A stretch of 64,000 bases of DNA from positions 1 to 64,000 of the forward strand of contig CAJXVM010000021.1 of assembly GCA_913061095.1 (NCBI GenBank). The letters run 5' to 3'. Source of the stretch: an uncultured Ignavibacteria bacterium. GTDB taxonomy: Bacteria > Bacteroidota > Ignavibacteria > SZUA-365. Shown here one piece after another: positions 1-64,000 of this stretch. A program made the translations under genes and the position numbers. The notes under the pieces are model-generated. The model was not told the origin of the DNA and ran no database searches. It saw nothing but the letters and a program-made list of their open reading frames with translations. Each line of letters begins with the position of its first letter. Position 1 is the stretch's first letter.

Positions 1-88
1 CCTGACGGTCCGTCTGGGCGGAGAGCTGGGGCAGGAGGCCTGCAACGAGCGCCACAACGAGGAAGGCACGTAAAATGTGTTTGCTCAT
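1..88 (-). CDS. Partial exported protein cut by the window edge (possible GldN position)
   Basis: Only the first 29 codons are present; the gene runs off the left edge. The peptide starts MSKHILRAFLVVALVAG and ends its hydrophobic stretch with an LSAQ-type cleavage site, so it is a typical signal peptide. A ribosome site (GAGG, 7 bases before ATG) fixes the start. It lies 62 bases downstream of a GldM-like gene on the same strand. In known T9SS operons the order is gldK-gldL-gldM-gldN, and GldN is exported, so position and signal peptide fit GldN. That identity is inference from position only; any exported protein would look the same. Confidence 0.6.
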   Translation of the reverse strand, partial: MSKHILRAFLVVALVAGLLPQLSAQTDRQ

Positions 89-150
89 GAATGTACCTCT
101 ATGATCGAATATGTAGTTCAACTTCTAAACTCAATCGTAGGCAGAAATGA

Positions 151-1758
151 TCAATCTGGTTGATAGACCCTGATGGGCCACCTCTGATTAATATTGCCAT
201 ATCGAATTGAGATTGTAGCATCAGTGCCATCAGAGGATACTCTTCCACTGAGATAGAACTTCACGCTCGTACCTCGATGGTTCCCATTTGTTGGATTAGT
301 TGTCTCAAGTGGTACAACTTCGTCAAGCAAATCTTGACCATCCGCTGATTCAACCTCTATTCGAATTTCTGAGGGGGGTATGTTTTCGATATTTGCCCCA
401 ATACACCTACCACATCGAGCAGCAATGAAGCTGAACTCCTGGTTGATCGCGTATTCCTGACCTCTCTGCCAATTCTCCGCAACCAGGCGATCTACTGGTG
501 CGCTAACACTGAAAAGGAATTCAGAGGTTGTCAAGTTCTCGGCAGTTGAGTCAAGCAATACTTGATATACTCGACCCCTATATTTGGAAGATATGGTCAT
601 CGATTGACCCAAAGCATCCTCCGGCACCATGTACTTGACAACGTTGCCAGTGCCACTTTCTACCTCGTTGCCATCCATCTCGATCGTCCAGCTGTAGGAA
701 CCGACATCTTCAAGACCCGCGACGTTGACGTACATTTCGAACAGCTCGCCGGCAAAGGCGCCGCCGGGCTTATTGCGGCTCAGGAACGGCCGCTTGACTT
801 CCACGTCGAAGGTTTTCGGCCGTGAAACACTCTTCGGACCGGCCTGGCGGTTGTCCCGCGCATCGACCGTGATCGTATAGGTCCCCGGCTCGTTAAAGGT
901 ATTCGACCATACCCATCTACCACGTTCAGGATCTTCGCTGGAATATGGATTGCGTTCATTTGTTGGGCCAAGCGCAATTCCACCCCCTACTACGTTCATA
1001 TTGGTAACCTTGTCCACCGTCGTGCCGCGTACCTTGACCTCGTTGAACGTGGGGAATCCGACCGCCGTAATGATTGGATCCGCCTGGATCTGCAGCTGAT
1101 CGTATTCCTCGGAGACGACCTCGACGATGAACTTGTCGGGATTGAGGTTTTCACTCTGTTCGATGAAGTGCTCAACCGGCGTTCCCTTCAGGTCCGGATC
1201 GGAATCGAGAGCCGTTCGGATTTCATCACGGGAGAACTCGAGGGTACCGACCTTGATCTTGGCCTTGCCTTCCTCGATATCCGGCGTGAGTGACACGCGG
1301 TTCGTCCCGGCCTCGACCCAGAGTTCATAGGTGCCGGCCCCGTTGTCCGCCTTCCAGGTAAAGCGGTACAGCCGCTCGCCGGTGGCGCCGTGGACGACGG
1401 AATCCTGGATCTGCTCGGGATAGCGCAGCGTTTCGACCTCGGTGCCATCCTTGAACACCTTCACCTCGGGCGGCGTGGTGACTTCGTCCTGCTCACCGAG
1501 ACCCTTGACATTAATGGTGAACTTGCGCTCTTCACCGACCTTGAGCTGGTTGTCGCCCGCCGCAGCAACGGCCGGCATGTTCTTCAGCAGCTCAAGAATG
1601 ATTTTACGGTTCTTTTCTTCCAGCATCCGCTGTTGCATCAGCAGGTCTGCCTCCGCATCATCGCGCTCGACGATGATGATGAGCAGCTCGCATATCACAG
1701 CCAGATACAGGAAGAAGTACACCTGATATTTCTTATAGACATCGGCAGTTTGTGCCAT
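151..1758 (-). CDS. GldM-like T9SS motor protein, second copy
   Basis: 535 residues, close to the usual GldM length of about 515. A short cytoplasmic start is followed by one membrane helix (about residues 11-30), a charged coiled stretch (30-60) and a long periplasmic part of repeated beta-rich domains. This is the GldM plan: GldM spans the envelope from the GldL motor to the outer-membrane ring and passes on proton-motive force. The third domain (PFL, AGE, V-x-GLED, YSWT motifs) matches the same segment of the GldM-like protein at 2882-4390, so the two are paralogues. AAGGAGG lies before the ATG. It follows a GldL-like gene by 47 bases. The last third of the gene (151 to about 650) is clearly AT-richer than the rest. 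No overall sequence match could be run, so the family call rests on architecture, pairing and length. Confidence 0.6.
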   Translation of the reverse strand: MAQTADVYKKYQVYFFLYLAVICELLIIIVERDDAEADLLMQQRMLEEKNRKIILELLKNMPAVAAAGDNQLKVGEERKFTINVKGLGEQDEVTTPPEVKVFKDGTEVETLRYPEQIQDSVVHGATGERLYRFTWKADNGAGTYELWVEAGTNRVSLTPDIEEGKAKIKVGTLEFSRDEIRTALDSDPDLKGTPVEHFIEQSENLNPDKFIVEVVSEEYDQLQIQADPIITAVGFPTFNEVKVRGTTVDKVTNMNVVGGGIALGPTNERNPYSSEDPERGRWVWSNTFNEPGTYTITVDARDNRQAGPKSVSRPKTFDVEVKRPFLSRNKPGGAFAGELFEMYVNVAGLEDVGSYSWTIEMDGNEVESGTGNVVKYMVPEDALGQSMTISSKYRGRVYQVLLDSTAENLTTSEFLFSVSAPVDRLVAENWQRGQEYAINQEFSFIAARCGRCIGANIENIPPSEIRIEVESADGQDLLDEVVPLETTNPTNGNHRGTSVKFYLSGRVSSDGTDATISIRYGNINQRWPIRVYQPD

Positions 1759-1805
1759 AGTGAATACTCCTCCTTATGACTTGGTGGCGTTCATGCGTGG
1801 ACTGC

Positions 1806-2645
1806 TTACTGACGCATGCCGGATTCGGAACGGACAGAGGTCTCGAGCTCGTCTTTGAGCGCATCGAGGCGCCGCTCGACTTCGGCGAGGGTCAGTTGCT
1901 TGCCGGGCATGCCTGCACCGGCGCCGGCTTCCTCTTCCTCTTCCTTCTCGTACCACGTCGTCAGACCGAGCAGAAGAAGCACGGTGATTTCGACGGCGAT
2001 GGCGATGACGATCAGGTCAGGCTGATGCGCGGTCATGAACTTCACACCGCGGAGACCAATGTTGAGGATCAGGAAGGCCGTACCAATGAACGCAATGGCC
2101 GTGATATTGTTCTTGTACTCGGGAATGAATTCGTTGTGCATGTACAGCGCGAAGGCCTGACGGACGCTCTTCTCGCGCTGCAGCCATTTCTTCGGCTCCT
2201 TCATGAGATGCTCACCGAACTTGTTGGATAACCCGGTACCCTTGAGAACCGCTCCCACAAAGGCGTGCAAACTGCCGCGGAAGAGGAACAGTCCGATAGG
2301 AGTGAAGAAGAAGATGACGACGACAAAGGCAATCAGAATCACCAGGTTGATCGCAAACATGTTCAGGATGAAGGTCGAGTTCCCGATTTTGAACACAAAC
2401 TCGGTGTTGAACAGATTTGCAAAATATCCACCGGGAGATTCGCGAATGGTTTCGAGTTCGGTATGAGTCAGCTGACTGAGATCACGTCCCCGACCCTCGT
2501 CGCGCAGAAAACGCTTCATTTCTTCGAGCGTTTTCATGTCTTCGCCGCTGTGCTGCGCCGTTGCGATGGGCGCTGCAAACGCGAACAGAACGGCAACGAG
2601 CAGTGTACCGAACATCATGTGGCGAATGAATCCACTTCTCTTCAT
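1806..2645 (-). CDS. GldL-like membrane protein, second copy, with extra N-terminal export region
   Basis: 279 residues. A signal peptide (about 10-31, ending ATAQ) and a soluble stretch precede a membrane helix at about 94-122. Two more helices follow at about 181-204 and 209-230, then an acidic, coiled tail. The last helix carries a buried glutamate (E219, in IAIAVEITVLLLL). GldL, the proton-driven motor of T9SS, likewise has two helices with an essential glutamate in the second, then a cytoplasmic coiled coil. The extra signal peptide and helix are not normal for GldL. AGGAGG sits 8 bases before ATG. The 236 bases upstream separate this pair from the first GldL/GldM pair, so it may be its own transcription unit. 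Alternative: an unrelated multi-pass protein in a T9SS cluster. Confidence 0.5.
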   Translation of the reverse strand: MKRSGFIRHMMFGTLLVAVLFAFAAPIATAQHSGEDMKTLEEMKRFLRDEGRGRDLSQLTHTELETIRESPGGYFANLFNTEFVFKIGNSTFILNMFAINLVILIAFVVVIFFFTPIGLFLFRGSLHAFVGAVLKGTGLSNKFGEHLMKEPKKWLQREKSVRQAFALYMHNEFIPEYKNNITAIAFIGTAFLILNIGLRGVKFMTAHQPDLIVIAIAVEITVLLLLGLTTWYEKEEEEEAGAGAGMPGKQLTLAEVERRLDALKDELETSVRSESGMRQ

Positions 2646-2881
2646 AAGGGTATCCTCCTAACAAGACATAGGATGAGCGGTCTCCGCATAGAGCGGGACA
2701 CAGTTAATTTGGCTATGTAGAATGCTGTAGTAATAATCAGATTTCTCCGGGCCGGGGGTGCCGGGACGGTACTGATGCGAAGAAACGAAGCGGAGGGTAC
2801 TGTCCGAAGCTCCAATTTCATAACTTGGCACAAATTGCACATATGATGCAACTCCCGCCGGCACAGTATTTGGCACAGTGC

Positions 2882-4390
2882 TCATCGGGTCAGCCTCATC
2901 GTTTCCTGGATAGACGCTTCGGCGGCTTGCACCCGAACGATCACGCGCTCGCCTTCCGGTCGAATCAGGTCCTTGTCCTGAATGACAAATGTGAACTCGC
3001 CCTTGCGGACCATGGAGACATCCGTGCGAATGAGATTGCGTTCCTCGTCGAACAGCTCGACACGAACATCCGACAGTCTGTCGACCGGTTGTTCTCCGCG
3101 GAAGCGTGGGTCCGTATACCGCGAGGCGGAGAAGCGGAAGGTCTCCATGACCGAGGCGCTGGCGGGCAGATCGAGACCGATCTGTATCGGGGGCTGCAGA
3201 ACAGACAGCACGAAATGTGACCTCCCCGCCGCGTTGCTGCGCGAGGATATCCAGCGGTACGGGCGTCCGTCGTATCGGGCATCGACAATGAGCCGTTTCC
3301 CGTCAAAGGAGTTCGGGATCCGGTACTGCACCCGTGGACGCCGACCACGCGACTTCTCTATGAGGTCACCGCCACCGGCATCCTCCGAAAGCGTCCAGGA
3401 ATAGCGCTCCTCATCTTCGAGTCCTTCCACGGCAATGTCAAGGTCCAGATCCTCGCCGGCATACAGCGTCGAGATCAGCGGCGTGCGGAGAAACGGCTGC
3501 ACCCCGGACACCGTGAATCGACCTCTGGCAATATCCTTGCCGCCGGCCTTGCGCTGCAGACGGGCCTCGATGCATATCGTGTCGGGCAACGGCGTGACCG
3601 TCTGTGCCCAGCGGTACATGACAGAGCGGTCGTCGCCCGGCAGTCGCTCGAGGCGGCCGCCACCACAGGTGATCTCCACCCGCGGATCCGACCAGCCGAG
3701 ATTCGTCGTGATCGTGTTGACTTCTTCGAAACCCACCGCCGAAGTGATGTTCTGTCGTTCCACCGTCATCCGAAGTGATTCGAGGGTCTTGACATTCTCC
3801 ACGGAGGTATCGATGACGCGTACCGTCATCGCGATGTCGGAACGCTCGAGTCTGTGTACCATGTCCCGTGACACCAGAGTCGTGTCAAATTGAAGATCCC
3901 TGTAACGGAAGCGGCCGGGCGCGAGTTCGTGCACGCGCCGGCTCTCAGCGGTGAAATTCAGCTGATAGATTCCGGTGCGGGAAAACACCGCCGACACGGG
4001 AAAGTATACGACCCTGTTCTCGATGGGACCGATGGCCGTACGGTTCCCGACGGTCACGATATCTTCAAAGGTAAGGAGTTCATTGAATTTCTTGCTGTGC
4101 AGGCGCAGCTGCACGTCATCATCACTGCCGATATCATGGACGAACACCTTACCGGTGAACAGCGGGAGATCACCGCTGACAATCCCGCTCGAGTCGGCAT
4201 CGACATACCAGCGCACGGTATCCTGCTCGACCGCCATGGGGAGCGGAGGAAGAAACGTGCGGATGATACGTTCGTTGAGCTGCTGCATGCGTTCGTCGCT
4301 TTTATCGCGTTCCTTTGAAACGACGACGAAGCCAATGATCGCCGTCAGATAGAGGATGAAGAAAACATCCACGCGCCTGCGCAGGGCCAC
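2882..4390 (-). CDS. GldM-like T9SS motor protein, first copy
   Basis: 502 residues with one N-terminal membrane helix (about 8-24) after a short Arg-rich start, then only periplasmic beta-type sequence. The translation starts at GTG; GGAGG lies 8 bases upstream and no in-frame ATG fits better. The segment with PFL, AGE, VEGLED and YSWT matches the third domain of the GldM-like protein at 151-1758 and in the same order, which shows common origin although the rest has diverged widely. It follows the GldL-like gene by 53 bases, so the two are probably co-transcribed. Expected role: periplasmic shaft of the T9SS or gliding motor. Family call from architecture and pairing. Confidence 0.6.
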   Translation of the reverse strand: MALRRRVDVFFILYLTAIIGFVVVSKERDKSDERMQQLNERIIRTFLPPLPMAVEQDTVRWYVDADSSGIVSGDLPLFTGKVFVHDIGSDDDVQLRLHSKKFNELLTFEDIVTVGNRTAIGPIENRVVYFPVSAVFSRTGIYQLNFTAESRRVHELAPGRFRYRDLQFDTTLVSRDMVHRLERSDIAMTVRVIDTSVENVKTLESLRMTVERQNITSAVGFEEVNTITTNLGWSDPRVEITCGGGRLERLPGDDRSVMYRWAQTVTPLPDTICIEARLQRKAGGKDIARGRFTVSGVQPFLRTPLISTLYAGEDLDLDIAVEGLEDEERYSWTLSEDAGGGDLIEKSRGRRPRVQYRIPNSFDGKRLIVDARYDGRPYRWISSRSNAAGRSHFVLSVLQPPIQIGLDLPASASVMETFRFSASRYTDPRFRGEQPVDRLSDVRVELFDEERNLIRTDVSMVRKGEFTFVIQDKDLIRPEGERVIVRVQAAEASIQETMRLTR

Positions 4391-4443
4391 GCATCAGACC
4401 TCCGCCGCGCCTGGCTGCGCGACATATGCCATCGATGCGAACA

Positions 4444-5205
4444 TTATTGTTCCTCACTCTGATCGAGGAGGGACAGCATGCGACGTGTCTGCTGGAGACT
4501 CTGCTGCTGCTGCTCAAGCAGCGTCTGAAGCTGTGTGCGCGTCAGTTCGTTCATCTCACGAAGCAGCGCATTCGTCTGTTCGAGCTTTTCCGCGTAGCGG
4601 CGGGTGTTTTCATTGTTGACCTTGCCGAGACTCTCCGTCAGACGGCTGAGGAGAACGTCCTGTCGGATATCGGTCTGCGAGATCAACCGGAACAGGTCGG
4701 AAACAGCGTTGGTCATCTCGTGGATGGACGTGTTGATCGAGCTCAGCAGGTTATCCTGCAGGCCGATCGCCCCGGCCTGCCCGGTACTTTCTTCACTGCG
4801 GCTGTATGCCGTCACGATGGCGAGGGAAAGCAGGAACAGTGCCTCAAGCGCGAGGCCTGCGATCGCATACCACAGCGAATACCCCGCAAGGTACAGCGCC
4901 ACGGTGAGCAGCACGATCATGGCCCCGAAATACACCAGTCCCTGAATGAAATTATAATAGTAGACCCCGACGATTTCCTCGAGAAATACGCGAGTCCCGA
5001 GTTTGAAACCGAGGTTCGTTTCGAAGCGAATCCGGCGGCCGTCACCGAACTGAAGATCCGTCCCCTGCCGGGAAAGTTTCCAGCATTCCAGCAGAGTCTT
5101 GAGCTCCAGGGCATTCTTCACGCGCCTGTCATGATAAAAATCATGCAGAAGCCGACGCCCTTCGATGGTCTCCAGATCCTTGACGGTTTCCGAGGTACTC
5201 AGCAA
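4444..5205 (-). CDS. GldL-like inner-membrane motor protein, first copy
   Basis: 253 residues. About 85 cytoplasmic residues come first, then two membrane helices (about 88-108 and 111-133) and a Gln-rich coiled coil to the end. Helix 2 reads GLALEALFLLSLA, close to the GldL pattern GLxxEAxxFxLSA, with the glutamate (E121) at the place of the proton-carrying glutamate of GldL. Normal GldL starts almost directly with helix 1, so the 85-residue head is an addition. The likely start is TTG at 5205, because a stop lies five codons upstream and no in-frame ATG or GTG is nearby. It heads the minus-strand cluster; no gldK lies upstream. Confidence 0.6.
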   Translation of the reverse strand: MLSTSETVKDLETIEGRRLLHDFYHDRRVKNALELKTLLECWKLSRQGTDLQFGDGRRIRFETNLGFKLGTRVFLEEIVGVYYYNFIQGLVYFGAMIVLLTVALYLAGYSLWYAIAGLALEALFLLSLAIVTAYSRSEESTGQAGAIGLQDNLLSSINTSIHEMTNAVSDLFRLISQTDIRQDVLLSRLTESLGKVNNENTRRYAEKLEQTNALLREMNELTRTQLQTLLEQQQQSLQQTRRMLSLLDQSEEQ

Positions 5206-5251
5206 AAGCTTTTCAATTCAGGTGGAAAAGGACGGTGTTCATAGCTGCATC

Positions 5252-5279
5252 AGGATATTATATTCACAAATCATGCCAA
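5252..5279 (-). promoter_or_regulatory. Possible promoter of the first gldL/gldM-like pair
   Basis: On the minus strand TTG is followed after 19 bases by TATCCTGA, inside an AT-rich patch that also holds TATAAT. The spacing fits other promoters in this window, but the second box is weak (TATCCTGA against TAnnTTTG). Confidence 0.35.
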
Positions 5280-5396
5280 GATGACAATAGACGGTATCAC
5301 CTGTAAAACCGGGATTTCCATCCGGTACACACGCAGTGGAAGTGAATAATCTTCACGTCAAGTGAGAATGATTCACATGAGAATTAACAGGGAAAA

Positions 5397-6329
5397 TCAG
5401 CGCTGCTCCTCGTAGCGGTCGCGGAACCATGCCATGGTGCGCGTCAGACCCGTTTCGATCGAGATCTCGGGCTTCCAGCCGGTCTGCTTCATGAGCTTGT
5501 CGTAGGAACAGACACTGCGCTGCTGTTCACCCGTTTTCGCCGGACCATGCATCTCCTCGGCGGGCTCACCGGCTGCCACATTGAGGACACGGAAGATCTC
5601 ATTGACCGTTGTTTCGCGATTGGTGCTGACATTGAACGTATCGGACGCATCCATCCCCAGCGCGAGAAGATTTGCACGCACAACGTCGTCCACGTACACA
5701 TAGTCGCGCGTCTGCATCCCGTCGCCGTTGATGACGGGATTATCGCCACTGAGCAGCTTGTCACTGAAAATTGCCACGACACCGGCCTCCCCATGTGGAT
5801 TCTGCCGCGGTCCATAGACATTTGTGTAGCGGAATACGGTGTACTGAAGATTTTCTACAAGATGGAAATAATGCAGATACCGTTCCACTGTAACTTTCGT
5901 GATGCCATACGGCGAGCAGGGGGCGATGGGGTGCTGTTCATCCGCGGGAAAATATTCCTGCTCTCCATACCCGGCTCCGCCGGAACTGGCGAAAATCATC
6001 CGTGAGATTCCATGCCGCAGACCGGCCTCGATCACATTGAGCGACCCGAGAACATTGACGGAAAGATCGTAGCGGGGATCGTCGACGGAACGCCGCACAT
6101 CGATCTGCGCGGCATGATGATTGATGATGTCGATGTCATGTTCCGCGACGATGTCGGCCAGACCTTCGTCACGGATATCCATCTGATAGAAGGCCGCTCC
6201 TTTCGGCACGTTCTCCAGCACGCCGGTGGAAAGATTGTCGACGATGACAAGGTCATGCCCTTCTTCGCGGTACGCGTCTGCGATGCTCGATCCGATGAAA
6301 CCGGCGCCGCCGGTGATGAGAATGTTCAT
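5397..6329 (-). CDS. NAD-dependent NDP-sugar epimerase/dehydratase (GalE-like, extended SDR)
   Basis: 310 residues from the ATG at 6329, which places the Rossmann motif GGAGFIG at residues 7-13; a longer open frame upstream would add a head not seen in this family. Active-site residues of extended short-chain dehydrogenases are present: Ser115/116 and the Y141-x-x-x-K145 pair. Such enzymes use NAD to epimerise or dehydrate UDP- or GDP-sugars in the cytoplasm. The divergent flippase next door suggests a role in polysaccharide or glycan supply. The exact sugar cannot be told from sequence by eye; UDP-glucose or UDP-GlcNAc 4-epimerase are the usual members. Confidence 0.85.
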   Translation of the reverse strand: MNILITGGAGFIGSSIADAYREEGHDLVIVDNLSTGVLENVPKGAAFYQMDIRDEGLADIVAEHDIDIINHHAAQIDVRRSVDDPRYDLSVNVLGSLNVIEAGLRHGISRMIFASSGGAGYGEQEYFPADEQHPIAPCSPYGITKVTVERYLHYFHLVENLQYTVFRYTNVYGPRQNPHGEAGVVAIFSDKLLSGDNPVINGDGMQTRDYVYVDDVVRANLLALGMDASDTFNVSTNRETTVNEIFRVLNVAAGEPAEEMHGPAKTGEQQRSVCSYDKLMKQTGWKPEISIETGLTRTMAWFRDRYEEQR

Positions 6330-6347
6330 GCGGTCCAATCTGCACAA

Positions 6348-6369
6348 TGGTACATGCTGCAATGTACCA
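6348..6369. promoter_or_regulatory. Inverted repeat between divergent epimerase and flippase genes
   Basis: Perfect 8-base arms TGGTACAT and ATGTACCA with a 6-base spacer, 18 bases upstream of the epimerase ATG and upstream of the divergent flippase. The position suits an operator; no regulator is known. Confidence 0.35.
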
Positions 6370-6489
6370 AAAGCGATCGAGCGGAAAAACCACCGCACGC
6401 AGCACATCACAATGAATGCACCCGCCTCCGCGTCTGTTGCCGTCAGCGAGGCATGTCCACTTTTCCGCGATTCTCGCTATCTTGGGTAC

Positions 6490-7977
6490 GTGAAGGAACA
6501 GCTCCGGAAACTGACAACCGATTCCGCCGTGTACGGTGTGAGCAACATTCTCGGAAGGTTCATCACCTTCCTGCTCGTGCCGTTTTACACGCAGTTTCTC
6601 CCGCAGGGGGAGTACGGCATCGTCATCGTGGTGTATTCCTTCATCGCCTTTCTCAACGGCGTATTCACGTTCGGACTCGAACCGGCGTACATGCGATTCG
6701 TCGCGGGGAAAAACGCGCAGGAGCGCGACCGTGTGTTCGCCAGCAGTCTTCTTTTCATTGCCGCCGCATCAGTGATTCTCGTGGCAGTTGTCCTGCTGTT
6801 CCGCTCGCCGGTGCAGGGATTGCTCGAACTGCGACCGGAATGGAACGCCATTCTGCCGCTGTCTCTGGGGATGATCGCGCTCGACGCCGTCAACGTGATT
6901 CCGTTCGCCGCCCTGCGCATGGAAAACCGCGCGCGCTGGTTCGCCACGGTGAAACTGACATCCATCATCATCAACGTTGCGCTGAACGTCCTTTTCATCG
7001 CCGTCCTCCGCGAATCCATTGTCTTCATTTTCATCTCCGGCGTCATCGCTTCCGCGAGCTCCACGCTCCTGCTGCTGCCGGTGATCACATCCCGCCTGCG
7101 TGCGGGCGCAGATCGCATGCTGCTGCGCCGGCTTCTGGCATACGGCCTCCCCACGATGCCGGGCGCGGTCGCCATCATGCTCGTCGAGATCATCGACAAA
7201 CCCATTATGCTGAAACTCACCGATGCCGCCACTGCCGGCGTGTACGGGACCAATTATAAACTCGGCATCTTCATGATGCTGGTGGTCACCGTCTTTCGGT
7301 ATGCCTGGCAGCCCTTTTATCTGCAGCTTTCCGCCGACGATGAACACGCCGAGGAAACGAAGGCGCTCTTTGCCCGCGTGCTGACGTATTTCGTGCTGCT
7401 CGGCGCTGTGGTCGTGCTTGCGCTCTCGCTTTTCATCGACGACCTGGTACGCATCCCCATTCCCTTCACTGACGGACGCAGGCTGATTCATCCCGCATAC
7501 TGGGGAGGCCTCGGCATCGTTCCCGTCATTCTCTTCAGCTATCTCTGGGCCGGCATTGCGCAGGTGCTCAATGCAGGTCTGTACATTCAGAAACGCACAA
7601 CGTACATCCTCTATGCAACCGCGGCCGGTGCCGCGGTCAATATCCTGACAAATATCCTGCTCATTCCTGTCTGGGGCATGTACGGCGGCGCTGCGGCGAC
7701 ATTCTCAGCATACTTCGTCATCGCGTTGATCTATGCCGTCGCCAGCAGTCGCATCTATCCCATCGCATGGGAATACGGGCGACTCGCGCGCATCGGCATC
7801 GCGCTCGCGGCCGCGGCACTGTGCTGGTATCTCGTGCCGGCACCAGATCTGCTCGGTTCGATCGCCTGGGAAATTTGCATTCTTATCGGGTTCGGTGTCA
7901 TCCTCGCGATCAGCGGCTTCTTCCAGCCCTCCGAAATTCGTGAGCTGCGGGCACTCTTCACATTCCGGCGTTCCTGA
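6490..7977 (+). CDS. Polysaccharide flippase, MOP/Wzx superfamily
   Basis: About 495 residues, almost all in 12-14 membrane helices; the opening KLTTDSAVYGVSNILGRF and the following VPFYTQFLPQGEYG are typical of Wzx-type lipid-linked oligosaccharide flippases. These move undecaprenyl-linked sugars across the inner membrane. The start is uncertain: GTG at 6490 gives the usual short head, while ATG at 6412 adds 26 residues without family character. It is divergent from the epimerase gene and probably belongs to the same glycan pathway. A second, distinct flippase lies at 56441-57817. Confidence 0.85.
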   Translation: MKEQLRKLTTDSAVYGVSNILGRFITFLLVPFYTQFLPQGEYGIVIVVYSFIAFLNGVFTFGLEPAYMRFVAGKNAQERDRVFASSLLFIAAASVILVAVVLLFRSPVQGLLELRPEWNAILPLSLGMIALDAVNVIPFAALRMENRARWFATVKLTSIIINVALNVLFIAVLRESIVFIFISGVIASASSTLLLLPVITSRLRAGADRMLLRRLLAYGLPTMPGAVAIMLVEIIDKPIMLKLTDAATAGVYGTNYKLGIFMMLVVTVFRYAWQPFYLQLSADDEHAEETKALFARVLTYFVLLGAVVVLALSLFIDDLVRIPIPFTDGRRLIHPAYWGGLGIVPVILFSYLWAGIAQVLNAGLYIQKRTTYILYATAAGAAVNILTNILLIPVWGMYGGAAATFSAYFVIALIYAVASSRIYPIAWEYGRLARIGIALAAAALCWYLVPAPDLLGSIAWEICILIGFGVILAISGFFQPSEIRELRALFTFRRS

Positions 7978-8000
7978 GCAACGGGGCATCCGTCACGGCA

Positions 8001-8031
8001 TTGCCTTTGATTGCCGTGTGCACTACATTTT
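8001..8031 (+). promoter_or_regulatory. Promoter of the HNH nuclease gene
   Basis: TTG, 20 bases, then TACATTTT: a near-perfect match to the Bacteroidota pattern TTG-N19..21-TAnnTTTG. It lies just after the stop codon of the flippase gene. Confidence 0.6.
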
Positions 8032-8035
8032 TTTA

Positions 8036-8593
8036 TTGGATCATCTTTCGGAGGACGCCTTCGAAGTACTCGAGAAGCAACGGAACGGCATTGGCGGTCG
8101 CGTGCTCGTGCTGAATCAGAGTTACGAACCGCTGCTGGTGTGCAGTGTTCAGAAGGCTGTCATCCTCCTCTATCTCCAGAAGGCCGAGATCGTCGTCGAG
8201 AACGTCCACCGCAAGCTGCGCAGCGTCTCGCGCGCCTACCCCTTCCCCAGCGTTATCCGCCTCAATAAGTACAAGCGCATTCCCTTCAAGGGGATCATGC
8301 TCTCGCGCAAGAATATCCTGCGCCGGGACGGGCATCGCTGCCAGTACTGCGGAACGACCGCCGCGCCGCTCACCGTCGATCACATCATCCCGCGGTCACG
8401 CGGCGGAAAGGACAGCTGGGACAACCTGGTGGCAGCATGCATCGCATGTAACAACCGCAAGGGGAACCGCTCACCCGAACGGGCCGGCATGGCGCTGCTC
8501 AGCGTCCCGCGACGCCCTTCCCACGTATCCTTCATCATGCACTCGGTCCATACGGTCGACGAACTGTGGAAACCGTACCTGTTCATGATGTGA
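8036..8593 (+). CDS. HNH endonuclease family protein
   Basis: Core starts RVLVLNQSYEPLLVCSV and holds a zinc-bound HNH fold near the C-terminus: CQYCG, then TVDHIIPRSRGG, DSWDNLV and CIACNNRKGNR. The family is common in Bacteroidota and many other phyla, about 165-175 residues, with no firmly known role; DNA or RNA cleavage is assumed from the HNH site. The start is unclear. TTG at 8036 gives 185 residues but sits at the predicted transcription start; GTG at 8102 gives 163 residues and fits relatives better. A GGAGG at 8050-8054 has no start codon at the right distance. Confidence 0.8.
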   Translation: MDHLSEDAFEVLEKQRNGIGGRVLVLNQSYEPLLVCSVQKAVILLYLQKAEIVVENVHRKLRSVSRAYPFPSVIRLNKYKRIPFKGIMLSRKNILRRDGHRCQYCGTTAAPLTVDHIIPRSRGGKDSWDNLVAACIACNNRKGNRSPERAGMALLSVPRRPSHVSFIMHSVHTVDELWKPYLFMM

Positions 8594-8651
8594 GCCGCCG
8601 TCGCGGCATCCCACCGACCTGACGCTCCATCCGACTTCCGGTCTCATCGCG

Positions 8652-8683
8652 GAAACGGCGTTTCATCTCTGCGCCGCCGTTTC
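8652..8683. promoter_or_regulatory. Palindromic element upstream of trpS
   Basis: GAAACGGCG (8652-8660) and CGCCGTTTC (8675-8683) form 9-base inverted arms. The first arm also starts a small palindrome GAAAC-GGC-GTTTC (8652-8664) that recurs upstream of serA at 23456-23468. A TAnnTTTG-like box (TATCTTTA, 8685-8692) follows directly. Possibly an operator overlapping the trpS promoter. Confidence 0.35.
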
Positions 8684-8725
8684 ATATCTTTATGGGAATG
8701 TATCTTTCGTAATAAACAGAAGCGC

Positions 8726-9718
8726 ATGAATCAGCAAAGCAAGAAAACCATCCTCAGCGGCATGCGTCCCACGGGCAAACTGCATCTCGGGCACTGGACC
8801 GGCGCGCTCGAGAACTGGGTCGCCCTGCAGGAGGAGTATCATAACTACCACCTGGTGGCCGACTACCACGCACTCACCACCAGCCTCGACACGTCGGAAC
8901 TCCATCAGAACACGATCGACATGGTGGTCGACTGGCTGGCCGGCGGCATCGATCCCGCTCGAAGTCCCGTCTTCCGCCAGTCGCAGATCAAGGAACACAC
9001 CGAGCTGCACCTGATCTTCTCCATGCTGATCACGAAGAGCCGGCTCGAGCGCAATCCCTCGATCAAGGAGCAGGTGCGTGACCTCGAGATCGAGCACATC
9101 ACATACGGTCATCTCGGATATCCCGTGCTGCAGGCCGCGGACATCCTCCTCTACCGCGGCGCCCTGGTTCCGGTGGGTGAGGATCAGCTCTCGCATGTGG
9201 AGATAACCCGCGAGATCGCACGCCGCTTCAACACCACATGGGACGAGGTCTTCCCCGAGCCCGAGCCGAAACTCACGCGTTTCGCACGTCTGCCCGGACT
9301 CGACGGCAAAGACAAGAAAATGTCCAAATCCATGGGCAACGCGCTGCTGATGTCCGACGGCCCTGAAGAGGTGGCACAGAAACTCCGAAAGGCTCCCACC
9401 GACGTGAAGAAGGTACGGCGCAACGATCCCGGCCGTCCCGACGTCTGCCTGATCTTCACGTACCATGAGAAATTCAATCCCGATGCCGTGCCGGAGGTTC
9501 GCGAGGGATGCGAGTCCGGTGCGCTCGGCTGCGTAGATTGCAAGAAGCGCTGCGGCGCAGCGATCAGTGAATTCCTCGCGCCGCATATCGAACGACGCCG
9601 GCAGTACGAAGAGCATCCGGAGCGCGTCGAGGAGATCCTCCGCGACGGTGAAGCGCGCGCACGCACCACCGCGCAGGAAACCATGTCCGCCGTCCGCGAC
9701 GCAATGAAGCTGGGATAA
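8726..9718 (+). CDS. trpS: Tryptophan--tRNA ligase
   Basis: 330 residues, the normal length of bacterial TrpRS. Class I synthetase signatures are intact: the HIGH-type motif HLGH (residues 21-24, after SGMRPTGKL) and KMSKS. The enzyme charges tRNA-Trp with tryptophan using ATP. It heads a tight operon; scpA starts 2 bases after its stop, and scpB and rluB follow. The same order is found in other phyla. A possible promoter box, TATCTTTA, lies at 8685. The ribosome site (AGAAG) is weak. Confidence 0.97.
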   Translation: MNQQSKKTILSGMRPTGKLHLGHWTGALENWVALQEEYHNYHLVADYHALTTSLDTSELHQNTIDMVVDWLAGGIDPARSPVFRQSQIKEHTELHLIFSMLITKSRLERNPSIKEQVRDLEIEHITYGHLGYPVLQAADILLYRGALVPVGEDQLSHVEITREIARRFNTTWDEVFPEPEPKLTRFARLPGLDGKDKKMSKSMGNALLMSDGPEEVAQKLRKAPTDVKKVRRNDPGRPDVCLIFTYHEKFNPDAVPEVREGCESGALGCVDCKKRCGAAISEFLAPHIERRRQYEEHPERVEEILRDGEARARTTAQETMSAVRDAMKLG

Positions 9719-9720
9719 CC

Positions 9721-10575
9721 GTGAACGCGTTCAAGGTCAGCATACCGGATTTCGAGGGGCCGCTGGATCTCCTTCTCTTTTTCATCAAGCGCGACGAGCT
9801 GGACATCTACAACATCCCCATCGCCTACATCACGCAGGAGTTTCTTTCCTACATCCGCGTCATGCAGATGCTGGATCTCGAGCTCGCGGGCGAATTCATC
9901 GTCATGGCGGCGACGCTCATGCAGATCAAGGCCCGCATGCTGCTGCCGAAGGTGGAGACCGAGGAAGGCGAGGAGGAAATCGATCCCCGTGCCGAGCTGA
10001 CCCAGCGTCTGCTCGAATACAAGCGCTACAAGGAATCCGCGCAGGAGCTGCAGCAGCTCGAGCTGGAGCAGCGCGAGCGCTACTTCCGCAACCTGTTCAA
10101 GTATGACGTCCGCAGGACTCCGGTGGAGGAGGATGAAGACACGCTGCAGGACGTCACGATGTACCAGCTCATCAAGGCCTTCCAGCGGGCCATGACAAAC
10201 ATCCCGAAGAAGACCGTGCACGAAGTGCGCACCATCCCCTACACGATCGAGGAGCAGGGGCTTTGGCTGATGAAGCGCTTCGAGGACCGCACGCGCTACA
10301 ACTTCAGCGAGATCCTGCGTGACATGCAGGAGAAGGTGCAGGTCATCGTGACCTTCATCGCCCTGCTTGAACTGATGCGCGCTCGACGCATCCGTGTCGA
10401 ACTGCACGCGCAGTTCAACGACTTCGACATCATCAAAACAGAATTGACTCAGGACCATTCCCCTGAGCAGGATGCGGCATTGCTTGCGGAAGCCGACGCG
10501 GAGAGTTACTCCCACGCCGACCGCGATCCGGCCTCGCGGGGTGCCTCCGCCAGGGGGAGCTCTCCGAAAGAATAA
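9721..10575 (+). CDS. scpA: Segregation and condensation protein A
   Basis: 284 residues from a GTG start 2 bases after trpS. The N-terminus FEGPLDLLLFFIKRDELDIYN is the ScpA helical domain that binds the SMC neck, and the C-terminus is the small winged helix that binds the SMC cap. ScpA is the kleisin that closes the SMC ring in chromosome segregation and works with ScpB, encoded 2 bases downstream. The last 35 residues are a charged tail of no known role. Confidence 0.95.
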   Translation: MNAFKVSIPDFEGPLDLLLFFIKRDELDIYNIPIAYITQEFLSYIRVMQMLDLELAGEFIVMAATLMQIKARMLLPKVETEEGEEEIDPRAELTQRLLEYKRYKESAQELQQLELEQRERYFRNLFKYDVRRTPVEEDEDTLQDVTMYQLIKAFQRAMTNIPKKTVHEVRTIPYTIEEQGLWLMKRFEDRTRYNFSEILRDMQEKVQVIVTFIALLELMRARRIRVELHAQFNDFDIIKTELTQDHSPEQDAALLAEADAESYSHADRDPASRGASARGSSPKE

Positions 10576-10577
10576 GT

Positions 10578-11780
10578 ATGATGCAGGAAAAACAGAAACA
10601 CGAACGTGATGAAGCTGCCGGGGATCTCCCGGATGACACCCCTGTGAATGAGGACGACACGCCTGTGGAGGACGACACGCCTGTGGAGGACGACACGCCT
10701 GTGGAGGACGACGATCTCGAGGATGATGACGCGGAGTTCCGCGGCATCATCGAGGCGTTGATTTTCGCATCCGACGAGCCGCTCACCTTCCGCCAGATCA
10801 AGGACGTCCTCGCCCCCAACGAGGACAGAGATCCGAAGCCGGAGGAGGAAGACGCGCCCGGGAAGCACAAACGGAAACCGCGGCTGACGATCACGCGCGT
10901 CAAGCGTGCCATCGACCGGCTGAACGACGAGTACAGTGAGCAGAACCGCTCCTTCCACATCGTGGATGTGGCGGGCGGTTTCGCCTTTCAGACAACGCGG
11001 GAATACGGACAGTGGGTCGGCAAACTGTTTGCCGAACGGTCGCGGCGCCGGCTGACGCAGTCCGCGCTCGAAACGCTCTCCATCATCGCATTCCGGCAGC
11101 CCATCAGCAAACCCGACGTCGAGGCCATTCGCGGTGTCAACGCCGAGCACGTGGTCAAGTCGCTGCTGGAACGCAACCTGATCTCCATTGTCGGACGCGA
11201 AGACAGTCCTGGCCGGCCCCTGCTGTACGGTACGACCAAGACCTTCCTGAAGCACTTCGGTCTCAGCAGCATCAACGACCTTCCCAAACCGCGTGAGATC
11301 AAGGATCTCCTCTCCTCCGAGGAGGAACTGGCGATCAATCCCATCGAGGAAATGGATCTCGAGAAAGCGGCGCAGCTGACGCGCGTCTCCTCGCAGGAGC
11401 TCGAGCGCCTCTTCGACACCGCGCAGTTGCGACAGGAAGAGGAGGAGCAGCCGAAAGCCCGCCGTAGTGCGCCGCAGGCGGACGAAGGCGGGGAGCCGGA
11501 TGCGGAGTCCGACGACCCGTCATCCCGAGCAGGCCGAAGCGAGGACGATCGCGATGACGACGGGGAGGCCGAGGCCGGAGATACGTCATCCCGAGCAGGC
11601 CGAAGCGAGGACGATCGCGATGACGACAGGGAGGCCGAGGCCGTATCGAGGGAAAAATCACCCGGCGCACCCATTCTGCACGTTCAGTTCGATCATGACG
11701 GGACTGATGGGAGCGAGAGCGATGGCGAGAGCGATGACGAGAGCGAGAACGACAATAACGATGATGAGGAAAGGAACTGA
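10578..11780 (+). CDS. scpB: Segregation and condensation protein B with long acidic extensions
   Basis: 400 residues, about twice the usual ScpB. The core (about 50-245) holds the two winged helices, with IEALIFASDEPLTFRQIK, TQSALETLSIIAFRQPISK and GRPLLYGTT motifs. It binds the ScpA kleisin. Before the core is an acidic head built from an 18-base tandem repeat (DDTPVE units). After it comes a 150-residue acidic, Ser/Asp-rich tail containing a 66-base (22-residue) duplication. Both extensions look disordered and expendable, and the tail's repeat resembles a dispersed repeat sequence read as protein. The stop overlaps the rluB start by one base. Confidence 0.93.
   Translation: MMQEKQKHERDEAAGDLPDDTPVNEDDTPVEDDTPVEDDTPVEDDDLEDDDAEFRGIIEALIFASDEPLTFRQIKDVLAPNEDRDPKPEEEDAPGKHKRKPRLTITRVKRAIDRLNDEYSEQNRSFHIVDVAGGFAFQTTREYGQWVGKLFAERSRRRLTQSALETLSIIAFRQPISKPDVEAIRGVNAEHVVKSLLERNLISIVGREDSPGRPLLYGTTKTFLKHFGLSSINDLPKPREIKDLLSSEEELAINPIEEMDLEKAAQLTRVSSQELERLFDTAQLRQEEEEQPKARRSAPQADEGGEPDAESDDPSSRAGRSEDDRDDDGEAEAGDTSSRAGRSEDDRDDDREAEAVSREKSPGAPILHVQFDHDGTDGSESDGESDDESENDNNDDEERN
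10632..10712 (+). repeat. 18-base tandem repeat in the 5' end of scpB
   Basis: Unit GAGGACGACACGCCTGTG, three perfect copies from 10650 to 10703, one imperfect copy before and a partial copy after. It encodes DDTPVE repeats and keeps the frame. Perfect copies suggest recent expansion and likely length variation between strains. Confidence 0.85.
11518..11649 (+). repeat. 66-base tandem duplication in the 3' part of scpB
   Basis: Two nearly identical units begin at 11518 and 11584 with CGTCATCCCGAGCAGGCC. The reverse strand reads as ...CGGCCTGCTCGGGATGACG and translates to RFGLLGMT. That resembles a class of dispersed intergenic repeats seen in many bacterial genomes (from memory, not searched). 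Here it is read in frame as SSRAGRSEDDRDD. Confidence 0.75.
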
Positions 11781-12658
11781 TGGCTGGACCAAGGAAACCG
11801 CGAAAGGGCGGCGGAGGGATTTCGCGAGGGAAATCCGCAGCGGGCGGCGGGAAACGTCCGCATGCGCGGCTGGACCGCGGGAAAGGCAAGTCGAAACCGC
11901 GCCGACGCACCGTCGCGGTGCGGAAGGCGGAAGATGAAATCCGGCTCAACAAATACCTCGCTGAAGCGGGCGTAGCCTCCCGGCGCAAGGCTGATGAGCT
12001 GATCGCCGAAGGCGTGGTGCGCGTCAATGGCCGCGTCGTCACCGAACTCGGCAGCAAGGTCAATCCACAGCGCGACGAAGTCAGCGTGCGCGGCACGCCG
12101 GTGTATATCGAAGCACAGCTGTTCTACATCCTGCTGAACAAACCCAAGGACTGCATCACCACGACATCCGACGAGAAGGGCCGCCGTACGGTGATGGACC
12201 TGATTCCCGCAGAAATGCACGTCTATCCCGTCGGACGCCTGGACCGCAACACCACCGGCGCGCTGCTGCTGACGAACGATGGCGACCTGGCCAACGTGCT
12301 GATGCATCCGCGCTTCCATGTGGCCAAGTCCTACATCGTCGAAGTGGCATCGAAGATCAAGCCGCAGCATATCGAGCGCCTCCGCGCCGGCGTGAAGCTC
12401 GACGACGGCAAAACCGCTCCCTGCGAGGCAGAGGTGCTCGATCCGCCGCACAGTACCGTGGTCGGACTCGTCCTCCATGAAGGACGCAACCGGCAGGTGC
12501 GCCGCATGTTCGAAACACTCGGCTATGACGTCCGTAAACTCGACCGGGTTGCCTACGCCGGTCTCACGCTCAGCGGACTCAAGCGCGGCAGCTGGCGATA
12601 CCTCGAAGAAAATGAAGTCGGCTACCTGAAAAATCTCGCGGCGAGGCAGGGCGGCTGA
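11780..12658 (+). CDS. rluB: 23S rRNA pseudouridine synthase, RsuA/RluB family
   Basis: 292 residues. A basic, Gly/Lys/Arg-rich head (about 1-50) is followed by an S4 RNA-binding domain (IRLNKYLAEAGVASRRKADELI) and the catalytic domain with the conserved YPVGRLDRNTTGALLLTNDG, whose Asp is the nucleophile. Enzymes of this group turn uridine into pseudouridine in rRNA; RluB (23S position 2605) is the usual member near scpA/scpB, though RsuA or RluE cannot be excluded by eye. ATG overlaps the scpB stop (TGATG), so translation is coupled. Confidence 0.93.
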   Translation: MAGPRKPRKGGGGISRGKSAAGGGKRPHARLDRGKGKSKPRRRTVAVRKAEDEIRLNKYLAEAGVASRRKADELIAEGVVRVNGRVVTELGSKVNPQRDEVSVRGTPVYIEAQLFYILLNKPKDCITTTSDEKGRRTVMDLIPAEMHVYPVGRLDRNTTGALLLTNDGDLANVLMHPRFHVAKSYIVEVASKIKPQHIERLRAGVKLDDGKTAPCEAEVLDPPHSTVVGLVLHEGRNRQVRRMFETLGYDVRKLDRVAYAGLTLSGLKRGSWRYLEENEVGYLKNLAARQGG

Positions 12659-12716
12659 TCGCCGTCTCCGCAACTCCGCCCGGGGATCCCTGCAGGCACC
12701 AAAGATAGGATGATGC

Positions 12717-13556
12717 ATGCTGGCACTGATTCGCCTCGAACTCGTCAAAATCTTCCTTAAGCTCCGCACCTACATCGGCTTCGGCCTCATCGGCGCACTC
12801 GTGCCCCTCGTCTACTGGGGCATGTCCTTCGCCGGTGAAGACATGATCAACGGCATGACACGCGGCCTCCAGCAGAACTTCATGTTCGTCGGTTCGCTGT
12901 TCAACGGCTGGTTCGTCTCCAACATGGTCATGAATTCGCTGTTTGTGCACATCCCGTTTCTCATCCTCCTCGTCGCGGGCGACATCCTGGCCGGCGAAGC
13001 CACCAGCGGCACATACCGTATCCTCCTGACACGTCCCCCGTCGCGCAATAGAATCTTCGCGGTCAAAACCGTCGGCACGGTGGGCTACACCTACGGACTG
13101 GTATTCTTCCTCGCCATCGTGAGTGTCGGACTCGGACTGCTGTTTTTCGGACACGGCGACATGTTCATCATCCGCGAGGACGGCATCGCCATCATCGCGC
13201 GCGGCGAGCTGTGGTGGCGCTTCATCCTCTCCTACTTCCTCGCCGGCTGGGCGATGTGCGTCGTCGCCGCACTCGGACTGCTGTTCAGCTCCTTTGTCGA
13301 AAACGCCATCGGTCCGATCGTCGGCTCCTTCGCCGTGATCATCCTCTTCATCATCCTCGGCAACCTCCCCTTCGAATTCTTCGAGAACCTGCGTCCCTAC
13401 CTGTTCACGACATACACTGACGTCTGGCGGCGCGCGTTCGACGATGCCATCGACATCGCGGCGATCGCGAAAGACGTGGGCATGCTCGCCGTATTCTTCC
13501 TGATCTTTACCGGTGCCGCCTGGACCATTTTCCGCAGAAAGGATATTCTCTCATGA
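12717..13556 (+). CDS. ABC-2 type transporter permease subunit
   Basis: 279 residues with about six membrane helices and a short start, MLALIRLELVKIFLKLRTYIGF, typical of ABC-2 permeases. The motif AGEATSGTYRILLTRPPSR after helix 2 is also characteristic of the family. No ATPase gene is adjacent; partners may be encoded elsewhere. An AGGAT ribosome site precedes ATG. The stop overlaps the start of the LolA-like gene by four bases (ATGA), which suggests joint action in export or envelope lipid handling. Substrate unknown. Confidence 0.85.
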   Translation: MLALIRLELVKIFLKLRTYIGFGLIGALVPLVYWGMSFAGEDMINGMTRGLQQNFMFVGSLFNGWFVSNMVMNSLFVHIPFLILLVAGDILAGEATSGTYRILLTRPPSRNRIFAVKTVGTVGYTYGLVFFLAIVSVGLGLLFFGHGDMFIIREDGIAIIARGELWWRFILSYFLAGWAMCVVAALGLLFSSFVENAIGPIVGSFAVIILFIILGNLPFEFFENLRPYLFTTYTDVWRRAFDDAIDIAAIAKDVGMLAVFFLIFTGAAWTIFRRKDILS

Positions 13557-14248
13557 CACGTTCCGCTTTCTTCACAACACTGATCTGCCTCCTGCTTCGC
13601 ACGTTCATTCTGCAGGCGCAGGAGCAGGCCGACCCCGCTATGCTCATCGACCGCGTGCAGAAGCAGTTCGACCGCGTCAACGATTACCGGGCGGATCTTC
13701 GTGCCGAGGTCGATATGAAAGGGCTCAGCGTACCCGAGATGAAGGCGACGGTTTTTTACAAAAAGCCCGATCGAATGCACGTGGAGAGTGAAGGATTCGC
13801 CATGCTCCCGCGCGATGCCGTCGCGTTTCGTCCCACGATGTTCGAGAAGGATCAGTACGACATGGTCATCCAGGGGAAGGAGACCATCCGCGGGCACGAG
13901 TGCGTCAAGGTCCGGCTTTTCGCGCGCTCCGATACCATCCGCCTGCAGCGCGTCATGCTGTACGTCGATCCCGCGCGCGATCTGATTCTGCGTGCCGACA
14001 TCGATCCCGAGCGCGGCTCATCCGCACAGGTCACGATGACATACACGCAGGTGAACGGCACGTACTGGCTGCCCGCGCGCATCGAGGTCGAGATGGATGC
14101 ACCGATGCGCTTCCGTCGCCCGGGGATGAATCGGCAGACCGGTGATACGGCGGAGAAAGAAAAACCCGCCCGTATTGTCGTCCGCTACAGTAATTACTCC
14201 GTCAACAGGGGCATCCCCGACTCGGTGTTCGAAGCGGATTCGCAGTAG
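13553..14248 (+). CDS. LolA/LppX-fold outer-membrane lipoprotein carrier-like protein
   Basis: 231 residues with a signal peptide (about 1-22, LQAQ). Then come the features of the half-barrel LolA-like family: DYRADLRAEV..., an F/Y-x-K-PDRMHVES strand and YVDPARDLILRADI near the middle. Such proteins bind acyl chains in the periplasm. It overlaps the permease gene by four bases, so a role in lipid or lipoprotein transport with that permease is possible. It is not clearly LolA itself; it could also be a general DUF4292/LolA-like sensor. Confidence 0.65.
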   Translation: MTRSAFFTTLICLLLRTFILQAQEQADPAMLIDRVQKQFDRVNDYRADLRAEVDMKGLSVPEMKATVFYKKPDRMHVESEGFAMLPRDAVAFRPTMFEKDQYDMVIQGKETIRGHECVKVRLFARSDTIRLQRVMLYVDPARDLILRADIDPERGSSAQVTMTYTQVNGTYWLPARIEVEMDAPMRFRRPGMNRQTGDTAEKEKPARIVVRYSNYSVNRGIPDSVFEADSQ

Positions 14249-14420
14249 CCCTTTTCCCCGATCCTTGTTACATTTCCGTATTGAACATTCTCATCCGGCA
14301 GTACTACCCTTCCGGAAAAATCGGTACGGCAACCACCATTACGCTTTACGCATTTCGCCTTTACACTTAACGCCTTTACGCTTTACGTCTTCACCCCTTC
14401 ACCTCTCCACGAACTGAACC

Positions 14421-16343
14421 ATGCGCCGCCTCATCATCCTTCTCCTCGCGTTCGCAACATACACCACTTCCGCCGCCGCGGAGTCCATGCTCATCGACGT
14501 CCTGCAGTACCGTGCCGTCGTGCGCTTCCACATCGAGCAGAAACTTCTCGAGGGCGATGCCTACGTCACGGTACGCAATGCCGCCCGCGGCGACCTCGAC
14601 GAGATCAGTCTCGATCTGGTCACGATGACCATCGACGGTGTGTCCATCGCCGGCAGCGCGGTGACGCATCGGTACGACGACCGGCTGCTCACCATTGAGC
14701 TTCCGGCTCCGCTCGCGCCGAATGATTCGGTCACCGTACGCGTGCTGTACCACGGGTCGCCGGGGAACGAGGGCGGCGCGATGCCATGGGGCGGCTGCCA
14801 CTGGGGTGACGTCACGTATTTCATGGGCGTCGGCTTCCTTGCGCCATCGGTGTCGCTGATGCGCAACTGGCTGCCGAGCAACGACATCCCCTCCGATAAG
14901 GCGCGCTTCGACATCACGTACGAAGTGCCCGAGGGGCTGACGGCCGCGGGCACCGGGCTTCTGCAGGAGCGCAGCGCAACGGGCGACGGCTTCACCGCCT
15001 TCCGCTGGGTGGAGACGCATCCCACGGCGACCTACCTCTTCACCTACGCCATCAGCGATTACGCCGTGGTCGAGGACGAATGGAACGGCATCCCCATGCA
15101 GTACTACGTCCCGCGCTCCGACTCCGCCCGGGCCATCAATTTCTTCAATACCGTGCCGACGATGATGGAGGCATTCACATCTCGCTTCGGCGCCTATCCC
15201 TTCGACAAGGTCGGCTACTGCATCACGCCCATCGGATCGATGGAGCATCAGACCATGATCAGCTATGCCGCGCAGCTGTTCAATATCCGGGAGCACGCCG
15301 CCAGCACGGCCGCGCATGAACTGTCGCACATGTGGTGGGGCGACTGGGTCACCTGCCGCGACTTCCGCGACGCCTGGCTGAACGAGGGATTCGCGGTGTA
15401 CAGCGAGATGCTGTACGCCGAACACACCGGCGGCGAGGAGGCCTATCTCGACTACGTGCGGCAGACCGCGCAGCGTTACCGCATCTCCGACACGCGCAAC
15501 GAGGGCGTTTTTCCGCTCTACGATTTCCCGCGCGCCCTGCCCTCGTCAAACTACCCGGCGACGATTTATCACAAGGGCGGCGCGGTGATGGCCATGCTTC
15601 GCGATGTCATGGGGGATGCACGTTTCTTTGAGGGACTGCGCGCCTACGGTCAGCGGCACGCATACGGGAATGCCACCTCGCAGGATCTCGAGGATGTCAT
15701 GGAAGAGTATAACGGCGGGGAGCTCGACTGGTTCTTCGACCAGTGGGTGTATGCCGCGGGATGGCCACAGTACGTCGCCCAGCGCGTGCTCGGCGACGGC
15801 GACGATCCGCAGCGCCTGCAGCTGCTGCAGATACAGGACACGGCAGACTATCCGCTCTTCGCCATGCCGCTGGATGTCGCAATCGTGACCACCGATGACG
15901 ATACGCTGCGGAGACGCATCGAAACGCAGGCCCAGGAATTCCAGGAGTTCAGCTTCGAGGGGATTCCGGAAAACGATGTGAAGAAAATCATGGTCGATCC
16001 GCGCGGCATCGTGCTGAAGTCATTGTCGAACCGTACCGTTGGCATCGCGCAGCGCGTCCCGCCTGCTCCGGGTACGCTCCGGCTCGACGCGGCATATCCC
16101 AATCCCTGGCGGCCGCAGCAGGACGGCACACTCATCGTGCCCGTATCGGCATCCTCGCCGGCACATGTCACGGTTGCCGTATACGATCTGCTTGGACGAA
16201 AGCTGCATGTACTGCACAACGGCGGGATCACAACCGGCACGCACCTGATGCGCATCAACGCGGGGATACTGCCGCAGGGCGTGTACATGGTGACGCTGCG
16301 CAGCGGAACATCCCTGCAGGTCGAGCGCGTGGTCGTGCAATAA
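14421..16343 (+). CDS. Secreted M1-family metallopeptidase with T9SS sorting domain
   Basis: 640 residues. A signal peptide (about 1-20) is followed by the M1 beta-sheet domain and the catalytic domain with zinc motif HELSH (residues 299-303) and the third ligand E322 in WLNEGFA, spaced as in M1 enzymes. The substrate motif GAMEN appears as GSMEH. The last 75 or so residues (AAYPNPWRP, YDLLGRKL, GVYMVTLRSG, ending VERVVVQ) are a type A T9SS sorting domain, so the enzyme should be exported to the surface through PorU/PorV-type machinery. Likely an aminopeptidase feeding on peptides outside the cell. The 170 bases upstream hold degenerate TTTACGC-type repeats and no clear promoter. Confidence 0.92.
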   Translation: MRRLIILLLAFATYTTSAAAESMLIDVLQYRAVVRFHIEQKLLEGDAYVTVRNAARGDLDEISLDLVTMTIDGVSIAGSAVTHRYDDRLLTIELPAPLAPNDSVTVRVLYHGSPGNEGGAMPWGGCHWGDVTYFMGVGFLAPSVSLMRNWLPSNDIPSDKARFDITYEVPEGLTAAGTGLLQERSATGDGFTAFRWVETHPTATYLFTYAISDYAVVEDEWNGIPMQYYVPRSDSARAINFFNTVPTMMEAFTSRFGAYPFDKVGYCITPIGSMEHQTMISYAAQLFNIREHAASTAAHELSHMWWGDWVTCRDFRDAWLNEGFAVYSEMLYAEHTGGEEAYLDYVRQTAQRYRISDTRNEGVFPLYDFPRALPSSNYPATIYHKGGAVMAMLRDVMGDARFFEGLRAYGQRHAYGNATSQDLEDVMEEYNGGELDWFFDQWVYAAGWPQYVAQRVLGDGDDPQRLQLLQIQDTADYPLFAMPLDVAIVTTDDDTLRRRIETQAQEFQEFSFEGIPENDVKKIMVDPRGIVLKSLSNRTVGIAQRVPPAPGTLRLDAAYPNPWRPQQDGTLIVPVSASSPAHVTVAVYDLLGRKLHVLHNGGITTGTHLMRINAGILPQGVYMVTLRSGTSLQVERVVVQ

Positions 16344-16381
16344 GTGACGCTCCGTACAAAGAATGAGAATCCCACAGAAAT

Positions 16382-16478
16382 GACGGATTGCCTGCCAGCT
16401 CCGATTCCGCTCCGGTGATCCGGTCAGCCTGAATTCATCCCCTGGCCAGGACGCATCCCGAACAGCAGGTAATCCGTC
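16382..16478. repeat. Long-spaced inverted repeat between convergent genes
   Basis: GACGGATTGCCTGC (16382-16395) faces GCAGGTAATCCGTC (16465-16478) with one G-T mismatch and a 69-base loop. It fills the gap between the M1 peptidase gene and the convergent secreted-protein gene. It could act as a two-way terminator or be remains of a small mobile repeat; no T-run follows. Confidence 0.5.
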
Positions 16479-16495
16479 CTCCAACCAATAACCAA

Positions 16496-18535
16496 TTACC
16501 GTACCACGATGCGGCTGCGCTGCGGCGGACCGTCCGCGCCGCGCGCTTCCAGCATGTACTGACCGGCAGCCAACTCCGGCAGCGGAAGCGTCAGTACACT
16601 GCCGCCTGCCGGCAGGGAGCGCGTCATCGGTGTGCCCACCACACGCCCGAGCATGTCATGGAGACGCAGCGTGACGGTCTGTTCTGACGGGCTCTCCCAC
16701 CGCATCGAAACGGAGCGGGCGCCGGCGGCCAGCGGCCGGGGAAACACCGTCATGCGCCGTGCCGCGGAGCTCCTTCCCAACTCCACCGACACCGCCGGGA
16801 AGCGCGACACGGATCCGTCCGTGCCGACTTCCTCGAGACGATACCACAGCGTGCCGGTCGCCGGCATGCCCGCGGAAAATCTGTCCGTGAATTCGTACCA
16901 TGCCACTTCATTCGTCGTCCCCCGCGCCGCCACCGTACCGATCTGCCGGTACGCACCATCACGCGCATCCGACCGAAGCACACGGAACAGCAGCGACTGC
17001 TGCTCGCTCTCCACGCGCCAGCGCAGCTGCACGCCCGACTCCACCCTCCGCGCATTGAATGCGCTGAGTTCCACGGGCACGACAATGGAATGGCGTCCGC
17101 GGTACCCGGCGATCCCGTTATCCGACATCAGCACGAAATGATTGATATGGAGAATGGTGACACCGGGAGTTGGCGTGGCCTGCTCAATGCGCATATCGAT
17201 ATCCGCGACAAAATTGTTCGGTTCGATCGTTTCGTGATTGTTGGATCCCAGCTGTGGAGTGGCGCCCCAGACGCGAAGCCCATTGACCACATCGACGATC
17301 CGTGAGGTTGTGTTGTTGTTCGGCTGCACCGGAGGGGGTATCAGCGTCGGAACTCCATCAGCCATGCTGAGGAATTTCCTGCCGGGGATCCAGGGGGCCA
17401 GGTCGAACCCGCACAGTGCTCCCGCAGGACCGGTCAGTATCGTCGACAGCGACTGCGTCCCCGTCACCATCACCGTGTGGGTCTGCGGAAGCGGCTGCGT
17501 GCCGGACTGAAACTCATCGATGCGCGTGACCAGTCCGCCGTTCCTGTTGACCCAGAGATTGCAGTGCAGGTCGCCCTGCGTCAGCGTCGGTCGTTCCGGC
17601 GCGATGCCGTGGGCCGCCATCCCTGCATTGGGGAGCTGAATGGTGACTCCGAGACGGAACGAGAGCTTTCCCGCGCCCATCACGTCGCGGTCGGGCCGCG
17701 TCGCATGGGGACGCGTGTCTTCGACGAGCACACAGACCTCGGAGTTGTATCCCCCGCCGGCATTCCACTGGCCGCCGGAAACGTAGATGCGTACACTGTC
17801 GCGCTGCACCGGCTGTCCGCCGCCGGGCGGCGTGTACCATCCGCGCTTGCCGGTCACGGCAAACGCATCACCCCAGCGCACCGTGCTCATCTCGCTCGAT
17901 TGCGGATCGCCGATCATTGCGGCGTTCGTATCGAGCGTCGCGTAAATCAGCTCCGGTGTGGATGTCGGCGTGTCCCATCGCCAGACGCGAAACGGTCCCT
18001 GGTCGAGATAATCACGGTCGCACGGGCCACCCGGGGTGCTCTGTCTGCAGGAGCCCCACAGCGGATTGACGAGATTGCAGGCGTAGATCCGTCCTTCCTC
18101 GTCGACATCGATCTTGTAGAGCACGAACTTGTTCTGCGCGAAGCCGAGCATGGCGCCCGGCGGCGTATTCATCGTATCGAGCGGCACCGGGAGTTCCCCG
18201 CCGAGTCCCATGCGCGACGGGTGCGCCGACCGTCCGAGATCATTGCGCAGCCCTCCCGAATTCGCATCCAGAACAAAAATGCGCGGTTCGCTCCACATTA
18301 CCGTGCCCGACGCGACCTGATGCGGAGACACGACATACACAACGTCACGCATCTCATCATATGCGAGCCCGGTGAATGCAAGCGTCCCGTTCATCCATGC
18401 CATGGGGAAGGACTGCTGACCCGGCGGACGGGCATGCCGCCACAGCTCCTCCCAGTCGATATTTCCCTGGGCCTGCAGCGGATGGACGAAAAGCGAGATC
18501 AGAAACGTCAGGAATATCAGGCGAACGGGTTTCAT
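16496..18535 (-). CDS. Secreted protein of unknown function, paralogue A (679 aa), T9SS tail
   Basis: Starts at the ATG at 18535, where GGAGG lies 5 bases upstream and a signal peptide ending LQAQ follows; a longer open frame upstream has no such features. The mature protein begins GNIDWEELWR and shares with the divergent neighbour at 18902 the blocks FTGLAYD, RDVVYVV, DVGRSAH, GLGGELPVP and YKIDVDEEGRI, and WGATPQLG. Both are exactly 679 residues. The middle looks like a beta-propeller-type repeat domain. The end (PLAAGA, LHDMLGRVVG, GQYMLEARG, RSRIVVR) is a T9SS-type sorting domain whose PNP motif has drifted to FPRPL. Function unknown; probably surface-exposed or released. Confidence 0.85.
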   Translation of the reverse strand: MKPVRLIFLTFLISLFVHPLQAQGNIDWEELWRHARPPGQQSFPMAWMNGTLAFTGLAYDEMRDVVYVVSPHQVASGTVMWSEPRIFVLDANSGGLRNDLGRSAHPSRMGLGGELPVPLDTMNTPPGAMLGFAQNKFVLYKIDVDEEGRIYACNLVNPLWGSCRQSTPGGPCDRDYLDQGPFRVWRWDTPTSTPELIYATLDTNAAMIGDPQSSEMSTVRWGDAFAVTGKRGWYTPPGGGQPVQRDSVRIYVSGGQWNAGGGYNSEVCVLVEDTRPHATRPDRDVMGAGKLSFRLGVTIQLPNAGMAAHGIAPERPTLTQGDLHCNLWVNRNGGLVTRIDEFQSGTQPLPQTHTVMVTGTQSLSTILTGPAGALCGFDLAPWIPGRKFLSMADGVPTLIPPPVQPNNNTTSRIVDVVNGLRVWGATPQLGSNNHETIEPNNFVADIDMRIEQATPTPGVTILHINHFVLMSDNGIAGYRGRHSIVVPVELSAFNARRVESGVQLRWRVESEQQSLLFRVLRSDARDGAYRQIGTVAARGTTNEVAWYEFTDRFSAGMPATGTLWYRLEEVGTDGSVSRFPAVSVELGRSSAARRMTVFPRPLAAGARSVSMRWESPSEQTVTLRLHDMLGRVVGTPMTRSLPAGGSVLTLPLPELAAGQYMLEARGADGPPQRSRIVVR

Positions 18536-18901
18536 GGCGACCTCCGGGATATGGGCGATGTCCTGCGGCGGAGAACCGCGGGACGTGGAACATACGGGTG
18601 CGTTCAGAGCTGCCGTGCCTTCAGGCTTCGGGGCACGCACAATCAAGGACACGGATCTCCCCTCTTCTGTGACAGCACACAGCCAAAATCCTGTAACATT
18701 CGTCATACTGGCGTGTCTTTTGACATAGCGGCCGACATGACCTGACGATACAGTACAGCTCCACTGTTTTTCCAGTGGTTTTCACCTTGACTGATCTTGA
18801 CGATTTCGGTATGTTTTATAAACCGGCCAAAACCGTAAATCATTGTATTTCGGTCTGATAACAGAATCTTCATCACATATCATCATCACACGGAGTAGTC
18901 A
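18536..18901. other. Divergent intergenic region between the two 679-aa paralogues
   Basis: 366 bases without a supported gene. It holds the ribosome site of the minus gene (GGAGG near 18541), a hairpin with arms CCACTG (18761-18766) and CAGTGG (18773-18778), and the plus promoter at 18787-18817. Short open frames here lack ribosome sites and look like chance. Confidence 0.7.
18787..18817 (+). promoter_or_regulatory. Promoter of secreted paralogue B
   Basis: TTG, 20 bases, TATGTTTT: nearly the full Bacteroidota consensus. A 6-base hairpin lies directly upstream. The leader is about 75 bases, AT-rich, with CGGAG-type ribosome site (ACGGAGTAGTCA) before the ATG. Confidence 0.7.
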
Positions 18902-20941
18902 ATGAGGAAATTTCTACTGACGACAGGCTTCATGCTCGCTCTGTTGTTCGCAGCGCTGCCGAAGGATGCGCAGGCGCAGGGGAACATCGACTGGGAGGAG
19001 CTGTGGCGCAACGTCCCACCCCCGATCTCACAGACAAATCACTGGCTGTACTGGATGGTGCCATCCAGGTCCTTCACCGGCCTCGCGTACGACAAGTGGA
19101 GAGACGTGGTATACATCATCAATCCGCACACGACGGTGGTCGGCGGCGTCTCTTTTTATCAGGATCCCCGCATCTGGGCCTGGAAGGCAATGACCGGCCA
19201 GCTGGCGACCGATGTCGGCCGCTCCGCTCACTCGAACAGGAGCGGGCTCGGTGGTGAGCTTCCCGTTCCGATCGACTCCGTGGCATGGGGGCCGGGCGGC
19301 ATTCAGTATTACCGTGGGTATTCACAGAACACCTACAGTCTATACAAGATCGACCTCGACGACGAGGGGCGTATCTTCGCCGGCAACCTCGTTGTTCCGA
19401 TCTGGGGTATCTGCATCCGCCTGCCGAACGGACAGTGCGACCCGGTGTATCTCGCTCAGAGCGCGTTCCGCGTCTGGCGCTGGGACACCCCCACCGCCAC
19501 GCCGAGGCTCGCGTATGCGACGCTCAACCTGGCAGGAACCGCGATCGGTGCTTTCGGCGACAGCGAGATGAGCTACACGCGCTGGGGTGACGCATTCGAC
19601 GTCATAGGCAAGCGTGCGATGTTCTATCCCCCCGACGATGATCCCTACATGGTCGACTCGGTGCGCATCTATGTATCCGGCGGTTCGTGGCCGACACAGC
19701 CGACCTGGAACGACGAAGTGAACGTCATCATGCAGGACCGCCGTCCCGAGAACCAGCGTCCGGCTTCCGATGCGGGCAGCTATAAGCTCGATTACCGCCT
19801 CGCCGTGCGCCTGGTGAACTCGAACTCGGGTCTCGCATCACACGGCGTCGCCGGTACGGCGAACACGCTCGTTCATGACGTGTGGATGGATTCGAATCCG
19901 CGTCTTACCACTGCGGCCACACACGTGCAGGATGCGACCGATCCCTGGCCGCAGACCTACAACCAGAACGCGACCGGTAACCGCTCGCTGTCAACATCGC
20001 TGACCGGTGCCTCAGGACAGGTCCGCTTTTTCGAGCTGCCTGAATACGGGAAGAAGTATCTCGTCGTCGCAGACGGAATGAATACCGGCGGACTGGATCC
20101 GACGATCCCGAACAAGAACACCACGGCACGTATTATCGACGTGACCACGCCCGGCGGCGACAAGAACGTCTGGGGTGCCACACCGCAGCTCGGCAACAAG
20201 CCGCTGAACAACAACTCCGGCGAGAACAACTACATCGCCGACGTGGATTACAAACTGCAGTATTACTCCCCGCAGGAGGATCCGCTGGCACCGGGCCTGC
20301 ACGTGATTCTGTTCGTGCTCATGTCGAACAACGGTATCGCGGCGTATCGTTCGCGCAACGCGATCCCCGTCGAACTGACCACGCTCAACGCCACGATCAA
20401 CGGCGAGAACGTGGACCTGACGTGGAGTGTGACCTCCGAGACCAACAACTACGGTTTCGAGATCGAGCGCAGTTTCGACGGCGGTTCGAACTGGGAGAAT
20501 GTCGGTTTCGTGCAGGGACGCGGAACAACGACCTCACCCAAGGACTACGCCTACAGCGATCCGATCACCGTGACCCACCGGAATGTCGGCAACGTGAAGT
20601 ATCGTCTGCGCCAGGTGGATAACGACGGCAGCTATTCGTACTCCCCGATCGTCGATGCGTACTTCGATGCGACACCGACGACGATCACGCTGTACCAGAA
20701 CTATCCGAACCCCTTCAACCCGACCACGACTCTCAGCTACCAGCTGACCGAGCCGGGCCATGCGACGCTGAAAGTGTACAACACGCTCGGCGAATACATC
20801 ACAACGCTCGTGGATGAGTATCGCGAGGCCGGTGTGCATCAGCTGACCATGGACGCCAAGGACCTTCCGTCCGGCAATTACATCTACCAGCTGAACGTGA
20901 ACGGTCAGGTGCAGCAGAAGAAGATGACGGTCATGAAATAA
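18902..20941 (+). CDS. Secreted protein of unknown function, paralogue B (679 aa), T9SS tail
   Basis: Signal peptide (about 1-25, DAQAQ), then the same GNIDWEELWR opening and motif order as paralogue A at 16496. The central 400 residues hold FTGLAYDKWRDVVYIINP, DVGRSAH, GLGGELPVP and WGATPQLG blocks. From about residue 490 an Ig/fibronectin-like module (IPVELTTLNA, YGFEIERSFDGG, YRLRQVDNDG) leads to a textbook type A sorting domain: YPNPFNPTT, LKVYNTLGE, SGNYIYQLNVNG, KKMTVMK. It is therefore a strong T9SS cargo candidate. It has its own promoter and a strong terminator, so it is expressed alone. Function unknown. Confidence 0.9.
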   Translation: MRKFLLTTGFMLALLFAALPKDAQAQGNIDWEELWRNVPPPISQTNHWLYWMVPSRSFTGLAYDKWRDVVYIINPHTTVVGGVSFYQDPRIWAWKAMTGQLATDVGRSAHSNRSGLGGELPVPIDSVAWGPGGIQYYRGYSQNTYSLYKIDLDDEGRIFAGNLVVPIWGICIRLPNGQCDPVYLAQSAFRVWRWDTPTATPRLAYATLNLAGTAIGAFGDSEMSYTRWGDAFDVIGKRAMFYPPDDDPYMVDSVRIYVSGGSWPTQPTWNDEVNVIMQDRRPENQRPASDAGSYKLDYRLAVRLVNSNSGLASHGVAGTANTLVHDVWMDSNPRLTTAATHVQDATDPWPQTYNQNATGNRSLSTSLTGASGQVRFFELPEYGKKYLVVADGMNTGGLDPTIPNKNTTARIIDVTTPGGDKNVWGATPQLGNKPLNNNSGENNYIADVDYKLQYYSPQEDPLAPGLHVILFVLMSNNGIAAYRSRNAIPVELTTLNATINGENVDLTWSVTSETNNYGFEIERSFDGGSNWENVGFVQGRGTTTSPKDYAYSDPITVTHRNVGNVKYRLRQVDNDGSYSYSPIVDAYFDATPTTITLYQNYPNPFNPTTTLSYQLTEPGHATLKVYNTLGEYITTLVDEYREAGVHQLTMDAKDLPSGNYIYQLNVNGQVQQKKMTVMK

Positions 20942-20966
20942 ACCGTCGGCTTCAGATGAATTGAAC

Positions 20967-21001
20967 AATCCCGCGGTCTGCAACGGCCGCGGGATTTTTT
21001 T
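20967..21001 (+). terminator. Rho-independent terminator after paralogue B
   Basis: Perfect 10-base stem AATCCCGCGG / CCGCGGGATT with a 10-base loop, then a run of seven T. 26 bases after the stop codon. Confidence 0.95.
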
Positions 21002-21010
21002 AATATGAAG

Positions 21011-21071
21011 AATGGAAAAATGGAATGATGACAAGACCACGTTGATACAGGGATCTTGTCATTTTTCCATT
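21011..21071. repeat. AATGGAAAAATG-type inverted repeat
   Basis: Arms AATGGAAAAATG + ACAAGA (with 8 extra bases between) and TCTTGTCATTTTTCCATT fold into a long hairpin. A related motif, ATGGAAAAATGGGAAAATGG, lies at 25790. Probably a member of a dispersed intergenic repeat. Confidence 0.55.
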
Positions 21072-21110
21072 TTGACATTTTCATATCTTACCGTAGCACC
21101 TGTCTGACTA

Positions 21111-22085
21111 ATGTCTGAGACCACCATGCCCCCAAAAATCTTCGTCACCCGTTCCATCCCCGAAACCGGACTCGATCTGCTTCATGAACGTCTGGATGTC
21201 GCCGTCTACGAGACCGACCGTCAGATCAGCAAACCGGAACTCATCGACCGTGTGCAGGGCATGGACGGACTGCTGTGCCTGCTTTCCGATCCCATCGATG
21301 CCGAGGTGATCGCGGCGGGATCACAGCTGCGATGCATCTCCACCTACGCCGTGGGCTACAACAACATCGATCTCGACGCAGCAACATCCCGCGGCATCGC
21401 GATCACGAACACGCCGGGCGTGCTCACCGAGGCCACTGCCGATATTGCATTTGCACTGATGATCAGTGCCGCGCGGCGTATCGTGGAAAGCGACGCATGG
21501 CTGCGTCGCGGCAATTTCGAAGGCTGGGCGCCGAAGCTGTTTCTCGGACACGACCTCACGGGAAAAACGCTCGGCATCATCGGTGCGGGACGCATCGGAC
21601 AGGCGCTTGCGCGCAAGGCGGCGGCCGCATTCAACATGCGTGTCCTGTACCACAATCGCTCGCGCGATAATACCTTCGAGGCAGAGCAGAACGCTGTCTA
21701 CACCGACCTCGACACTCTGCTGCGCGACGCGGATGTTGTGTCCCTGCACGTCCCTCTCAGTCAGGAAACGCATCACATGATCGATGCGCGCGCGTTCGAA
21801 ACCATGCGGCCGCATGCCATCCTCATCAATACCGCGCGCGGTCCCGTCGTGGATGAACGTGCCATGATCGACGCGCTGCGAACGAATCGCATATTCGCAG
21901 CCGGACTGGATGTATATGAAGAGGAACCCGCCGTACCCGATGAATTGATCGCTCTTCCCAACGCCATCCTGCTTCCCCACATCGGAAGCGCATCGATCGA
22001 GACGCGCAACAAGATGGCCGAGATGGCCGCACGCAATCTCATCGACGTACTCGAGGGTCGCGAGCCCCCTCATCGCGTGATCTGA
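21111..22085 (+). CDS. D-2-hydroxyacid dehydrogenase (glyoxylate/hydroxypyruvate reductase type)
   Basis: 324 residues (319 if it starts at the ATG at 21126). Typical D-2-hydroxyacid dehydrogenase: NAD(P)-binding GIIGAGRIGQALARKA, then the Arg of INTARGPVVDE, the Glu of DVYEEEP and the His of LLPHIGSAS that form the catalytic triad. Members reduce glyoxylate or hydroxypyruvate to glycolate or glycerate. It is near serA, a paralogue of the same fold, which may reflect a link to serine/glycerate metabolism, but it has its own unit and no ACT domain. Exact substrate not certain. Confidence 0.88.
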   Translation: MSETTMPPKIFVTRSIPETGLDLLHERLDVAVYETDRQISKPELIDRVQGMDGLLCLLSDPIDAEVIAAGSQLRCISTYAVGYNNIDLDAATSRGIAITNTPGVLTEATADIAFALMISAARRIVESDAWLRRGNFEGWAPKLFLGHDLTGKTLGIIGAGRIGQALARKAAAAFNMRVLYHNRSRDNTFEAEQNAVYTDLDTLLRDADVVSLHVPLSQETHHMIDARAFETMRPHAILINTARGPVVDERAMIDALRTNRIFAAGLDVYEEEPAVPDELIALPNAILLPHIGSASIETRNKMAEMAARNLIDVLEGREPPHRVI

Positions 22086-22103
22086 ATCATCCCCTCGGCA
22101 GTC

Positions 22104-22128
22104 AGCGCCGAGCCGTCGGCTCGGCGCT
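22104..22128. other. Perfect hairpin between convergent genes
   Basis: 11-base arms AGCGCCGAGCC and GGCTCGGCGCT with a 3-base loop, no T-run. Sits between the convergent dehydrogenase and serC genes and could serve both as 3' end hairpin. Confidence 0.7.
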
Positions 22129-22154
22129 ACCCCTGCTCGTGCTCGTGTTCCTGC

Positions 22155-23240
22155 CTACTTGTTGGCCGCGTGGAAGTCTTCCATGAATTTGGCGAGAGCT
22201 TCGACGCTTTCGACGGGACAGGCGTTGTAGATCGATGCCCGGCAGCCGCCGACGGAGCGATGGCCCTTGAGTCCGTGCATGTTCTGCGCTTTGGCATCCG
22301 CGACGAATTTCGCTTCCAGTTCTTCGCTCGGCAGTCGAAACGTGACATTCATCAGCGAACGGTCTTCCTTGTCCGCCACGGCGCCCTTGTAGAAATCCCC
22401 GTGTCCGTCAATGACGTCATACAGCAGGGCAGCCTTCTTTTCGTTGCGCTCCTGGATCGCGCCGAGACCGCCTTCCTCCCTGATCCACTGCAGCGTCTGT
22501 CCCAGCACGAAGATCGGGTACACCGGCGGCGTGTTGAACATGGAGTCCTTCTTCACATGCGTCGCATACTTGAGCATGGTCGGAATATCCTTCTTCGCCT
22601 TCTCCTCGACCCAGGCGCGCTTGATCACGACGAGTGTCACGCCGGCCGGACCCAGATTTTTCTGCGCACCCGCGTAGATCAGGCTGAAGCGCGAGTAATC
22701 CATTTCCCGGCTGAGCATGTCTGATGACATGTCGCACACCAGAGGCACGTCGCCCGTGTCGGGAATGCTCTTGAATTCCGTTCCGAAAATGGTGTTGTTC
22801 GACGTGTAATGCGCGTAATCCGCATCCGTTGAAAAGGGAAGGGTTTTCGGGATGTAATTGAAATTCTGATCTTCCGAGGATGCGACCACGTTGCAGCCGC
22901 CCAGCAGCTGTGCTTCCTTGATCGCCTTTTGCGACCACGCGCCCGTGTTGACATAATCGGCGGAGTTGTGGAGGAAATTCATCGCCACCATGGCGAACTG
23001 GGTGCTCGCGCCGCCACCGAGGAACAGCACCGCGTAGTCATCTGCGGAAAGGCCCATGATACCCAGCGTGTCGGCCTGTGCCTGCTGCACAACGGCGTCG
23101 AATTCCTTGGAGCGATGGCTGATCTCCATGATCGACATGCCGAGACCGGCAAAGTCGTACGCCGCATCACGCGCGGCTTCAATCACCGGCACGGGAAGAA
23201 CAGCCGGTCCTGCGAAGAAATTGTGTGCTCGCGTCGCCAT
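22155..23240 (-). CDS. serC: Phosphoserine aminotransferase
   Basis: 361 residues from the ATG at 23240 (GGAG 7 bases upstream, start MATRAHNFFAGPAVLP). FAGPA and the PLP-lysine region YAGAQKNLGPAG are as in SerC; GHRSVGGCRASIYNA near the end is also diagnostic. The enzyme makes 3-phosphoserine from 3-phosphohydroxypyruvate and glutamate, the second step of serine synthesis. serA, for the first step, starts 308 bases away on the other strand. No serB lies in the window. Confidence 0.97.
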   Translation of the reverse strand: MATRAHNFFAGPAVLPVPVIEAARDAAYDFAGLGMSIMEISHRSKEFDAVVQQAQADTLGIMGLSADDYAVLFLGGGASTQFAMVAMNFLHNSADYVNTGAWSQKAIKEAQLLGGCNVVASSEDQNFNYIPKTLPFSTDADYAHYTSNNTIFGTEFKSIPDTGDVPLVCDMSSDMLSREMDYSRFSLIYAGAQKNLGPAGVTLVVIKRAWVEEKAKKDIPTMLKYATHVKKDSMFNTPPVYPIFVLGQTLQWIREEGGLGAIQERNEKKAALLYDVIDGHGDFYKGAVADKEDRSLMNVTFRLPSEELEAKFVADAKAQNMHGLKGHRSVGGCRASIYNACPVESVEALAKFMEDFHAANK

Positions 23241-23279
23241 GAAAAACTCCTGCTGAAATGTGCGTAGAGACGTTGTTGA

Positions 23280-23310
23280 GGCCGTATATAACGGCCTGAA
23301 AACAAACATA
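23280..23310 (-). promoter_or_regulatory. serC promoter box and overlapping palindrome
   Basis: Minus-strand TATGTTTG (23310-23303) is a perfect TAnnTTTG box. Just downstream, at the expected transcription start, lies the palindrome GGCCGT-ATATA-ACGGCC (23280-23296), well placed for a repressor site. The upstream box is ATG instead of TTG, 20 bases away. Confidence 0.55.
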
Positions 23311-23401
23311 CGCATATTTCCCGACTTCGCCATATGGTACTCCGGGATTGGCGTGAATGGCCCGAAACGGCAGGATTTACGGCGGTTTTCGGCCGCGACG
23401 G

Positions 23402-23432
23402 TTGTACCGGCTTCCCCTTTTCGCTAATTTTG
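23402..23432 (+). promoter_or_regulatory. serA promoter
   Basis: TTG, exactly 20 bases, TAATTTTG: a perfect match to the Bacteroidota consensus. Leader of about 110 bases to the serA ATG. Confidence 0.75.
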
Positions 23433-23452
23433 AAGGACAGTCGGGAAATGGA

Positions 23453-23470
23453 CCCGAAACGGCGTTTCAC
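23453..23470. promoter_or_regulatory. Repeated CCCGAAACGGC element in the serC-serA region
   Basis: CCCGAAACGGC occurs at 23361-23371 and 23453-23463, one on each side of the serA promoter. The second copy extends to the palindrome GAAAC-GGC-GTTTC, also found upstream of trpS. Candidate operator; no regulator known. Confidence 0.35.
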
Positions 23471-23548
23471 CGCCTGATGAGGCGCCTGTGAGTCCCTTCA
23501 TCCCCCTCAGGTTGACTACCTCATATTCACAGATGAACGGAGTTCGTT

Positions 23549-24457
23549 ATGAAGATTCTGATCACTGACGGAATTTCCGAAGCCGGCGCCCGAATGCTCC
23601 AGGATGCCGGACACGAAGTTGTACAGCAAAAACTCTCACCGGAAGAACTCCTCCAGCAGATCGGGGAGTACGACGCGATTATCGTCCGCTCCGCGACGAA
23701 AGTGCGGCAGGACGTGATCGACGCGGGCGGCAAGCTGAAAGTCATCGGACGCGGCGGAGTCGGACTCGACAACATCGACGTCGCATATGCCGAATCGAAG
23801 GGCATCGCTGTGCTCAACACACCGGGCGCCTCGTCCATTTCCGTCGCGGAACTCGCCGTCGCGCACATGTTCGCCGCCAGCCGCTTCCTCCATATCAGCA
23901 ACGTGGAAATGCGCAAGGGCGAGTGGCCGAAGAAAGCATACAGCAAGGGCGTCGAACTTACCGGGAAAACACTCGGTCTCTTCGGGCTGGGCAACATCGG
24001 CAGAGAAACCGCGAAACGCGCGCTCGGACTTGGCATGAAAGTTATCGCCTTCGACCCGATCGTCAAGGAAACCGATCTGAATGTGACCCTCATGAGCAAG
24101 GACGACGTGCTCGCGCAGGCTGACTACCTCAGTCTCCACATCCCGTTCATCAAGGAGCAGGGGCCAACGATCCGTGCCGAGGAATTTGCGAAAATGAAAG
24201 ACGGTGTGATTCTGGTCAACTGCGCGCGCGGCGGCGTGGTCGTGGAGAAGGATCTTCTCGACGCCCTTAACAGCGGCAAGGTGCGTTCCGCAGGCATCGA
24301 CGTCTACGAAAACGAGCCGGTCACGGAGGCGCAGGCCGGTCTGATTAACCATCCCAACGTCTCCGTCACGCCGCATATCGGTGCTTCCACCGTGGAAGGC
24401 CAGGGCCGTGTCGGACTGGAAATCGCCGAACGCGTCATCGAAGCACTGAAATCATAA
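23549..24457 (+). CDS. serA: D-3-phosphoglycerate dehydrogenase, short form
   Basis: 302 residues, without the ACT or intervening domains that give feedback control in longer SerA proteins. NAD site LGLFGLGNIGRETAKRALGLG; catalytic Arg in VNCARGGVVVE, Glu in DVYENEP and His in PHIGAST. It oxidises 3-phosphoglycerate to 3-phosphohydroxypyruvate, the entry to serine synthesis. Lying next to divergent serC supports the call over other members of the dehydrogenase family. The DUF1015 gene follows 24 bases downstream, probably in one transcript. Confidence 0.94.
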   Translation: MKILITDGISEAGARMLQDAGHEVVQQKLSPEELLQQIGEYDAIIVRSATKVRQDVIDAGGKLKVIGRGGVGLDNIDVAYAESKGIAVLNTPGASSISVAELAVAHMFAASRFLHISNVEMRKGEWPKKAYSKGVELTGKTLGLFGLGNIGRETAKRALGLGMKVIAFDPIVKETDLNVTLMSKDDVLAQADYLSLHIPFIKEQGPTIRAEEFAKMKDGVILVNCARGGVVVEKDLLDALNSGKVRSAGIDVYENEPVTEAQAGLINHPNVSVTPHIGASTVEGQGRVGLEIAERVIEALKS

Positions 24458-24481
24458 CGCAAACGAGGAAACACAGTATCC

Positions 24482-25723
24482 ATGGCAACGCTTCGTCCTT
24501 TCAAGGCCTATCGCCCCAGACCCGAACTCGCCGCCGAAGTGGCGGCCAAACCCTATGACGTCCTGAACTCCGAGGAGGCGCGTGGAGAAGTGCAAGGGCA
24601 CCCCCTCTCCTTCCTGCACATCGGCAAACCCGAAGTCGATCTCGATCCCGGTATCGACCTGCACGATCCGCGCGTGTACGAGAAAGGACGCGAGAACCTG
24701 CAGAAGCTCATCGATGAAGGTGTGCTTGTCGAAGACGAGCAACCGTACATCTACCTCTACGCCCAGACGATGAATGACCACACACAGTACGGTCTGGTCG
24801 GCTGCGCGGCGGTGGAAGAGTACTGGGATGACACGATCAAAAAGCATGAGCACACACGCAAGGACAAGGAGGAGGACCGCTGCAATCACGTGCGCGTCAC
24901 CAATGCGCATACAGGGCCCATTTTCCTGACCTATCCCGATAACGAGGAGATCGATGCCATCGTCAACCAGGTGCGCAGCCAGCCGCCGGTCACCGACCAC
25001 ATCGCCTCCGATGGCATCCGCCACCAGACCTGGGTCATCCGCGACGCGCAGCAGATCGCGCGTTTGCAGGAGCTGTTCGCCGATGTTCCGAATCTCTACG
25101 TGGCTGACGGCCATCACCGCTCCGCCGCCGCGGCCATCGTCGGACGCGAACGCGCCCAGGCGAATCCAGACCACCGCGGAGACGAGGAATACAATTTCTT
25201 CCTCGCCGTTCTCTTCCCCGCAGGCCAGCTCCGCATCTTCGATTACAATCGTGTGGTCAAGGACCTGAACGGACACAGCACCGAGGCCTTTATGGAGAAA
25301 CTCGGTGAACGTTTCGTGATCACGAAGCACGAGGGACAGGTGCGTCCTTCGAAAAAGGGAGAATTCGGGATGTACATCGACGGGACGTGGTACCGGGTCG
25401 AGGCGCAGGACGTCCTGCTCCACAACCCCGATCCCGTGCAGCGGCTCGATGTGGCCATCCTGCAGAACTTCGTGCTCAGTCCCATTCTCGGCATCGAGGA
25501 TCCGCGCACCGACAAGCGCATCGATTTCGTGGGCGGCATTCGCGGGCTGGGCGAGCTTGAGCGCCGCGTTGACTCGGGCGAAATGAAACTCGCATTCAGC
25601 ATGCATCCGACCTCCATCGAAGAGCTGATGGCCATCGCGGACGCGGACAAGGTCATGCCTCCGAAATCAACCTGGTTCGAACCGAAGCTGCGCGATGGAC
25701 TGTTCGTGCACTTCCTCGACTGA
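24482..25723 (+). CDS. DUF1015 family protein linked to serine genes
   Basis: 413 residues. Opens ATLRPFKAYRPRPELAAEVAAKPYDV, the usual start of DUF1015 (PF06245), and has the family core VADGHHRSAAA with DGHHR at residues 209-213, followed by DFVGGIRGLGELE and the C-terminal ...PPKSTWFEPKLRDGLFVH. The DGHHR motif recalls the ParB/sulfiredoxin-like fold, in which the free serine kinases SerK and SbnI use a similar loop. Co-location with serA and serC is common for this family (from memory). A phosphoserine-related activity is therefore plausible but is inference. A strong terminator follows. Confidence 0.9.
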   Translation: MATLRPFKAYRPRPELAAEVAAKPYDVLNSEEARGEVQGHPLSFLHIGKPEVDLDPGIDLHDPRVYEKGRENLQKLIDEGVLVEDEQPYIYLYAQTMNDHTQYGLVGCAAVEEYWDDTIKKHEHTRKDKEEDRCNHVRVTNAHTGPIFLTYPDNEEIDAIVNQVRSQPPVTDHIASDGIRHQTWVIRDAQQIARLQELFADVPNLYVADGHHRSAAAAIVGRERAQANPDHRGDEEYNFFLAVLFPAGQLRIFDYNRVVKDLNGHSTEAFMEKLGERFVITKHEGQVRPSKKGEFGMYIDGTWYRVEAQDVLLHNPDPVQRLDVAILQNFVLSPILGIEDPRTDKRIDFVGGIRGLGELERRVDSGEMKLAFSMHPTSIEELMAIADADKVMPPKSTWFEPKLRDGLFVHFLD

Positions 25724-25749
25724 TCAGCGCGTCACAATTGCTCCCGGAA

Positions 25750-25777
25750 ACGGTCACCCTCCGCGGTGGCCGTTTTT
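25750..25777 (+). terminator. Rho-independent terminator after the serA-DUF1015 unit
   Basis: Stem ACGGTCACC / GGTGGCCGT (one G-U pair), 6-base loop, five T. 26 bases after the DUF1015 stop. Confidence 0.9.
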
Positions 25778-25789
25778 ATTCAATGGCAA

Positions 25790-25815
25790 GATGGAAAAAT
25801 GGGAAAATGGAACAA
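25790..25815. repeat. ATGGAAAAATGG-type repeat
   Basis: Short run of ATGGAAAAATGG and GGAAAATGGAAC units, related to the inverted repeat at 21011-21071. Lies between a terminator and the convergent YbbR-like gene. Confidence 0.4.
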
Positions 25816-25864
25816 TCGTGGAGTGGGCAGCTCCTCGATCCGGCAAACAGCCAACTGTAAACAG

Positions 25865-26782
25865 CTATTTCCTGATCGTATAGCGGATCTCCCGCGGCTC
25901 CATATTCAGAAGCTGCAGCCCGGCGGGGAAATGAATGGTGGGAATGATCGAGCCTGAGGTGTCTGCGACGATATCACTGAATTCCACCTCCGCGGAGAAG
26001 TCTTCCGCGGACAGTGTCGAGAGATAGTTGACACCGCCGCGTACATCGATCCGCACGGACTGATGACCGAGCAGCACCTGCCGGTCCTCAGGCACGTTGA
26101 GCACCGTGACGGCAATCTCCTCGAACGACATGTCCGCCATCTGATCGGTGGGGATATAGACATTCACCTTGTCGACACTGGTCTCGATGATGCCGCCGAG
26201 TGAATCCAGCACGGGCACATCCTCGACGACGGGGAGCGTTAGATCCGTGTACGTGCGCGCTTCGATAGGCCATGATTCAATCTCGTTCAATACACTCTCA
26301 GCTCCCTCGAGTACGATAGAATCCGGAGTAAATTCGATGCTGCGCAGCAGCCCGAATCCCTCTCTGAATGACAGATCCAGGGAAGCGAAACGCACGGGCA
26401 CTTTCCTGCGAATATGCCTGTCCACACCCACTTCGATGGTTTCGGGGTACGCACGGATCGCACGCACACCTTCGGGCAGTTTCATGCGTTCCGCCAGCGT
26501 GCGGTTGGTCTGTATCGCACCGGAGCGCAGCCAGCTTCCCGGGATCTCGAATTTCATCTGCTTTCCGGCTTCGAGAAAAAGCAGTTGCCAGCCCCGCGCC
26601 TCTAGCAGGACGTCAATCGTCTCCGGCAGTGGGGTAACAAGCGCGAGGTCATCGGGAAAACTGTTCACGACGACGGGGATATGAAAATGCGCACGGAATG
26701 AACCGCCCATGGTCACGGAAAACCAGAACAGCGCGGCCACGAGGAAGGATCCAGCGAGAATATGGTATCGGCCTTTTTTCAT
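25865..26782 (-). CDS. YbbR-like domain protein
   Basis: 305 residues with one N-terminal membrane helix (about 8-26) and then a row of YbbR-type beta domains: FHIPVVVNSFPDDLALV, VPVRFASLDLSFREGFGL with EFTPDSIVLEGAESVLNEI, and similar. YbbR/CdaR proteins are extracytoplasmic and in Firmicutes regulate the diadenylate cyclase CdaA; in Bacteroidota they are often found with other partners. No cdaA is adjacent here, so its partner is unknown. It has its own promoter and stands alone on the minus strand. Confidence 0.75.
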   Translation of the reverse strand: MKKGRYHILAGSFLVAALFWFSVTMGGSFRAHFHIPVVVNSFPDDLALVTPLPETIDVLLEARGWQLLFLEAGKQMKFEIPGSWLRSGAIQTNRTLAERMKLPEGVRAIRAYPETIEVGVDRHIRRKVPVRFASLDLSFREGFGLLRSIEFTPDSIVLEGAESVLNEIESWPIEARTYTDLTLPVVEDVPVLDSLGGIIETSVDKVNVYIPTDQMADMSFEEIAVTVLNVPEDRQVLLGHQSVRIDVRGGVNYLSTLSAEDFSAEVEFSDIVADTSGSIIPTIHFPAGLQLLNMEPREIRYTIRK

Positions 26783-26792
26783 ATGTCAACTG

Positions 26793-26836
26793 CCATGCTG
26801 AGCATGCAACATAGCAGACAGCCGTGAAACAGTCAA
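26793..26836 (-). promoter_or_regulatory. Promoter of the YbbR-like gene
   Basis: Minus strand TTG (26836-26834), 20 bases, TATGTTGC. A palindrome CATGCT-G-AGCATG (26793-26805) lies at the expected transcription start. Confidence 0.6.
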
Positions 26837-26974
26837 AAAGACGATTGATCATGCAAAGAGAGGGAGCGGCTCGCTGGAAAGAATTCTCAGGGGAGACGCG
26901 CACAGCGCATGTACAACTCTGCCTGCCGAACGTGTCGGATCAGCGCTGGAATGGCCACGCTGGCAATCGTGTGT

Positions 26975-27484
26975 TCAGCGCGAGAGATCGAGGGTCAGCC
27001 ACACACCGGTTCCGGAATCCACGCGCCTGATGGTGAGGGCATAATCCGTGCGCTGCAGCCAGGGCCACGACACCGTATCCTCGTTCTCCTGCGACACCTC
27101 ACCGAGATTGCGCTTCTGAACTGCCTCCACCCACTGCCGCAGCTCGGCGAATGCAGCCTGTTCATCGGGACCGACGGGGCGCTGCGCGAATATCCGTGTG
27201 AGCCGTGGACGGTAATAGCGATCCGCATCGAAATCCAGCCACAGTTTCCATGCACCGGCGGAGTCAGATGTCAGCAGGATACTGAATCCCAGTGTCATGT
27301 TGTTTGAAACCACGCTGTCGATCATCGAAGTGTTCATACCCTCCGGAACGCGGATATTGCCCTGTCCGTAGTACTGGTGGATCTTGACGGTGGAGAGATA
27401 CACGACGGGATCAAAGCCCTGCTGCGTCTGTGCATTGAGCGTCGGCGCAAAGAGGAGCAAAAGCAGGAAAAATGTGCGGCGCAT
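26975..27484 (-). CDS. Small exported protein of unknown function
   Basis: 169 residues when started at the ATG at 27484, which gives a clean signal peptide (RRTFFLLLLLFAPTLNAQ). The mature part has YLSTVKIHQYYGQGNIRVPEGMN and an acidic middle, and ends TGVWLTLDLSR. No recognised domain, no sorting domain, no lipobox. It follows feoB by 52 bases on the same strand, so it may be the last gene of the fur-feoA-feoB operon, but a role in iron uptake is only suggested by position. Confidence 0.7.
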   Translation of the reverse strand: MRRTFFLLLLLFAPTLNAQTQQGFDPVVYLSTVKIHQYYGQGNIRVPEGMNTSMIDSVVSNNMTLGFSILLTSDSAGAWKLWLDFDADRYYRPRLTRIFAQRPVGPDEQAAFAELRQWVEAVQKRNLGEVSQENEDTVSWPWLQRTDYALTIRRVDSGTGVWLTLDLSR

Positions 27485-27536
27485 GATAAGATCCGTTTTC
27501 ATGATGCTGCTGAAAAACTCTCGCACCCGGTATCAC

Positions 27537-29564
27537 TCAGATGAGAATCTGCGAGACGAGCCCGCCGACGGTGAGTGCGAGAATGAGACTGCCGATCCAG
27601 ATGACCATGCCCTCGCGGACTCCGCGTTCCTTGAGCATAACCATCAGGGAGGCGACACAGGGGACGAACAGCGTGAGCGTCACCAAGGCCGCGACGGTCT
27701 GGAAGGCGCTCAGATCGAGGTGGAACATGCCGGCAGCACCGAAATCCCTGCGTACGAGTCCCATCACGAATGCCGTCGCTGCCTCGCGCGGGAGCTGCAG
27801 CCAACCGACCAACAGCGGTTCGAGCGCACCCATGATGCGAACAAGTGATCCGGTCACCTGCAGAATGCTCACGACGAGCGCGCCGATGAAAAACCACGGA
27901 CTGGCTTCCTTCATGAAAAAATACGTCTTGTACAGCGTTTTTTTCGTGACGTTGTTCAGCTGCGGCAGACGCATGTGCGGCAGGTCGATCAGCAACGGAG
28001 ATATCTTGCCCGGCAGACTGCGGTTCATGATCGTGCCGACGGCGACAAGAAAACTGAAGATCACAGCCGAGTAGATCAGTGTCGCCTGGGGGCCGGCGGT
28101 TGCGAGCAGAGCAGCAATGACGCCGAGCTGGGCGGAACAGGGAATGGCCAGCTGCAGAATCGTCGTGGCGATTGTTTTCTCGCGCTGCGCTCCGAGCAGA
28201 CGCGTCGTGATCGTGGCCATCGTCACACAGCCAAAGCCCAGAATAAGCGGAATGACCGCGCGTCCATTGAGACCGATCACCCGCAGGGCGCGGTCGACCA
28301 GTGTTGCAAGGCGTGGGAGATACCCGCTGTCTTCGAGCACGGAAAGCGCGAAATAGAAACCGAGCACGAGGGGAAGCAGCAGAAACACGAGATACGTCAG
28401 TGTCATCGTGACGGCGCCGAATTCTCCGAAAAACAGCACAAGCCACGGATTGTCATACGTGAAGCCGAACTCGATGTCGTGCCCGTCCCTGAATTCCCGC
28501 AGGTCCTGCCACTGTCCGGGATCTGCCTTGGTGCCATCGGGGAAGCGGAAATCACGGCTCGTTTCCACATCTCCCTCTGCATCGAGCACGTCGATGCTCA
28601 CTGTCGTGGCGGCGTTCCGCGCCACCCATGACTTGATGTGATACTCAACAATCCCCTTGCCGATTCTGCCCTCCGTTATTTCCACGACATCCTGCGCGAC
28701 GAACACGCCCACGAAGAGGTACACGCCATAGAGAATGACCGCCAGCAGGGGGAAGCCGAACAGCGGACTGACGGCAATGCGCCCGAGCATCGCGGAAAGC
28801 CGCTTGCCGGTCTCCATATCGGAAACGGTTCTCTGAAGGATACGGTTGACACGGTTGCGCCGATCAATGTAAAGCTCCTCACGCCGGCTGATATCGGCGG
28901 GAGGAATACCGTGCCGGTCGGCGACGATGGCATCCCCCTCGAGCACGAGCAGCGCCTCGCCCTGTGAGCCGACCGTCGAGAGCATGCGATGCAGTTCGGC
29001 ATGCAGTGCCCTGTTCTGTATCCCCTCGGAGGCGCGGACGATCAGCTCATGCACTTCCTCGAGTCCCTTGCGCTTGATGGCAACCGTTCCGATCACCGGA
29101 ACGCCGAGTTCCTTCTCGAGCAGTTCAAGATCCACCGAAATGCGCTGCCGCCGCGCCTCATCCATCATGTTCACAACCACACCGACACGTTTCCCCATGT
29201 CGATCAGCTGCTGTGTCAGGAAGAGGTCGCGCTCGAGATGCACGGCATCGACGATGTTGATGATGACATCGCCATTGAGAATGATATCACGTGCGACGCG
29301 TTCTTCGTCATTGAATGACGACACCCCGTAAATGCCGGGCGTATCGAATACCTCGTAGCCGAGATACGACGCCTTGGAGACTTCCACCGTGGTGCCGGGG
29401 AAGTTGGAAACGTCGACGTAGAGTCCGCTGAGATAGTTGAACACCACCGATTTTCCGACGTTCGGATTTCCCACGAGAACGATTTTCGGTTTCAGGGGAT
29501 CGGTGGGAATGGCGTCGGTGCGGAGGTGCTTATGTGGTCGATGCTGTGTGGAGACCGGTTCCAT
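27537..29564 (-). CDS. feoB: Ferrous iron transport protein B
   Basis: 675 residues from the ATG at 29564. GTPase domain: GNPNVGKS (G1), FPGTT (G2), DTPG (G3) and NMMD (G4). Membrane part with the Gate repeats (LEDSGYLPRLATLVDRALR, FGCVTMATITTR, CSAQLGV) and about eight helices. FeoB carries Fe2+ across the inner membrane. Between helix 1 and the first Gate region lies an added hydrophilic stretch of about 55 residues (near DAEGDVETSRDF and DPGQWQDLREFRDG) that is longer than in E. coli FeoB and should face the periplasm. feoA ends 34 bases upstream; fur precedes feoA. Confidence 0.96.
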   Translation of the reverse strand: MEPVSTQHRPHKHLRTDAIPTDPLKPKIVLVGNPNVGKSVVFNYLSGLYVDVSNFPGTTVEVSKASYLGYEVFDTPGIYGVSSFNDEERVARDIILNGDVIINIVDAVHLERDLFLTQQLIDMGKRVGVVVNMMDEARRQRISVDLELLEKELGVPVIGTVAIKRKGLEEVHELIVRASEGIQNRALHAELHRMLSTVGSQGEALLVLEGDAIVADRHGIPPADISRREELYIDRRNRVNRILQRTVSDMETGKRLSAMLGRIAVSPLFGFPLLAVILYGVYLFVGVFVAQDVVEITEGRIGKGIVEYHIKSWVARNAATTVSIDVLDAEGDVETSRDFRFPDGTKADPGQWQDLREFRDGHDIEFGFTYDNPWLVLFFGEFGAVTMTLTYLVFLLLPLVLGFYFALSVLEDSGYLPRLATLVDRALRVIGLNGRAVIPLILGFGCVTMATITTRLLGAQREKTIATTILQLAIPCSAQLGVIAALLATAGPQATLIYSAVIFSFLVAVGTIMNRSLPGKISPLLIDLPHMRLPQLNNVTKKTLYKTYFFMKEASPWFFIGALVVSILQVTGSLVRIMGALEPLLVGWLQLPREAATAFVMGLVRRDFGAAGMFHLDLSAFQTVAALVTLTLFVPCVASLMVMLKERGVREGMVIWIGSLILALTVGGLVSQILI

Positions 29565-29598
29565 GGATATCCAATACAACGCGTGAGAGAAATCCGGG

Positions 29599-29817
29599 TC
29601 AGAGCCGGCTGATGAGGATCGCGCTGGCAAGTTCGTCGCTCAGGGCGACCTCCTGATGGTGAAGTCCGAGAACGATCGTACCACCGGGGAGTTTCTCGAG
29701 GCAGGAGACGGTCACGCCCTCCATGAGTCCGATGCGGATGAATTGCGAGCGCATCTCACCCTGCGGAAGCTGTTCGATGCGCACGCGCATTCCCTTGCGG
29801 ATGGTGCTCAGCTGCAT
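29599..29817 (-). CDS. feoA: Ferrous iron transport protein A
   Basis: 72 residues, an SH3-like FeoA: QLSTIRKGMRVRIEQLP, GEMRSQFIRIGLMEG and LGLHHQEVALSDELASAI. It helps FeoB, probably by contact with its GTPase domain. The start at 29817 is set by GGAGG 6 bases upstream; the ATG lies one base after the fur stop codon, so the two are translationally coupled. Confidence 0.93.
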   Translation of the reverse strand: MQLSTIRKGMRVRIEQLPQGEMRSQFIRIGLMEGVTVSCLEKLPGGTIVLGLHHQEVALSDELASAILISRL

Positions 29818-29818
29818 G

Positions 29819-30265
29819 CTATTCCTCCCCATCGGCACGGCACTCACTGCAGATACCATAAATATGAAGTACCGCGTCCTGGAAGGAATAATGCAGCGTC
29901 GTCGCAGCGTCGCGCGCGAAGCGGTCGACGCGTTTGTCCACGAATTCCTCGATTTTTCCGCAGGATCTGCAGATCACATGATGATGATGTTCGTTGCCGT
30001 AGGCGATTTCATAGCGCGCGAGGCGCTCGCCGAAACGGTACCGTGAAAGAATACCGCAGTCGGTCAGCTTGTCGAGCGTGTTGTACACTGTGGCGCGGCT
30101 GACCTTGCTGCCGGCGTTCTTCATGCGCAGGAACAGATCATCGGCGTCGAAATGCCCGTCGCACTCCATCACGGTGTCGAGAATCTCGAAGCGCTCGGGG
30201 GTGATGCGGAACTTGTTCCGGCGGAGATACTGTGTGAAAAAATCTACTGGGTCGTTCTGTTTCAT
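29819..30265 (-). CDS. fur: Fur-family iron regulator
   Basis: 148 residues. N-terminal winged helix (FRITPERFEILDTVMECDGHFDADDLFLRM, shown here in part: RITPERFEIL and VSRATVYNTL) and C-terminal dimer domain with the metal site GNEHHHHVICRSCGK and the second Cys pair CSEC. Fur, PerR and Zur share this layout. Being first in an operon with feoA and feoB argues for an iron-responsive Fur. A perfect palindrome ends 2 bases before its ATG, so the protein very likely controls its own operon. There is no Shine-Dalgarno site between palindrome and start. Confidence 0.92.
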   Translation of the reverse strand: MKQNDPVDFFTQYLRRNKFRITPERFEILDTVMECDGHFDADDLFLRMKNAGSKVSRATVYNTLDKLTDCGILSRYRFGERLARYEIAYGNEHHHHVICRSCGKIEEFVDKRVDRFARDAATTLHYSFQDAVLHIYGICSECRADGEE

Positions 30266-30267
30266 GG

Positions 30268-30290
30268 CTATTTAGATATAATCTAAATAG
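30268..30290. promoter_or_regulatory. Fur-type operator
   Basis: Perfect inverted repeat CTATTTAGAT-ATA-ATCTAAATAG, 10-base arms around a 3-base centre, AT-rich as Fur/PerR sites are. It covers the expected transcription start and reaches to 2 bases before the fur ATG. Confidence 0.8.
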
Positions 30291-30319
30291 ATTATACGGG
30301 ATTTTTTCTTCTTGGTCAA
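30291..30319 (-). promoter_or_regulatory. Promoter of the fur-feoAB operon
   Basis: Minus strand TTGACC, 17 bases, TATAAT: this is both the sigma-70 textbook arrangement and the TTG-N20-TA spacing of the other promoters here. It abuts the operator at 30268-30290. Confidence 0.8.
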
Positions 30320-30369
30320 GGGAAAAGCGATAATGCTGTGCGGAAACCAACTTTTTTCTGGTATGGGCG

Positions 30370-30401
30370 TTGCCTCCACCCTGCCGCGGGCGGTATATTC
30401 C
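30370..30401 (+). promoter_or_regulatory. Promoter of the DUF2147 gene
   Basis: TTG, 21 bases, TATATTCC, followed by a 28-base leader with GAGG before the ATG. Confidence 0.55.
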
Positions 30402-30429
30402 CCTACGCTCACCAGAACGAGGTAGTTCC

Positions 30430-30882
30430 ATGACACGCAGAATCCTGATCCTGCTGCTTCCGTTCCTCTGCGCCACGGCATTCGAGGCGGTAGCACAGTC
30501 GGGCGAAGCCGACCTGGTCACCGGCACCTGGCTTGTAGAGAAAAAAAACGCCCGGGTCAAAATCTACGAGAAGAACGGAAAATATTTCGGGAAAATCGTC
30601 TGGCTCGAGGAGCCGAACGATGAGAACGGCAAGCCGAAAGTGGACAAGGAGAATCCCGAAGAGTCGCTTCGATCCCGGCCGCTGCTCGGACTTATCATGC
30701 TCCGCGATTTCGAGTACGACGAGGATCTCGAATGGGATGACGGGGAAATCTACGATCCGAAAAACGGCAAGACCTACAGCTGCAAAATGACGCTCAAAGA
30801 TAACGGCAAAACGCTCGACGTCCGTGGATACATCGGATTCTCCTTCATCGGACGATCGCAGACATGGACACGCGTGGAATAA
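30430..30882 (+). CDS. DUF2147 family exported protein
   Basis: 150 residues. Signal peptide (RRILILLLPFLCATAFEAVAQ) and a DUF2147 beta-barrel-like domain: VTGTWLVEKKNARVKIYEKNG, YFGKIVWLEEPND, DPKNGKTYSCKMTL and LDVRGYIGFSFIGRSQTWTR (motifs given in part). Members are small periplasmic or surface proteins without a firmly known function. The start at 30430 has GAGG 7 bases upstream. It is a single-gene unit divergent from the iron operon; the 72-base minisatellite starts 11 bases after its stop. Confidence 0.85.
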   Translation: MTRRILILLLPFLCATAFEAVAQSGEADLVTGTWLVEKKNARVKIYEKNGKYFGKIVWLEEPNDENGKPKVDKENPEESLRSRPLLGLIMLRDFEYDEDLEWDDGEIYDPKNGKTYSCKMTLKDNGKTLDVRGYIGFSFIGRSQTWTRVE

Positions 30883-30893
30883 TTTCCACCGGG

Positions 30894-31362
30894 GTATCCA
30901 CACGCGTGAGCGTGTGGGAACCCGGGAATCGCGAATCATCCGCCTGCCGCTGCATGCCGACAGCGGTATCCACACGCGTGAGCGTGTGGGAACCCCGGAA
31001 TCGCGAATCAACCGCATGCCGGTGCATGCCGACAACGGTATCCACACGCGTGAGCGTGTGGGAACCCCGGAATCGCAAATCAACCGCATGCCGGTGCATG
31101 CCGACAGCGGTATCCACACGCGTGAGCGTGTGGGAACCCGGGAATCGCGAATCAACCGCCTGCCGCTGCATGCCGACAACGGTATCCACACGCGTGAGCG
31201 TGTGGGAACCCGGGAATCGCGAATCAACCGCATGCCGGTGCATGCCGACAACGGTATCCACACGCGTGAGCGTGTGGGAACCCGGGAATCGCGAATCAAC
31301 CGCCTGCCGCAGCATGCCGACAACGGTATCCACACGCGTGAGCGTGTGGGAACCCGGGAAAG
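30894..31362. repeat. 72-base hairpin minisatellite, 6 full copies plus a partial one
   Basis: Copies start at 30894, 30966, 31038, 31110, 31182, 31254 and 31326 (partial). Each begins GTATCCACACGCGTGAGCG and contains a stem CCACACGC / GCGTGTGG with a GTGA loop, then a more variable half with GAACCCGGGAATC and GCATGCCGACA. Copies differ at a few sites, and two variants of the second half partly alternate. 72 is a multiple of three, so frames stay open on both strands; no ribosome site, no natural start and very odd peptides argue against coding. It fills the whole 530-base gap before the dus gene. Confidence 0.95.
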
Positions 31363-31415
31363 CACCCACCCGCGCTTCCCTTGCGCGATAACCGATGGAA
31401 AGCGTAAGTTGAGGG

Positions 31416-32489
31416 ATGCGTACGACCGAGGATATCGTCAATAAAATCAAGGGGAAAGCGCTTCTGGCACCGATGCTGGCGACGACTGACATCCCCTTTC
31501 GTCGCGTGTGCCGGGAATACGGTGCGGCACTGACCTGCACGGAGATGGTCAGCGCGGCGGGCATCCTCCGATCCTCCTCTCGTTCGTTCCGCAACGCGGT
31601 GTTCGGTCCGGATGAACACCCCATTGCGATTCAGATCGTCGCGGCGGACCCTGATGACGGCGCCGCAGCTGCCGTCGAACTGCAACGTCTGCAGCCAGAC
31701 CTGTTCGACCTTAACTGCGGCTGCCCGAGCGACCGCGTCTGCGAGGCGGGCGCCGGTGCGCAGCTGCTCGACGATCTCTCCCGCTTCGGTGCCATCATCG
31801 AAGCGGTCAGCAATGCAACCACCATTCCGGTTTCCGTCAAGGTGCGGAACCGGGGAATCAATGCGAAGCAATCCGTGCGGGACATCGTACGCACCGCGCA
31901 GGACAGCGGCGCCGCGATGATCACCATTCATGCGCGGACACGCAGCACGCCGTACGGCGTGGCGGCGGACTGGACGCATATCGCCGACGCCGTCAGCGTC
32001 GCCCGTATCCCCGTCACCGGCAACGGCGACATTTTCTCCGCAGCGGACGCCTTCCGCATGATGGACGAAACAGGCTGCCATTCGGTCATGGTGGCGCGCG
32101 GCGCTCTCGGAACACCGTGGATCTTTCGCGATATTGCGCAAGGCCGCAGCTCCAATATCCACGAACACGCCCCGGAACCCGCGGAACTCCACGCGCTCGT
32201 CGTACAGCACCTCGGCAGCCTCCGCGATGAGTTCGGTCCGATCCGCGCGGTGCCTCGGATGCGCAAGCACGCGCTCTGGTACGCGCGCCGCTTCCAGGAA
32301 AGCGCGGCGCTTCGGCGTGCCCTGTTCGCGGACGAGAGCGCCGATGCGGTGCTGGACGCGACGGACCGGTATTTCGCCGCGGAACCGCGTCCGCTCGATC
32401 CCGATGGCAGTGATGGACGCAGGATTGAGGCCGCGTTCCGCGAGCGGGTGCTGTACTGGATCGCAAGCGTCCTGCAGACGCAGGGCTGA
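31416..32489 (+). CDS. tRNA-dihydrouridine synthase
   Basis: 357 residues, FMN-dependent TIM barrel. LLAPMLATTDIPFRRVCREYGA opens the barrel (given in part: APMLATTDIPFRR). FDLNCGCPSDRV holds the catalytic Cys, and HARTRSTPYGVAADW and GNGDIFSAADAFRMM the phosphate-binding end. Dus enzymes reduce uridines in the D-loop of tRNA. Closest in style to DusB/DusA types, but the subtype cannot be set by eye. The ATG follows GAGGG with almost no spacer. The gene lies just after the minisatellite. Confidence 0.92.
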   Translation: MRTTEDIVNKIKGKALLAPMLATTDIPFRRVCREYGAALTCTEMVSAAGILRSSSRSFRNAVFGPDEHPIAIQIVAADPDDGAAAAVELQRLQPDLFDLNCGCPSDRVCEAGAGAQLLDDLSRFGAIIEAVSNATTIPVSVKVRNRGINAKQSVRDIVRTAQDSGAAMITIHARTRSTPYGVAADWTHIADAVSVARIPVTGNGDIFSAADAFRMMDETGCHSVMVARGALGTPWIFRDIAQGRSSNIHEHAPEPAELHALVVQHLGSLRDEFGPIRAVPRMRKHALWYARRFQESAALRRALFADESADAVLDATDRYFAAEPRPLDPDGSDGRRIEAAFRERVLYWIASVLQTQG

Positions 32490-32507
32490 AAACGCAACCG
32501 AGCACGG

Positions 32508-32539
32508 ATGCATCCGTATACTCGCATGCATCCGTATAC
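32508..32539 (+). repeat. Double direct repeat upstream of the ABC ATPase gene
   Basis: ATGCATCCGTATAC occurs at 32508-32521 and 32526-32539, 18 bases apart; the first copy sits in the palindrome GGATGCATCC. It lies between the dus stop and the ATPase ATG at 32571 and may be an operator. Confidence 0.5.
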
Positions 32540-32570
32540 ACTGAGATACGATCAACGCACGGGGAATATC

Positions 32571-33731
32571 ATGCTTCAGGTTTCACATCTTCGCAAACAG
32601 TTTACCGGCACGCTCGCCGTCGATGACGTGTCGTTCTCTGTCGCTCACGGACAGATATTTGGCCTGATCGGTCCCAACGGTGCGGGGAAGTCCACCACGA
32701 TTCGTATGATCATGGACATCCTCCAGCCGGACCGCGGCGAAATCACCATTGACGGACATCCGATGGATGAAGCGGCGAAGAACGTCATCGGGTATCTTCC
32801 TGAAGAGCGCGGTCTCTACCGGAAAAACAAGCTGCTGCACGTCATTTCGTATTTCGGAGCCCTGAAGGGCATGTCACCGAAGGAGGCACGCGAGGCGGCG
32901 CGCCCCCTGCTCGAATTGTTTTCGCTCACCGAATATGAGAAGCGCAACGTAGAGGAGCTGTCAAAAGGCAACCAGCAGAAAGTGCAGTTCATCATCTCTG
33001 TGCTGCATCAGCCCCGTCTTCTCGTGCTCGATGAGCTCTTTGCCGGACTCGATCCGGTGAACCAGGTGCTCATGCGCGACGCTCTCCTGCAGCTGCGCCG
33101 TGAAAACCGTGCGATCATCTTCTCCACGCATCAGATGGAACAGGCGGAGAAGCTCTGCGATGAACTGCTCATGATCAACCACGGCCGTACCGTTCTGCAC
33201 GGCACCCCGTCCGGTATAAAACAGCAGCACGGCCGTAACGCGCTGCACCTCGAGTTCACCGGCGATGCGTCCTTCCTGCCCGATCTCGAGGGTGTTGCCT
33301 CCGCCGACGTCGCGCAGAATTATGCCGAGTTGGAATTGCGTGACGGTGTCCGCACCAACGATATTGTCGCCGCCATCCTGCCCCGACTGGAACTGCAGAA
33401 CATCGCCCGCATCGAGCCGTCGCTGCAGTCGATCTTCCTCGATGTCGTCCAGCGCGACGGCGACGAGCGCATGAACGATGCCGCGCCCGATCGTCCCCCT
33501 CCTCCGCGGCTGAAGAGCAGCGATCCCCGTGTGCGAAAGGCGTTCATGAACATGCTGATCTTTTTCGTCGCCGGCGTCATCCTCAGTCTGAATCTCCGCG
33601 ACGAGGTCAGCACAGTACCGCTGGTCTTTGTACTCATCGCCTTTGCGGCGGCGGGCTGGTCGTTCTACAAATTCATGAAACTGCGCGGCGAACTTCCGGA
33701 GGCGGACGACCGCGGGGAGGATGCACAATGA
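32571..33731 (+). CDS. ABC transporter ATPase (NatA-like) with C-terminal membrane hairpin
   Basis: 386 residues from the ATG at 32571 (GGGGAA upstream). Walker A GPNGAGKST, signature LSKGNQQKVQF, Walker B LLVLDELFAGLDP and the H-loop STHQMEQ are all present, in the style of NatA/bacitracin-type exporters. From about residue 320 there is an unusual addition: two membrane helices (about 325-345 and 350-368) and a charged tail. Most such ATPases stop after a short regulatory domain. The permease overlaps by four bases. Substrate unknown; Na+ or drug export are known for the family. Confidence 0.92.
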   Translation: MLQVSHLRKQFTGTLAVDDVSFSVAHGQIFGLIGPNGAGKSTTIRMIMDILQPDRGEITIDGHPMDEAAKNVIGYLPEERGLYRKNKLLHVISYFGALKGMSPKEAREAARPLLELFSLTEYEKRNVEELSKGNQQKVQFIISVLHQPRLLVLDELFAGLDPVNQVLMRDALLQLRRENRAIIFSTHQMEQAEKLCDELLMINHGRTVLHGTPSGIKQQHGRNALHLEFTGDASFLPDLEGVASADVAQNYAELELRDGVRTNDIVAAILPRLELQNIARIEPSLQSIFLDVVQRDGDERMNDAAPDRPPPPRLKSSDPRVRKAFMNMLIFFVAGVILSLNLRDEVSTVPLVFVLIAFAAAGWSFYKFMKLRGELPEADDRGEDAQ

Positions 33732-34981
33732 AACTCACGGCAAAGGCATTGCGCGTCGCGCGCTGGGAATTCATCGAGCGCGTGAAGACAAAGAGCTTTC
33801 TGATCGGACTGTTCCTCACTCCGGGCATCATGGTGCTCTTCGCCGGCGGCCCCGCACTCCTTCAGGACACCCTCGAAACCACCGATCCCCTTTCCATCGC
33901 CGTGTACGATGAGACGGGACTCGTGTTCGACAGTCTCGCCGCATCGCTCGCGGAATCGCCGACACTCGAGAACGGGCGTCCCAAGTACGAACCCGAGCGA
34001 ATCGCATCCGCCGGACGCAGCTTCACCGAGCTGAAGGCCGATCTCGACAGCGCCCTGCTGCGCGAGCAGTACATCGCCGCCATTCTCATTCCCGCGAGCG
34101 CACCCGACTCGCACGTGGTGGAATACCGGTCGAAAAACGTATCCGACATCGGAGGGATCTCGACGCTCGAGCGGCGCGTATCGCGCATCATCTCCGAATA
34201 CAAAATCGCCCATGCCGGGCTCGACCCGGAAAAAGTGCGTGAGCTGAGCCGCTCCACCGACATGCGCACCGTGCGCATATCCGAGAAGGGAGAGAAGGAA
34301 TCGGGCTTCCTCGAATCCTTCGGCCTCGCCTACGTATTCCTGATCTTCATGCTCATCATGATCCTTAGCTCGGGACAAATGCTTGTGCGCAGCATGGTCG
34401 AGGAAAAGAGCAACCGCATCGTGGAAGTGCTGGTATCCTCCTGCTCGCCGATGGACCTGATGTTCGGAAAAATCGTCGGCATCAGCATGCTGGCCGTCGT
34501 ACAGGTGCTTTTCTGGACACTGATCGGCGTCGCGCTGATCTACGCGGCCGAACTGCGCAACCTCCCGCTGGAAAACCTCTGGCTGATGGTGCTGTATTTC
34601 GTGCTTGGCTTCTTCCTCTACGCCGCGCTGTTCGTGGCCTTCGGCAGCCTCGCCTCCACCGAGCAGGAAGCGCAGCAGATGACCGGCTACCTGTCGATGC
34701 TGCTCATGCTGCCCATCGTCATCGCGGTCATCGCGACACAGAGTCCGAACAATCCCATTCTGGTCGGGCTGACCATGATTCCGCTCATCACGCCGCAGAT
34801 GATGTTCGTCCGTCTGCCGATCACCACGCCACCGGTATGGGAAATTGCATTGAGCCTCGCTATCCTCGTATTATCCATCATCATCGTCACCTGGATCGCG
34901 GCGAAGATCTTCCGCATCGGGATGCTGCTCACCGGCAAGCGTCCACGACTCAGCGAGATCTGGCGCTGGATCCGAACCTGA
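33728..34981 (+). CDS. ABC-2 type transporter permease (NatB-like)
   Basis: 417 residues. N-terminal helix (about 25-45), a large extracytoplasmic domain (about 45-200), then five or six helices with the NatB/YhaP motifs MLVRSMVEEKSNRIVEVLVSS (in part: EEKSNRIVEVL) and SPMDLMFGKIVG. The start overlaps the ATPase stop by four bases (ATGA), which marks them as one transporter. A small membrane protein gene follows at 34991. Confidence 0.92.
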   Translation: MKLTAKALRVARWEFIERVKTKSFLIGLFLTPGIMVLFAGGPALLQDTLETTDPLSIAVYDETGLVFDSLAASLAESPTLENGRPKYEPERIASAGRSFTELKADLDSALLREQYIAAILIPASAPDSHVVEYRSKNVSDIGGISTLERRVSRIISEYKIAHAGLDPEKVRELSRSTDMRTVRISEKGEKESGFLESFGLAYVFLIFMLIMILSSGQMLVRSMVEEKSNRIVEVLVSSCSPMDLMFGKIVGISMLAVVQVLFWTLIGVALIYAAELRNLPLENLWLMVLYFVLGFFLYAALFVAFGSLASTEQEAQQMTGYLSMLLMLPIVIAVIATQSPNNPILVGLTMIPLITPQMMFVRLPITTPPVWEIALSLAILVLSIIIVTWIAAKIFRIGMLLTGKRPRLSEIWRWIRT

Positions 34982-34990
34982 GGAGGCAGC

Positions 34991-35167
34991 ATGAAGGATC
35001 TCGTTTTCATCATCGGCCTGGTCGTTCTGATCGTCGTCGCATTGAAAATCCTGTTCTGGGCCGTATCGAAGGTGCTCGTCGTGGCCCTGTTCGCGGCGGC
35101 CGTGTATGTCGTCTTCCGCATCGTCACCGCACGGAAGCGCGGCGGCAGCCCGAAGGAGTTTTCATGA
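34991..35167 (+). CDS. 58-aa membrane protein between transporter and der
   Basis: Starts 10 bases after the permease stop with a strong AGGAGG site, and its TGA overlaps the der start (ATGA). The peptide begins MKDLVFIIGLVVLIVVALKI and has two short hydrophobic segments (about 4-22 and 26-44), then a basic tail ending GGSPKEFS. Ribosome site, tight spacing and codon use all support a real gene. No family recognised; it could be a small subunit of the ABC exporter or a coupling peptide for der translation. Confidence 0.8.
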   Translation: MKDLVFIIGLVVLIVVALKILFWAVSKVLVVALFAAAVYVVFRIVTARKRGGSPKEFS

Positions 35168-36483
35168 CCAAACCCATCGTGGCTATCGTCGGCCGTCCGA
35201 ACGTGGGCAAATCCACACTGTTCAACCGCATCATCGGTGCGCGTCAGGCCATCGTGCACGATCAGCCCGGCGTGACGCGCGACCGGCACTATGCGGAGAC
35301 GGACTGGGCGGGACGCGATTTCGTGCTGATCGATACCGGCGGCTACGTGCCGGAATCCGATGACGTGTTCGAGCGCGCCATCCGCGAACAGGTGCGCGTT
35401 TCCATCGAGGAAGCCGCGGTGATCCTTTTTGTCGTCGACGGTCAGGAAGGGCTGTATCCCATCGACATGGAGGTGGCGCAGATGCTGCGCAAAGCGCAGA
35501 AGAAAGTCGTGCTCGCGGTCAACAAAATCGACAGCCGGAAATATGAACTGCATCAGGCGGAATTCTACGAGCTCGGTCTCGGCGAGCCGCATCCGGTTTC
35601 GGCGATCAGCGGATTCCACTCCGGCGACCTGCTCGACGTGATCATCGACGGCTTCCCGCCCCCGTCCGAGGAAGAAGAGGTCCAGCATATGCAGCTGGCC
35701 ATCATCGGACGGCCCAACGTCGGAAAGTCTTCCATCACCAATGCCATCGTGGGTGCCGAACGCTCCATCGTCACCGATGTGCCGGGCACCACGCGCGACG
35801 CCGTGGATTCCACCCTTGAATACAACGGGCGTCGTTTGACGCTTATCGACACGGCGGGACTCCGGCGCAAGAGCCGCGTGAAGGAAAACGTGGAATATTT
35901 CTCCACCCTGCGCACACTCAAGAGCATTCAGCGCTGCGATGTGGCGATGTGCCTGCTCGACGGCGCCGATGGCATGACGCATCAGGATATCGACGTACTC
36001 AACGAAGCCGTGCGCTTCAACAAGGGTGTGGTCATCGTCGTCAACAAGTGGGATCTCGTCGAGAAGGATCACAGGACGGCGGATCTCATCACAAAAGACA
36101 TCCATGCCCGTGTGAAGATGTTCGATTACATCCCTGTCATCTTTGTCTCCGCGATGACACGGCAGCGCGTACTGAAAGCACTGGATCTCTGCCTCGAGGT
36201 GCACGACGAGCGCTCGAAGCGCATCCCGACGTCCGAGCTCAACGACCGCATCCTGGAAATCCTGCGCGAGAAGCCGCCCCCCGCCACACCCACCGGCAAG
36301 CAGGTCAAGGTATTCTACGCAACGCAGGTGCGCGCGGAACCACCGGTCATCGTCATCTTCACGAACGAGCCGAAATACATCCCGGAAAGCTACCGCCGTT
36401 TCGTCGAACGGCAGATCAGGGGCATCTGGTCGTTCAAGGGAGTCCCACTGACGGTGCAGTTCCGCAGAACAAAGCCCGAATAA
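35164..36483 (+). CDS. der: GTPase Der (EngA), ribosome biogenesis
   Basis: 439 residues with the tandem GTPase domains that define Der: first GRPNVGKSTLFN ... DTGGY ... NKID, second GRPNVGKSSITN ... DTAGL ... NKWD, then the KH-like C-terminal domain (FTNEPKYIPESYRRFVERQI, in part). Der is essential for 50S subunit maturation. The start ATG at 35164 overlaps the stop of the 58-aa gene; a longer upstream frame is only read-through of other genes. Confidence 0.97.
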   Translation: MTKPIVAIVGRPNVGKSTLFNRIIGARQAIVHDQPGVTRDRHYAETDWAGRDFVLIDTGGYVPESDDVFERAIREQVRVSIEEAAVILFVVDGQEGLYPIDMEVAQMLRKAQKKVVLAVNKIDSRKYELHQAEFYELGLGEPHPVSAISGFHSGDLLDVIIDGFPPPSEEEEVQHMQLAIIGRPNVGKSSITNAIVGAERSIVTDVPGTTRDAVDSTLEYNGRRLTLIDTAGLRRKSRVKENVEYFSTLRTLKSIQRCDVAMCLLDGADGMTHQDIDVLNEAVRFNKGVVIVVNKWDLVEKDHRTADLITKDIHARVKMFDYIPVIFVSAMTRQRVLKALDLCLEVHDERSKRIPTSELNDRILEILREKPPPATPTGKQVKVFYATQVRAEPPVIVIFTNEPKYIPESYRRFVERQIRGIWSFKGVPLTVQFRRTKPE

Positions 36484-36585
36484 CGCCCGCAAAGGAAATT
36501 TCCACATCCTTTTTGGTGTTGCATACAGTAGAGGTCTTCCCGCATCGCCGGGAGGACAGGCACGTTACGAAGGAAAAGCATACTC

Positions 36586-38520
36586 ATGAACAACGAACAG
36601 CAACGCAAAAAACAGCAGCAGAACCAGCAGAAGCCGCAATTCCCCATGCGGGGGATGAGCATGTATCGCTGGTTCCTGATCGCGCTGGTCATCATTTTCG
36701 CCCTGCAGTTCTTCTGGAACTGGTCGCAGCAGGGGTCTTCCGTTCCCTACAGCCGCTTCAAAGACATGGTGCGCGACGGCAAGATCACCCGCGTGGAAAT
36801 CGACAAGGGCGCCCTGACCGCCTACGGCAAAAGCGGCGGTGACAAACAGGACGGAACATCGGGCGATGTATACAACGTCGTCATCCCGACGTCGGTGCAG
36901 GATGACAACCTGATGACGCTTCTCGAGGAAAACGACGTCACCGTCGTCGCGATCAAGGACACCTCCGATCTCTGGAATACCGTCATCTGGTTCATTCTCC
37001 CCATTGTGCTCATGCTGGGATTCTTCCTCTTCATGAGCTCACGGCTGCGCGGGTCCGGTGGCGGTCCGGGCGGACTGCTTTCCATGGGAAAGATGAACGC
37101 ACAGGCGTACACAAAAGAAAAAGTGAAGACGACGTTCGACGATGTCGCCGGCGCGAAGGAGCAGAAAGAGGCGCTGTATGAAATCATCCACTTCCTTCGC
37201 CGGCCGCAGGACTTTCATCGTCTCGGCGGCCGCGCCCCAAAAGGCGTGCTGCTCGTTGGTCCTCCGGGCACCGGCAAGACGCTACTGGCGCGGGCCGTTG
37301 CGGGCGAAGCCGGCGTCCCCTTCTATCACGTCTCCGGCTCCGCGTTTCTCGAGATGCTGGTCGGTGTCGGAGCGAGCCGCGTGCGCGACCTCTTCGAAAC
37401 CGCCAAGAAGAACACGCCCTGCATTATTTTTGTCGACGAGATCGACTCGATCGGACGACGCCGCGGCGGCATTCAGGGATTCTACGGCGGCGGAGCCAGC
37501 GAGATGGAGCAGACGCTCAATCAGCTGCTCTCGGAAATGGATGGATTCGAGCCCAACGAGGACATCATCGTCATGGCAGCCACCAATCAGCCTGACGTTC
37601 TGGATCCGGCCCTTCTGCGGCCCGGTCGTTTCGACCGCCGCATCACGGTGGACCTTCCCAACCTGCAGGAACGCGAACAGATCCTCGGCGTACATACACG
37701 CAAAGTTCCGCTGGGCGACGACGTGGAACTCAAGGATATCGCGCGCAGTACTCCCGGCAACTCCGGCGCGGATCTGAAAAACCTCGTCAACGAGGCGGCC
37801 ATTCTGGCATCGAAGAAGCGGAAGGACAAGGTGGAACGGGAGGATTTCATGACTGCGCTCGACACCATCGTGCTCGGTCATGTGCGCTCGAGTCTCATTC
37901 TCAGTGAGGAGGAGAAACGGCGCACGGCCTATCACGAAAGCGGGCACGCGCTCATCGCCAAGCTCATTCCAGGCTCGGATCCTGTCACCAAGGTATCTAT
38001 CGTCCCCCGCGGACGCGCACTGGGCGTGACCATGCAGACACCGCTCGACGAGCGCCACAACTACACCGAGGATTACCTTCTTTCGCGCCTTGCCGTTCTC
38101 CTCGGCGGACGCGCGGCGGAACTGCTGATATTCAACAGCATTTCCACCGGGGCGGAGAATGACCTGACACACTGCACCACACTCGCTCGCAACATGGTGG
38201 CGCGCTACGGCATGAGCGACAAGCTCGGAAACATGTCGCTCATGGATCCCGGCGGGCAGTCGTACCTGAACGACAATCCATTCTCCCAGCGTAACTTCAG
38301 TGAGGAAACACTGCAGCTCGTCGACGGCGAAACCCGACGACTGATCGACGAGGCTTACGACCGGGCCAGGACCATGCTGCAGGAAAACCGCGAGACCCTC
38401 GATCTCATCGCCGAAATCCTGCTTCAGCATGAAGGACTCGAGGGTGACGAGCTCGATATCATCATCAAAGAGAAGCGCATCCCCGAATCCCTGCAGGGGA
38501 ACGGCTCTACCGAAGAATAA
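36586..38520 (+). CDS. ftsH: ATP-dependent zinc metalloprotease FtsH
   Basis: 644 residues: cytoplasmic Gln-rich head, helix 1 (about 28-46), periplasmic domain, helix 2 (about 130-152), AAA+ domain ([20 protein letters not shown]; second region of homology [20 protein letters not shown]) and protease domain (HESGH, third zinc ligand in STGAEND). It degrades unwanted membrane proteins. Two positions differ from the usual family: the pore loop reads FLEMLVGVG where most FtsH have FVEMFVGVG, so the pore Phe is Leu, and the zinc motif is HESGH rather than HEAGH. A perfect 12-base hairpin terminator follows. Confidence 0.95.
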
Positions 38521-38548
38521 TCGTTGATTTACAACGACTTACAGCCTG

Positions 38549-38588
38549 TTTTAGGCCATGTTAAAATATTTTTTAGCATGGCCTAAAA
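38549..38588. terminator. Bidirectional terminator between ftsH and rsmB
   Basis: Arms TTTTAGGCCATG and CATGGCCTAAAA pair perfectly; the loop pairs further (TTAAAA with TTTTAG), giving an 18-base stem with a 4-base tip. A- and T-rich flanks serve both strands. Confidence 0.9.
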
Positions 38589-38666
38589 TTGTTTTTCCGC
38601 CTGATTTTGCGAGTTTTTTGCCGGGCGGGATGAATCTCGTCCATGCGGCGTCTTCCTGCCTCCTGC

Positions 38667-40028
38667 CTACTGCTTCCTGCGAAGGCGCGCGCCGAAGGCA
38701 CCGTCCATGCGATGCTTGTGCGGGAACGTTGCCAGGAATCCATCCCGGCTGACGACGCGGTGTGGGAGGAACTCCTCGGCATGCACCAGTTCGAACTCCG
38801 GGTGCGCTTCGAGGAAGGGCCGCACAATCTCCTCATTTTCCTCGGGTTCGATGGTGCAGGTGCTGTATACCAGCACGCCGCCCGGTTTGACAAGCTTCGC
38901 CGCGTTCTCCAGAATGTCTTTCTGCATCGCAGCAAGCTTGCGGACGTCCTCGAGGTCGCGCTTCCACTTGATGTCAGGTTTCTTGCTCAGGGTGCCGAGC
39001 CCAGAGCACGGCGCGTCGACGAGCACCTTGTCGGCAGGCTCGAGTTCGATGCTCTCGGCATATCCTTCGACGGTTTCGATGATGCTGGCACCGATGCGTT
39101 CGGCCGCCTGGCGAACGAGGTTGAGCCGTACGTCGTAGCGGTCGACGGAAATGATGCGTCCCTGGTTGTTCATCTTTTCGGCGGCGTGCAGTGACTTCCC
39201 GCCCGGCGCTGCGCAGAGATCGATCAGTGTCTCCCCCGGCTTCGGGGCCAGCAGATCGCCGACGAGTCCGGCGCTTTCATCCTGGATGGTGAACATTCCG
39301 CCCGTGAACAGCCGGCTGTGCCGGATGTTCGGCAGATTGCGCACCGTCACGTAATCCCGCATGTAAAAGCAGCGGCGATAGTCGATGCCGACCTCCACCA
39401 GTTCGTTGACGAAGTTGCGGTAATCGATTCTCAGCGGATTTGGACGCAGCGTCAGGAAGGGACGCATATTATCGGCCTTGCAGAGCGACTCGGTCTCCTC
39501 GAAGCCGTATCGTTTGTGCCAGCGCTTGACGATCCACGACGGATGCGAATGCACGACGGAGAGATACTGGATCTCATCCTTCGTCGCCAGCGGATACCGG
39601 ATGTTCTCCACGTTGCGCGCGATGTTGCGCAGCAGACCGTTCATCGTGTCGGCGAGCCGCTGTCCGCGGTATTTCTTGACGAATTCCACCGCCTCGTTCA
39701 CCGCCGCATGATGCGGGATGCGTGTCAGAAAGAGGATCTGGTACAGCGCCACGCGCAGCGCATTGCGCACGTTGGGCGCCACCTTGGAGTACTGTCCGTG
39801 ATAAAAGCCGGTCAGCACCCAGTCGAGCTTGGCCTGGTTGCGCAGTACTCCGTGCACGAGTTCGTTGAGCAGGCGTTTGTCCGGGGGATTCAGATCCCCG
39901 GTTTCGAGTTCGATGTCGAGAAGCTTGTCGAGATAGGCGTCGGTGCGCTCAACACGGGTGAGGATTTTTACCGCAATGCCGCGGACCCCCGTGTACAGCG
40001 GGGGCAGAGAGTGTGCGTCGTTCGTCAT
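38667..40028 (-). CDS. rsmB: 16S rRNA (cytosine-967-C5)-methyltransferase RsmB
   Basis: 453 residues. N-terminal NusB-like RNA-binding domain (about 10-150; KRLLNELVHGVLRNQAKLDW, in part), then the SAM-dependent m5C methyltransferase: LCAAPGGKSLHAAE, DAPCSGLGTLSKKPDIKW and STCTIEPEENE. The two Cys of DAPCSG and STCT are the catalytic pair. It methylates C967 of 16S rRNA. The next gene upstream, the GlmU-like one, ends 20 bases before its ATG. Confidence 0.94.
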   Translation of the reverse strand: MTNDAHSLPPLYTGVRGIAVKILTRVERTDAYLDKLLDIELETGDLNPPDKRLLNELVHGVLRNQAKLDWVLTGFYHGQYSKVAPNVRNALRVALYQILFLTRIPHHAAVNEAVEFVKKYRGQRLADTMNGLLRNIARNVENIRYPLATKDEIQYLSVVHSHPSWIVKRWHKRYGFEETESLCKADNMRPFLTLRPNPLRIDYRNFVNELVEVGIDYRRCFYMRDYVTVRNLPNIRHSRLFTGGMFTIQDESAGLVGDLLAPKPGETLIDLCAAPGGKSLHAAEKMNNQGRIISVDRYDVRLNLVRQAAERIGASIIETVEGYAESIELEPADKVLVDAPCSGLGTLSKKPDIKWKRDLEDVRKLAAMQKDILENAAKLVKPGGVLVYSTCTIEPEENEEIVRPFLEAHPEFELVHAEEFLPHRVVSRDGFLATFPHKHRMDGAFGARLRRKQ

Positions 40029-40048
40029 AGGTACTGTATCGCTCAGGG

Positions 40049-41329
40049 TTATGGTGCAAAATCACGCTGTGCGGATGTCTGCACGAAAACGTCGCGCAGC
40101 AGCCGCCGCTCGGCTTCGGTCAGAATACGGTCGCGCCGCTGCATGACCGCCGAGGCCGTGGAGGCGAAACGGTCGAACTCGTACTCGGTAAGTCCTGCCG
40201 CGCCGCCCCATGAGAAACTGGGGAGGAACTTCGGCGGGAAATCCCCGCCGAATATGTTGCATCCCACACCCGCCACCGTGCCGGTGTTGAACATGGTGTT
40301 GATGCCGCATTTGCTGTGATCCGCCAGGATGGTGCCGAGGAACATGCGGCCGGTATCGTGCTCACGTCCCTCCAGCGTCGCGCGGATGGGAGAATAGTTG
40401 TTTTTCAGATCGCTGGTGTTCGTGTCCGCACCAAGATTCGTCCATGGCGCGAGATACGAATGCCCCACGAATCCGTCATGCTGCTTGTTCGAGAAGGAAT
40501 GGAAAATGCTCTCTTCAACCTCCCCGCCCACTTTGCAGACGGGACCGACGGTCGTGCCCTCGTAGATTTTCGCGGCCGCCTTGATACGGGAATCCCGGCC
40601 GACTGCCACAGGACCCATGATCAGCGCCTGCGGCATGATCACGGCACCCGACTCGATGATGACCGGACCGTCGGTGGCGTCGATCACGCAGCCGGGACCG
40701 ACACGGACATCGGCACCGATGAAGATGTTCTCCGGTGCCACGAGCTCGGCCGACGCAGCCACCTGTGCACGCTCATCGACGCTGCCGAGGGGGAAAAACG
40801 ACGCGTCTTCCTTGAGCAAAACACTGTTCCAGGATATCAGATCCCACGGGAAGCGGAACGCCGATGCGTCGACCTCGGTCACCGGGACATCGAACTCCAG
40901 AATATCGGGGTGGCTGTGCGGACGGTGCGCAAGCTCTTCACGGATAAGACCGGTTTTCAGCCAGGAGAACAGTTTCTCGCGCAGGGAGGCTGTCGCCACC
41001 GTCGCAGCAAGCAGACGCCTGCCGCTGGCGAAAAGCCGGTCTTCCCCGCGGTGTTCGCGGATGGCATGCACAAGCGCGGGACGCAGTATCGTGCTGCCGC
41101 CGATGAACAGATCCGCCGTACCCTGCCTGTTGACCGGATGCCCGCTGCGTTCAGCAATCGCTTCGGCGAGCGCCATCCGGGTAAACAGTTCAAGCTCTTC
41201 ATTTTCAAAGTATTGATGCACCCGTTCTCTGAGCGTGAAGACGCCGCTTCGAAGGTCGAAGTCGGGATTCACATGCGTCAGAGGCAGAAGGGTTGAAATC
41301 GAAAAATCTTCGAACAGGCAGATGGGCAT
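40049..41329 (-). CDS. GlmU-like sugar nucleotidyltransferase/acetyltransferase-family protein
   Basis: 426 residues. N-terminal half is a poorly conserved nucleotidyltransferase-like domain (ICLFEDFSISTLLPLTHVNP...RGEDRLFASGR). The C-terminal half is a left-handed beta helix of hexapeptide repeats (AELVAPENIFIGADVRVGPGC and following, in part). It has the block SFSNKQHDGFVGHSYLAPW and LGADTNTSDLKNNYSPI typical of the Bacteroidota GlmU-like family. Members are thought to handle sugar phosphates, but the N-terminal half lacks a clear LxAGxGTRMxS signature, so it may not be a working GlmU. Confidence 0.8.
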   Translation of the reverse strand: MPICLFEDFSISTLLPLTHVNPDFDLRSGVFTLRERVHQYFENEELELFTRMALAEAIAERSGHPVNRQGTADLFIGGSTILRPALVHAIREHRGEDRLFASGRRLLAATVATASLREKLFSWLKTGLIREELAHRPHSHPDILEFDVPVTEVDASAFRFPWDLISWNSVLLKEDASFFPLGSVDERAQVAASAELVAPENIFIGADVRVGPGCVIDATDGPVIIESGAVIMPQALIMGPVAVGRDSRIKAAAKIYEGTTVGPVCKVGGEVEESIFHSFSNKQHDGFVGHSYLAPWTNLGADTNTSDLKNNYSPIRATLEGREHDTGRMFLGTILADHSKCGINTMFNTGTVAGVGCNIFGGDFPPKFLPSFSWGGAAGLTEYEFDRFASTASAVMQRRDRILTEAERRLLRDVFVQTSAQRDFAP

Positions 41330-41425
41330 GGCGTTTGCACGGAATTGGTTCGAAGAAATGTACGATTCTGCATCGCCAATGACAACATCCGGTCAGGTGC
41401 CCCCCCGGCGGCATCCGAAGGTCGG

Positions 41426-42355
41426 TCAGTCCAGCAGGTACTCCTCTTCCGCATACAGCTTCATCTGGAACAGCAGGTTCCGCATCATGCCGCGATACTC
41501 TTCAACCTCGGGAGCCAGGGTAATGGTCTTCCGGTATTCCCGGAACGCATCGGTGAGCAGCCCCCGCTTCTCGAAATAGATGCCGCGGATCAGGTGCAGG
41601 GTGACCTCGTCGGCGCCCATCGCGATCAGTTCGGCATTGAGCCGCTCCACCTCGGCACGAATGCTCTCCACTGTGTCGGCGGGGAGGATGCGGAAGGACT
41701 GGACATCACTTTCGGCATAATCGGACAGACGCGTAATGCGCCAGTGATACTGCCGATCAGGATCCAGCGGCGTGAGGCTGTCGGAGACGTAACGGAATTG
41801 ATCCGCCTGCAGAGTCGTTCGCAGGATGGTGTTGAACGCATCATCGAGAAGGATGAACTCGTATTCATCGGCATCCTCCGCATCGACCCACTCAAAAAGC
41901 GGATCCGTTGACATGATGGTGTACTTCGGGAACACGGCGGTGAACAGCTGCAGGTCCCCACGCACGGCGCCGTACACCGGTTCTTCCCGCTCCTCGCGCG
42001 ACCGCTGCATCTGCGACGCCGCGTACTGCAGAATGGATCCCGCCGTGGCCTCGCCGCCGCTGCGGCCCTTCAGGGCCTCGAATTCGCCCAGCTTCTTGCG
42101 TGTGTTTTCATCTATGGAGACCAGTCGCGCCTGGTCCATCATCAGCTTGGCGTAACTGGCGAAGGATGTCTTCACCACGTCTTTCGCGTCGAGCGTCGCG
42201 CCGACACGCAGTTGCTTCCACGGACCCTTGCCGTTGTCCCTGTATGTGACCCTGCCCTTGATGCTCATCACCATGAACGATGTCTGTGCGGAGACAGCGC
42301 TTGAACAGAGCAGCAGCAGCAGGCTCAAAACGCTCAGTCGCAGAGATTTCATCAT
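41426..42355 (-). CDS. Exported FecR-domain protein
   Basis: 309 residues with a signal peptide (about 1-23, AVSAQ). Then comes a FecR-like domain (VMSIKGRVTYRDNGKGPWKQL, in part; VGATLDAKDVVKTSFASYAKLM) and a C-terminal helical stretch that reads like one or two TPR-type repeats (LHLIRGIYFEKRGLLTDAFREYRK). FecR domains with CHASE2 partners are seen in many bacteria. The ATG overlaps the stop of the CHASE2 gene and its AAGGAGG ribosome site lies within that gene, so the two are coupled. Probably a periplasmic or surface sensor partner of the CHASE2 protein. Confidence 0.8.
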   Translation of the reverse strand: MMKSLRLSVLSLLLLLCSSAVSAQTSFMVMSIKGRVTYRDNGKGPWKQLRVGATLDAKDVVKTSFASYAKLMMDQARLVSIDENTRKKLGEFEALKGRSGGEATAGSILQYAASQMQRSREEREEPVYGAVRGDLQLFTAVFPKYTIMSTDPLFEWVDAEDADEYEFILLDDAFNTILRTTLQADQFRYVSDSLTPLDPDRQYHWRITRLSDYAESDVQSFRILPADTVESIRAEVERLNAELIAMGADEVTLHLIRGIYFEKRGLLTDAFREYRKTITLAPEVEEYRGMMRNLLFQMKLYAEEEYLLD

Positions 42356-44376
42356 GGCCTCCTTTCCGGATGTTCGAATATTGCGGATGAAAAAAGCTCT
42401 TCGATCGCGCGCGCCGGGAGCGCAGGCTCACAGTTCGGTGCCGCGCCGAGATACGAGGGAACGGGAGAAATCCCCCGCTGTTTGATCATGAGTCCGTTGA
42501 ACACGAACAGTTCCTTCCGTCTGTGCAGCTTGCATTCGGTCCATTCGCACAGCGGCGAGATGCGGAACCAAGAATCGAGCGTCTGTCCGCTTGTACCATA
42601 CAGGCCCGGGGGGAGTTCCCGCGGGATGACTGCATCAGGAAATGCATGACGCGCCGCACCGAGCAGCTGCGGTTCACCGTCGGCAACGACCGACAGCAGA
42701 GGAACCCGCAGGTAATTACGAAGGGTCTCCTGCCAGAGTACCATCACCCGCGGCAGCAGTAGCTCCCACTCTTCGAAGTACACGAATTCATTGAAGGACT
42801 GCAGTTCCGTCGAGAGATACTGTTCACGGATACGGCTTTCACGAAGCGATTCGTCTTTCTTGCTGACGAGGAAACGCAGGAAGTAGCGGAACTCCCGTCC
42901 GGCCGAGTCTTCCCGTATCACTGCCGCGGCGATTTCTGGCACCTGCGCTGCCCAGTCCTCCAGACCGGCCTGCAGCACGGAGGCGGAAAGCGGCTTCTCT
43001 CCCTTTGCCTCCATCGCCCTGCAGCCGAGGGCGAACTGCGGCAGCACACGCGCGGCGTGCAGCAGCCGTGTGTGTGCCAGGAACGGCTCATTGTCACGGA
43101 ACGCCCGGCGCAGCACTTCCGGCAGGGGGTTGCGGGCATCGGGGAATCCGCCCCGCACCCGCCGCTGGCGGAGCTGGAATCGAAGCCAGGTGGTCAGTGC
43201 GTTGGCGGGGATAAACAGCAGAGCGGCCGTCGCCATGAGATTATAGCTGATCTTGAGATCGAAATAGAAAAACGCGATCAGGGGAAGGAAGAAAACGATC
43301 ACCGCCTCGGTGAACAGCATCAGCGTAATGAGAATGGCCACGTGAAAGCGTCCCGGCGGCTTCGTGCGCAACACGCGGTACAGTGCGATGCTGATGTACG
43401 AGAACAGGAACACCAGCAGCCAGTCGCCCCACTTCGGGATGGGTTCGATGAAGCGATCCTGGAGCAGCATGTTGATCACATTCGCGTGGATGAACACGCC
43501 CGGCATGTCGGTGCCCTCGATCCCGACTTTCCTGCCCATGGGGGTCTTGTGCATGTCGCCGAGGTACACGAGCCCCCCCTCCCGCACAAATCCCATCAGC
43601 ACGATCTTGTCGTGGAACATGTCCTCGTAGAGGGGGTTGAACAGCACGTCATCGAGCGGGACGGACTGGATCTGGTCATATGTCGATGTGTAATAAATGA
43701 TCTGCTCTTCCGAGGGCTGACGCAGGATGCTGCGCACAAGCGTTGAATCGTAGAGCTGCAGGATTTTCACCGGGAAGCTCAGCCAGTGCTCACCCTCGAC
43801 TTCCGCATGGGGGAGGAAACGTCGCACGACGCCGTCGGGATCGGGCACGAGATTGACAAAGCCGAAATGGCTCGCGACGGCTCGGATCGGCGGCAGGATC
43901 TCGAAGGTGCGCGTGCGCTCTTCCGGATCAAAGCCGCTGGCGACCACCACGTTCGGCACATCGCGAATGGCAAGACGCAGATCCTCCACTTCCTGCAGGC
44001 GCTCCGGGGGGAAACGCTCGAGATGCAGCTCATCAAGAATGACATCGATCCCTATCACACGCGCCCCGAGGGCGTGCAACTTGTAAAGCGCGGCGGCGAT
44101 CTTTCCGTCTGGCGCCGGCGCGACTTCGCCGATATTCACGACCACGACGCGGCTGTCGAGAAACTCCATGTCGCGGACGGCGAAAATCGCGTCAAGGCTG
44201 ACGTCGGCGATGTTGAGAAAATCGATGCGGTCGAGGACGGGATTCAGGAAGGAAGTTTCGTCGGCTTCGGGAAGGCTGTCGGAGATGATGATCATCAGCT
44301 GCACCAGCGCCATGACCAGCAGTGAGGCCAGGAAAAATTCGAGGCGGAACAGATACTGGACGATACGCTTGCGCAT
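42352..44376 (-). CDS. CHASE2-domain membrane sensor with unrecognised C-terminal output
   Basis: 674 residues. Helix 1 (about 11-31), a periplasmic CHASE2 domain (about 40-330; VVVVNIGEVAPAPDGKI, GARVIGIDVILDEL, FHDKIVLMGFVREGG, PGVFIHANVINMLLQDRFI motifs), then three helices (about 338-425). CHASE2 proteins normally end in a nucleotide cyclase, histidine kinase or similar. Here the last 250 cytoplasmic residues match none of these: no GGDEF, cyclase or HisKA motif is visible. Pairing with the FecR-type gene by a 4-base overlap supports a two-protein signalling unit. The output is unknown. Confidence 0.85.
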   Translation of the reverse strand: MRKRIVQYLFRLEFFLASLLVMALVQLMIIISDSLPEADETSFLNPVLDRIDFLNIADVSLDAIFAVRDMEFLDSRVVVVNIGEVAPAPDGKIAAALYKLHALGARVIGIDVILDELHLERFPPERLQEVEDLRLAIRDVPNVVVASGFDPEERTRTFEILPPIRAVASHFGFVNLVPDPDGVVRRFLPHAEVEGEHWLSFPVKILQLYDSTLVRSILRQPSEEQIIYYTSTYDQIQSVPLDDVLFNPLYEDMFHDKIVLMGFVREGGLVYLGDMHKTPMGRKVGIEGTDMPGVFIHANVINMLLQDRFIEPIPKWGDWLLVFLFSYISIALYRVLRTKPPGRFHVAILITLMLFTEAVIVFFLPLIAFFYFDLKISYNLMATAALLFIPANALTTWLRFQLRQRRVRGGFPDARNPLPEVLRRAFRDNEPFLAHTRLLHAARVLPQFALGCRAMEAKGEKPLSASVLQAGLEDWAAQVPEIAAAVIREDSAGREFRYFLRFLVSKKDESLRESRIREQYLSTELQSFNEFVYFEEWELLLPRVMVLWQETLRNYLRVPLLSVVADGEPQLLGAARHAFPDAVIPRELPPGLYGTSGQTLDSWFRISPLCEWTECKLHRRKELFVFNGLMIKQRGISPVPSYLGAAPNCEPALPARAIEELFSSAIFEHPERRP

Positions 44377-44414
44377 CCTCGGATCGACGGTGATTCAACG
44401 GCGGAATTGAATCC

Positions 44415-44443
44415 AGTATAGAATATCCGGCCTGTAAATCCAA
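44415..44443 (-). promoter_or_regulatory. Promoter of the CHASE2-FecR unit
   Basis: Minus strand TTG, 20 bases, TATACTGG (sigma-70 like TATACT), 39 bases before the CHASE2 ATG. Confidence 0.6.
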
Positions 44444-44577
44444 GGAACGCGGGTGCGATGGCAGGCGGGGATTCCTGCAGACGCCGCTGCCGCCGGAGAG
44501 GAGTCCGGGGACACTGATTCGCGGGTGTGAACGGCGGCGTCGGCAGGCGCGCGTGAACGCGGCAGTGGCTGGGCTCT

Positions 44578-47500
44578 CTAGAAATCGTCCGTGAGATCGA
44601 AGCCGAAAAGCACTCCGAAATACCAGCGCCATTCCTTGCCGTATGTCACGGGAGTGAACTGGAAGGTGCGCGTGAATTCATCAAGGCCGTACGCGCCGCT
44701 GAAAAAGATGCGCGTCGGATACATCGAAAATGAGAAACTTTCCAGGCGCAGTTCGAATCCGATATCCTTCTTGAGACCGTCGGTCGTAAACTGGTCGGGA
44801 GCCATGACCGCATCGCCGATATCGAAGAATACGCCGCCGTAGAGCTTGTCGAAGAGAATGTGCCCGAGACGCAGATCCATGCTCGGGATGATCGGAAATC
44901 GGTAGGTCAGCTGCGCGCTTGCGAGTTCGTTGCCGCCCAGCGCGTAAAATGTATATCCCTGCATGCCCGTAATGCCGCCGGCGTAGAAGTTGAAAAACTC
45001 ATCGACCTCGTCACCGAGAATCGTCGCGCCGCGCAGACGCAGTGAGAGCGAGTGATTGAGCCAGGGCATACGGCTCGCCACCATCAAGTTGGCGTCGAAA
45101 CGGTGGAAATTGAAATCGGTGTACAACGGAACGAGCAGGCCGGTGCTGCGATCGATTTCATAGTCGCCGTTGGGATTGTAGTTGTTGAATTCGTAGTCGT
45201 AGTGCAGCGATGCGCGCAGTCCGACTGGATTGATCTCACGGTCGCGCGTCGGCACCATGTGGCGGTAACGCAGCGCAACGCTGAGATCATTGCCCACGAA
45301 ATAGAGGTTATCCGAAGCCGGCACGAGATTGTCCGTCGCAGGATTCCGGAACTGGTTGATGGTCGAGGTATAGCGGTTGTGCATGTACCCCACTTCGAGG
45401 CGCATGCGGTTGTTGAAAAGATTGTGCCCGAGCTTCGCGGAAAACGCCAGCAGATTGAAATCCACGTCCACCCCGACGGTGTCGTAGGAGATGCCAATGT
45501 CGGTGCTCGTGCCGCGCGTCACGTTGTACACTTCCAGCGAAAGGTCCGGATACAGTCCGAGACTGCTGAACAGCGGAAGATCGTCGCGGAACGTCACATT
45601 CAGGTACAGATCACGCTCGCCCTTGAGATTGATGGACGCACTCGCGAGAAATTCCACGCGGCTGAGCACGTCGCTGGAGTACATCATCACCCCCGGCTTG
45701 AGCAGGTCAAGGCCCGTGTTGTCGGGATTGAACTCATCGACACGAATAGTGGGAAAGTACATCATGCTCTGGAAGAGCCGCTCGTACACTGTGCTCTCGT
45801 ACTCCTCGGTTTCTGTGTCGTCGAAGGCGTTGAGCGCCTCCCAGTCCCAGTCTCCCGCCGAGGCGATCGGCGAGGTGTACATCTGCGAAGCCTGGTATGT
45901 ATGTCCCGCCACATCGAGCGCGCGGGCGTTCTTCATTCGCGCGATCTTGTATCCCCCGGCCGTGTAGGCCGCGTACAGCAGGTCGCCGTCAGCGGAGATA
46001 TCGGGCATGAACGCTCCGCCGGTGACGTTGGTCAGCGGCGGATCCTCCCCGCGCGAACCGAGCTCGTGACGGTAGATATTGAAAATCCCCGTGCGGTTGG
46101 AGGAATACACGATGGCATTTCCATCGGGCGTGTAGCGGGGATCGCGGTTGTCGAAGGACGGATGCGCGATGAGCAACTCGAAATCGGTGCCGTCAGGCCG
46201 CACGCGTGCGATGCGTCGCTGCAGCTTCGGTGAATAACCGAAGACGATCCACTCGCCGTCAGGCGACCAGCGCGGTGTGAAAACCACTTCTCCGTTTTCG
46301 AATGTCGTGACGTCGTGATAGCCGCTGCCGTCGGCGTTGATCACGGCGAGATTCACCGTGCCGTCTTTCGCGTGCACGAACGCAATGCGACTGCCGTCGG
46401 GAGAATAGGCGGGATTATATGCACGGCGGCCGTTTGTCACCCTGCGCTCTTCCTCCGCCTCCGTGTCATACTCGTACAGATCGTAGAAGAGATGGCCGTA
46501 GACACTGGGATCGTTGTACTTCGAGTACAGGATGCGCTTTCCGTCCGGGGACCACGAAATGGTCGACCGCACGCCGGGGACAATCATGCGCTCCTTACCG
46601 CTCCCGGTGTCCTGCACAAAAATCGCCGACTGGCCGAAGTAATCCGAGGTCTTGTTCGAGACATACGCGAACGCGCTGCGGTCGGGTGACCATGTGGGAT
46701 AGAAATTCCCGAATCCCACCTCGCCGACAAGATTGCCCCTGACCTCTTTCGCAAGCACAGGAGCGATGCGCAGTTCATACTCCTGTTTCAGATGTGTCGC
46801 CCATTCGTCGTAGACTTCCTTCCCGCTCTTTCCGAGCACGTCTTTGATCGCGGCGTCGATGGTGAACACAAAGGGATTGCTCATGGCGTGTGTGATCTCG
46901 CGCAGGGTCTCCTCTCCATAGGTATGGGCGATGTAGCGCGTGAGATTGTAGCCTGCGTTGTAAACGCTTTCGTTTCCGAGACTGGTCTTGCCGAAAGCGC
47001 TCATCTCACCCCAGGTCAGCATCGAGTCGGCGAGCACGTAGCTGCGCAGAATCATGTCGCGGTGCGCATCCCAGTGTTCGTACCCGAGGCGACCGCGCTG
47101 AAACTGCGCCGTGCCTTCTGCGAACCAGGGCGGCACGATCACGCCGGGGAAGGGGTAGGATACCAGCAGATTTGGGAAACCGTAGAGCACGTCGCGGCGC
47201 CGTTCCTTTTCGTAGCCGAACCACTGAAAGGTCAGCGCGGGGATGCGCCGCCCGAATTTCATTGCGGCCTGAATCTGAATGATGTGGGTGTACTCATGCG
47301 CGATGACATTGCGCAGCCAGTTGTGCGTACCGCGCAGTTCGAAGTCCAGCGGCGACGCCCAGATCTCGATCTTGTTGTTGTAGAAATACGCCGCGCCGTT
47401 GGAGTAGTCGGAAATATCCTTGATGATGAAGCTCACGCGCGTGTCGGGCTCGTGATTGTAAAGCGAGGTGATCGGACCGTAAATGTCCTCCGCGATTTTC

Positions 47501-47676
47501 GCGATCACGCGTGCCGTGCGATCTGCTCCTTCATGATAATGCACATAGAAGTGATCGGTGGTGATGGTGAACCAGTCCTTCTCCGGCGCCGAGTACATGT
47601 CGGGCTGCGCGCGGAGCGTGGATGCGGCAAGCGTCAGCAGTGCCGCGGTGAAGAGCATCGAGGAAAATATGCGCAT
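44578..47676 (-). CDS. Exported peptidase-MA-like / TolB-type beta-propeller / outer-membrane barrel protein
   Basis: 1032 residues with a signal peptide (about 1-24, LRAQ). Domain 1 (about 30-300) is an MA-clan gluzincin: HEYTH at 127-131 and a second-helix Glu in WFAEGTAQF (E187), with IIKDISDYSNGAAYF typical of the peptidase-MA-like group. Domain 2 (about 310-590) is a TolB-like propeller (TWSPDRSAFAYVSNK, SWSPDGKRILYSK, AYSPDGSRIAFV and similar). Domain 3 (about 640-1032) looks like an outer-membrane barrel related to BamA/Omp85 ends (LASAQLTYRFPI, GGVFFDIGDAV, ...FGVLFGFDLTDDF). Role unknown; likely a surface protease/receptor anchored in the outer membrane. Confidence 0.85.
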   Translation of the reverse strand: MRIFSSMLFTAALLTLAASTLRAQPDMYSAPEKDWFTITTDHFYVHYHEGADRTARVIAKIAEDIYGPITSLYNHEPDTRVSFIIKDISDYSNGAAYFYNNKIEIWASPLDFELRGTHNWLRNVIAHEYTHIIQIQAAMKFGRRIPALTFQWFGYEKERRRDVLYGFPNLLVSYPFPGVIVPPWFAEGTAQFQRGRLGYEHWDAHRDMILRSYVLADSMLTWGEMSAFGKTSLGNESVYNAGYNLTRYIAHTYGEETLREITHAMSNPFVFTIDAAIKDVLGKSGKEVYDEWATHLKQEYELRIAPVLAKEVRGNLVGEVGFGNFYPTWSPDRSAFAYVSNKTSDYFGQSAIFVQDTGSGKERMIVPGVRSTISWSPDGKRILYSKYNDPSVYGHLFYDLYEYDTEAEEERRVTNGRRAYNPAYSPDGSRIAFVHAKDGTVNLAVINADGSGYHDVTTFENGEVVFTPRWSPDGEWIVFGYSPKLQRRIARVRPDGTDFELLIAHPSFDNRDPRYTPDGNAIVYSSNRTGIFNIYRHELGSRGEDPPLTNVTGGAFMPDISADGDLLYAAYTAGGYKIARMKNARALDVAGHTYQASQMYTSPIASAGDWDWEALNAFDDTETEEYESTVYERLFQSMMYFPTIRVDEFNPDNTGLDLLKPGVMMYSSDVLSRVEFLASASINLKGERDLYLNVTFRDDLPLFSSLGLYPDLSLEVYNVTRGTSTDIGISYDTVGVDVDFNLLAFSAKLGHNLFNNRMRLEVGYMHNRYTSTINQFRNPATDNLVPASDNLYFVGNDLSVALRYRHMVPTRDREINPVGLRASLHYDYEFNNYNPNGDYEIDRSTGLLVPLYTDFNFHRFDANLMVASRMPWLNHSLSLRLRGATILGDEVDEFFNFYAGGITGMQGYTFYALGGNELASAQLTYRFPIIPSMDLRLGHILFDKLYGGVFFDIGDAVMAPDQFTTDGLKKDIGFELRLESFSFSMYPTRIFFSGAYGLDEFTRTFQFTPVTYGKEWRWYFGVLFGFDLTDDF

Positions 47677-47706
47677 GATTCCTGTGATCGTCGGTTGCCT
47701 GTTTGA

Positions 47707-47729
47707 GACGCAGGGTATCCCTGCGTCTG
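47707..47729. other. Perfect hairpin downstream of the M6-like gene's operon neighbour
   Basis: AGACGCAGGG / CCCTGCGTCT, 10-base stem with a 3-base loop, between the stop of the M6-like gene (47743) and the ATG at 47676. No T-run on either strand. Confidence 0.65.
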
Positions 47730-47742
47730 GAACGTGATATGC

Positions 47743-50700
47743 CTATTTCACGACGGCGATTTTAATGATTTTTTCGCCGGTCTTCCCTCCCGCCGTGACT
47801 TTCACTTTGGCGAGATAGACGTCGCTCTGAATGTCGAACACCTCCCACGGGATGTCCGTGTCCACGCCACCGGCGGCTTTGGCGTTGATCTCATCGACAC
47901 TGTCTCCGGCGAGATCATAGATCTTGATGGAGACATCGGCATCCTCAGCGACATAGACACGAATGTAGGTGACCTGTTCGCGTACCGGATTCGGCCAGTT
48001 GTAGCAGCGCTCGGTGGGGAAAAATTCCTCGCGGGGTGCCGCGGCCTTGAAGCTGCGTGTCACGGCGAGCGCATTGCGCTCGTCTGCGTCGCGTGAGCGC
48101 CAGAGCAGCTGTTCTTCATCGACGGGTGAACCGGTTTCGAAGAGGAACAGCTGTCCTCCGGGTGCGGCCGCGGCGAGCGCGAGCCGGTCATTCGCCGACG
48201 GAAGCAGCGAAATATCCGCATCGCGCGGGATGGCGATGGGGAATCCGTCGGCCTGCCGCGCGCCTGTGAGGAACTGCCAGACCCTGTCACGACCGACTCC
48301 AAAAACGGCGCTGCCGCCGGCGGACTCCAGGTCGGCGGAGAGTGTATACCGAATCGGCTGCCTGGCAGGATAGTGATCAACCATCGAGAGGGCGAAGTTC
48401 ACGGCGCGCAGCTGTGTGTCGTCACTGATCAGGGCATCCAGCCGTCCGTCGCCGTCCACATCGGCCGCGCCGGCATGATACCCGAAGCCCGGGGGAAACG
48501 ACCGGTCCCGAACAAAATCGAACGGAAGCGTTTCGGGATCATCCGGCCTGCTGGCAATGCCAAGGACAGCGGTCCTTGCACCCACGGCTTCACGCAAACC
48601 GTCACCATCGAAATCTCCTGCCGCAGCAGTCTGCTCGGGAAGAATGCCCGACTCTTCAAATGACCGCAGCGAAATATGCGGTTCCTGAACCGAACCGGTG
48701 CCGAGATCCACCAGCTGTGTCTGCATGAATCCGGTAAGCAGCGCCGTGTTTTCATCCATCTCAAGAATATGGTACGAATACAGGGCCAGACTCAGCTGGT
48801 CCTTGGTCCGTGGCGGGTGCGGAAGCGCGTAACGCGTGATATCGCCCGTCAGCACATAGGCCGTATCCGCATCGTCTCCCTCCACACGGAATACCAGTCT
48901 TCCGCCGATAACCGCGGGTGCGCCGAGCACGGCCTGCCCCTCCCCGTCGAAGACAAAACGATGCTGCACATCGAAGCTGCCGTCATTGTCCGCGTCCCGT
49001 GCGGCGATCACCCAGAGATCGGAGGGCGCGCGGAGCTTCGCTTCCGCCCGGGTCACGAATGCGATGTCGATGATACCGTCCGCATTCCAGTCGCCGATGG
49101 TCGGCGCGGAAACATGGCGCGCTCCGGGAACTTCAAAGACCAGCGGTCCCTGCGAAAGAAATGGCGTGCCGTCCTGCCGAAGGACGAATACCCGCACCGT
49201 GTCGGGCGCGTCGGAGGACAACACGCGCCAGACGGGATCAAGCCCGAAGGCTGTGACCATTTCATGGACGTCATCGCCGTCGAGATCGGCGGTACGCAGT
49301 GCGACACTGCGATGCGGGGCGAGCATGGCACCGAGATCCACCGGCCAGCCTGCGGCGGGAGCGATGGTGTTGTCGCCGAGCGCCACGTCGAGCGACATGA
49401 CGGGACCGGTGGCGGAGAAACCGTCCATGGTCACATGCGTGTATGCACCGTTGTTGGCACGGGTATTCGGGAAGGTGTACATCCCGAAGCTGTTCTCGTA
49501 CACCGGCGAAATGTTGTCGCGCCGCCAGTAATCCAGCGGCGAGCCGGTGCCGGTCTCGGTGCCGAACACCGTGGAGATGTCCACGCCGATATCCTGCGGT
49601 CCGCCTGCCTGTTCGAGATCCACGCCGCGCACGTGATCCCCGGTGTTGACGGTATTCGTCGCGCGATGCTCCGCGATGATATTCTCGTCGATATGCCAGA
49701 TGAGGATGCCGCCGTTGATGCGTGCTTCCCCGTCATCGACGATCACACGCCCGCCGGGCAGCGACCAGTCGATATCCTCCACGTCGATGATCACACCGCG
49801 GAGCTGTGAGACGTCGCCGTTCGAAAATCCCGTCGTGTCCTTGGGAAAACGCACCTGCTGCACGCTGCCCCCGGAGACGTAGGTGATGTTCTGTCCGTCG
49901 CCGCCGAGGTCACGCTGGCGGTTCTCCACCAGCCAGTATTCGTCGCCGGTGATCGGCACGCGCAGCATGTCGGCGGTACTGATCGAATCAGACGCGGTAA
50001 GCAGATAGTTGTTCTTTCCGGGCGCCACTTCGCGCGGAACGGTCCAGCCGAGGAACTGCTTCTCCCATGCGGATGGCTCCGGAGGACAGATCCCGCCGTA
50101 GGCGAAAATCCCTTCGCCGTCCATCAGACCGAAGCGGCCGATGCCCGTCTTCCCTGTCTCGGTGTCAAACAGGTCGGGCAGTCCGGCGTAGGTGCCGAAG
50201 CTTGCGGCGAGCAGACCGTTGATGGTCAGCTCGAGCAGTCCGGTGGATCCGTCGATCAGGGGGATTTCACGGTTGTTGGTCGTCGGAAGCACGGCGCAGT
50301 TCGTGATGCGCGCGCCGTCGGGCATTGCGATGCCGGCGAAATCCCCGCCGAGCAGGCGGCGAAAACTCTCCATGGTGAATGAGAGCGAGGGAATATCGAG
50401 CGGGGTAGGATTGAAACCCTGGATGCTCACCAGGTCCACATCACGGCCGCGGCCGGCGTGGAAGATGACAAACATGTCGTAGGATGCGAAATCCGTTTCG
50501 GGGAACTGGTCGCCCGCGAGTGTCCAGGCGTCCACTGCAAGCTGCGCCACGGGCGCTTCCGACTCATCGTCGCGAAAGCTGTAATCGCCGAGCGGGTTCG
50601 CAACCGTCACGATTCCATCGAGCACTTCACCGCGCAGGATGGTCCTGCGGCCGGACACCTTTCGCACGTAATTCTCGAGAAAGCGCACATGCTGCTGGAA

Positions 50701-50994
50701 ATAGCCGCGGTCGTGCGGCATGGGATCAAGGATTTCCGTGCCGTAGTCGTACTCGTAAATGGTGCCGAATTTTCCGTTGCCGCTGGTGCGCTCGTCTTCA
50801 TCCTCCTGGAACTCCACCATGACAGCCAGCATGCGGACCGTATCAGGCAGCGCGGCGATGCGGTCGGGCTGTACCGTTCGGTGGGGACTGAACGCATGAT
50901 TGAGTCGCAGCGCGGGGAGCTGTTGCTGCGCATGTGCGAAACCGCTGAGAAGGAGGAGAAGCAGGGCGGCGATCGTCCCGTGGAGTCGGAGCAT
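47743..50994 (-). CDS. Secreted M6-like protein with degenerate zinc site and T9SS tail
   Basis: 1083 residues from the ATG at 50994, followed by a signal peptide (about 1-22, GFAHAQ). The first 500 residues follow the M6/immune-inhibitor-A metalloprotease plan (VMVEFQEDED, FLENYVRKVSGRR, GLPDLFDTETGKTGIGRFGLMDG, SAWEKQFLGW). Where active members have HEFGHALGLPDLYD this one has ASFGTYAGLPDLFD: both zinc His and the catalytic Glu are gone. Then come repeats of FG-GAP/VCBS type (DLDGDDVHEMV, DWNADGIIDIAFV, DFDGDGLREAV, DVDGDGRLDALI) and a T9SS-type end (YNWPNPV, KIYDLAGD, EKIIKIAVVK). Probably a surface-exposed binding protein. porV lies just upstream. Confidence 0.88.
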   Translation of the reverse strand: MLRLHGTIAALLLLLLSGFAHAQQQLPALRLNHAFSPHRTVQPDRIAALPDTVRMLAVMVEFQEDEDERTSGNGKFGTIYEYDYGTEILDPMPHDRGYFQQHVRFLENYVRKVSGRRTILRGEVLDGIVTVANPLGDYSFRDDESEAPVAQLAVDAWTLAGDQFPETDFASYDMFVIFHAGRGRDVDLVSIQGFNPTPLDIPSLSFTMESFRRLLGGDFAGIAMPDGARITNCAVLPTTNNREIPLIDGSTGLLELTINGLLAASFGTYAGLPDLFDTETGKTGIGRFGLMDGEGIFAYGGICPPEPSAWEKQFLGWTVPREVAPGKNNYLLTASDSISTADMLRVPITGDEYWLVENRQRDLGGDGQNITYVSGGSVQQVRFPKDTTGFSNGDVSQLRGVIIDVEDIDWSLPGGRVIVDDGEARINGGILIWHIDENIIAEHRATNTVNTGDHVRGVDLEQAGGPQDIGVDISTVFGTETGTGSPLDYWRRDNISPVYENSFGMYTFPNTRANNGAYTHVTMDGFSATGPVMSLDVALGDNTIAPAAGWPVDLGAMLAPHRSVALRTADLDGDDVHEMVTAFGLDPVWRVLSSDAPDTVRVFVLRQDGTPFLSQGPLVFEVPGARHVSAPTIGDWNADGIIDIAFVTRAEAKLRAPSDLWVIAARDADNDGSFDVQHRFVFDGEGQAVLGAPAVIGGRLVFRVEGDDADTAYVLTGDITRYALPHPPRTKDQLSLALYSYHILEMDENTALLTGFMQTQLVDLGTGSVQEPHISLRSFEESGILPEQTAAAGDFDGDGLREAVGARTAVLGIASRPDDPETLPFDFVRDRSFPPGFGYHAGAADVDGDGRLDALISDDTQLRAVNFALSMVDHYPARQPIRYTLSADLESAGGSAVFGVGRDRVWQFLTGARQADGFPIAIPRDADISLLPSANDRLALAAAAPGGQLFLFETGSPVDEEQLLWRSRDADERNALAVTRSFKAAAPREEFFPTERCYNWPNPVREQVTYIRVYVAEDADVSIKIYDLAGDSVDEINAKAAGGVDTDIPWEVFDIQSDVYLAKVKVTAGGKTGEKIIKIAVVK

Positions 50995-51044
50995 TATGAA
51001 ATCCCTTGATGAATCACGCATGTCGCTGTGGCGGATGGTAAACG

Positions 51045-51071
51045 GCTCACCCTCTGAAGCAGAGGGTGAGC
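51045..51071. other. Perfect hairpin between porV and the M6-like gene
   Basis: 12-base arms GCTCACCCTCTG and CAGAGGGTGAGC with a 3-base loop, 41 bases after the porV stop in the direction of transcription. No T-run; could be an attenuator, a processing site or an mRNA-end hairpin. Confidence 0.7.
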
Positions 51072-51111
51072 GCGTTTCCGGATCGTTTGGCATACACTGG
51101 AGGAGACCCGA

Positions 51112-52290
51112 TCAGTTCGCGGCGTCGTCGGCCGGGATGCGGGTGCCGTCGTCTTCCGGACCGCCGGCGCGGTTCCAGTTCACCGTCAGGGTGAAGCGCA
51201 GGGTCTCGGAAAGCGGACTCGGCGTGTCGTCATCAGAAATCGCCGTCGAGATGTAACTGAAATCGAAGCCGTAGATGTCGTATCGCACGCCGGCGCCGAA
51301 AGTCAGAAAGCGGCGGTTGCCCTGCGACGGATCCTCGTGGAAGAATCCGAAGCGGAGTCCGACCAACTGCGAGTACCAGTACTCGAAGCCTGTCCCCAGC
51401 GTAAACGTGTTGAACACGTTGCCCGGGGTGTCCCAGCTGTTGATGAAGGCCTCATAGAACGGATCGGCCTTCCGGCTGTTTTCGTCGGAGCGGCTGACAA
51501 GCAGTTTGGTCACGTCGGTGGTCCACGTCAGCGTGTTGTACCGCTCGTGCACGATGTCGTAGGCAAATCCGAGGCGGAGCGCCGTCGGCAGCGGGTCGGA
51601 CTGATCCTCGTCGATGTAGCTCAGCGAGGGACCGATGTTGGTGATCGAGGCACCGATTGAGAGACGGTCGCCGATATCCTTGTCGCTGAACGGCAGCACG
51701 AGCTTCGACGGACGATAGAGCACGCCGATGTCGCCGGCCACGGCCGTCGCGGTACCCGAGCCCTGCTCGCGCGCGGTGCCGACCGTGGAAAGACTGCTGT
51801 GAATGATCTTCAGACCGAGACCGATGCCGAAGTCCTCGTCAATACGCGTGCCGTACGCGGTGGTGAAGGCGATCTCGAAACTCTTGAACGTGCCGAGAGG
51901 ATTGTTGCCCTCGTCACGTCGCTCGAACTCACCGAGATTGAGAAAAGTCAACGCGGCGCCGAGCGTTCCTCCGGTGGAGGGAACGTCCATCTTGTATGCG
52001 GCATACTCGAAGAACAGGTCGCTCTGCTGGAACTGCGGCAGCCAGTTGGAATGGTTGAGACTGAGTTCCATTCCCTTCTGGAAGCCGAGACCGGCGGGAT
52101 TCCAGAAAATGGCGGAGACATCGTCTGCGATAGCCACACCAGCCTCACCCATGGCGCTGTTGCGCGAACTCGGGGAGATCAGCATGAACGGAACCGCCGT
52201 GCTGGTCTGCGCCATGACCTCCTGACCGACGGGCAGCAGCATCAGCACCGCTGCGACGGCACAGAGAAGGGTTTTGCTCTTGCGAATCAT
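51112..52290 (-). CDS. porV: T9SS outer-membrane shuttle protein PorV
   Basis: 392 residues from the ATG at 52290 (GAGG 6 bases upstream; earlier in-frame starts lack spacing), with a signal peptide ending EVMAQ. PorV/FadL-type barrel: AVPFMLISPSSRNSAMGEAGVA then DVSAIFWNPAGLGFQKGMELSLNH (in part) and an aromatic C-terminal strand region. PorV carries cargo from the SprA translocon to the PorU sortase. It lies just after porU on the same strand, the order seen in many Bacteroidota, and has its own promoter. Confidence 0.93.
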   Translation of the reverse strand: MIRKSKTLLCAVAAVLMLLPVGQEVMAQTSTAVPFMLISPSSRNSAMGEAGVAIADDVSAIFWNPAGLGFQKGMELSLNHSNWLPQFQQSDLFFEYAAYKMDVPSTGGTLGAALTFLNLGEFERRDEGNNPLGTFKSFEIAFTTAYGTRIDEDFGIGLGLKIIHSSLSTVGTAREQGSGTATAVAGDIGVLYRPSKLVLPFSDKDIGDRLSIGASITNIGPSLSYIDEDQSDPLPTALRLGFAYDIVHERYNTLTWTTDVTKLLVSRSDENSRKADPFYEAFINSWDTPGNVFNTFTLGTGFEYWYSQLVGLRFGFFHEDPSQGNRRFLTFGAGVRYDIYGFDFSYISTAISDDDTPSPLSETLRFTLTVNWNRAGGPEDDGTRIPADDAAN

Positions 52291-52322
52291 GTGAATCCTC
52301 ATCAAACCTTATGACAGAATAG

Positions 52323-52353
52323 TTAATGTATCTTGTTTTCTCTGCAAATTCAA
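52323..52353 (-). promoter_or_regulatory. Promoter of porV
   Basis: Minus strand TTG, 20 bases, TACATTAA, lying directly after the porU stop codon. It would allow porV, needed in many copies, to be made without porU. Confidence 0.6.
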
Positions 52354-52357
52354 GGTA

Positions 52358-55300
52358 TTAGCGTACCACCAGGATCTTCCCGGATGCCTCGCTTCCAAGC
52401 GTTCCGTCCGCCGTGCGGCACACCACGCGGTAGAGGTACATACCGCTGCTTAGCACTGTTCCGTCACCGGAACGGCCGTCCCACGGGATTTCCACGACGC
52501 GGGAATTCACGGCACTGCGACGGAGGCGTCGCTCGAGACGGCCATCCACGGCATAGACAAGCACGTCCACGTTGACCGGATCAAGCACGTTGTGCCGCAG
52601 GGTAAACGTCGTCCCGCTTCCTATGGACACAGGATTGGGGTAATTCGTCACGTCCTGCAGTGACAGGCCTCCGACGACAACGAACTCCGCTTCGACGGTG
52701 GAGGAATTATTGTAAATATCCCAGGCGCGCAGACGCATGCGATGCGGTCCCGGGGCAAGGTCGCGCAGACGGTACTCCAACGTCCCGCGCTGATACGAAT
52801 CGATGTCGCCCCGGTAATAGCTGCTGAGCACGATACCGGTCGGATCATCGTCAATCCACACCTCGATGTCATGCCCGATGCCGAGTCCGGTGGTGTTGAT
52901 ACCGCTCTCATCATACAGATCGGCTATCAGCAGCGGATCCGTGCCGGTTTCGTCGCCCGTGCGGAAGGCGCGTGAATCGAGATACAGAGCGATGTCGGGG
53001 CCCTGCGTATCGACCTCGGTGGAGGTTTCCGACCCACCGACGCGAAGCTCGGTGTAGAATCCCGCGCCGTCGATTTCCTCGTTGTCGAAGTACATCGAAA
53101 TGCGGCCGGTGCGATTTTCGTAGGAAATGTCTTTCGGGACGATGAAGTCGACGGAGAAGCGCCCGCTGCTGATCGTCGCCTGTCCGCGGTACAGCAGACC
53201 GCCGGGCATGGTGTAGGTAAATTTGTTCCACAGCGTATCCTGCACCACGATGCGGCGCTCGGCGTCGAAAAGACGCAGCTCCAGCGTGCCGTTGTAGTCG
53301 CTCCAGACCGCGTCATTCGGACGCCGCACGCTGCCCTCGATGGTGACGGAACTGAGCGCGCGCAGCTGCACGGTGTCGCTTGTCACGGGCACGCCATTGA
53401 CGAGAATGCGATCAACCGACGCGCGGTGCCGCGGCATCGCGAGCCGCAGCGCGGGATCGGCGAAAAGATGAAATTTCTCGTATCCGGGAATGCCGTAGTA
53501 CCGCTGCTTCGAAGAATAGATGGCTTCGCCGAGACGCTTCGCCCGGCCGTCTTCCCCGCGTCCCTCGGCAAGCAGATACTGGAAGAATTCCTTGTTGAAC
53601 GCGCTGTTCTCCGTCGAGAAAACGACACGAGGAGCAGACAGGCCGCCGATGGCGCCGCCATCAGGCTTGAGCAGCATCAGCTCCGTGCCGCTGCGCACAC
53701 CGGGCGCGTCATACAGCCCGAAGGTGCAGGTCGCCGCGGCCACGAACGTCAGCCGATCGGCGTTGTTGAGCTGTGGGATGGTGACATCAGAAACGAAAAT
53801 CCCCTCATGCGCCCAGATGTCATGTGCCCCGTGACCGGTGTAATTCACCACGAGCGACCCATCATTGATCTGTTCGATGATGGCCGCGAATGCGTCGGGC
53901 TTGCTGCGTCCCTGCGTGGTGATTTCGGTGCGATACGAGACAATATAGATTTTCTTCTGTTCCATGTCTTCGGGGATCAGACGCGCGAGCCCTTCAGACT
54001 GCTCAGTGTGCTGCCGCGTGTCGGTATCACGGAAGGCAGTCCAGCCGTCATCGGCCACGAACGTGACGCGGTTTTTCCAGGGATCAAAATCCGGATCCGT
54101 CTCGTAACGGATGATCTTGTCGACCACGGCGTTCGCTTCCTCGAGCGTCTGCACCGGGATGCGGCCGGTCGCAAGATCAACGCGGCTGTCCGTCCCTGCC
54201 ACCTGCGCGTAAAAATCGTCGCTGACGTAGGATGCGATGCGGTTCACGGAATTCTCGGACTCCCACACCGGCACGAGGATCGGTTCGTCGGTCGTGTAGT
54301 TGCGATAGTCGAAGTGGCCGTCGCCGAAAAACAGCACGTAGCGCGGCTGCGTCGACCAGTTATCCATCGCCCAGGCGAGAAAATCACGGATGGTGGTCGG
54401 ATCGGTGACGCCGCTGTTGAATTCGTTGTAGATCGTTGTGATGGGCACAACCATGCTGCTGATGAAGTCTTCCCCGCCGCGCTCACGATGCGCCTTCAGC
54501 CGCTCCGCGGCCGGCACGAGTGAAGCGTGCGTGATGATGAGATACTCCGCACCACCGGAGGCCTGGAGGGAGGAGTTGGGCACCGTCGCAGCTCCGGCGG
54601 CCGTTTTCAGCGCGGGCGCCGCGACGGCGAGAAACTGCCGGGGACTGCCTTCGGTGCTCTCCGCCTGGAAACGCACGGTGCCGCCGCTGATCTGCGCCCC
54701 CTGAATTCGACGCACGTTTGCATAGTCAGTGACATCATAGATGACAATGTCGGAGGTCGTGAACCCGTTGAGCACGAACTGGATCACCGCCGTCGTGTCG
54801 GGCGCGGAAAAGAGAATCTCGTCGTTGAGCGGCTCGAACCTGCGCGCGTACTGCCATTCCACCCAGTCGACGTAACCGCCGCGGGCTCGTTCGGCCGGCG
54901 TCGCACTGTAGGTGATCGTCAGGGTTGAACGTGAATCCGGCAGATTTCCTTCGCCGGTAAATTCGCGGATGCTCGACAGTTTGGCCATGTCGCCCGTGTC
55001 GGAGCTGAAATCCACCACCCCCATCGAAATGACGCCGAGCGGCGTGTCGTCGGCCCGCACGGAGAACGAGTTGGTGACCTCGGAACTCGCGGCGACCCGC
55101 ACGCGGTAACGCACGGGCTGACCGGGTACGAGACCGTGCAGCCTGCGGGTGTAAACCGCCGCAGCGGCACTGCCGGCCCCCGGAACCAGTCGCTTGCCCA
55201 CCCAGAGCTTCCCGGAATTCATAAGGTTCGTGACTTCGTCTTCCACGAATTCACGGCCGGTGAACCACTGTGGTTCGTAGGCACCGGACGCGTTGAGGGA

Positions 55301-56365
55301 CGGCTGTCCGACCGCACGTTTCCCCTCTTCCCCGCCGAAGGTCAGGAGATAGGAGTTGACATCGTCGTAGCGGTGGATGTAGTGATCGTACCTCCTCGTG
55401 CCTTCGTTCCACGCAAAGCCACTGAGACCCTGACCATAGAACTGCACGAAATCACCCTCGTCGAAACTGCCGTCTTCTCCACCGAACACTTCAATGGCGA
55501 TCTCGTGCAGCGGGTCCGGACGGTCGCCGTGAAGCTCCGGGATGCGCTCGCGTCCGCCGTTGCCGAACATGCGGATGGTACGCGGATCAATGGATGACGC
55601 GTCGATGCCGGCGTCGGTAAACCAGCGGCGGTCGAGACGGTAGATACCGGTCTGCTCCACGTCAATGCGGTACCAGCTGCCGCTGGCAAGAGTCGCCGAT
55701 CCCGCCGCACGCGGCAGCGCAAGCGATCGCCTGTATTTCCACTGCACGGCCTGCGTGGGATTCACGACGTCAGGGATCCGATCACCGCGGAAGTCACCCT
55801 TCACTACGTCATCCGCGCGCGGGGCCAAACGGACGCGGAAACGGATCATCGAATAGACACGCGCGGTCTCCGTTGCGGGATTCCACCGCACCGGATGCAG
55901 CACGATGTCGCCCACGATACGGTCACGCACGATGCCCGTGTTTTCGAGCCTCACGATTTCGCGCGGCATCAGGACATCGGCGTGATATGCGTCCCCGCGA
56001 TCATAGCTGGGTTCGGAGATATCTCCGACACGTCTGTATCCGGGGATGGGAGCGATGCGCACGCCGTCGATATCGCGATAATCCGCCTGCAGGACTTCAA
56101 TCGTGTGCCCATCGAGGGCGGGCAGCGCGATCAGCTCGCGCCGGAATCGGAGATCCGGGCTGCCGGCATGGGAGACATCCAGGGCCACGGAATTCTCGAA
56201 TGGAAAAACGCTTCCCTCTTCCTGCACTGCCGTCCGCGTCACGAGCGGACGATACTCAAGAATGATTTCCTCTTCATTCATCGATACGGTCCGGAGCTCC
56301 TGCGCCGTTGCGACTGACAGCAGCGCGAGGATTCCGGTGATTGTCACGAACACCGACCTGAGCAT
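52358..56365 (-). CDS. porU: T9SS C-terminal signal peptidase (sortase) PorU
   Basis: 1335 residues from the ATG at 56365, with signal peptide TITGILALLSVATAQ. N-terminal Ig-like domains, then the gingipain-type C25 cysteine peptidase: catalytic His in LVVNYTGHGAHDIWAHEG (about residue 845) and Cys in AAATCTFGLYD (about 880). Next come Ig-like domains and a C-terminal FlgD-like/sorting domain (YPNPVSIGSG, VDVLVYAVDGRLERR, GMYLYRVV). PorU cuts the sorting domain off cargo and attaches cargo to the surface. porV follows 67 bases downstream. Confidence 0.93.
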   Translation of the reverse strand: MLRSVFVTITGILALLSVATAQELRTVSMNEEEIILEYRPLVTRTAVQEEGSVFPFENSVALDVSHAGSPDLRFRRELIALPALDGHTIEVLQADYRDIDGVRIAPIPGYRRVGDISEPSYDRGDAYHADVLMPREIVRLENTGIVRDRIVGDIVLHPVRWNPATETARVYSMIRFRVRLAPRADDVVKGDFRGDRIPDVVNPTQAVQWKYRRSLALPRAAGSATLASGSWYRIDVEQTGIYRLDRRWFTDAGIDASSIDPRTIRMFGNGGRERIPELHGDRPDPLHEIAIEVFGGEDGSFDEGDFVQFYGQGLSGFAWNEGTRRYDHYIHRYDDVNSYLLTFGGEEGKRAVGQPSLNASGAYEPQWFTGREFVEDEVTNLMNSGKLWVGKRLVPGAGSAAAAVYTRRLHGLVPGQPVRYRVRVAASSEVTNSFSVRADDTPLGVISMGVVDFSSDTGDMAKLSSIREFTGEGNLPDSRSTLTITYSATPAERARGGYVDWVEWQYARRFEPLNDEILFSAPDTTAVIQFVLNGFTTSDIVIYDVTDYANVRRIQGAQISGGTVRFQAESTEGSPRQFLAVAAPALKTAAGAATVPNSSLQASGGAEYLIITHASLVPAAERLKAHRERGGEDFISSMVVPITTIYNEFNSGVTDPTTIRDFLAWAMDNWSTQPRYVLFFGDGHFDYRNYTTDEPILVPVWESENSVNRIASYVSDDFYAQVAGTDSRVDLATGRIPVQTLEEANAVVDKIIRYETDPDFDPWKNRVTFVADDGWTAFRDTDTRQHTEQSEGLARLIPEDMEQKKIYIVSYRTEITTQGRSKPDAFAAIIEQINDGSLVVNYTGHGAHDIWAHEGIFVSDVTIPQLNNADRLTFVAAATCTFGLYDAPGVRSGTELMLLKPDGGAIGGLSAPRVVFSTENSAFNKEFFQYLLAEGRGEDGRAKRLGEAIYSSKQRYYGIPGYEKFHLFADPALRLAMPRHRASVDRILVNGVPVTSDTVQLRALSSVTIEGSVRRPNDAVWSDYNGTLELRLFDAERRIVVQDTLWNKFTYTMPGGLLYRGQATISSGRFSVDFIVPKDISYENRTGRISMYFDNEEIDGAGFYTELRVGGSETSTEVDTQGPDIALYLDSRAFRTGDETGTDPLLIADLYDESGINTTGLGIGHDIEVWIDDDPTGIVLSSYYRGDIDSYQRGTLEYRLRDLAPGPHRMRLRAWDIYNNSSTVEAEFVVVGGLSLQDVTNYPNPVSIGSGTTFTLRHNVLDPVNVDVLVYAVDGRLERRLRRSAVNSRVVEIPWDGRSGDGTVLSSGMYLYRVVCRTADGTLGSEASGKILVVR

Positions 56366-56440
56366 ATGCACCTGCGGGATTATGTATTGTACGACTACAG
56401 ACAAGCTCATTATTGCGTGCACATGAGACAAGACAAAAGT

Positions 56441-57817
56441 TTATCCATTCACCGTTTCGTCCGGTTCCGACTGCGTGTGTTCCTTGCCTGCCGCGCGGCG
56501 GTAGAATCGGATGTTCATGACGATGTTCACGGCATATGTAGATAGAAACGCAATTGCCGCGCCGGTCATTCCCAGCAGCGGGATAAGTGCGAGATTCAGT
56601 GTCACACTGACGGCTGAGCAGACGATGGACATCGTGCGGATCGCACGTCCCTGCCGTTTCGCCGCGAGGAAGGAATGAAACGAATGATTGAGCCCGGCCA
56701 GTGCGAAACCGGACATCACCCAGGGCAGCACGGCAAGGGATTCGGTGTACCGATCGGTAAAAAACAGCGGAATCAGCGTCTGACACGCAAGGAACAGTAC
56801 CGCCGCACCGATCGTGCACCAGAGCAGGCTCACGACGAGAATTCTGCGCGGGATGCGATCCTCATAGACAAAGCGCTGATAGGCGCTCTGCGAAAGAGCG
56901 GTGGTGAACATGCTGACCGGCGTGCTCATCGTCATGGCGATGGTGTAATATCCAACCGGCACCATCCCATGAAAATAGGAAAGCAGAATCTTGTCCAGCC
57001 CGTTCACCAATCCATCGACAACGCGCCCGGTATACATATCGCGCCCGAATTCGCGGACCTCCACACCGATGGTGCGCAGTTCATCACGCAGTCCCTCGAA
57101 TGAAGGACGCAGGATTCCGGCTGTGATACCAATCGCCGTGCCGGTTGACATCAGCGTTGCGGTCACGGCAAGACGCAGGTCGACCGTTCCGGCCGCGATC
57201 ACGACCAGCAGCAGCACGATGAGAATGACACGCGGAAGCAGCAGAAACACCGACAGGAGGGTGATACGGCTGCTCCCCTGGCTGATGGCGAACAGCATCT
57301 CCTGCAGATGAAATACGACGGCGAGCGGTGCGACCATGAGCAGCACCTGCCCCGCACCCGCGTGGAACCACGCCTCTACCGCGAACGACACGAGCGCCAC
57401 GAAGACAGCATAAATAAGCCCCACGCCCGAGGAAAGCACGAGCAGCGCACCGATACGTCGGGTAAGCAGCGCACGGTCTTCTGTCATTGCCACGAGGCGC
57501 TTCCCGGCCGGTGCGATGCCAAAATCGAAAAACATCGTCGTAAAGACGAAAAAGGCCGTGATGAACGCATAGGTACCGAAGGCCGTAACAGTCAGCACAC
57601 GGGTCAGCAAGCCGTAGACCACAATACCGAGCACAGCGTTGGCGAGCAGAGCCGCGAAATACAGCGTGGATTTCCGTCCGAGCTCCGAACGGAACATGCT
57701 TCGAAGCTGTGCCGAACCAAACAGGACGGTACCCGCGCCGGTATCAGTGACGGCGCGGAAAGAAGGGAAAACCTGGTTCCGGAGAATTCTCCGAAGCGGT
57801 GTGTGTGCTATAGACAT
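56441..57817 (-). CDS. Oligosaccharide flippase, MOP/Wzx superfamily
   Basis: 458 residues from the ATG at 57817 (a TTG three codons earlier is also possible). A 35-residue head is followed by 12 or so helices, with LLTRVLTVTAFGTYAFITAFF and, later, NGLDKILLSYFHGMVPVGYYTIA typical of polysaccharide exporters. Only distantly like the flippase at 6490. It ends 75 bases upstream of porU. T9SS cargo in P. gingivalis is linked to A-LPS, so a glycan flippase beside porU is suggestive, but the link here is positional only. Confidence 0.85.
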   Translation of the reverse strand: MSIAHTPLRRILRNQVFPSFRAVTDTGAGTVLFGSAQLRSMFRSELGRKSTLYFAALLANAVLGIVVYGLLTRVLTVTAFGTYAFITAFFVFTTMFFDFGIAPAGKRLVAMTEDRALLTRRIGALLVLSSGVGLIYAVFVALVSFAVEAWFHAGAGQVLLMVAPLAVVFHLQEMLFAISQGSSRITLLSVFLLLPRVILIVLLLVVIAAGTVDLRLAVTATLMSTGTAIGITAGILRPSFEGLRDELRTIGVEVREFGRDMYTGRVVDGLVNGLDKILLSYFHGMVPVGYYTIAMTMSTPVSMFTTALSQSAYQRFVYEDRIPRRILVVSLLWCTIGAAVLFLACQTLIPLFFTDRYTESLAVLPWVMSGFALAGLNHSFHSFLAAKRQGRAIRTMSIVCSAVSVTLNLALIPLLGMTGAAIAFLSTYAVNIVMNIRFYRRAAGKEHTQSEPDETVNG

Positions 57818-57919
57818 CCGTTCCAAACGGTGCGTGAGAGAAGAACATCAATCTGTAACGAACGGTCTATGGCACTCTCTGGAGGTGTACAATCGGTTGG
57901 ATATTCAAATGTACCGCAT

Positions 57920-58432
57920 TCAACAAAGCGTGTCAAGCGGGAAAAGCTTCCCTCCCGCCGCAAGCATACGCTGGTCAAGCATGGCCGCCGCGCGCTCGAG
58001 CAGCGTCACATCGCCGGGACCAAAGCGATCGGGAACGGGACTGTCGACATCCAGAACACCCCAGACGCGTTCTCCGCTGCGCAGAGGCACGACGACCTCG
58101 GATCGAGAGGCATCGTCACAGGCGATATGCCCCGGAAACGCCTGTACATCGGGGACGACCATCGTGCGTTTCTCCACCACAGCCGTTCCGCACACGCCGG
58201 ATCCTGCCGCGATGAGCGTGCAGGCCGGTTTCCCGTGGAAGGGACCCAGGACGAGCTGATTGCCGTGCAGAAGGTAAACGCCAAGCCAGTTTACCCGCTC
58301 GAGCGACCAGTAGAGAAGCGAGGCAGCATTCGCCAGTTGCGTGAATAGGGGATCTTCCGCAGCAAGAAGTGCCCGGAGCTCGGCAAGGATGGTATCGGGA
58401 CGAGGGTCTGCGGGAATCGAAATATCGGTCAT
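57920..58432 (-). CDS. msrC: Free methionine-(R)-sulfoxide reductase, GAF-domain type
   Basis: 170 residues from the ATG at 58432 (GTG at 58441 is an alternative). One GAF domain with the fRMsr signature: NWLGVYLLHGNQLVLGPFHG (in part), CTLIAAGSGVCGTAV and VPDVQAFPGHIACDDASRSE, which supply the three redox cysteines. It reduces free Met-R-sulfoxide in the cytoplasm. The match to E. coli YebR/MsrC over these blocks is very close. Stands alone on the minus strand, divergent from the gene at 58516. Confidence 0.94.
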   Translation of the reverse strand: MTDISIPADPRPDTILAELRALLAAEDPLFTQLANAASLLYWSLERVNWLGVYLLHGNQLVLGPFHGKPACTLIAAGSGVCGTAVVEKRTMVVPDVQAFPGHIACDDASRSEVVVPLRSGERVWGVLDVDSPVPDRFGPGDVTLLERAAAMLDQRMLAAGGKLFPLDTLC

Positions 58433-58454
58433 GCTGTTCACGAGCTGTACGGAT

Positions 58455-58484
58455 TTGACAATTTCCCGAAAATACCTAGCTTAC
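58455..58484 (+). promoter_or_regulatory. Promoter of the small outer-membrane protein gene
   Basis: TTG, 19 bases, TAGCTTAC; 31 bases before the ATG. Confidence 0.55.
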
Positions 58485-58515
58485 GGTATTCGCACAAACA
58501 AGAGGGCCCGTTACC

Positions 58516-59058
58516 ATGAAACTGCATTTTCTGCTTCTTCCGGTCATCGCTGCGCTGTTGGTGTTTTCAGCGGAGACACAGACCGCACAGGCTCAGTCCT
58601 CCGACAACGATTATTACATGAGCAGCGCGCGCTGGGGTGTCGGTGCACAGGCCGGGCTGATGTCCGGTATGGGTGTCGGTGTCCGCTATCATCCCCGCGG
58701 CCGTTTTGGTCTTCAGCTCGCCGGTGGCGGCATCAGCGGTGGCGAGGGACTCGCCGCGACCGTCGGCATCGAGGGACAGTTCGATTTCGACTGGCGTGAC
58801 CGTTCACGCTTTTTCGGTTTCGTTGGAATGGGATATTACACAAACGGTGAAGAGGAACTCACGGTCGCGGACGGCACATGGGAGCCCGGGAAAGAGGATC
58901 CGCGTCTGGAGTCGCCCTTCCGTGCCGGTGTCGGACTCGGTTATGAATGGGACATATCCAACGCACTCATTTTCACCGCGAATGTCGCATTTACGTATTT
59001 CTCCTCCGGCAGCTTCCTGCCGCTTCCCCAGATTGGTCTGTACTACCTGTTTGACTGA
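58516..59058 (+). CDS. Small outer-membrane beta-barrel-type protein
   Basis: 180 residues. Signal peptide (about 1-27, TAQAQ), then alternating hydrophobic/polar strands rich in Gly and aromatic residues (RWGVGAQAGLMSGMGVGVRYH, in part; GFVGMGYYTNGEE) and a terminal FLPLPQIGLYYLFD with an aromatic last residue, as in outer-membrane barrels of 8 strands. Function unknown; probably a porin-like or adhesion-type OmpW/OmpA-barrel protein. Own promoter; convergent with the HAD gene, 3 bases between the stops. Confidence 0.75.
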   Translation: MKLHFLLLPVIAALLVFSAETQTAQAQSSDNDYYMSSARWGVGAQAGLMSGMGVGVRYHPRGRFGLQLAGGGISGGEGLAATVGIEGQFDFDWRDRSRFFGFVGMGYYTNGEEELTVADGTWEPGKEDPRLESPFRAGVGLGYEWDISNALIFTANVAFTYFSSGSFLPLPQIGLYYLFD

Positions 59059-59061
59059 CCG

Positions 59062-59871
59062 TCAGGCTTCCGGCTGCGGAAGAAATATTTCCCGCAATTG
59101 ATTGAAGGCGCTCACCGTATGATCCGGTTTGAGCGCCTTCAGCATTTCCGGCGTCTGGAACCCGTAGGTGACAGCGATCGTGCGCACACCGGCATTCTTT
59201 CCCGCCTCGAGATCATAGACCGAATCCCCGATCATCCAGGTGTTTTCCATTGATGCGCCGACCTGCTCGATCATTCTCCGGATCGGCAGTCCCGATGGCT
59301 TCATTTCTGCGAAACTGTCTCCCCCGGCGATTCTGTGAAAAAACCGGGCCAGATCGAGCTGTTCAAGTATGTCCCGCGAGGCGGATTCCGGCTTGTTGCT
59401 GATAACGGCCATCGGAAAACTCCGCAGCGCCTCGAGTGTCTCCCGAACGCCGGGGTACGGTACCGTGGTGTCCATGGCATGCGCTGTGTAAATCTCACGG
59501 TATCGGGCAACCGCATCATCGAGTGTCATCTCTTTTCCCCCGATTCCGAGTGTCTGACCGGCGGAAACTCCAGGCTCTCCTTTTCTGCCGCCGGTATCGC
59601 GTCCGTCAACGGCGGATCGTCCCCTTCCAGCATCCAGCCCTCCATGGTCCCGAGGCCGCGTTTCGAGCCCCTCGGCGATGGCTCCGGCCCTGTCCGTCAT
59701 GCATCGCACGAGATAGTGCACACCGCGTCCGATGCAGGGACGCAGCGTGTCTGTATCCAGCTCGGGGAGACCATGCTCACCGAGAAAGAGGTTCGCGGAT
59801 ATGCGCAGATCCTCGAGCGAATCGACGAGTGTGCCATCGAGGTCAAATATGAGAAACGGTGTTGATACCAT
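59062..59871 (-). CDS. HAD-family phosphatase (phosphoglycolate phosphatase-like) with a 50-residue insert
   Basis: 269 residues. HAD motifs: FDLDGTLVDS (I), VISNKPES (II), Lys in FAEMKPSG (III) and GDSVYDLEAGKNAG (IV). The best fit is a Gph-type phosphoglycolate phosphatase. Between cap and core (about 62-112) an insert (RPRDHGGLDAGRGR..., DTGGRKGEPG) is Gly/Arg-rich and uses codons such as AGG, AGA, CGA and GGA that are rare in neighbours. In the +1 frame the same DNA reads as a more normal peptide (TMEGWMLEGDDPPLTDAIP). The insert could be a captured repeat or a pair of compensating frameshifts; activity may still be intact. Confidence 0.85.
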   Translation of the reverse strand: MVSTPFLIFDLDGTLVDSLEDLRISANLFLGEHGLPELDTDTLRPCIGRGVHYLVRCMTDRAGAIAEGLETRPRDHGGLDAGRGRSAVDGRDTGGRKGEPGVSAGQTLGIGGKEMTLDDAVARYREIYTAHAMDTTVPYPGVRETLEALRSFPMAVISNKPESASRDILEQLDLARFFHRIAGGDSFAEMKPSGLPIRRMIEQVGASMENTWMIGDSVYDLEAGKNAGVRTIAVTYGFQTPEMLKALKPDHTVSAFNQLREIFLPQPEA

Positions 59872-59980
59872 GAGAACTCCCTGCCGGTGCGGAACAAAAC
59901 GACGTTTTCACAAGTTACAGTTTTATCGGCTGCAGAAAACCCCCTCGAACACAATAACTGAAGAGAATACGGCATCGGGC

Positions 59981-60011
59981 TTGCACTGCAGCAAAAAATT
60001 CTTTAGCTTTA
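59981..60011 (+). promoter_or_regulatory. Promoter of the tRNA pair
   Basis: TTG, 20 bases, TAGCTTTA; the first tRNA begins 18 bases later. Confidence 0.7.
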
Positions 60012-60029
60012 ATGACCACTTTTTGTGGC

Positions 60030-60104
60030 GGGGCTGTAGCTCAGTGGTAGAGCATCTGCCTTTTAAGCAGAGGGTCGATGGTTCGAGCCCATCCAGCCTC
60101 ACCA
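60030..60104 (+). tRNA. tRNA-Lys (TTT)
   Basis: Full cloverleaf by hand: acceptor GGGGCTG/CAGCCTC (one G-U), D-arm GCTC...GAGC, anticodon stem TCTGC/GCAGA with loop CTTTTAA (anticodon TTT), T-stem GATGG/CCATC. The CCA end is encoded (60102-60104). Confidence 0.97.
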
Positions 60105-60115
60105 GAAAAGGACAT

Positions 60116-60199
60116 GCGGAAGTGGTGAAATTGGCAGACACACCATCTTGAGGGGGTGGCGCTCGAAAGGGCATGCGGGTTCAAGTCCCGCCTTCCGCA
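60116..60199 (+). tRNA. tRNA-Leu (GAG)
   Basis: Acceptor GCGGAAG/CTTCCGC, anticodon stem CCATC/GGTGG with loop TTGAGGG (anticodon GAG), a long variable arm as in class II tRNAs, and T-stem GCGGG/CCCGC around TTCAAGT. The CCA end is not encoded (next bases CTA). 11 bases after tRNA-Lys, on the same transcript. Confidence 0.96.
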
Positions 60200-60281
60200 C
60201 TACTTCTAGTCTCAACGCAAGACTCGCCGTATTATCTCTTCCATGTTACACCGACAGATCCAGGTGCAAGGAGACCGAACT

Positions 60282-61034
60282 ATGCTCAAGAAGTGCATAT
60301 TCCTCGCTGCCCTGTCCCTCGCCCTGCTTTCGAGCGTGGCAATGGCGCAGAGCAACAATGACGCGAAAAAGCTGTTCAACGAAGGCAACGCCCTGCTGAA
60401 ATCCGGCAATTTCGAGGGTGCGATCGAGAAATACGATGCAGCGCTGAAGCTGGAAAAGCATGAATATTACTACTACCAGCGCGGTCTGGCCTACAAAAAG
60501 TCCCGCAATCTTGATGCCGCGCTGAAGTCCTTCGAATCAGCTGTGAAAACCAATCCCGAGTGGGCGATCGGTTACGTGGCACTCGCAGGTGCACATTTTT
60601 CGAACGGCGACTATCAGAAAGCCATCGAGAACTATGAAACGGCGCTGAAGGAAAATCCGACGCTGGGTCCCGCCAAGAAAGGGCTCGCCGCCGCACAGAC
60701 AGCGCGCGCCCAGCAGCTCCTGACGCAGGGAGAGACCAAGGGAGCGATTGATCTCTGCACCAGTGCGATCAAGAACAACGATGCATATGACAAGGCATAC
60801 GTGATTCTCGCACAGGCCTACAACAAGGATTCGAAGTACAGCGAAGCGGTCAAGGCAGCACAGGACGCCATCAAACACGGGAAATCCGCCCGTAACGGTG
60901 CAGCCTACTTTGAGCTTGGCCTCGCCTATCGCAATCTTGGTAATACGGCAAAGGCAAAGGAAGCGTTCATGAATGCTAAAAAGGATCCCAGTTACGCACG
61001 AAATGCCGCGTATGAACTGGACATGCTTGACTGA
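60282..61034 (+). CDS. Exported TPR-repeat protein
   Basis: 250 residues from the ATG at 60282 (AAGGAG 9 bases upstream), with signal peptide SVAMAQ. At least five tetratricopeptide units follow (AKKLFNEGNALLKSGNFEGA, YYYQRGLAYKKSRNLDAALK, GYVALAGAHFSNGDYQKAIE, AYFELGLAYRNLGNTAKAKE; in part). Such periplasmic TPR proteins hold complexes together; the partner is not evident. A strong terminator follows. Confidence 0.9.
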   Translation: MLKKCIFLAALSLALLSSVAMAQSNNDAKKLFNEGNALLKSGNFEGAIEKYDAALKLEKHEYYYYQRGLAYKKSRNLDAALKSFESAVKTNPEWAIGYVALAGAHFSNGDYQKAIENYETALKENPTLGPAKKGLAAAQTARAQQLLTQGETKGAIDLCTSAIKNNDAYDKAYVILAQAYNKDSKYSEAVKAAQDAIKHGKSARNGAAYFELGLAYRNLGNTAKAKEAFMNAKKDPSYARNAAYELDMLD

Positions 61035-61062
61035 GTCTGCGTCGGAAGTTATTGAACGCGAC

Positions 61063-61091
61063 AAGGCTGCCAGCGGGCAGCCTTTTCTTTT
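61063..61091 (+). terminator. Rho-independent terminator after the TPR gene
   Basis: Perfect stem AAGGCTGCC / GGCAGCCTT, 4-base loop, then TTTTCTTTTT. Confidence 0.95.
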
Positions 61092-61139
61092 TGGATCTGA
61101 GTCAGTATACCGCGCATCCGCACGATATTTCCAACGTCC

Positions 61140-63368
61140 CTACATCGCCGCTTCGAGCATCAGGCGAAACCCGCGCGGAGCTGCGACATTGGCAATGACC
61201 TCGGTATAGTGATACTGAAAGATGTTGTCAACGAGGAAGGTGAGCCGTAATGGCAGGGCAAGCTGCTCACCGGTGACGGAGAGACGGAGATCGGTGACGT
61301 ATATGGCCACACGGCTGTCGGAATCGGGAATGACGAGCCCGATTTCCCGGTCGATGTTTTCCACGCGTGAAAGATGACGGAAATCCGCGCCGAGTGTAAC
61401 TGGTCCGAATCGCAGCGTCCCGGAGGCATAGAGAAGATGCCGGGGACGGTACTTGAGGACACTGTTGAGGACCAGATCGCGGGGATACAGATACGTGTAT
61501 CCGAGCGAGAGATCAAACAACTGCGGCAGCACGCGCACGTCGGTGGAAATCTCGTATCCGATGATGCGCGCCTCCGTGATATTGCGGAACACGATGCGCT
61601 GATCTTCCGCGTCGATTTTCGGTTCGACGAGATTCTCGTAATCGTTGAGGAACACTGCCGCGTCGACGCTGACGCCGAACGAGAAATCCTGCTTGAGACC
61701 AATTTCATAGGAGGTGCTGCGCTCGGCGCGGAGATCGGGATTGGGCTTTGTGAGGATCCCGCCGGCACTGGCTGTGGCGTAGCGTTCTCCGATTGACGGG
61801 CTTCGGAAGCCCCAGCCATAGGAGGCACGCGCCACTCCCCCCTCCCATGGAACGTATGTCAATCCGACGCGCGGATTCAGCTGTGACTCGATATCCAGGG
61901 TGTCGATCGCGGTGAGATCGAAACGAAGTCCCGCCGAAAAGTGCCAGTCATCGCCGAGCGTCAGTTCATCCTGTGCATACATGGCGGTCGATATACCGTC
62001 ACGGTTTCCGAAGGTGCGTGAATCCACCGTCATATACGAAGCTTCCGCACCGAACGTCAGGAAATTGTCGGGACGAACGGTCCAGCTTCCCTGCCACTCG
62101 AGATTGACCTGGTAGGCGGTGGACTGCGTCTGGTCGCTGGGACGCAGGCTGAAATCCGATGTGTCGCTCGTCGTACGAAAGGCCGTGCGGTACATGCTGG
62201 CACGGAGCATGGACGCGAATGTCGCGCTGTGTGTCTGCCGGTACTGCGCAGCCGCCTGCAGTTTGGTGGAGAGTATGCGCTCGGTGAGATCCGCATCGAC
62301 GGGCGGCTGCAGGGCGTGCTCGAGATCGCGCCAGAATACCCAGTTGCCCCGCTCGTTGGAGGTGTAATTCACGGAGACGGTGAGATTCCGCTCGGGTGAC
62401 AGACGATACCATGCGCGGCCGTTCAGGTTCCAGCGGAGGTAATCGTCATTCTGCCGATACGCCTGGTCATTGCGCAGCCCGCCGGTGAGGAGATAGCTGA
62501 AATCTCCGGCGGCATCGCCGTACTGCAGGTCAATGCCGCTGCGGTAGCGCGGGCTGTCGCCCCACCATTTCCACTGCTCGTACTGTGGATCGTCCCAGAA
62601 TCCGGAATACAACCGTGCGCGCGCAGTGCGTGCCTGCGGCTGCCGTGTAATGACATTGATGACACCGCCAAGAGCACTCGAGCCATACAGTGCCGATCCC
62701 GCTCCTTTTACCACCTCGATGCGATCCACCGCGAACATCGGGACGACGTCGAACTTGATTTCTCCCGCATCCCCTGCGAGTACGGGCGCACCATCGATGA
62801 GCATCAGGACCCGGCTTCCCACGGCGCGGCTGTAGCCGCTCGAGCCGCGGATATTGACCTGATCCTCGGTGATGTTGACGCCTGATACTTTCCGGAGCGC
62901 ATTCTCGAGATTGACGATTCCCCGCGCCTCGATTTCCCCGCTGTCGAAGGTCGAAACACTGACCGGGATTTCCTCGAGACTCTGCGCGTGTCTTCCTGCC
63001 GTGACAATGACCTCGCCGGTTTCAATCGCTGTCTCATGCAGTATGAAATCCCTGCGCACGGCTTCATCGGCGGCGATGGAAAGGGTATCGCTCTGACGGC
63101 CGTATCCGATCATGGAACAGACTACGCGGTAACGACCAGGGGGAATTCTCCGCACTGCGTATCCACCTTCTCCGTCACTCGCACTCCCGAGCACAGTACC
63201 CTTGATGATGACGTTGGCACCGACAAGCGGCCGCCCGTCTGCATCACGGACGGTGCCGCTGAGTGTGCCGGTCTGGGCAGTTGCCGAATCGATGGTCAGA
63301 ATGAAAAGGAAGAGGAAGAAGACGGCGATGCCGTCACCCCGGGTGGAGTTCTGCGACGGCCGGCGCAT
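61140..63368 (-). CDS. TonB-dependent outer-membrane receptor
   Basis: 742 residues. Signal peptide (about 12-32), a carboxypeptidase-regulatory-like N-terminal domain typical of Bacteroidota receptors (GTVRDADGRPLVGANVIIKG, in part), TonB box region, plug (SLEEIPVSVSTFDSGEIEARG, NIRGSSGYSRAVGSRVLMLIDG, VDRIEVVKGAGSALYGSSALGG; in part) and a barrel of about 22 strands. Shows most likeness to cobalamin/iron-siderophore (BtuB/FepA-type) receptors. No ligand can be set; no cobalamin riboswitch or Fur box is seen, because it follows the kinase gene with a 1-base overlap (TGATG). Confidence 0.93.
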   Translation of the reverse strand: MRRPSQNSTRGDGIAVFFLFLFILTIDSATAQTGTLSGTVRDADGRPLVGANVIIKGTVLGSASDGEGGYAVRRIPPGRYRVVCSMIGYGRQSDTLSIAADEAVRRDFILHETAIETGEVIVTAGRHAQSLEEIPVSVSTFDSGEIEARGIVNLENALRKVSGVNITEDQVNIRGSSGYSRAVGSRVLMLIDGAPVLAGDAGEIKFDVVPMFAVDRIEVVKGAGSALYGSSALGGVINVITRQPQARTARARLYSGFWDDPQYEQWKWWGDSPRYRSGIDLQYGDAAGDFSYLLTGGLRNDQAYRQNDDYLRWNLNGRAWYRLSPERNLTVSVNYTSNERGNWVFWRDLEHALQPPVDADLTERILSTKLQAAAQYRQTHSATFASMLRASMYRTAFRTTSDTSDFSLRPSDQTQSTAYQVNLEWQGSWTVRPDNFLTFGAEASYMTVDSRTFGNRDGISTAMYAQDELTLGDDWHFSAGLRFDLTAIDTLDIESQLNPRVGLTYVPWEGGVARASYGWGFRSPSIGERYATASAGGILTKPNPDLRAERSTSYEIGLKQDFSFGVSVDAAVFLNDYENLVEPKIDAEDQRIVFRNITEARIIGYEISTDVRVLPQLFDLSLGYTYLYPRDLVLNSVLKYRPRHLLYASGTLRFGPVTLGADFRHLSRVENIDREIGLVIPDSDSRVAIYVTDLRLSVTGEQLALPLRLTFLVDNIFQYHYTEVIANVAAPRGFRLMLEAAM

Positions 63369-63982
63369 CAGAATTTCCTTTGCACAGCGTTGTCGATGAG
63401 GTACAGCACCTCCTCCTGCTTCTGCATGTCATGCACGAAATCCATCTCATCGGTGTCGACCACGAGAAGCGGACCATCCTCGTAGCGGGCGATCCAGTCT
63501 TCGTAGAGCACGTTCAGCTGCTCGAGATACGACGCGTCGATACTCTGCTCGAAATCCCGCCCCCGCAGCCGAATCTGGCGCTGCAGCGTGGAGAGATCGG
63601 CGCGGAGGTAAATGAGCAGGTCCGGCGGGTGCAAATAGGATGTCATCGCCGCGTAGAGGGCGCGGTAGTTTTCGTAGTCGCGATCGTCCATCATCCCGAT
63701 GTTGTGGAGGTTGACCGCGAAGATTTCTGCATCCTCGTATATTGAGCGGTCCTGCACGACTGTCGATGTCCCTTCCGAGATTTTCCGGTGCAGGATGAAG
63801 CGCTTTGAGAGGAAATAGACCTGGAGGTGGAAGGACCATCGCCGCATGTCGGCATAGAAATCCGGGAGGTACGGATTGTCATCCACCGATTCGAAATAGG
63901 GCACCCAGCCGAATTTCTGATGCAGAAGCGAGGTCAGAGAGGATTTTCCGGAACCGATGTTGCCGGCGATCGCGATGAACAT
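63368..63982 (-). CDS. Deoxynucleoside kinase
   Basis: 204 residues of the dGK/dAK/dCK family: P-loop GNIGSGKSSL at residues 7-16, the VQDRSIYED block with catalytic Asp/Arg, and the LID Arg segment RLRGRDFEQSI. Phosphorylates salvaged deoxynucleosides. Its stop overlaps the receptor start by one base. AGGA lies 9 bases before the ATG. Upstream sequence leaves the window after 18 bases. Confidence 0.92.
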   Translation of the reverse strand: MFIAIAGNIGSGKSSLTSLLHQKFGWVPYFESVDDNPYLPDFYADMRRWSFHLQVYFLSKRFILHRKISEGTSTVVQDRSIYEDAEIFAVNLHNIGMMDDRDYENYRALYAAMTSYLHPPDLLIYLRADLSTLQRQIRLRGRDFEQSIDASYLEQLNVLYEDWIARYEDGPLLVVDTDEMDFVHDMQKQEEVLYLIDNAVQRKF

Positions 63983-64000
63983 GGCGTCAGTCCTGTTTCC

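Follow-up and report, generated by a model that had tools for sequence, protein, structure and literature searches.

Two distantly GldLM-like gene pairs in a poorly known T9SS-bearing group of Bacteroidota, the second old and conserved

Described motors and the layout of the locus

In the best-studied organisms secretion and gliding both depend on a single GldLM pair, whose roles in the two are hard to separate. Several ion-driven motors per cell are familiar from the flagellar dual stators (MotAB/PomAB) and from AglRQS. More than one ion-driven motor in a single cell thus has precedent (PMC9389320), but those motors belong to other protein families, and MotA_ExbB is absent from the Pfam matches, taken up to an E-value of 1, of the L proteins described below (L1 and L2). 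In GldLM, a ring of L surrounds two M helices, and protonation of a Glu leads to torque or a conformational change that reaches the outer membrane (PMC8986121, PMC9389320). The second helix of GldL contains an invariant Glu, E49, with an essential role (PMC8986121); GldM has a single N-terminal transmembrane helix, followed by a helical domain D1 and three β-domains (PMC5790014). A survey with profiles for GldJ to GldN, SprA and other components found the T9SS only in Bacteroidetes among the genomes then available (PMC4793230). The open-access literature searched yielded no report of a second GldLM per genome or of GldLM in Ignavibacteria-type lineages, which, with few subscription papers covered, is weak evidence of absence.

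The locus analysed here resembles GldLM/PorLM in that a small hairpin protein with a Glu in its second helix is encoded beside a single-transmembrane, β-rich protein of ~500 aa, in a genome that also has SprA and T9SS cargo signals. It differs in that TIGR03513, TIGR03517 and the Pfam GldL/GldM models do not match its pairs, that two to three pairs occur per genome rather than one, that the first domain of the M2 model is β where that of GldM is helical, and that the transmembrane helix of M1 has a Glu of its own. The window, by which we mean the whole stretch of DNA analysed (64,000 nucleotides from an uncultured Ignavibacteria bacterium), starts with base 1 at the edge of contig 21 in a 4.6 Mb genome and carries, from position 5205 down to 151 of the minus strand, the gene order L2-M2-L1-M1:

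4444..5205, minus strand: L2 (253 aa), the GldL-like membrane protein of pair 2, a two-transmembrane hairpin with a long cytoplasmic coiled-coil tail
4843..4845, minus strand: codon of L2 Glu121, the buried acid in the second transmembrane helix (coordinates computed from the ORF)
2882..4390, minus strand: M2 (502 aa), the GldM-like axle/arm protein of pair 2, with β-domains after a single N-terminal transmembrane helix
2646..2881, minus strand: spacer of 236 bases between pair 2 and pair 1
1806..2645, minus strand: L1 (279 aa), the GldL-like membrane protein of pair 1
1989..1991, minus strand: codon of L1 Glu219, the buried acid in the last transmembrane helix (coordinates computed from the ORF)
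151..1758, minus strand: M1 (535 aa), the GldM-like axle/arm protein of pair 1
1..87, minus strand: start of P1, a gene truncated by the contig end, with signal peptide and predicted outer-membrane barrel

Strong ribosome-binding sites precede both genes of pair 1 (AGGAGG upstream of L1, GGAGGAG upstream of M1), and L2 starts with TTG, as do its relatives. A sequence-only reading of this stretch had described two consecutive L-plus-M pairs, and that description holds: all four ORFs are real, and the window's taxonomic order conserves their arrangement. Of the 15 genomes of the order with this arrangement, 12 have it unbroken on a single contig, and in the other three contig ends interrupt it at the expected place. 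The public records of the relatives are MAGs filed under Bacteroidetes or Ignavibacteria.

Relatives also show what lies beyond the contig edge. Following M1, their pair 1 operon encodes two outer-membrane-barrel-like proteins, P1 and P2, and then a VWA-OmpA protein; P1 is uncut in one of them (L023:9751-11778) and is an outer-membrane-type protein. The two barrel-like followers in L023 have 675 and 579 aa and are homologous to each other in their C-terminal parts (hhalign P=6e-36), and the protein closing the operon (L023:6506-7888) has VWA and OmpA domains in 460 aa. These, and not gldK or gldN, are the neighbours of the pairs, and hhalign comparison of the P1 and P2 barrels with GldN and PorP gave nothing convincing. 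The VWA-OmpA protein is a candidate stand-in for PorE, to which it has a weak match and which likewise has an OmpA domain; it differs from PorE in its N-terminal VWA domain, and its score is far under the PorE cut-off.

Two lineages of L and M genes

By hydropathy scan, M1 and M2 each have a single transmembrane segment (residues 12-30 and 7-25, respectively). Judged by sequence they are paralogues, as had been proposed from the ordered motifs PFL, AGE, GLED, and YSWT: the motifs start at 324, 336, 348, and 355 in M1 and at 299, 311, 323, and 330 in M2, with equal spacing, and the two proteins align over 435 aa with a BLASTP E-value of 4e-23, far above chance. The L proteins had been credited only with a common two-helix-plus-Glu plan, which proved too cautious. 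Pairwise alignment of L1 with L2 gives no match; iterated profiles built from either one recover orthologues of the other, with E-values of 4e-29 and 6e-63, so that L1 and L2 too are paralogues by sequence, visible by profiles only. The scan shows in L2 two transmembrane segments, with E121 inside the second, and in L1 a signal-like N-terminal segment, a transmembrane segment at 96-114, and a hairpin formed by 180-198 and 211-229, with E219 in this last helix. The buried membrane Glu is conserved in 56 of 57 aligned L proteins, the sole exception being the L2 of one genome (G005; L028 11628-12407), which has Gln in its place.

The two pairs are set apart by consistent features of both subunits. 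The hairpin motifs of L2 are consistently distinct from those of L1. The transmembrane motif of M1, VYFxLYLAVIxELLIIIVERD, is common to the M1-like genes of the class, here termed M_A, which in the loci read are followed by the barrels and the VWA-OmpA protein. M1, the M3 described below, and M_A thus share a Glu and the motif ERD, located in or at the transmembrane helix; in M2 and in M_B (the pair-2-type M of other families) the transmembrane Glu is absent, and Glu plus ERD are missing in whole or part. On this sequence evidence the pair 1 and pair 2 motors are consistently different at the axle. In G026 and G023 (L057 8753-10582 and L058 8162-9860), M is apparently split in two, one ORF holding the transmembrane segment plus helix and a separate, secreted ORF holding the C-terminal domains.

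Profiles of L2 type and of M2 type, run over 149 sampled genomes of the class, found their targets in the identical 41 genomes, adjacent to each other in 38 and on different contigs in three. All 41 also have an M1/M_A-type gene. The 15 inside the window's taxonomic order all have M1, and in the 26 outside it M_A lies at a locus apart from pair 2; G017, G020, G027, G030, G036, and G039 provide such separate pair-2 loci. Genomes of family f12 carry M_A and none has pair 2. The probability of the co-occurrence is ~1e-19 if genomes are treated as independent draws, a figure that ignores kinship. In a tree of L proteins, one clade (support 0.918) unites L2 with the pair-2 L proteins from separate loci, and another (support 0.824) unites L1 with the L of a third pair, L3. 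From its class-wide spread, its separate loci, and its own L clade, pair 2 is, as far as sequences tell, an ancient second lineage, and the window's order is the only one in which it adjoins pair 1. We rejected a recent, local duplication in tandem, given the spread of L2-M2 through the class and the old L2 clade. The doubling in tandem, as originally described, therefore applies to the window's order and gives way to separate loci in the 26 genomes outside it.

The window's genome has the third pair at another locus, L026 (G000:C30) 1401-4445:

3534-4445: L3
2923-3537: TPR protein
1401-3005: M3

It is closest to pair 1 (M3 and M1 are 40% identical), and L3 and M3 occur also in G001, G002, G005, and G006. 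L3 is nested inside L1 in the tree, and pair 3 is accordingly, by sequence, a later copy of pair 1. The same genome has in addition an orphan L with no M (L047, G000:C4, 7971-9227), a relative of which in G008 (L053 7293-10521) adjoins an AAA_16 ATPase (PF13191).

These distributions bear on the question, left between two answers by the sequence-only reading, of whether the pairs form separate motors or one mixed motor. In the mixed motor, L1, L2, M1, and M2 would co-assemble, in the manner of a hetero-stator, into one machine in the organisms of the window's order; the preservation of the tandem across that order, with no break other than at contig ends, is what such an assembly would lead one to expect. 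Outside the order, however, the pair-2 genes sit apart from M_A in every one of the 26 genomes, which makes an obligate mixed motor less likely, and there L2 keeps company with M2. The hairpin and transmembrane motifs of L2/M2, consistently unlike those of L1/M1, and the 236-base spacer between the pairs likewise speak for separate assemblies. A mixed motor confined to the window's order seems to us unlikely, if the best placed of the alternatives; an obligate one was judged unlikely given the separate loci.

Relation to GldL, GldM, and the T9SS

The sequence-only reading had likened the four proteins to GldL and GldM, a proposal that is supported in part. Pfam and NCBIfam scans matched neither L1 nor L2 to the GldL models TIGR03513 and PF22827, and neither M1 nor M2 to the GldM models TIGR03517, PF12080, PF12081, PF21601, and PF21602, so that none of the four proteins was recognised by HMM search; the same models do recognise canonical genes. 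The feature marked by E49 in GldL, a two-helix hairpin with a Glu in its second helix, is present in L1 (E219) and in L2 (E121). AlphaFold models of M1 and M2 show one N-terminal helix plus β-domains, and in the AF2 model of M2 β-structure stands at the position of the helical D1 of GldM; M2 thus has the single transmembrane helix and β-domains of the GldM plan without its helical D1. Foldseek searches with the two models, that of M1 being confident only for about residues 320-535, returned generic Ig-type chains and no GldM among the best 50.

Profile comparisons go further for L than for M. An L2-type profile searched against the PDB matched GldL (7sax_C, E=0.003) across the hairpin and the cytoplasmic tail; four designed coiled coils outrank it, no other natural protein stands among the five best matches, and the E-value is marginal and carried in part by coiled-coil composition. 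With a profile of the L core, i.e., the hairpin, GldL was second of 177,635 distinct sequences (E=0.15). In the PDB matches of both profiles the conserved Glu of L aligns with the membrane Glu of GldL. Against the PDB, the profiles of full-length L and of M1 type yielded noise, and that of M2 type had no match. When 155 ORFs from 14 canonical gldKLMN loci were ranked, the L-core profile placed GldL at ranks 1-7, a result that may be helped by GldL being the main two-helix membrane protein in such loci, and the M2 profile placed GldM at ranks 1-3. Direct hhalign comparison of L with GldL was weak, 30 of 150 and 10 of 150 topology-keeping permuted controls reaching the score. M_B scored 37.2 against GldM D2-D3, in collinear register, the maximum in 60 permutations being 26.1. 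Taken together, remote homology of L to GldL is moderately supported at the sequence level, and that of M to GldM more weakly. The four proteins are GldLM-like and lie outside the filed GldL and GldM families; by analogy, they very probably work like GldL and GldM.

SprA scored over cut-off, and T9SS sorting domains (Por_Secre_tail) were found, in all 41 genomes searched at the levels of genus, family, order, and class, the window's genome having at least 107 such domains. Among the 41 relatives searched, none had GldL over cut-off and none had GldN. In a sample of the phylum, GldL scored over cut-off in 14 other genomes, one copy each, within gldK-L-M-N loci. As judged by the GldL and GldN models, the class has a T9SS without a recognised canonical motor, which makes the L/M family the natural candidate. 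On the other hand, SprA and many sorting domains occur in G016, G018, G021, G022, G025, G029, and relatives, yet the profiles used detect no GldL, L, or M there; because of such families, the link of pair 1 to the T9SS rests on its operon context and on the lack of a recognisable canonical motor.

It is conceivable that the L and M proteins are unrelated to GldLM and reached a ring-and-axle plan with Ig-like arms by convergence, to drive a load other than the T9SS. The missing family-model matches and the generic Foldseek results would be natural on that account, as would an L–GldL profile score inside the range of permuted controls. It would leave as coincidence the place of GldL among the leading PDB matches of two L profiles, Glu over Glu, and the lead of GldL and GldM in the canonical ranking, and it would leave T9SS-bearing genomes with no other recognised motor. 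We consider convergence improbable and place it behind the mixed motor.

Possible roles of the two pairs

The account that we favour, as the likelier one, is that the pairs form two distinct GldLM-like motors and that pair 1 is the T9SS motor of the class. Pair 1 (L1-M1) would then be a strongly diverged form of that motor, and pair 2 (L2-M2) a second, old, and dedicated motor whose L and M form a separate lineage. Both motors would have an inner-membrane ring of several L subunits, encircling the two transmembrane helices of dimeric M. Protons passing the buried Glu of L would make M twist or rotate, and through its periplasmic part M would act on a partner in the outer membrane. The Glu and the domain plan can be read from the proteins themselves; ring stoichiometry, proton use, torque, and the machine driven we infer from GldLM. 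On this basis, two distinct machines powered by protons probably operate across the envelope of these cells.

More tentatively, pair 2 may be a separate trans-envelope machine with an outer-membrane load of its own, as opposed to a spare T9SS motor. In two genomes of family f5 (L113, L117), pair 2 has its own P2-like outer-membrane protein encoded next to it or nearby (hhalign P=1e-6), which suggests such a separate load.

Least credence goes to the reading of pair 2 as a regulator or decaying paralogue of the T9SS motor. It could account for the Gln that replaces the buried Glu in the L2 of G005, for the loss in family f1 L2 proteins of the basic RGxK stretch behind the first hairpin helix, and for the lack in M2 and M_B of the transmembrane Glu seen in M1/M_A; against it speak an L2-M2 pair intact in 41 genomes of several families, a Glu retained in nearly all aligned proteins, and the conservation of the long coiled tail of L2.

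If pair 2 is indeed a separate machine with its own load, the class would have two non-interchangeable motors of GldLM type with different outer-membrane tasks, e.g., secretion and surface motion, and these would operate beside further L paralogues, one of them adjoining an AAA ATPase. A clade keeping two distinct motors would offer a natural separation of motor roles. Relatedly, the T9SS motor may have diverged past current family models, and surveys that require gldKLMN would list these genomes as lacking a motor, in spite of their SprA and of the many cargo signals in the window's genome.

Multiple L-M loci per genome, with barrel-like followers, also occur in family f14 (L063 and L106 in G035; L107 in G150), where the multiplication of motors is apparently independent.
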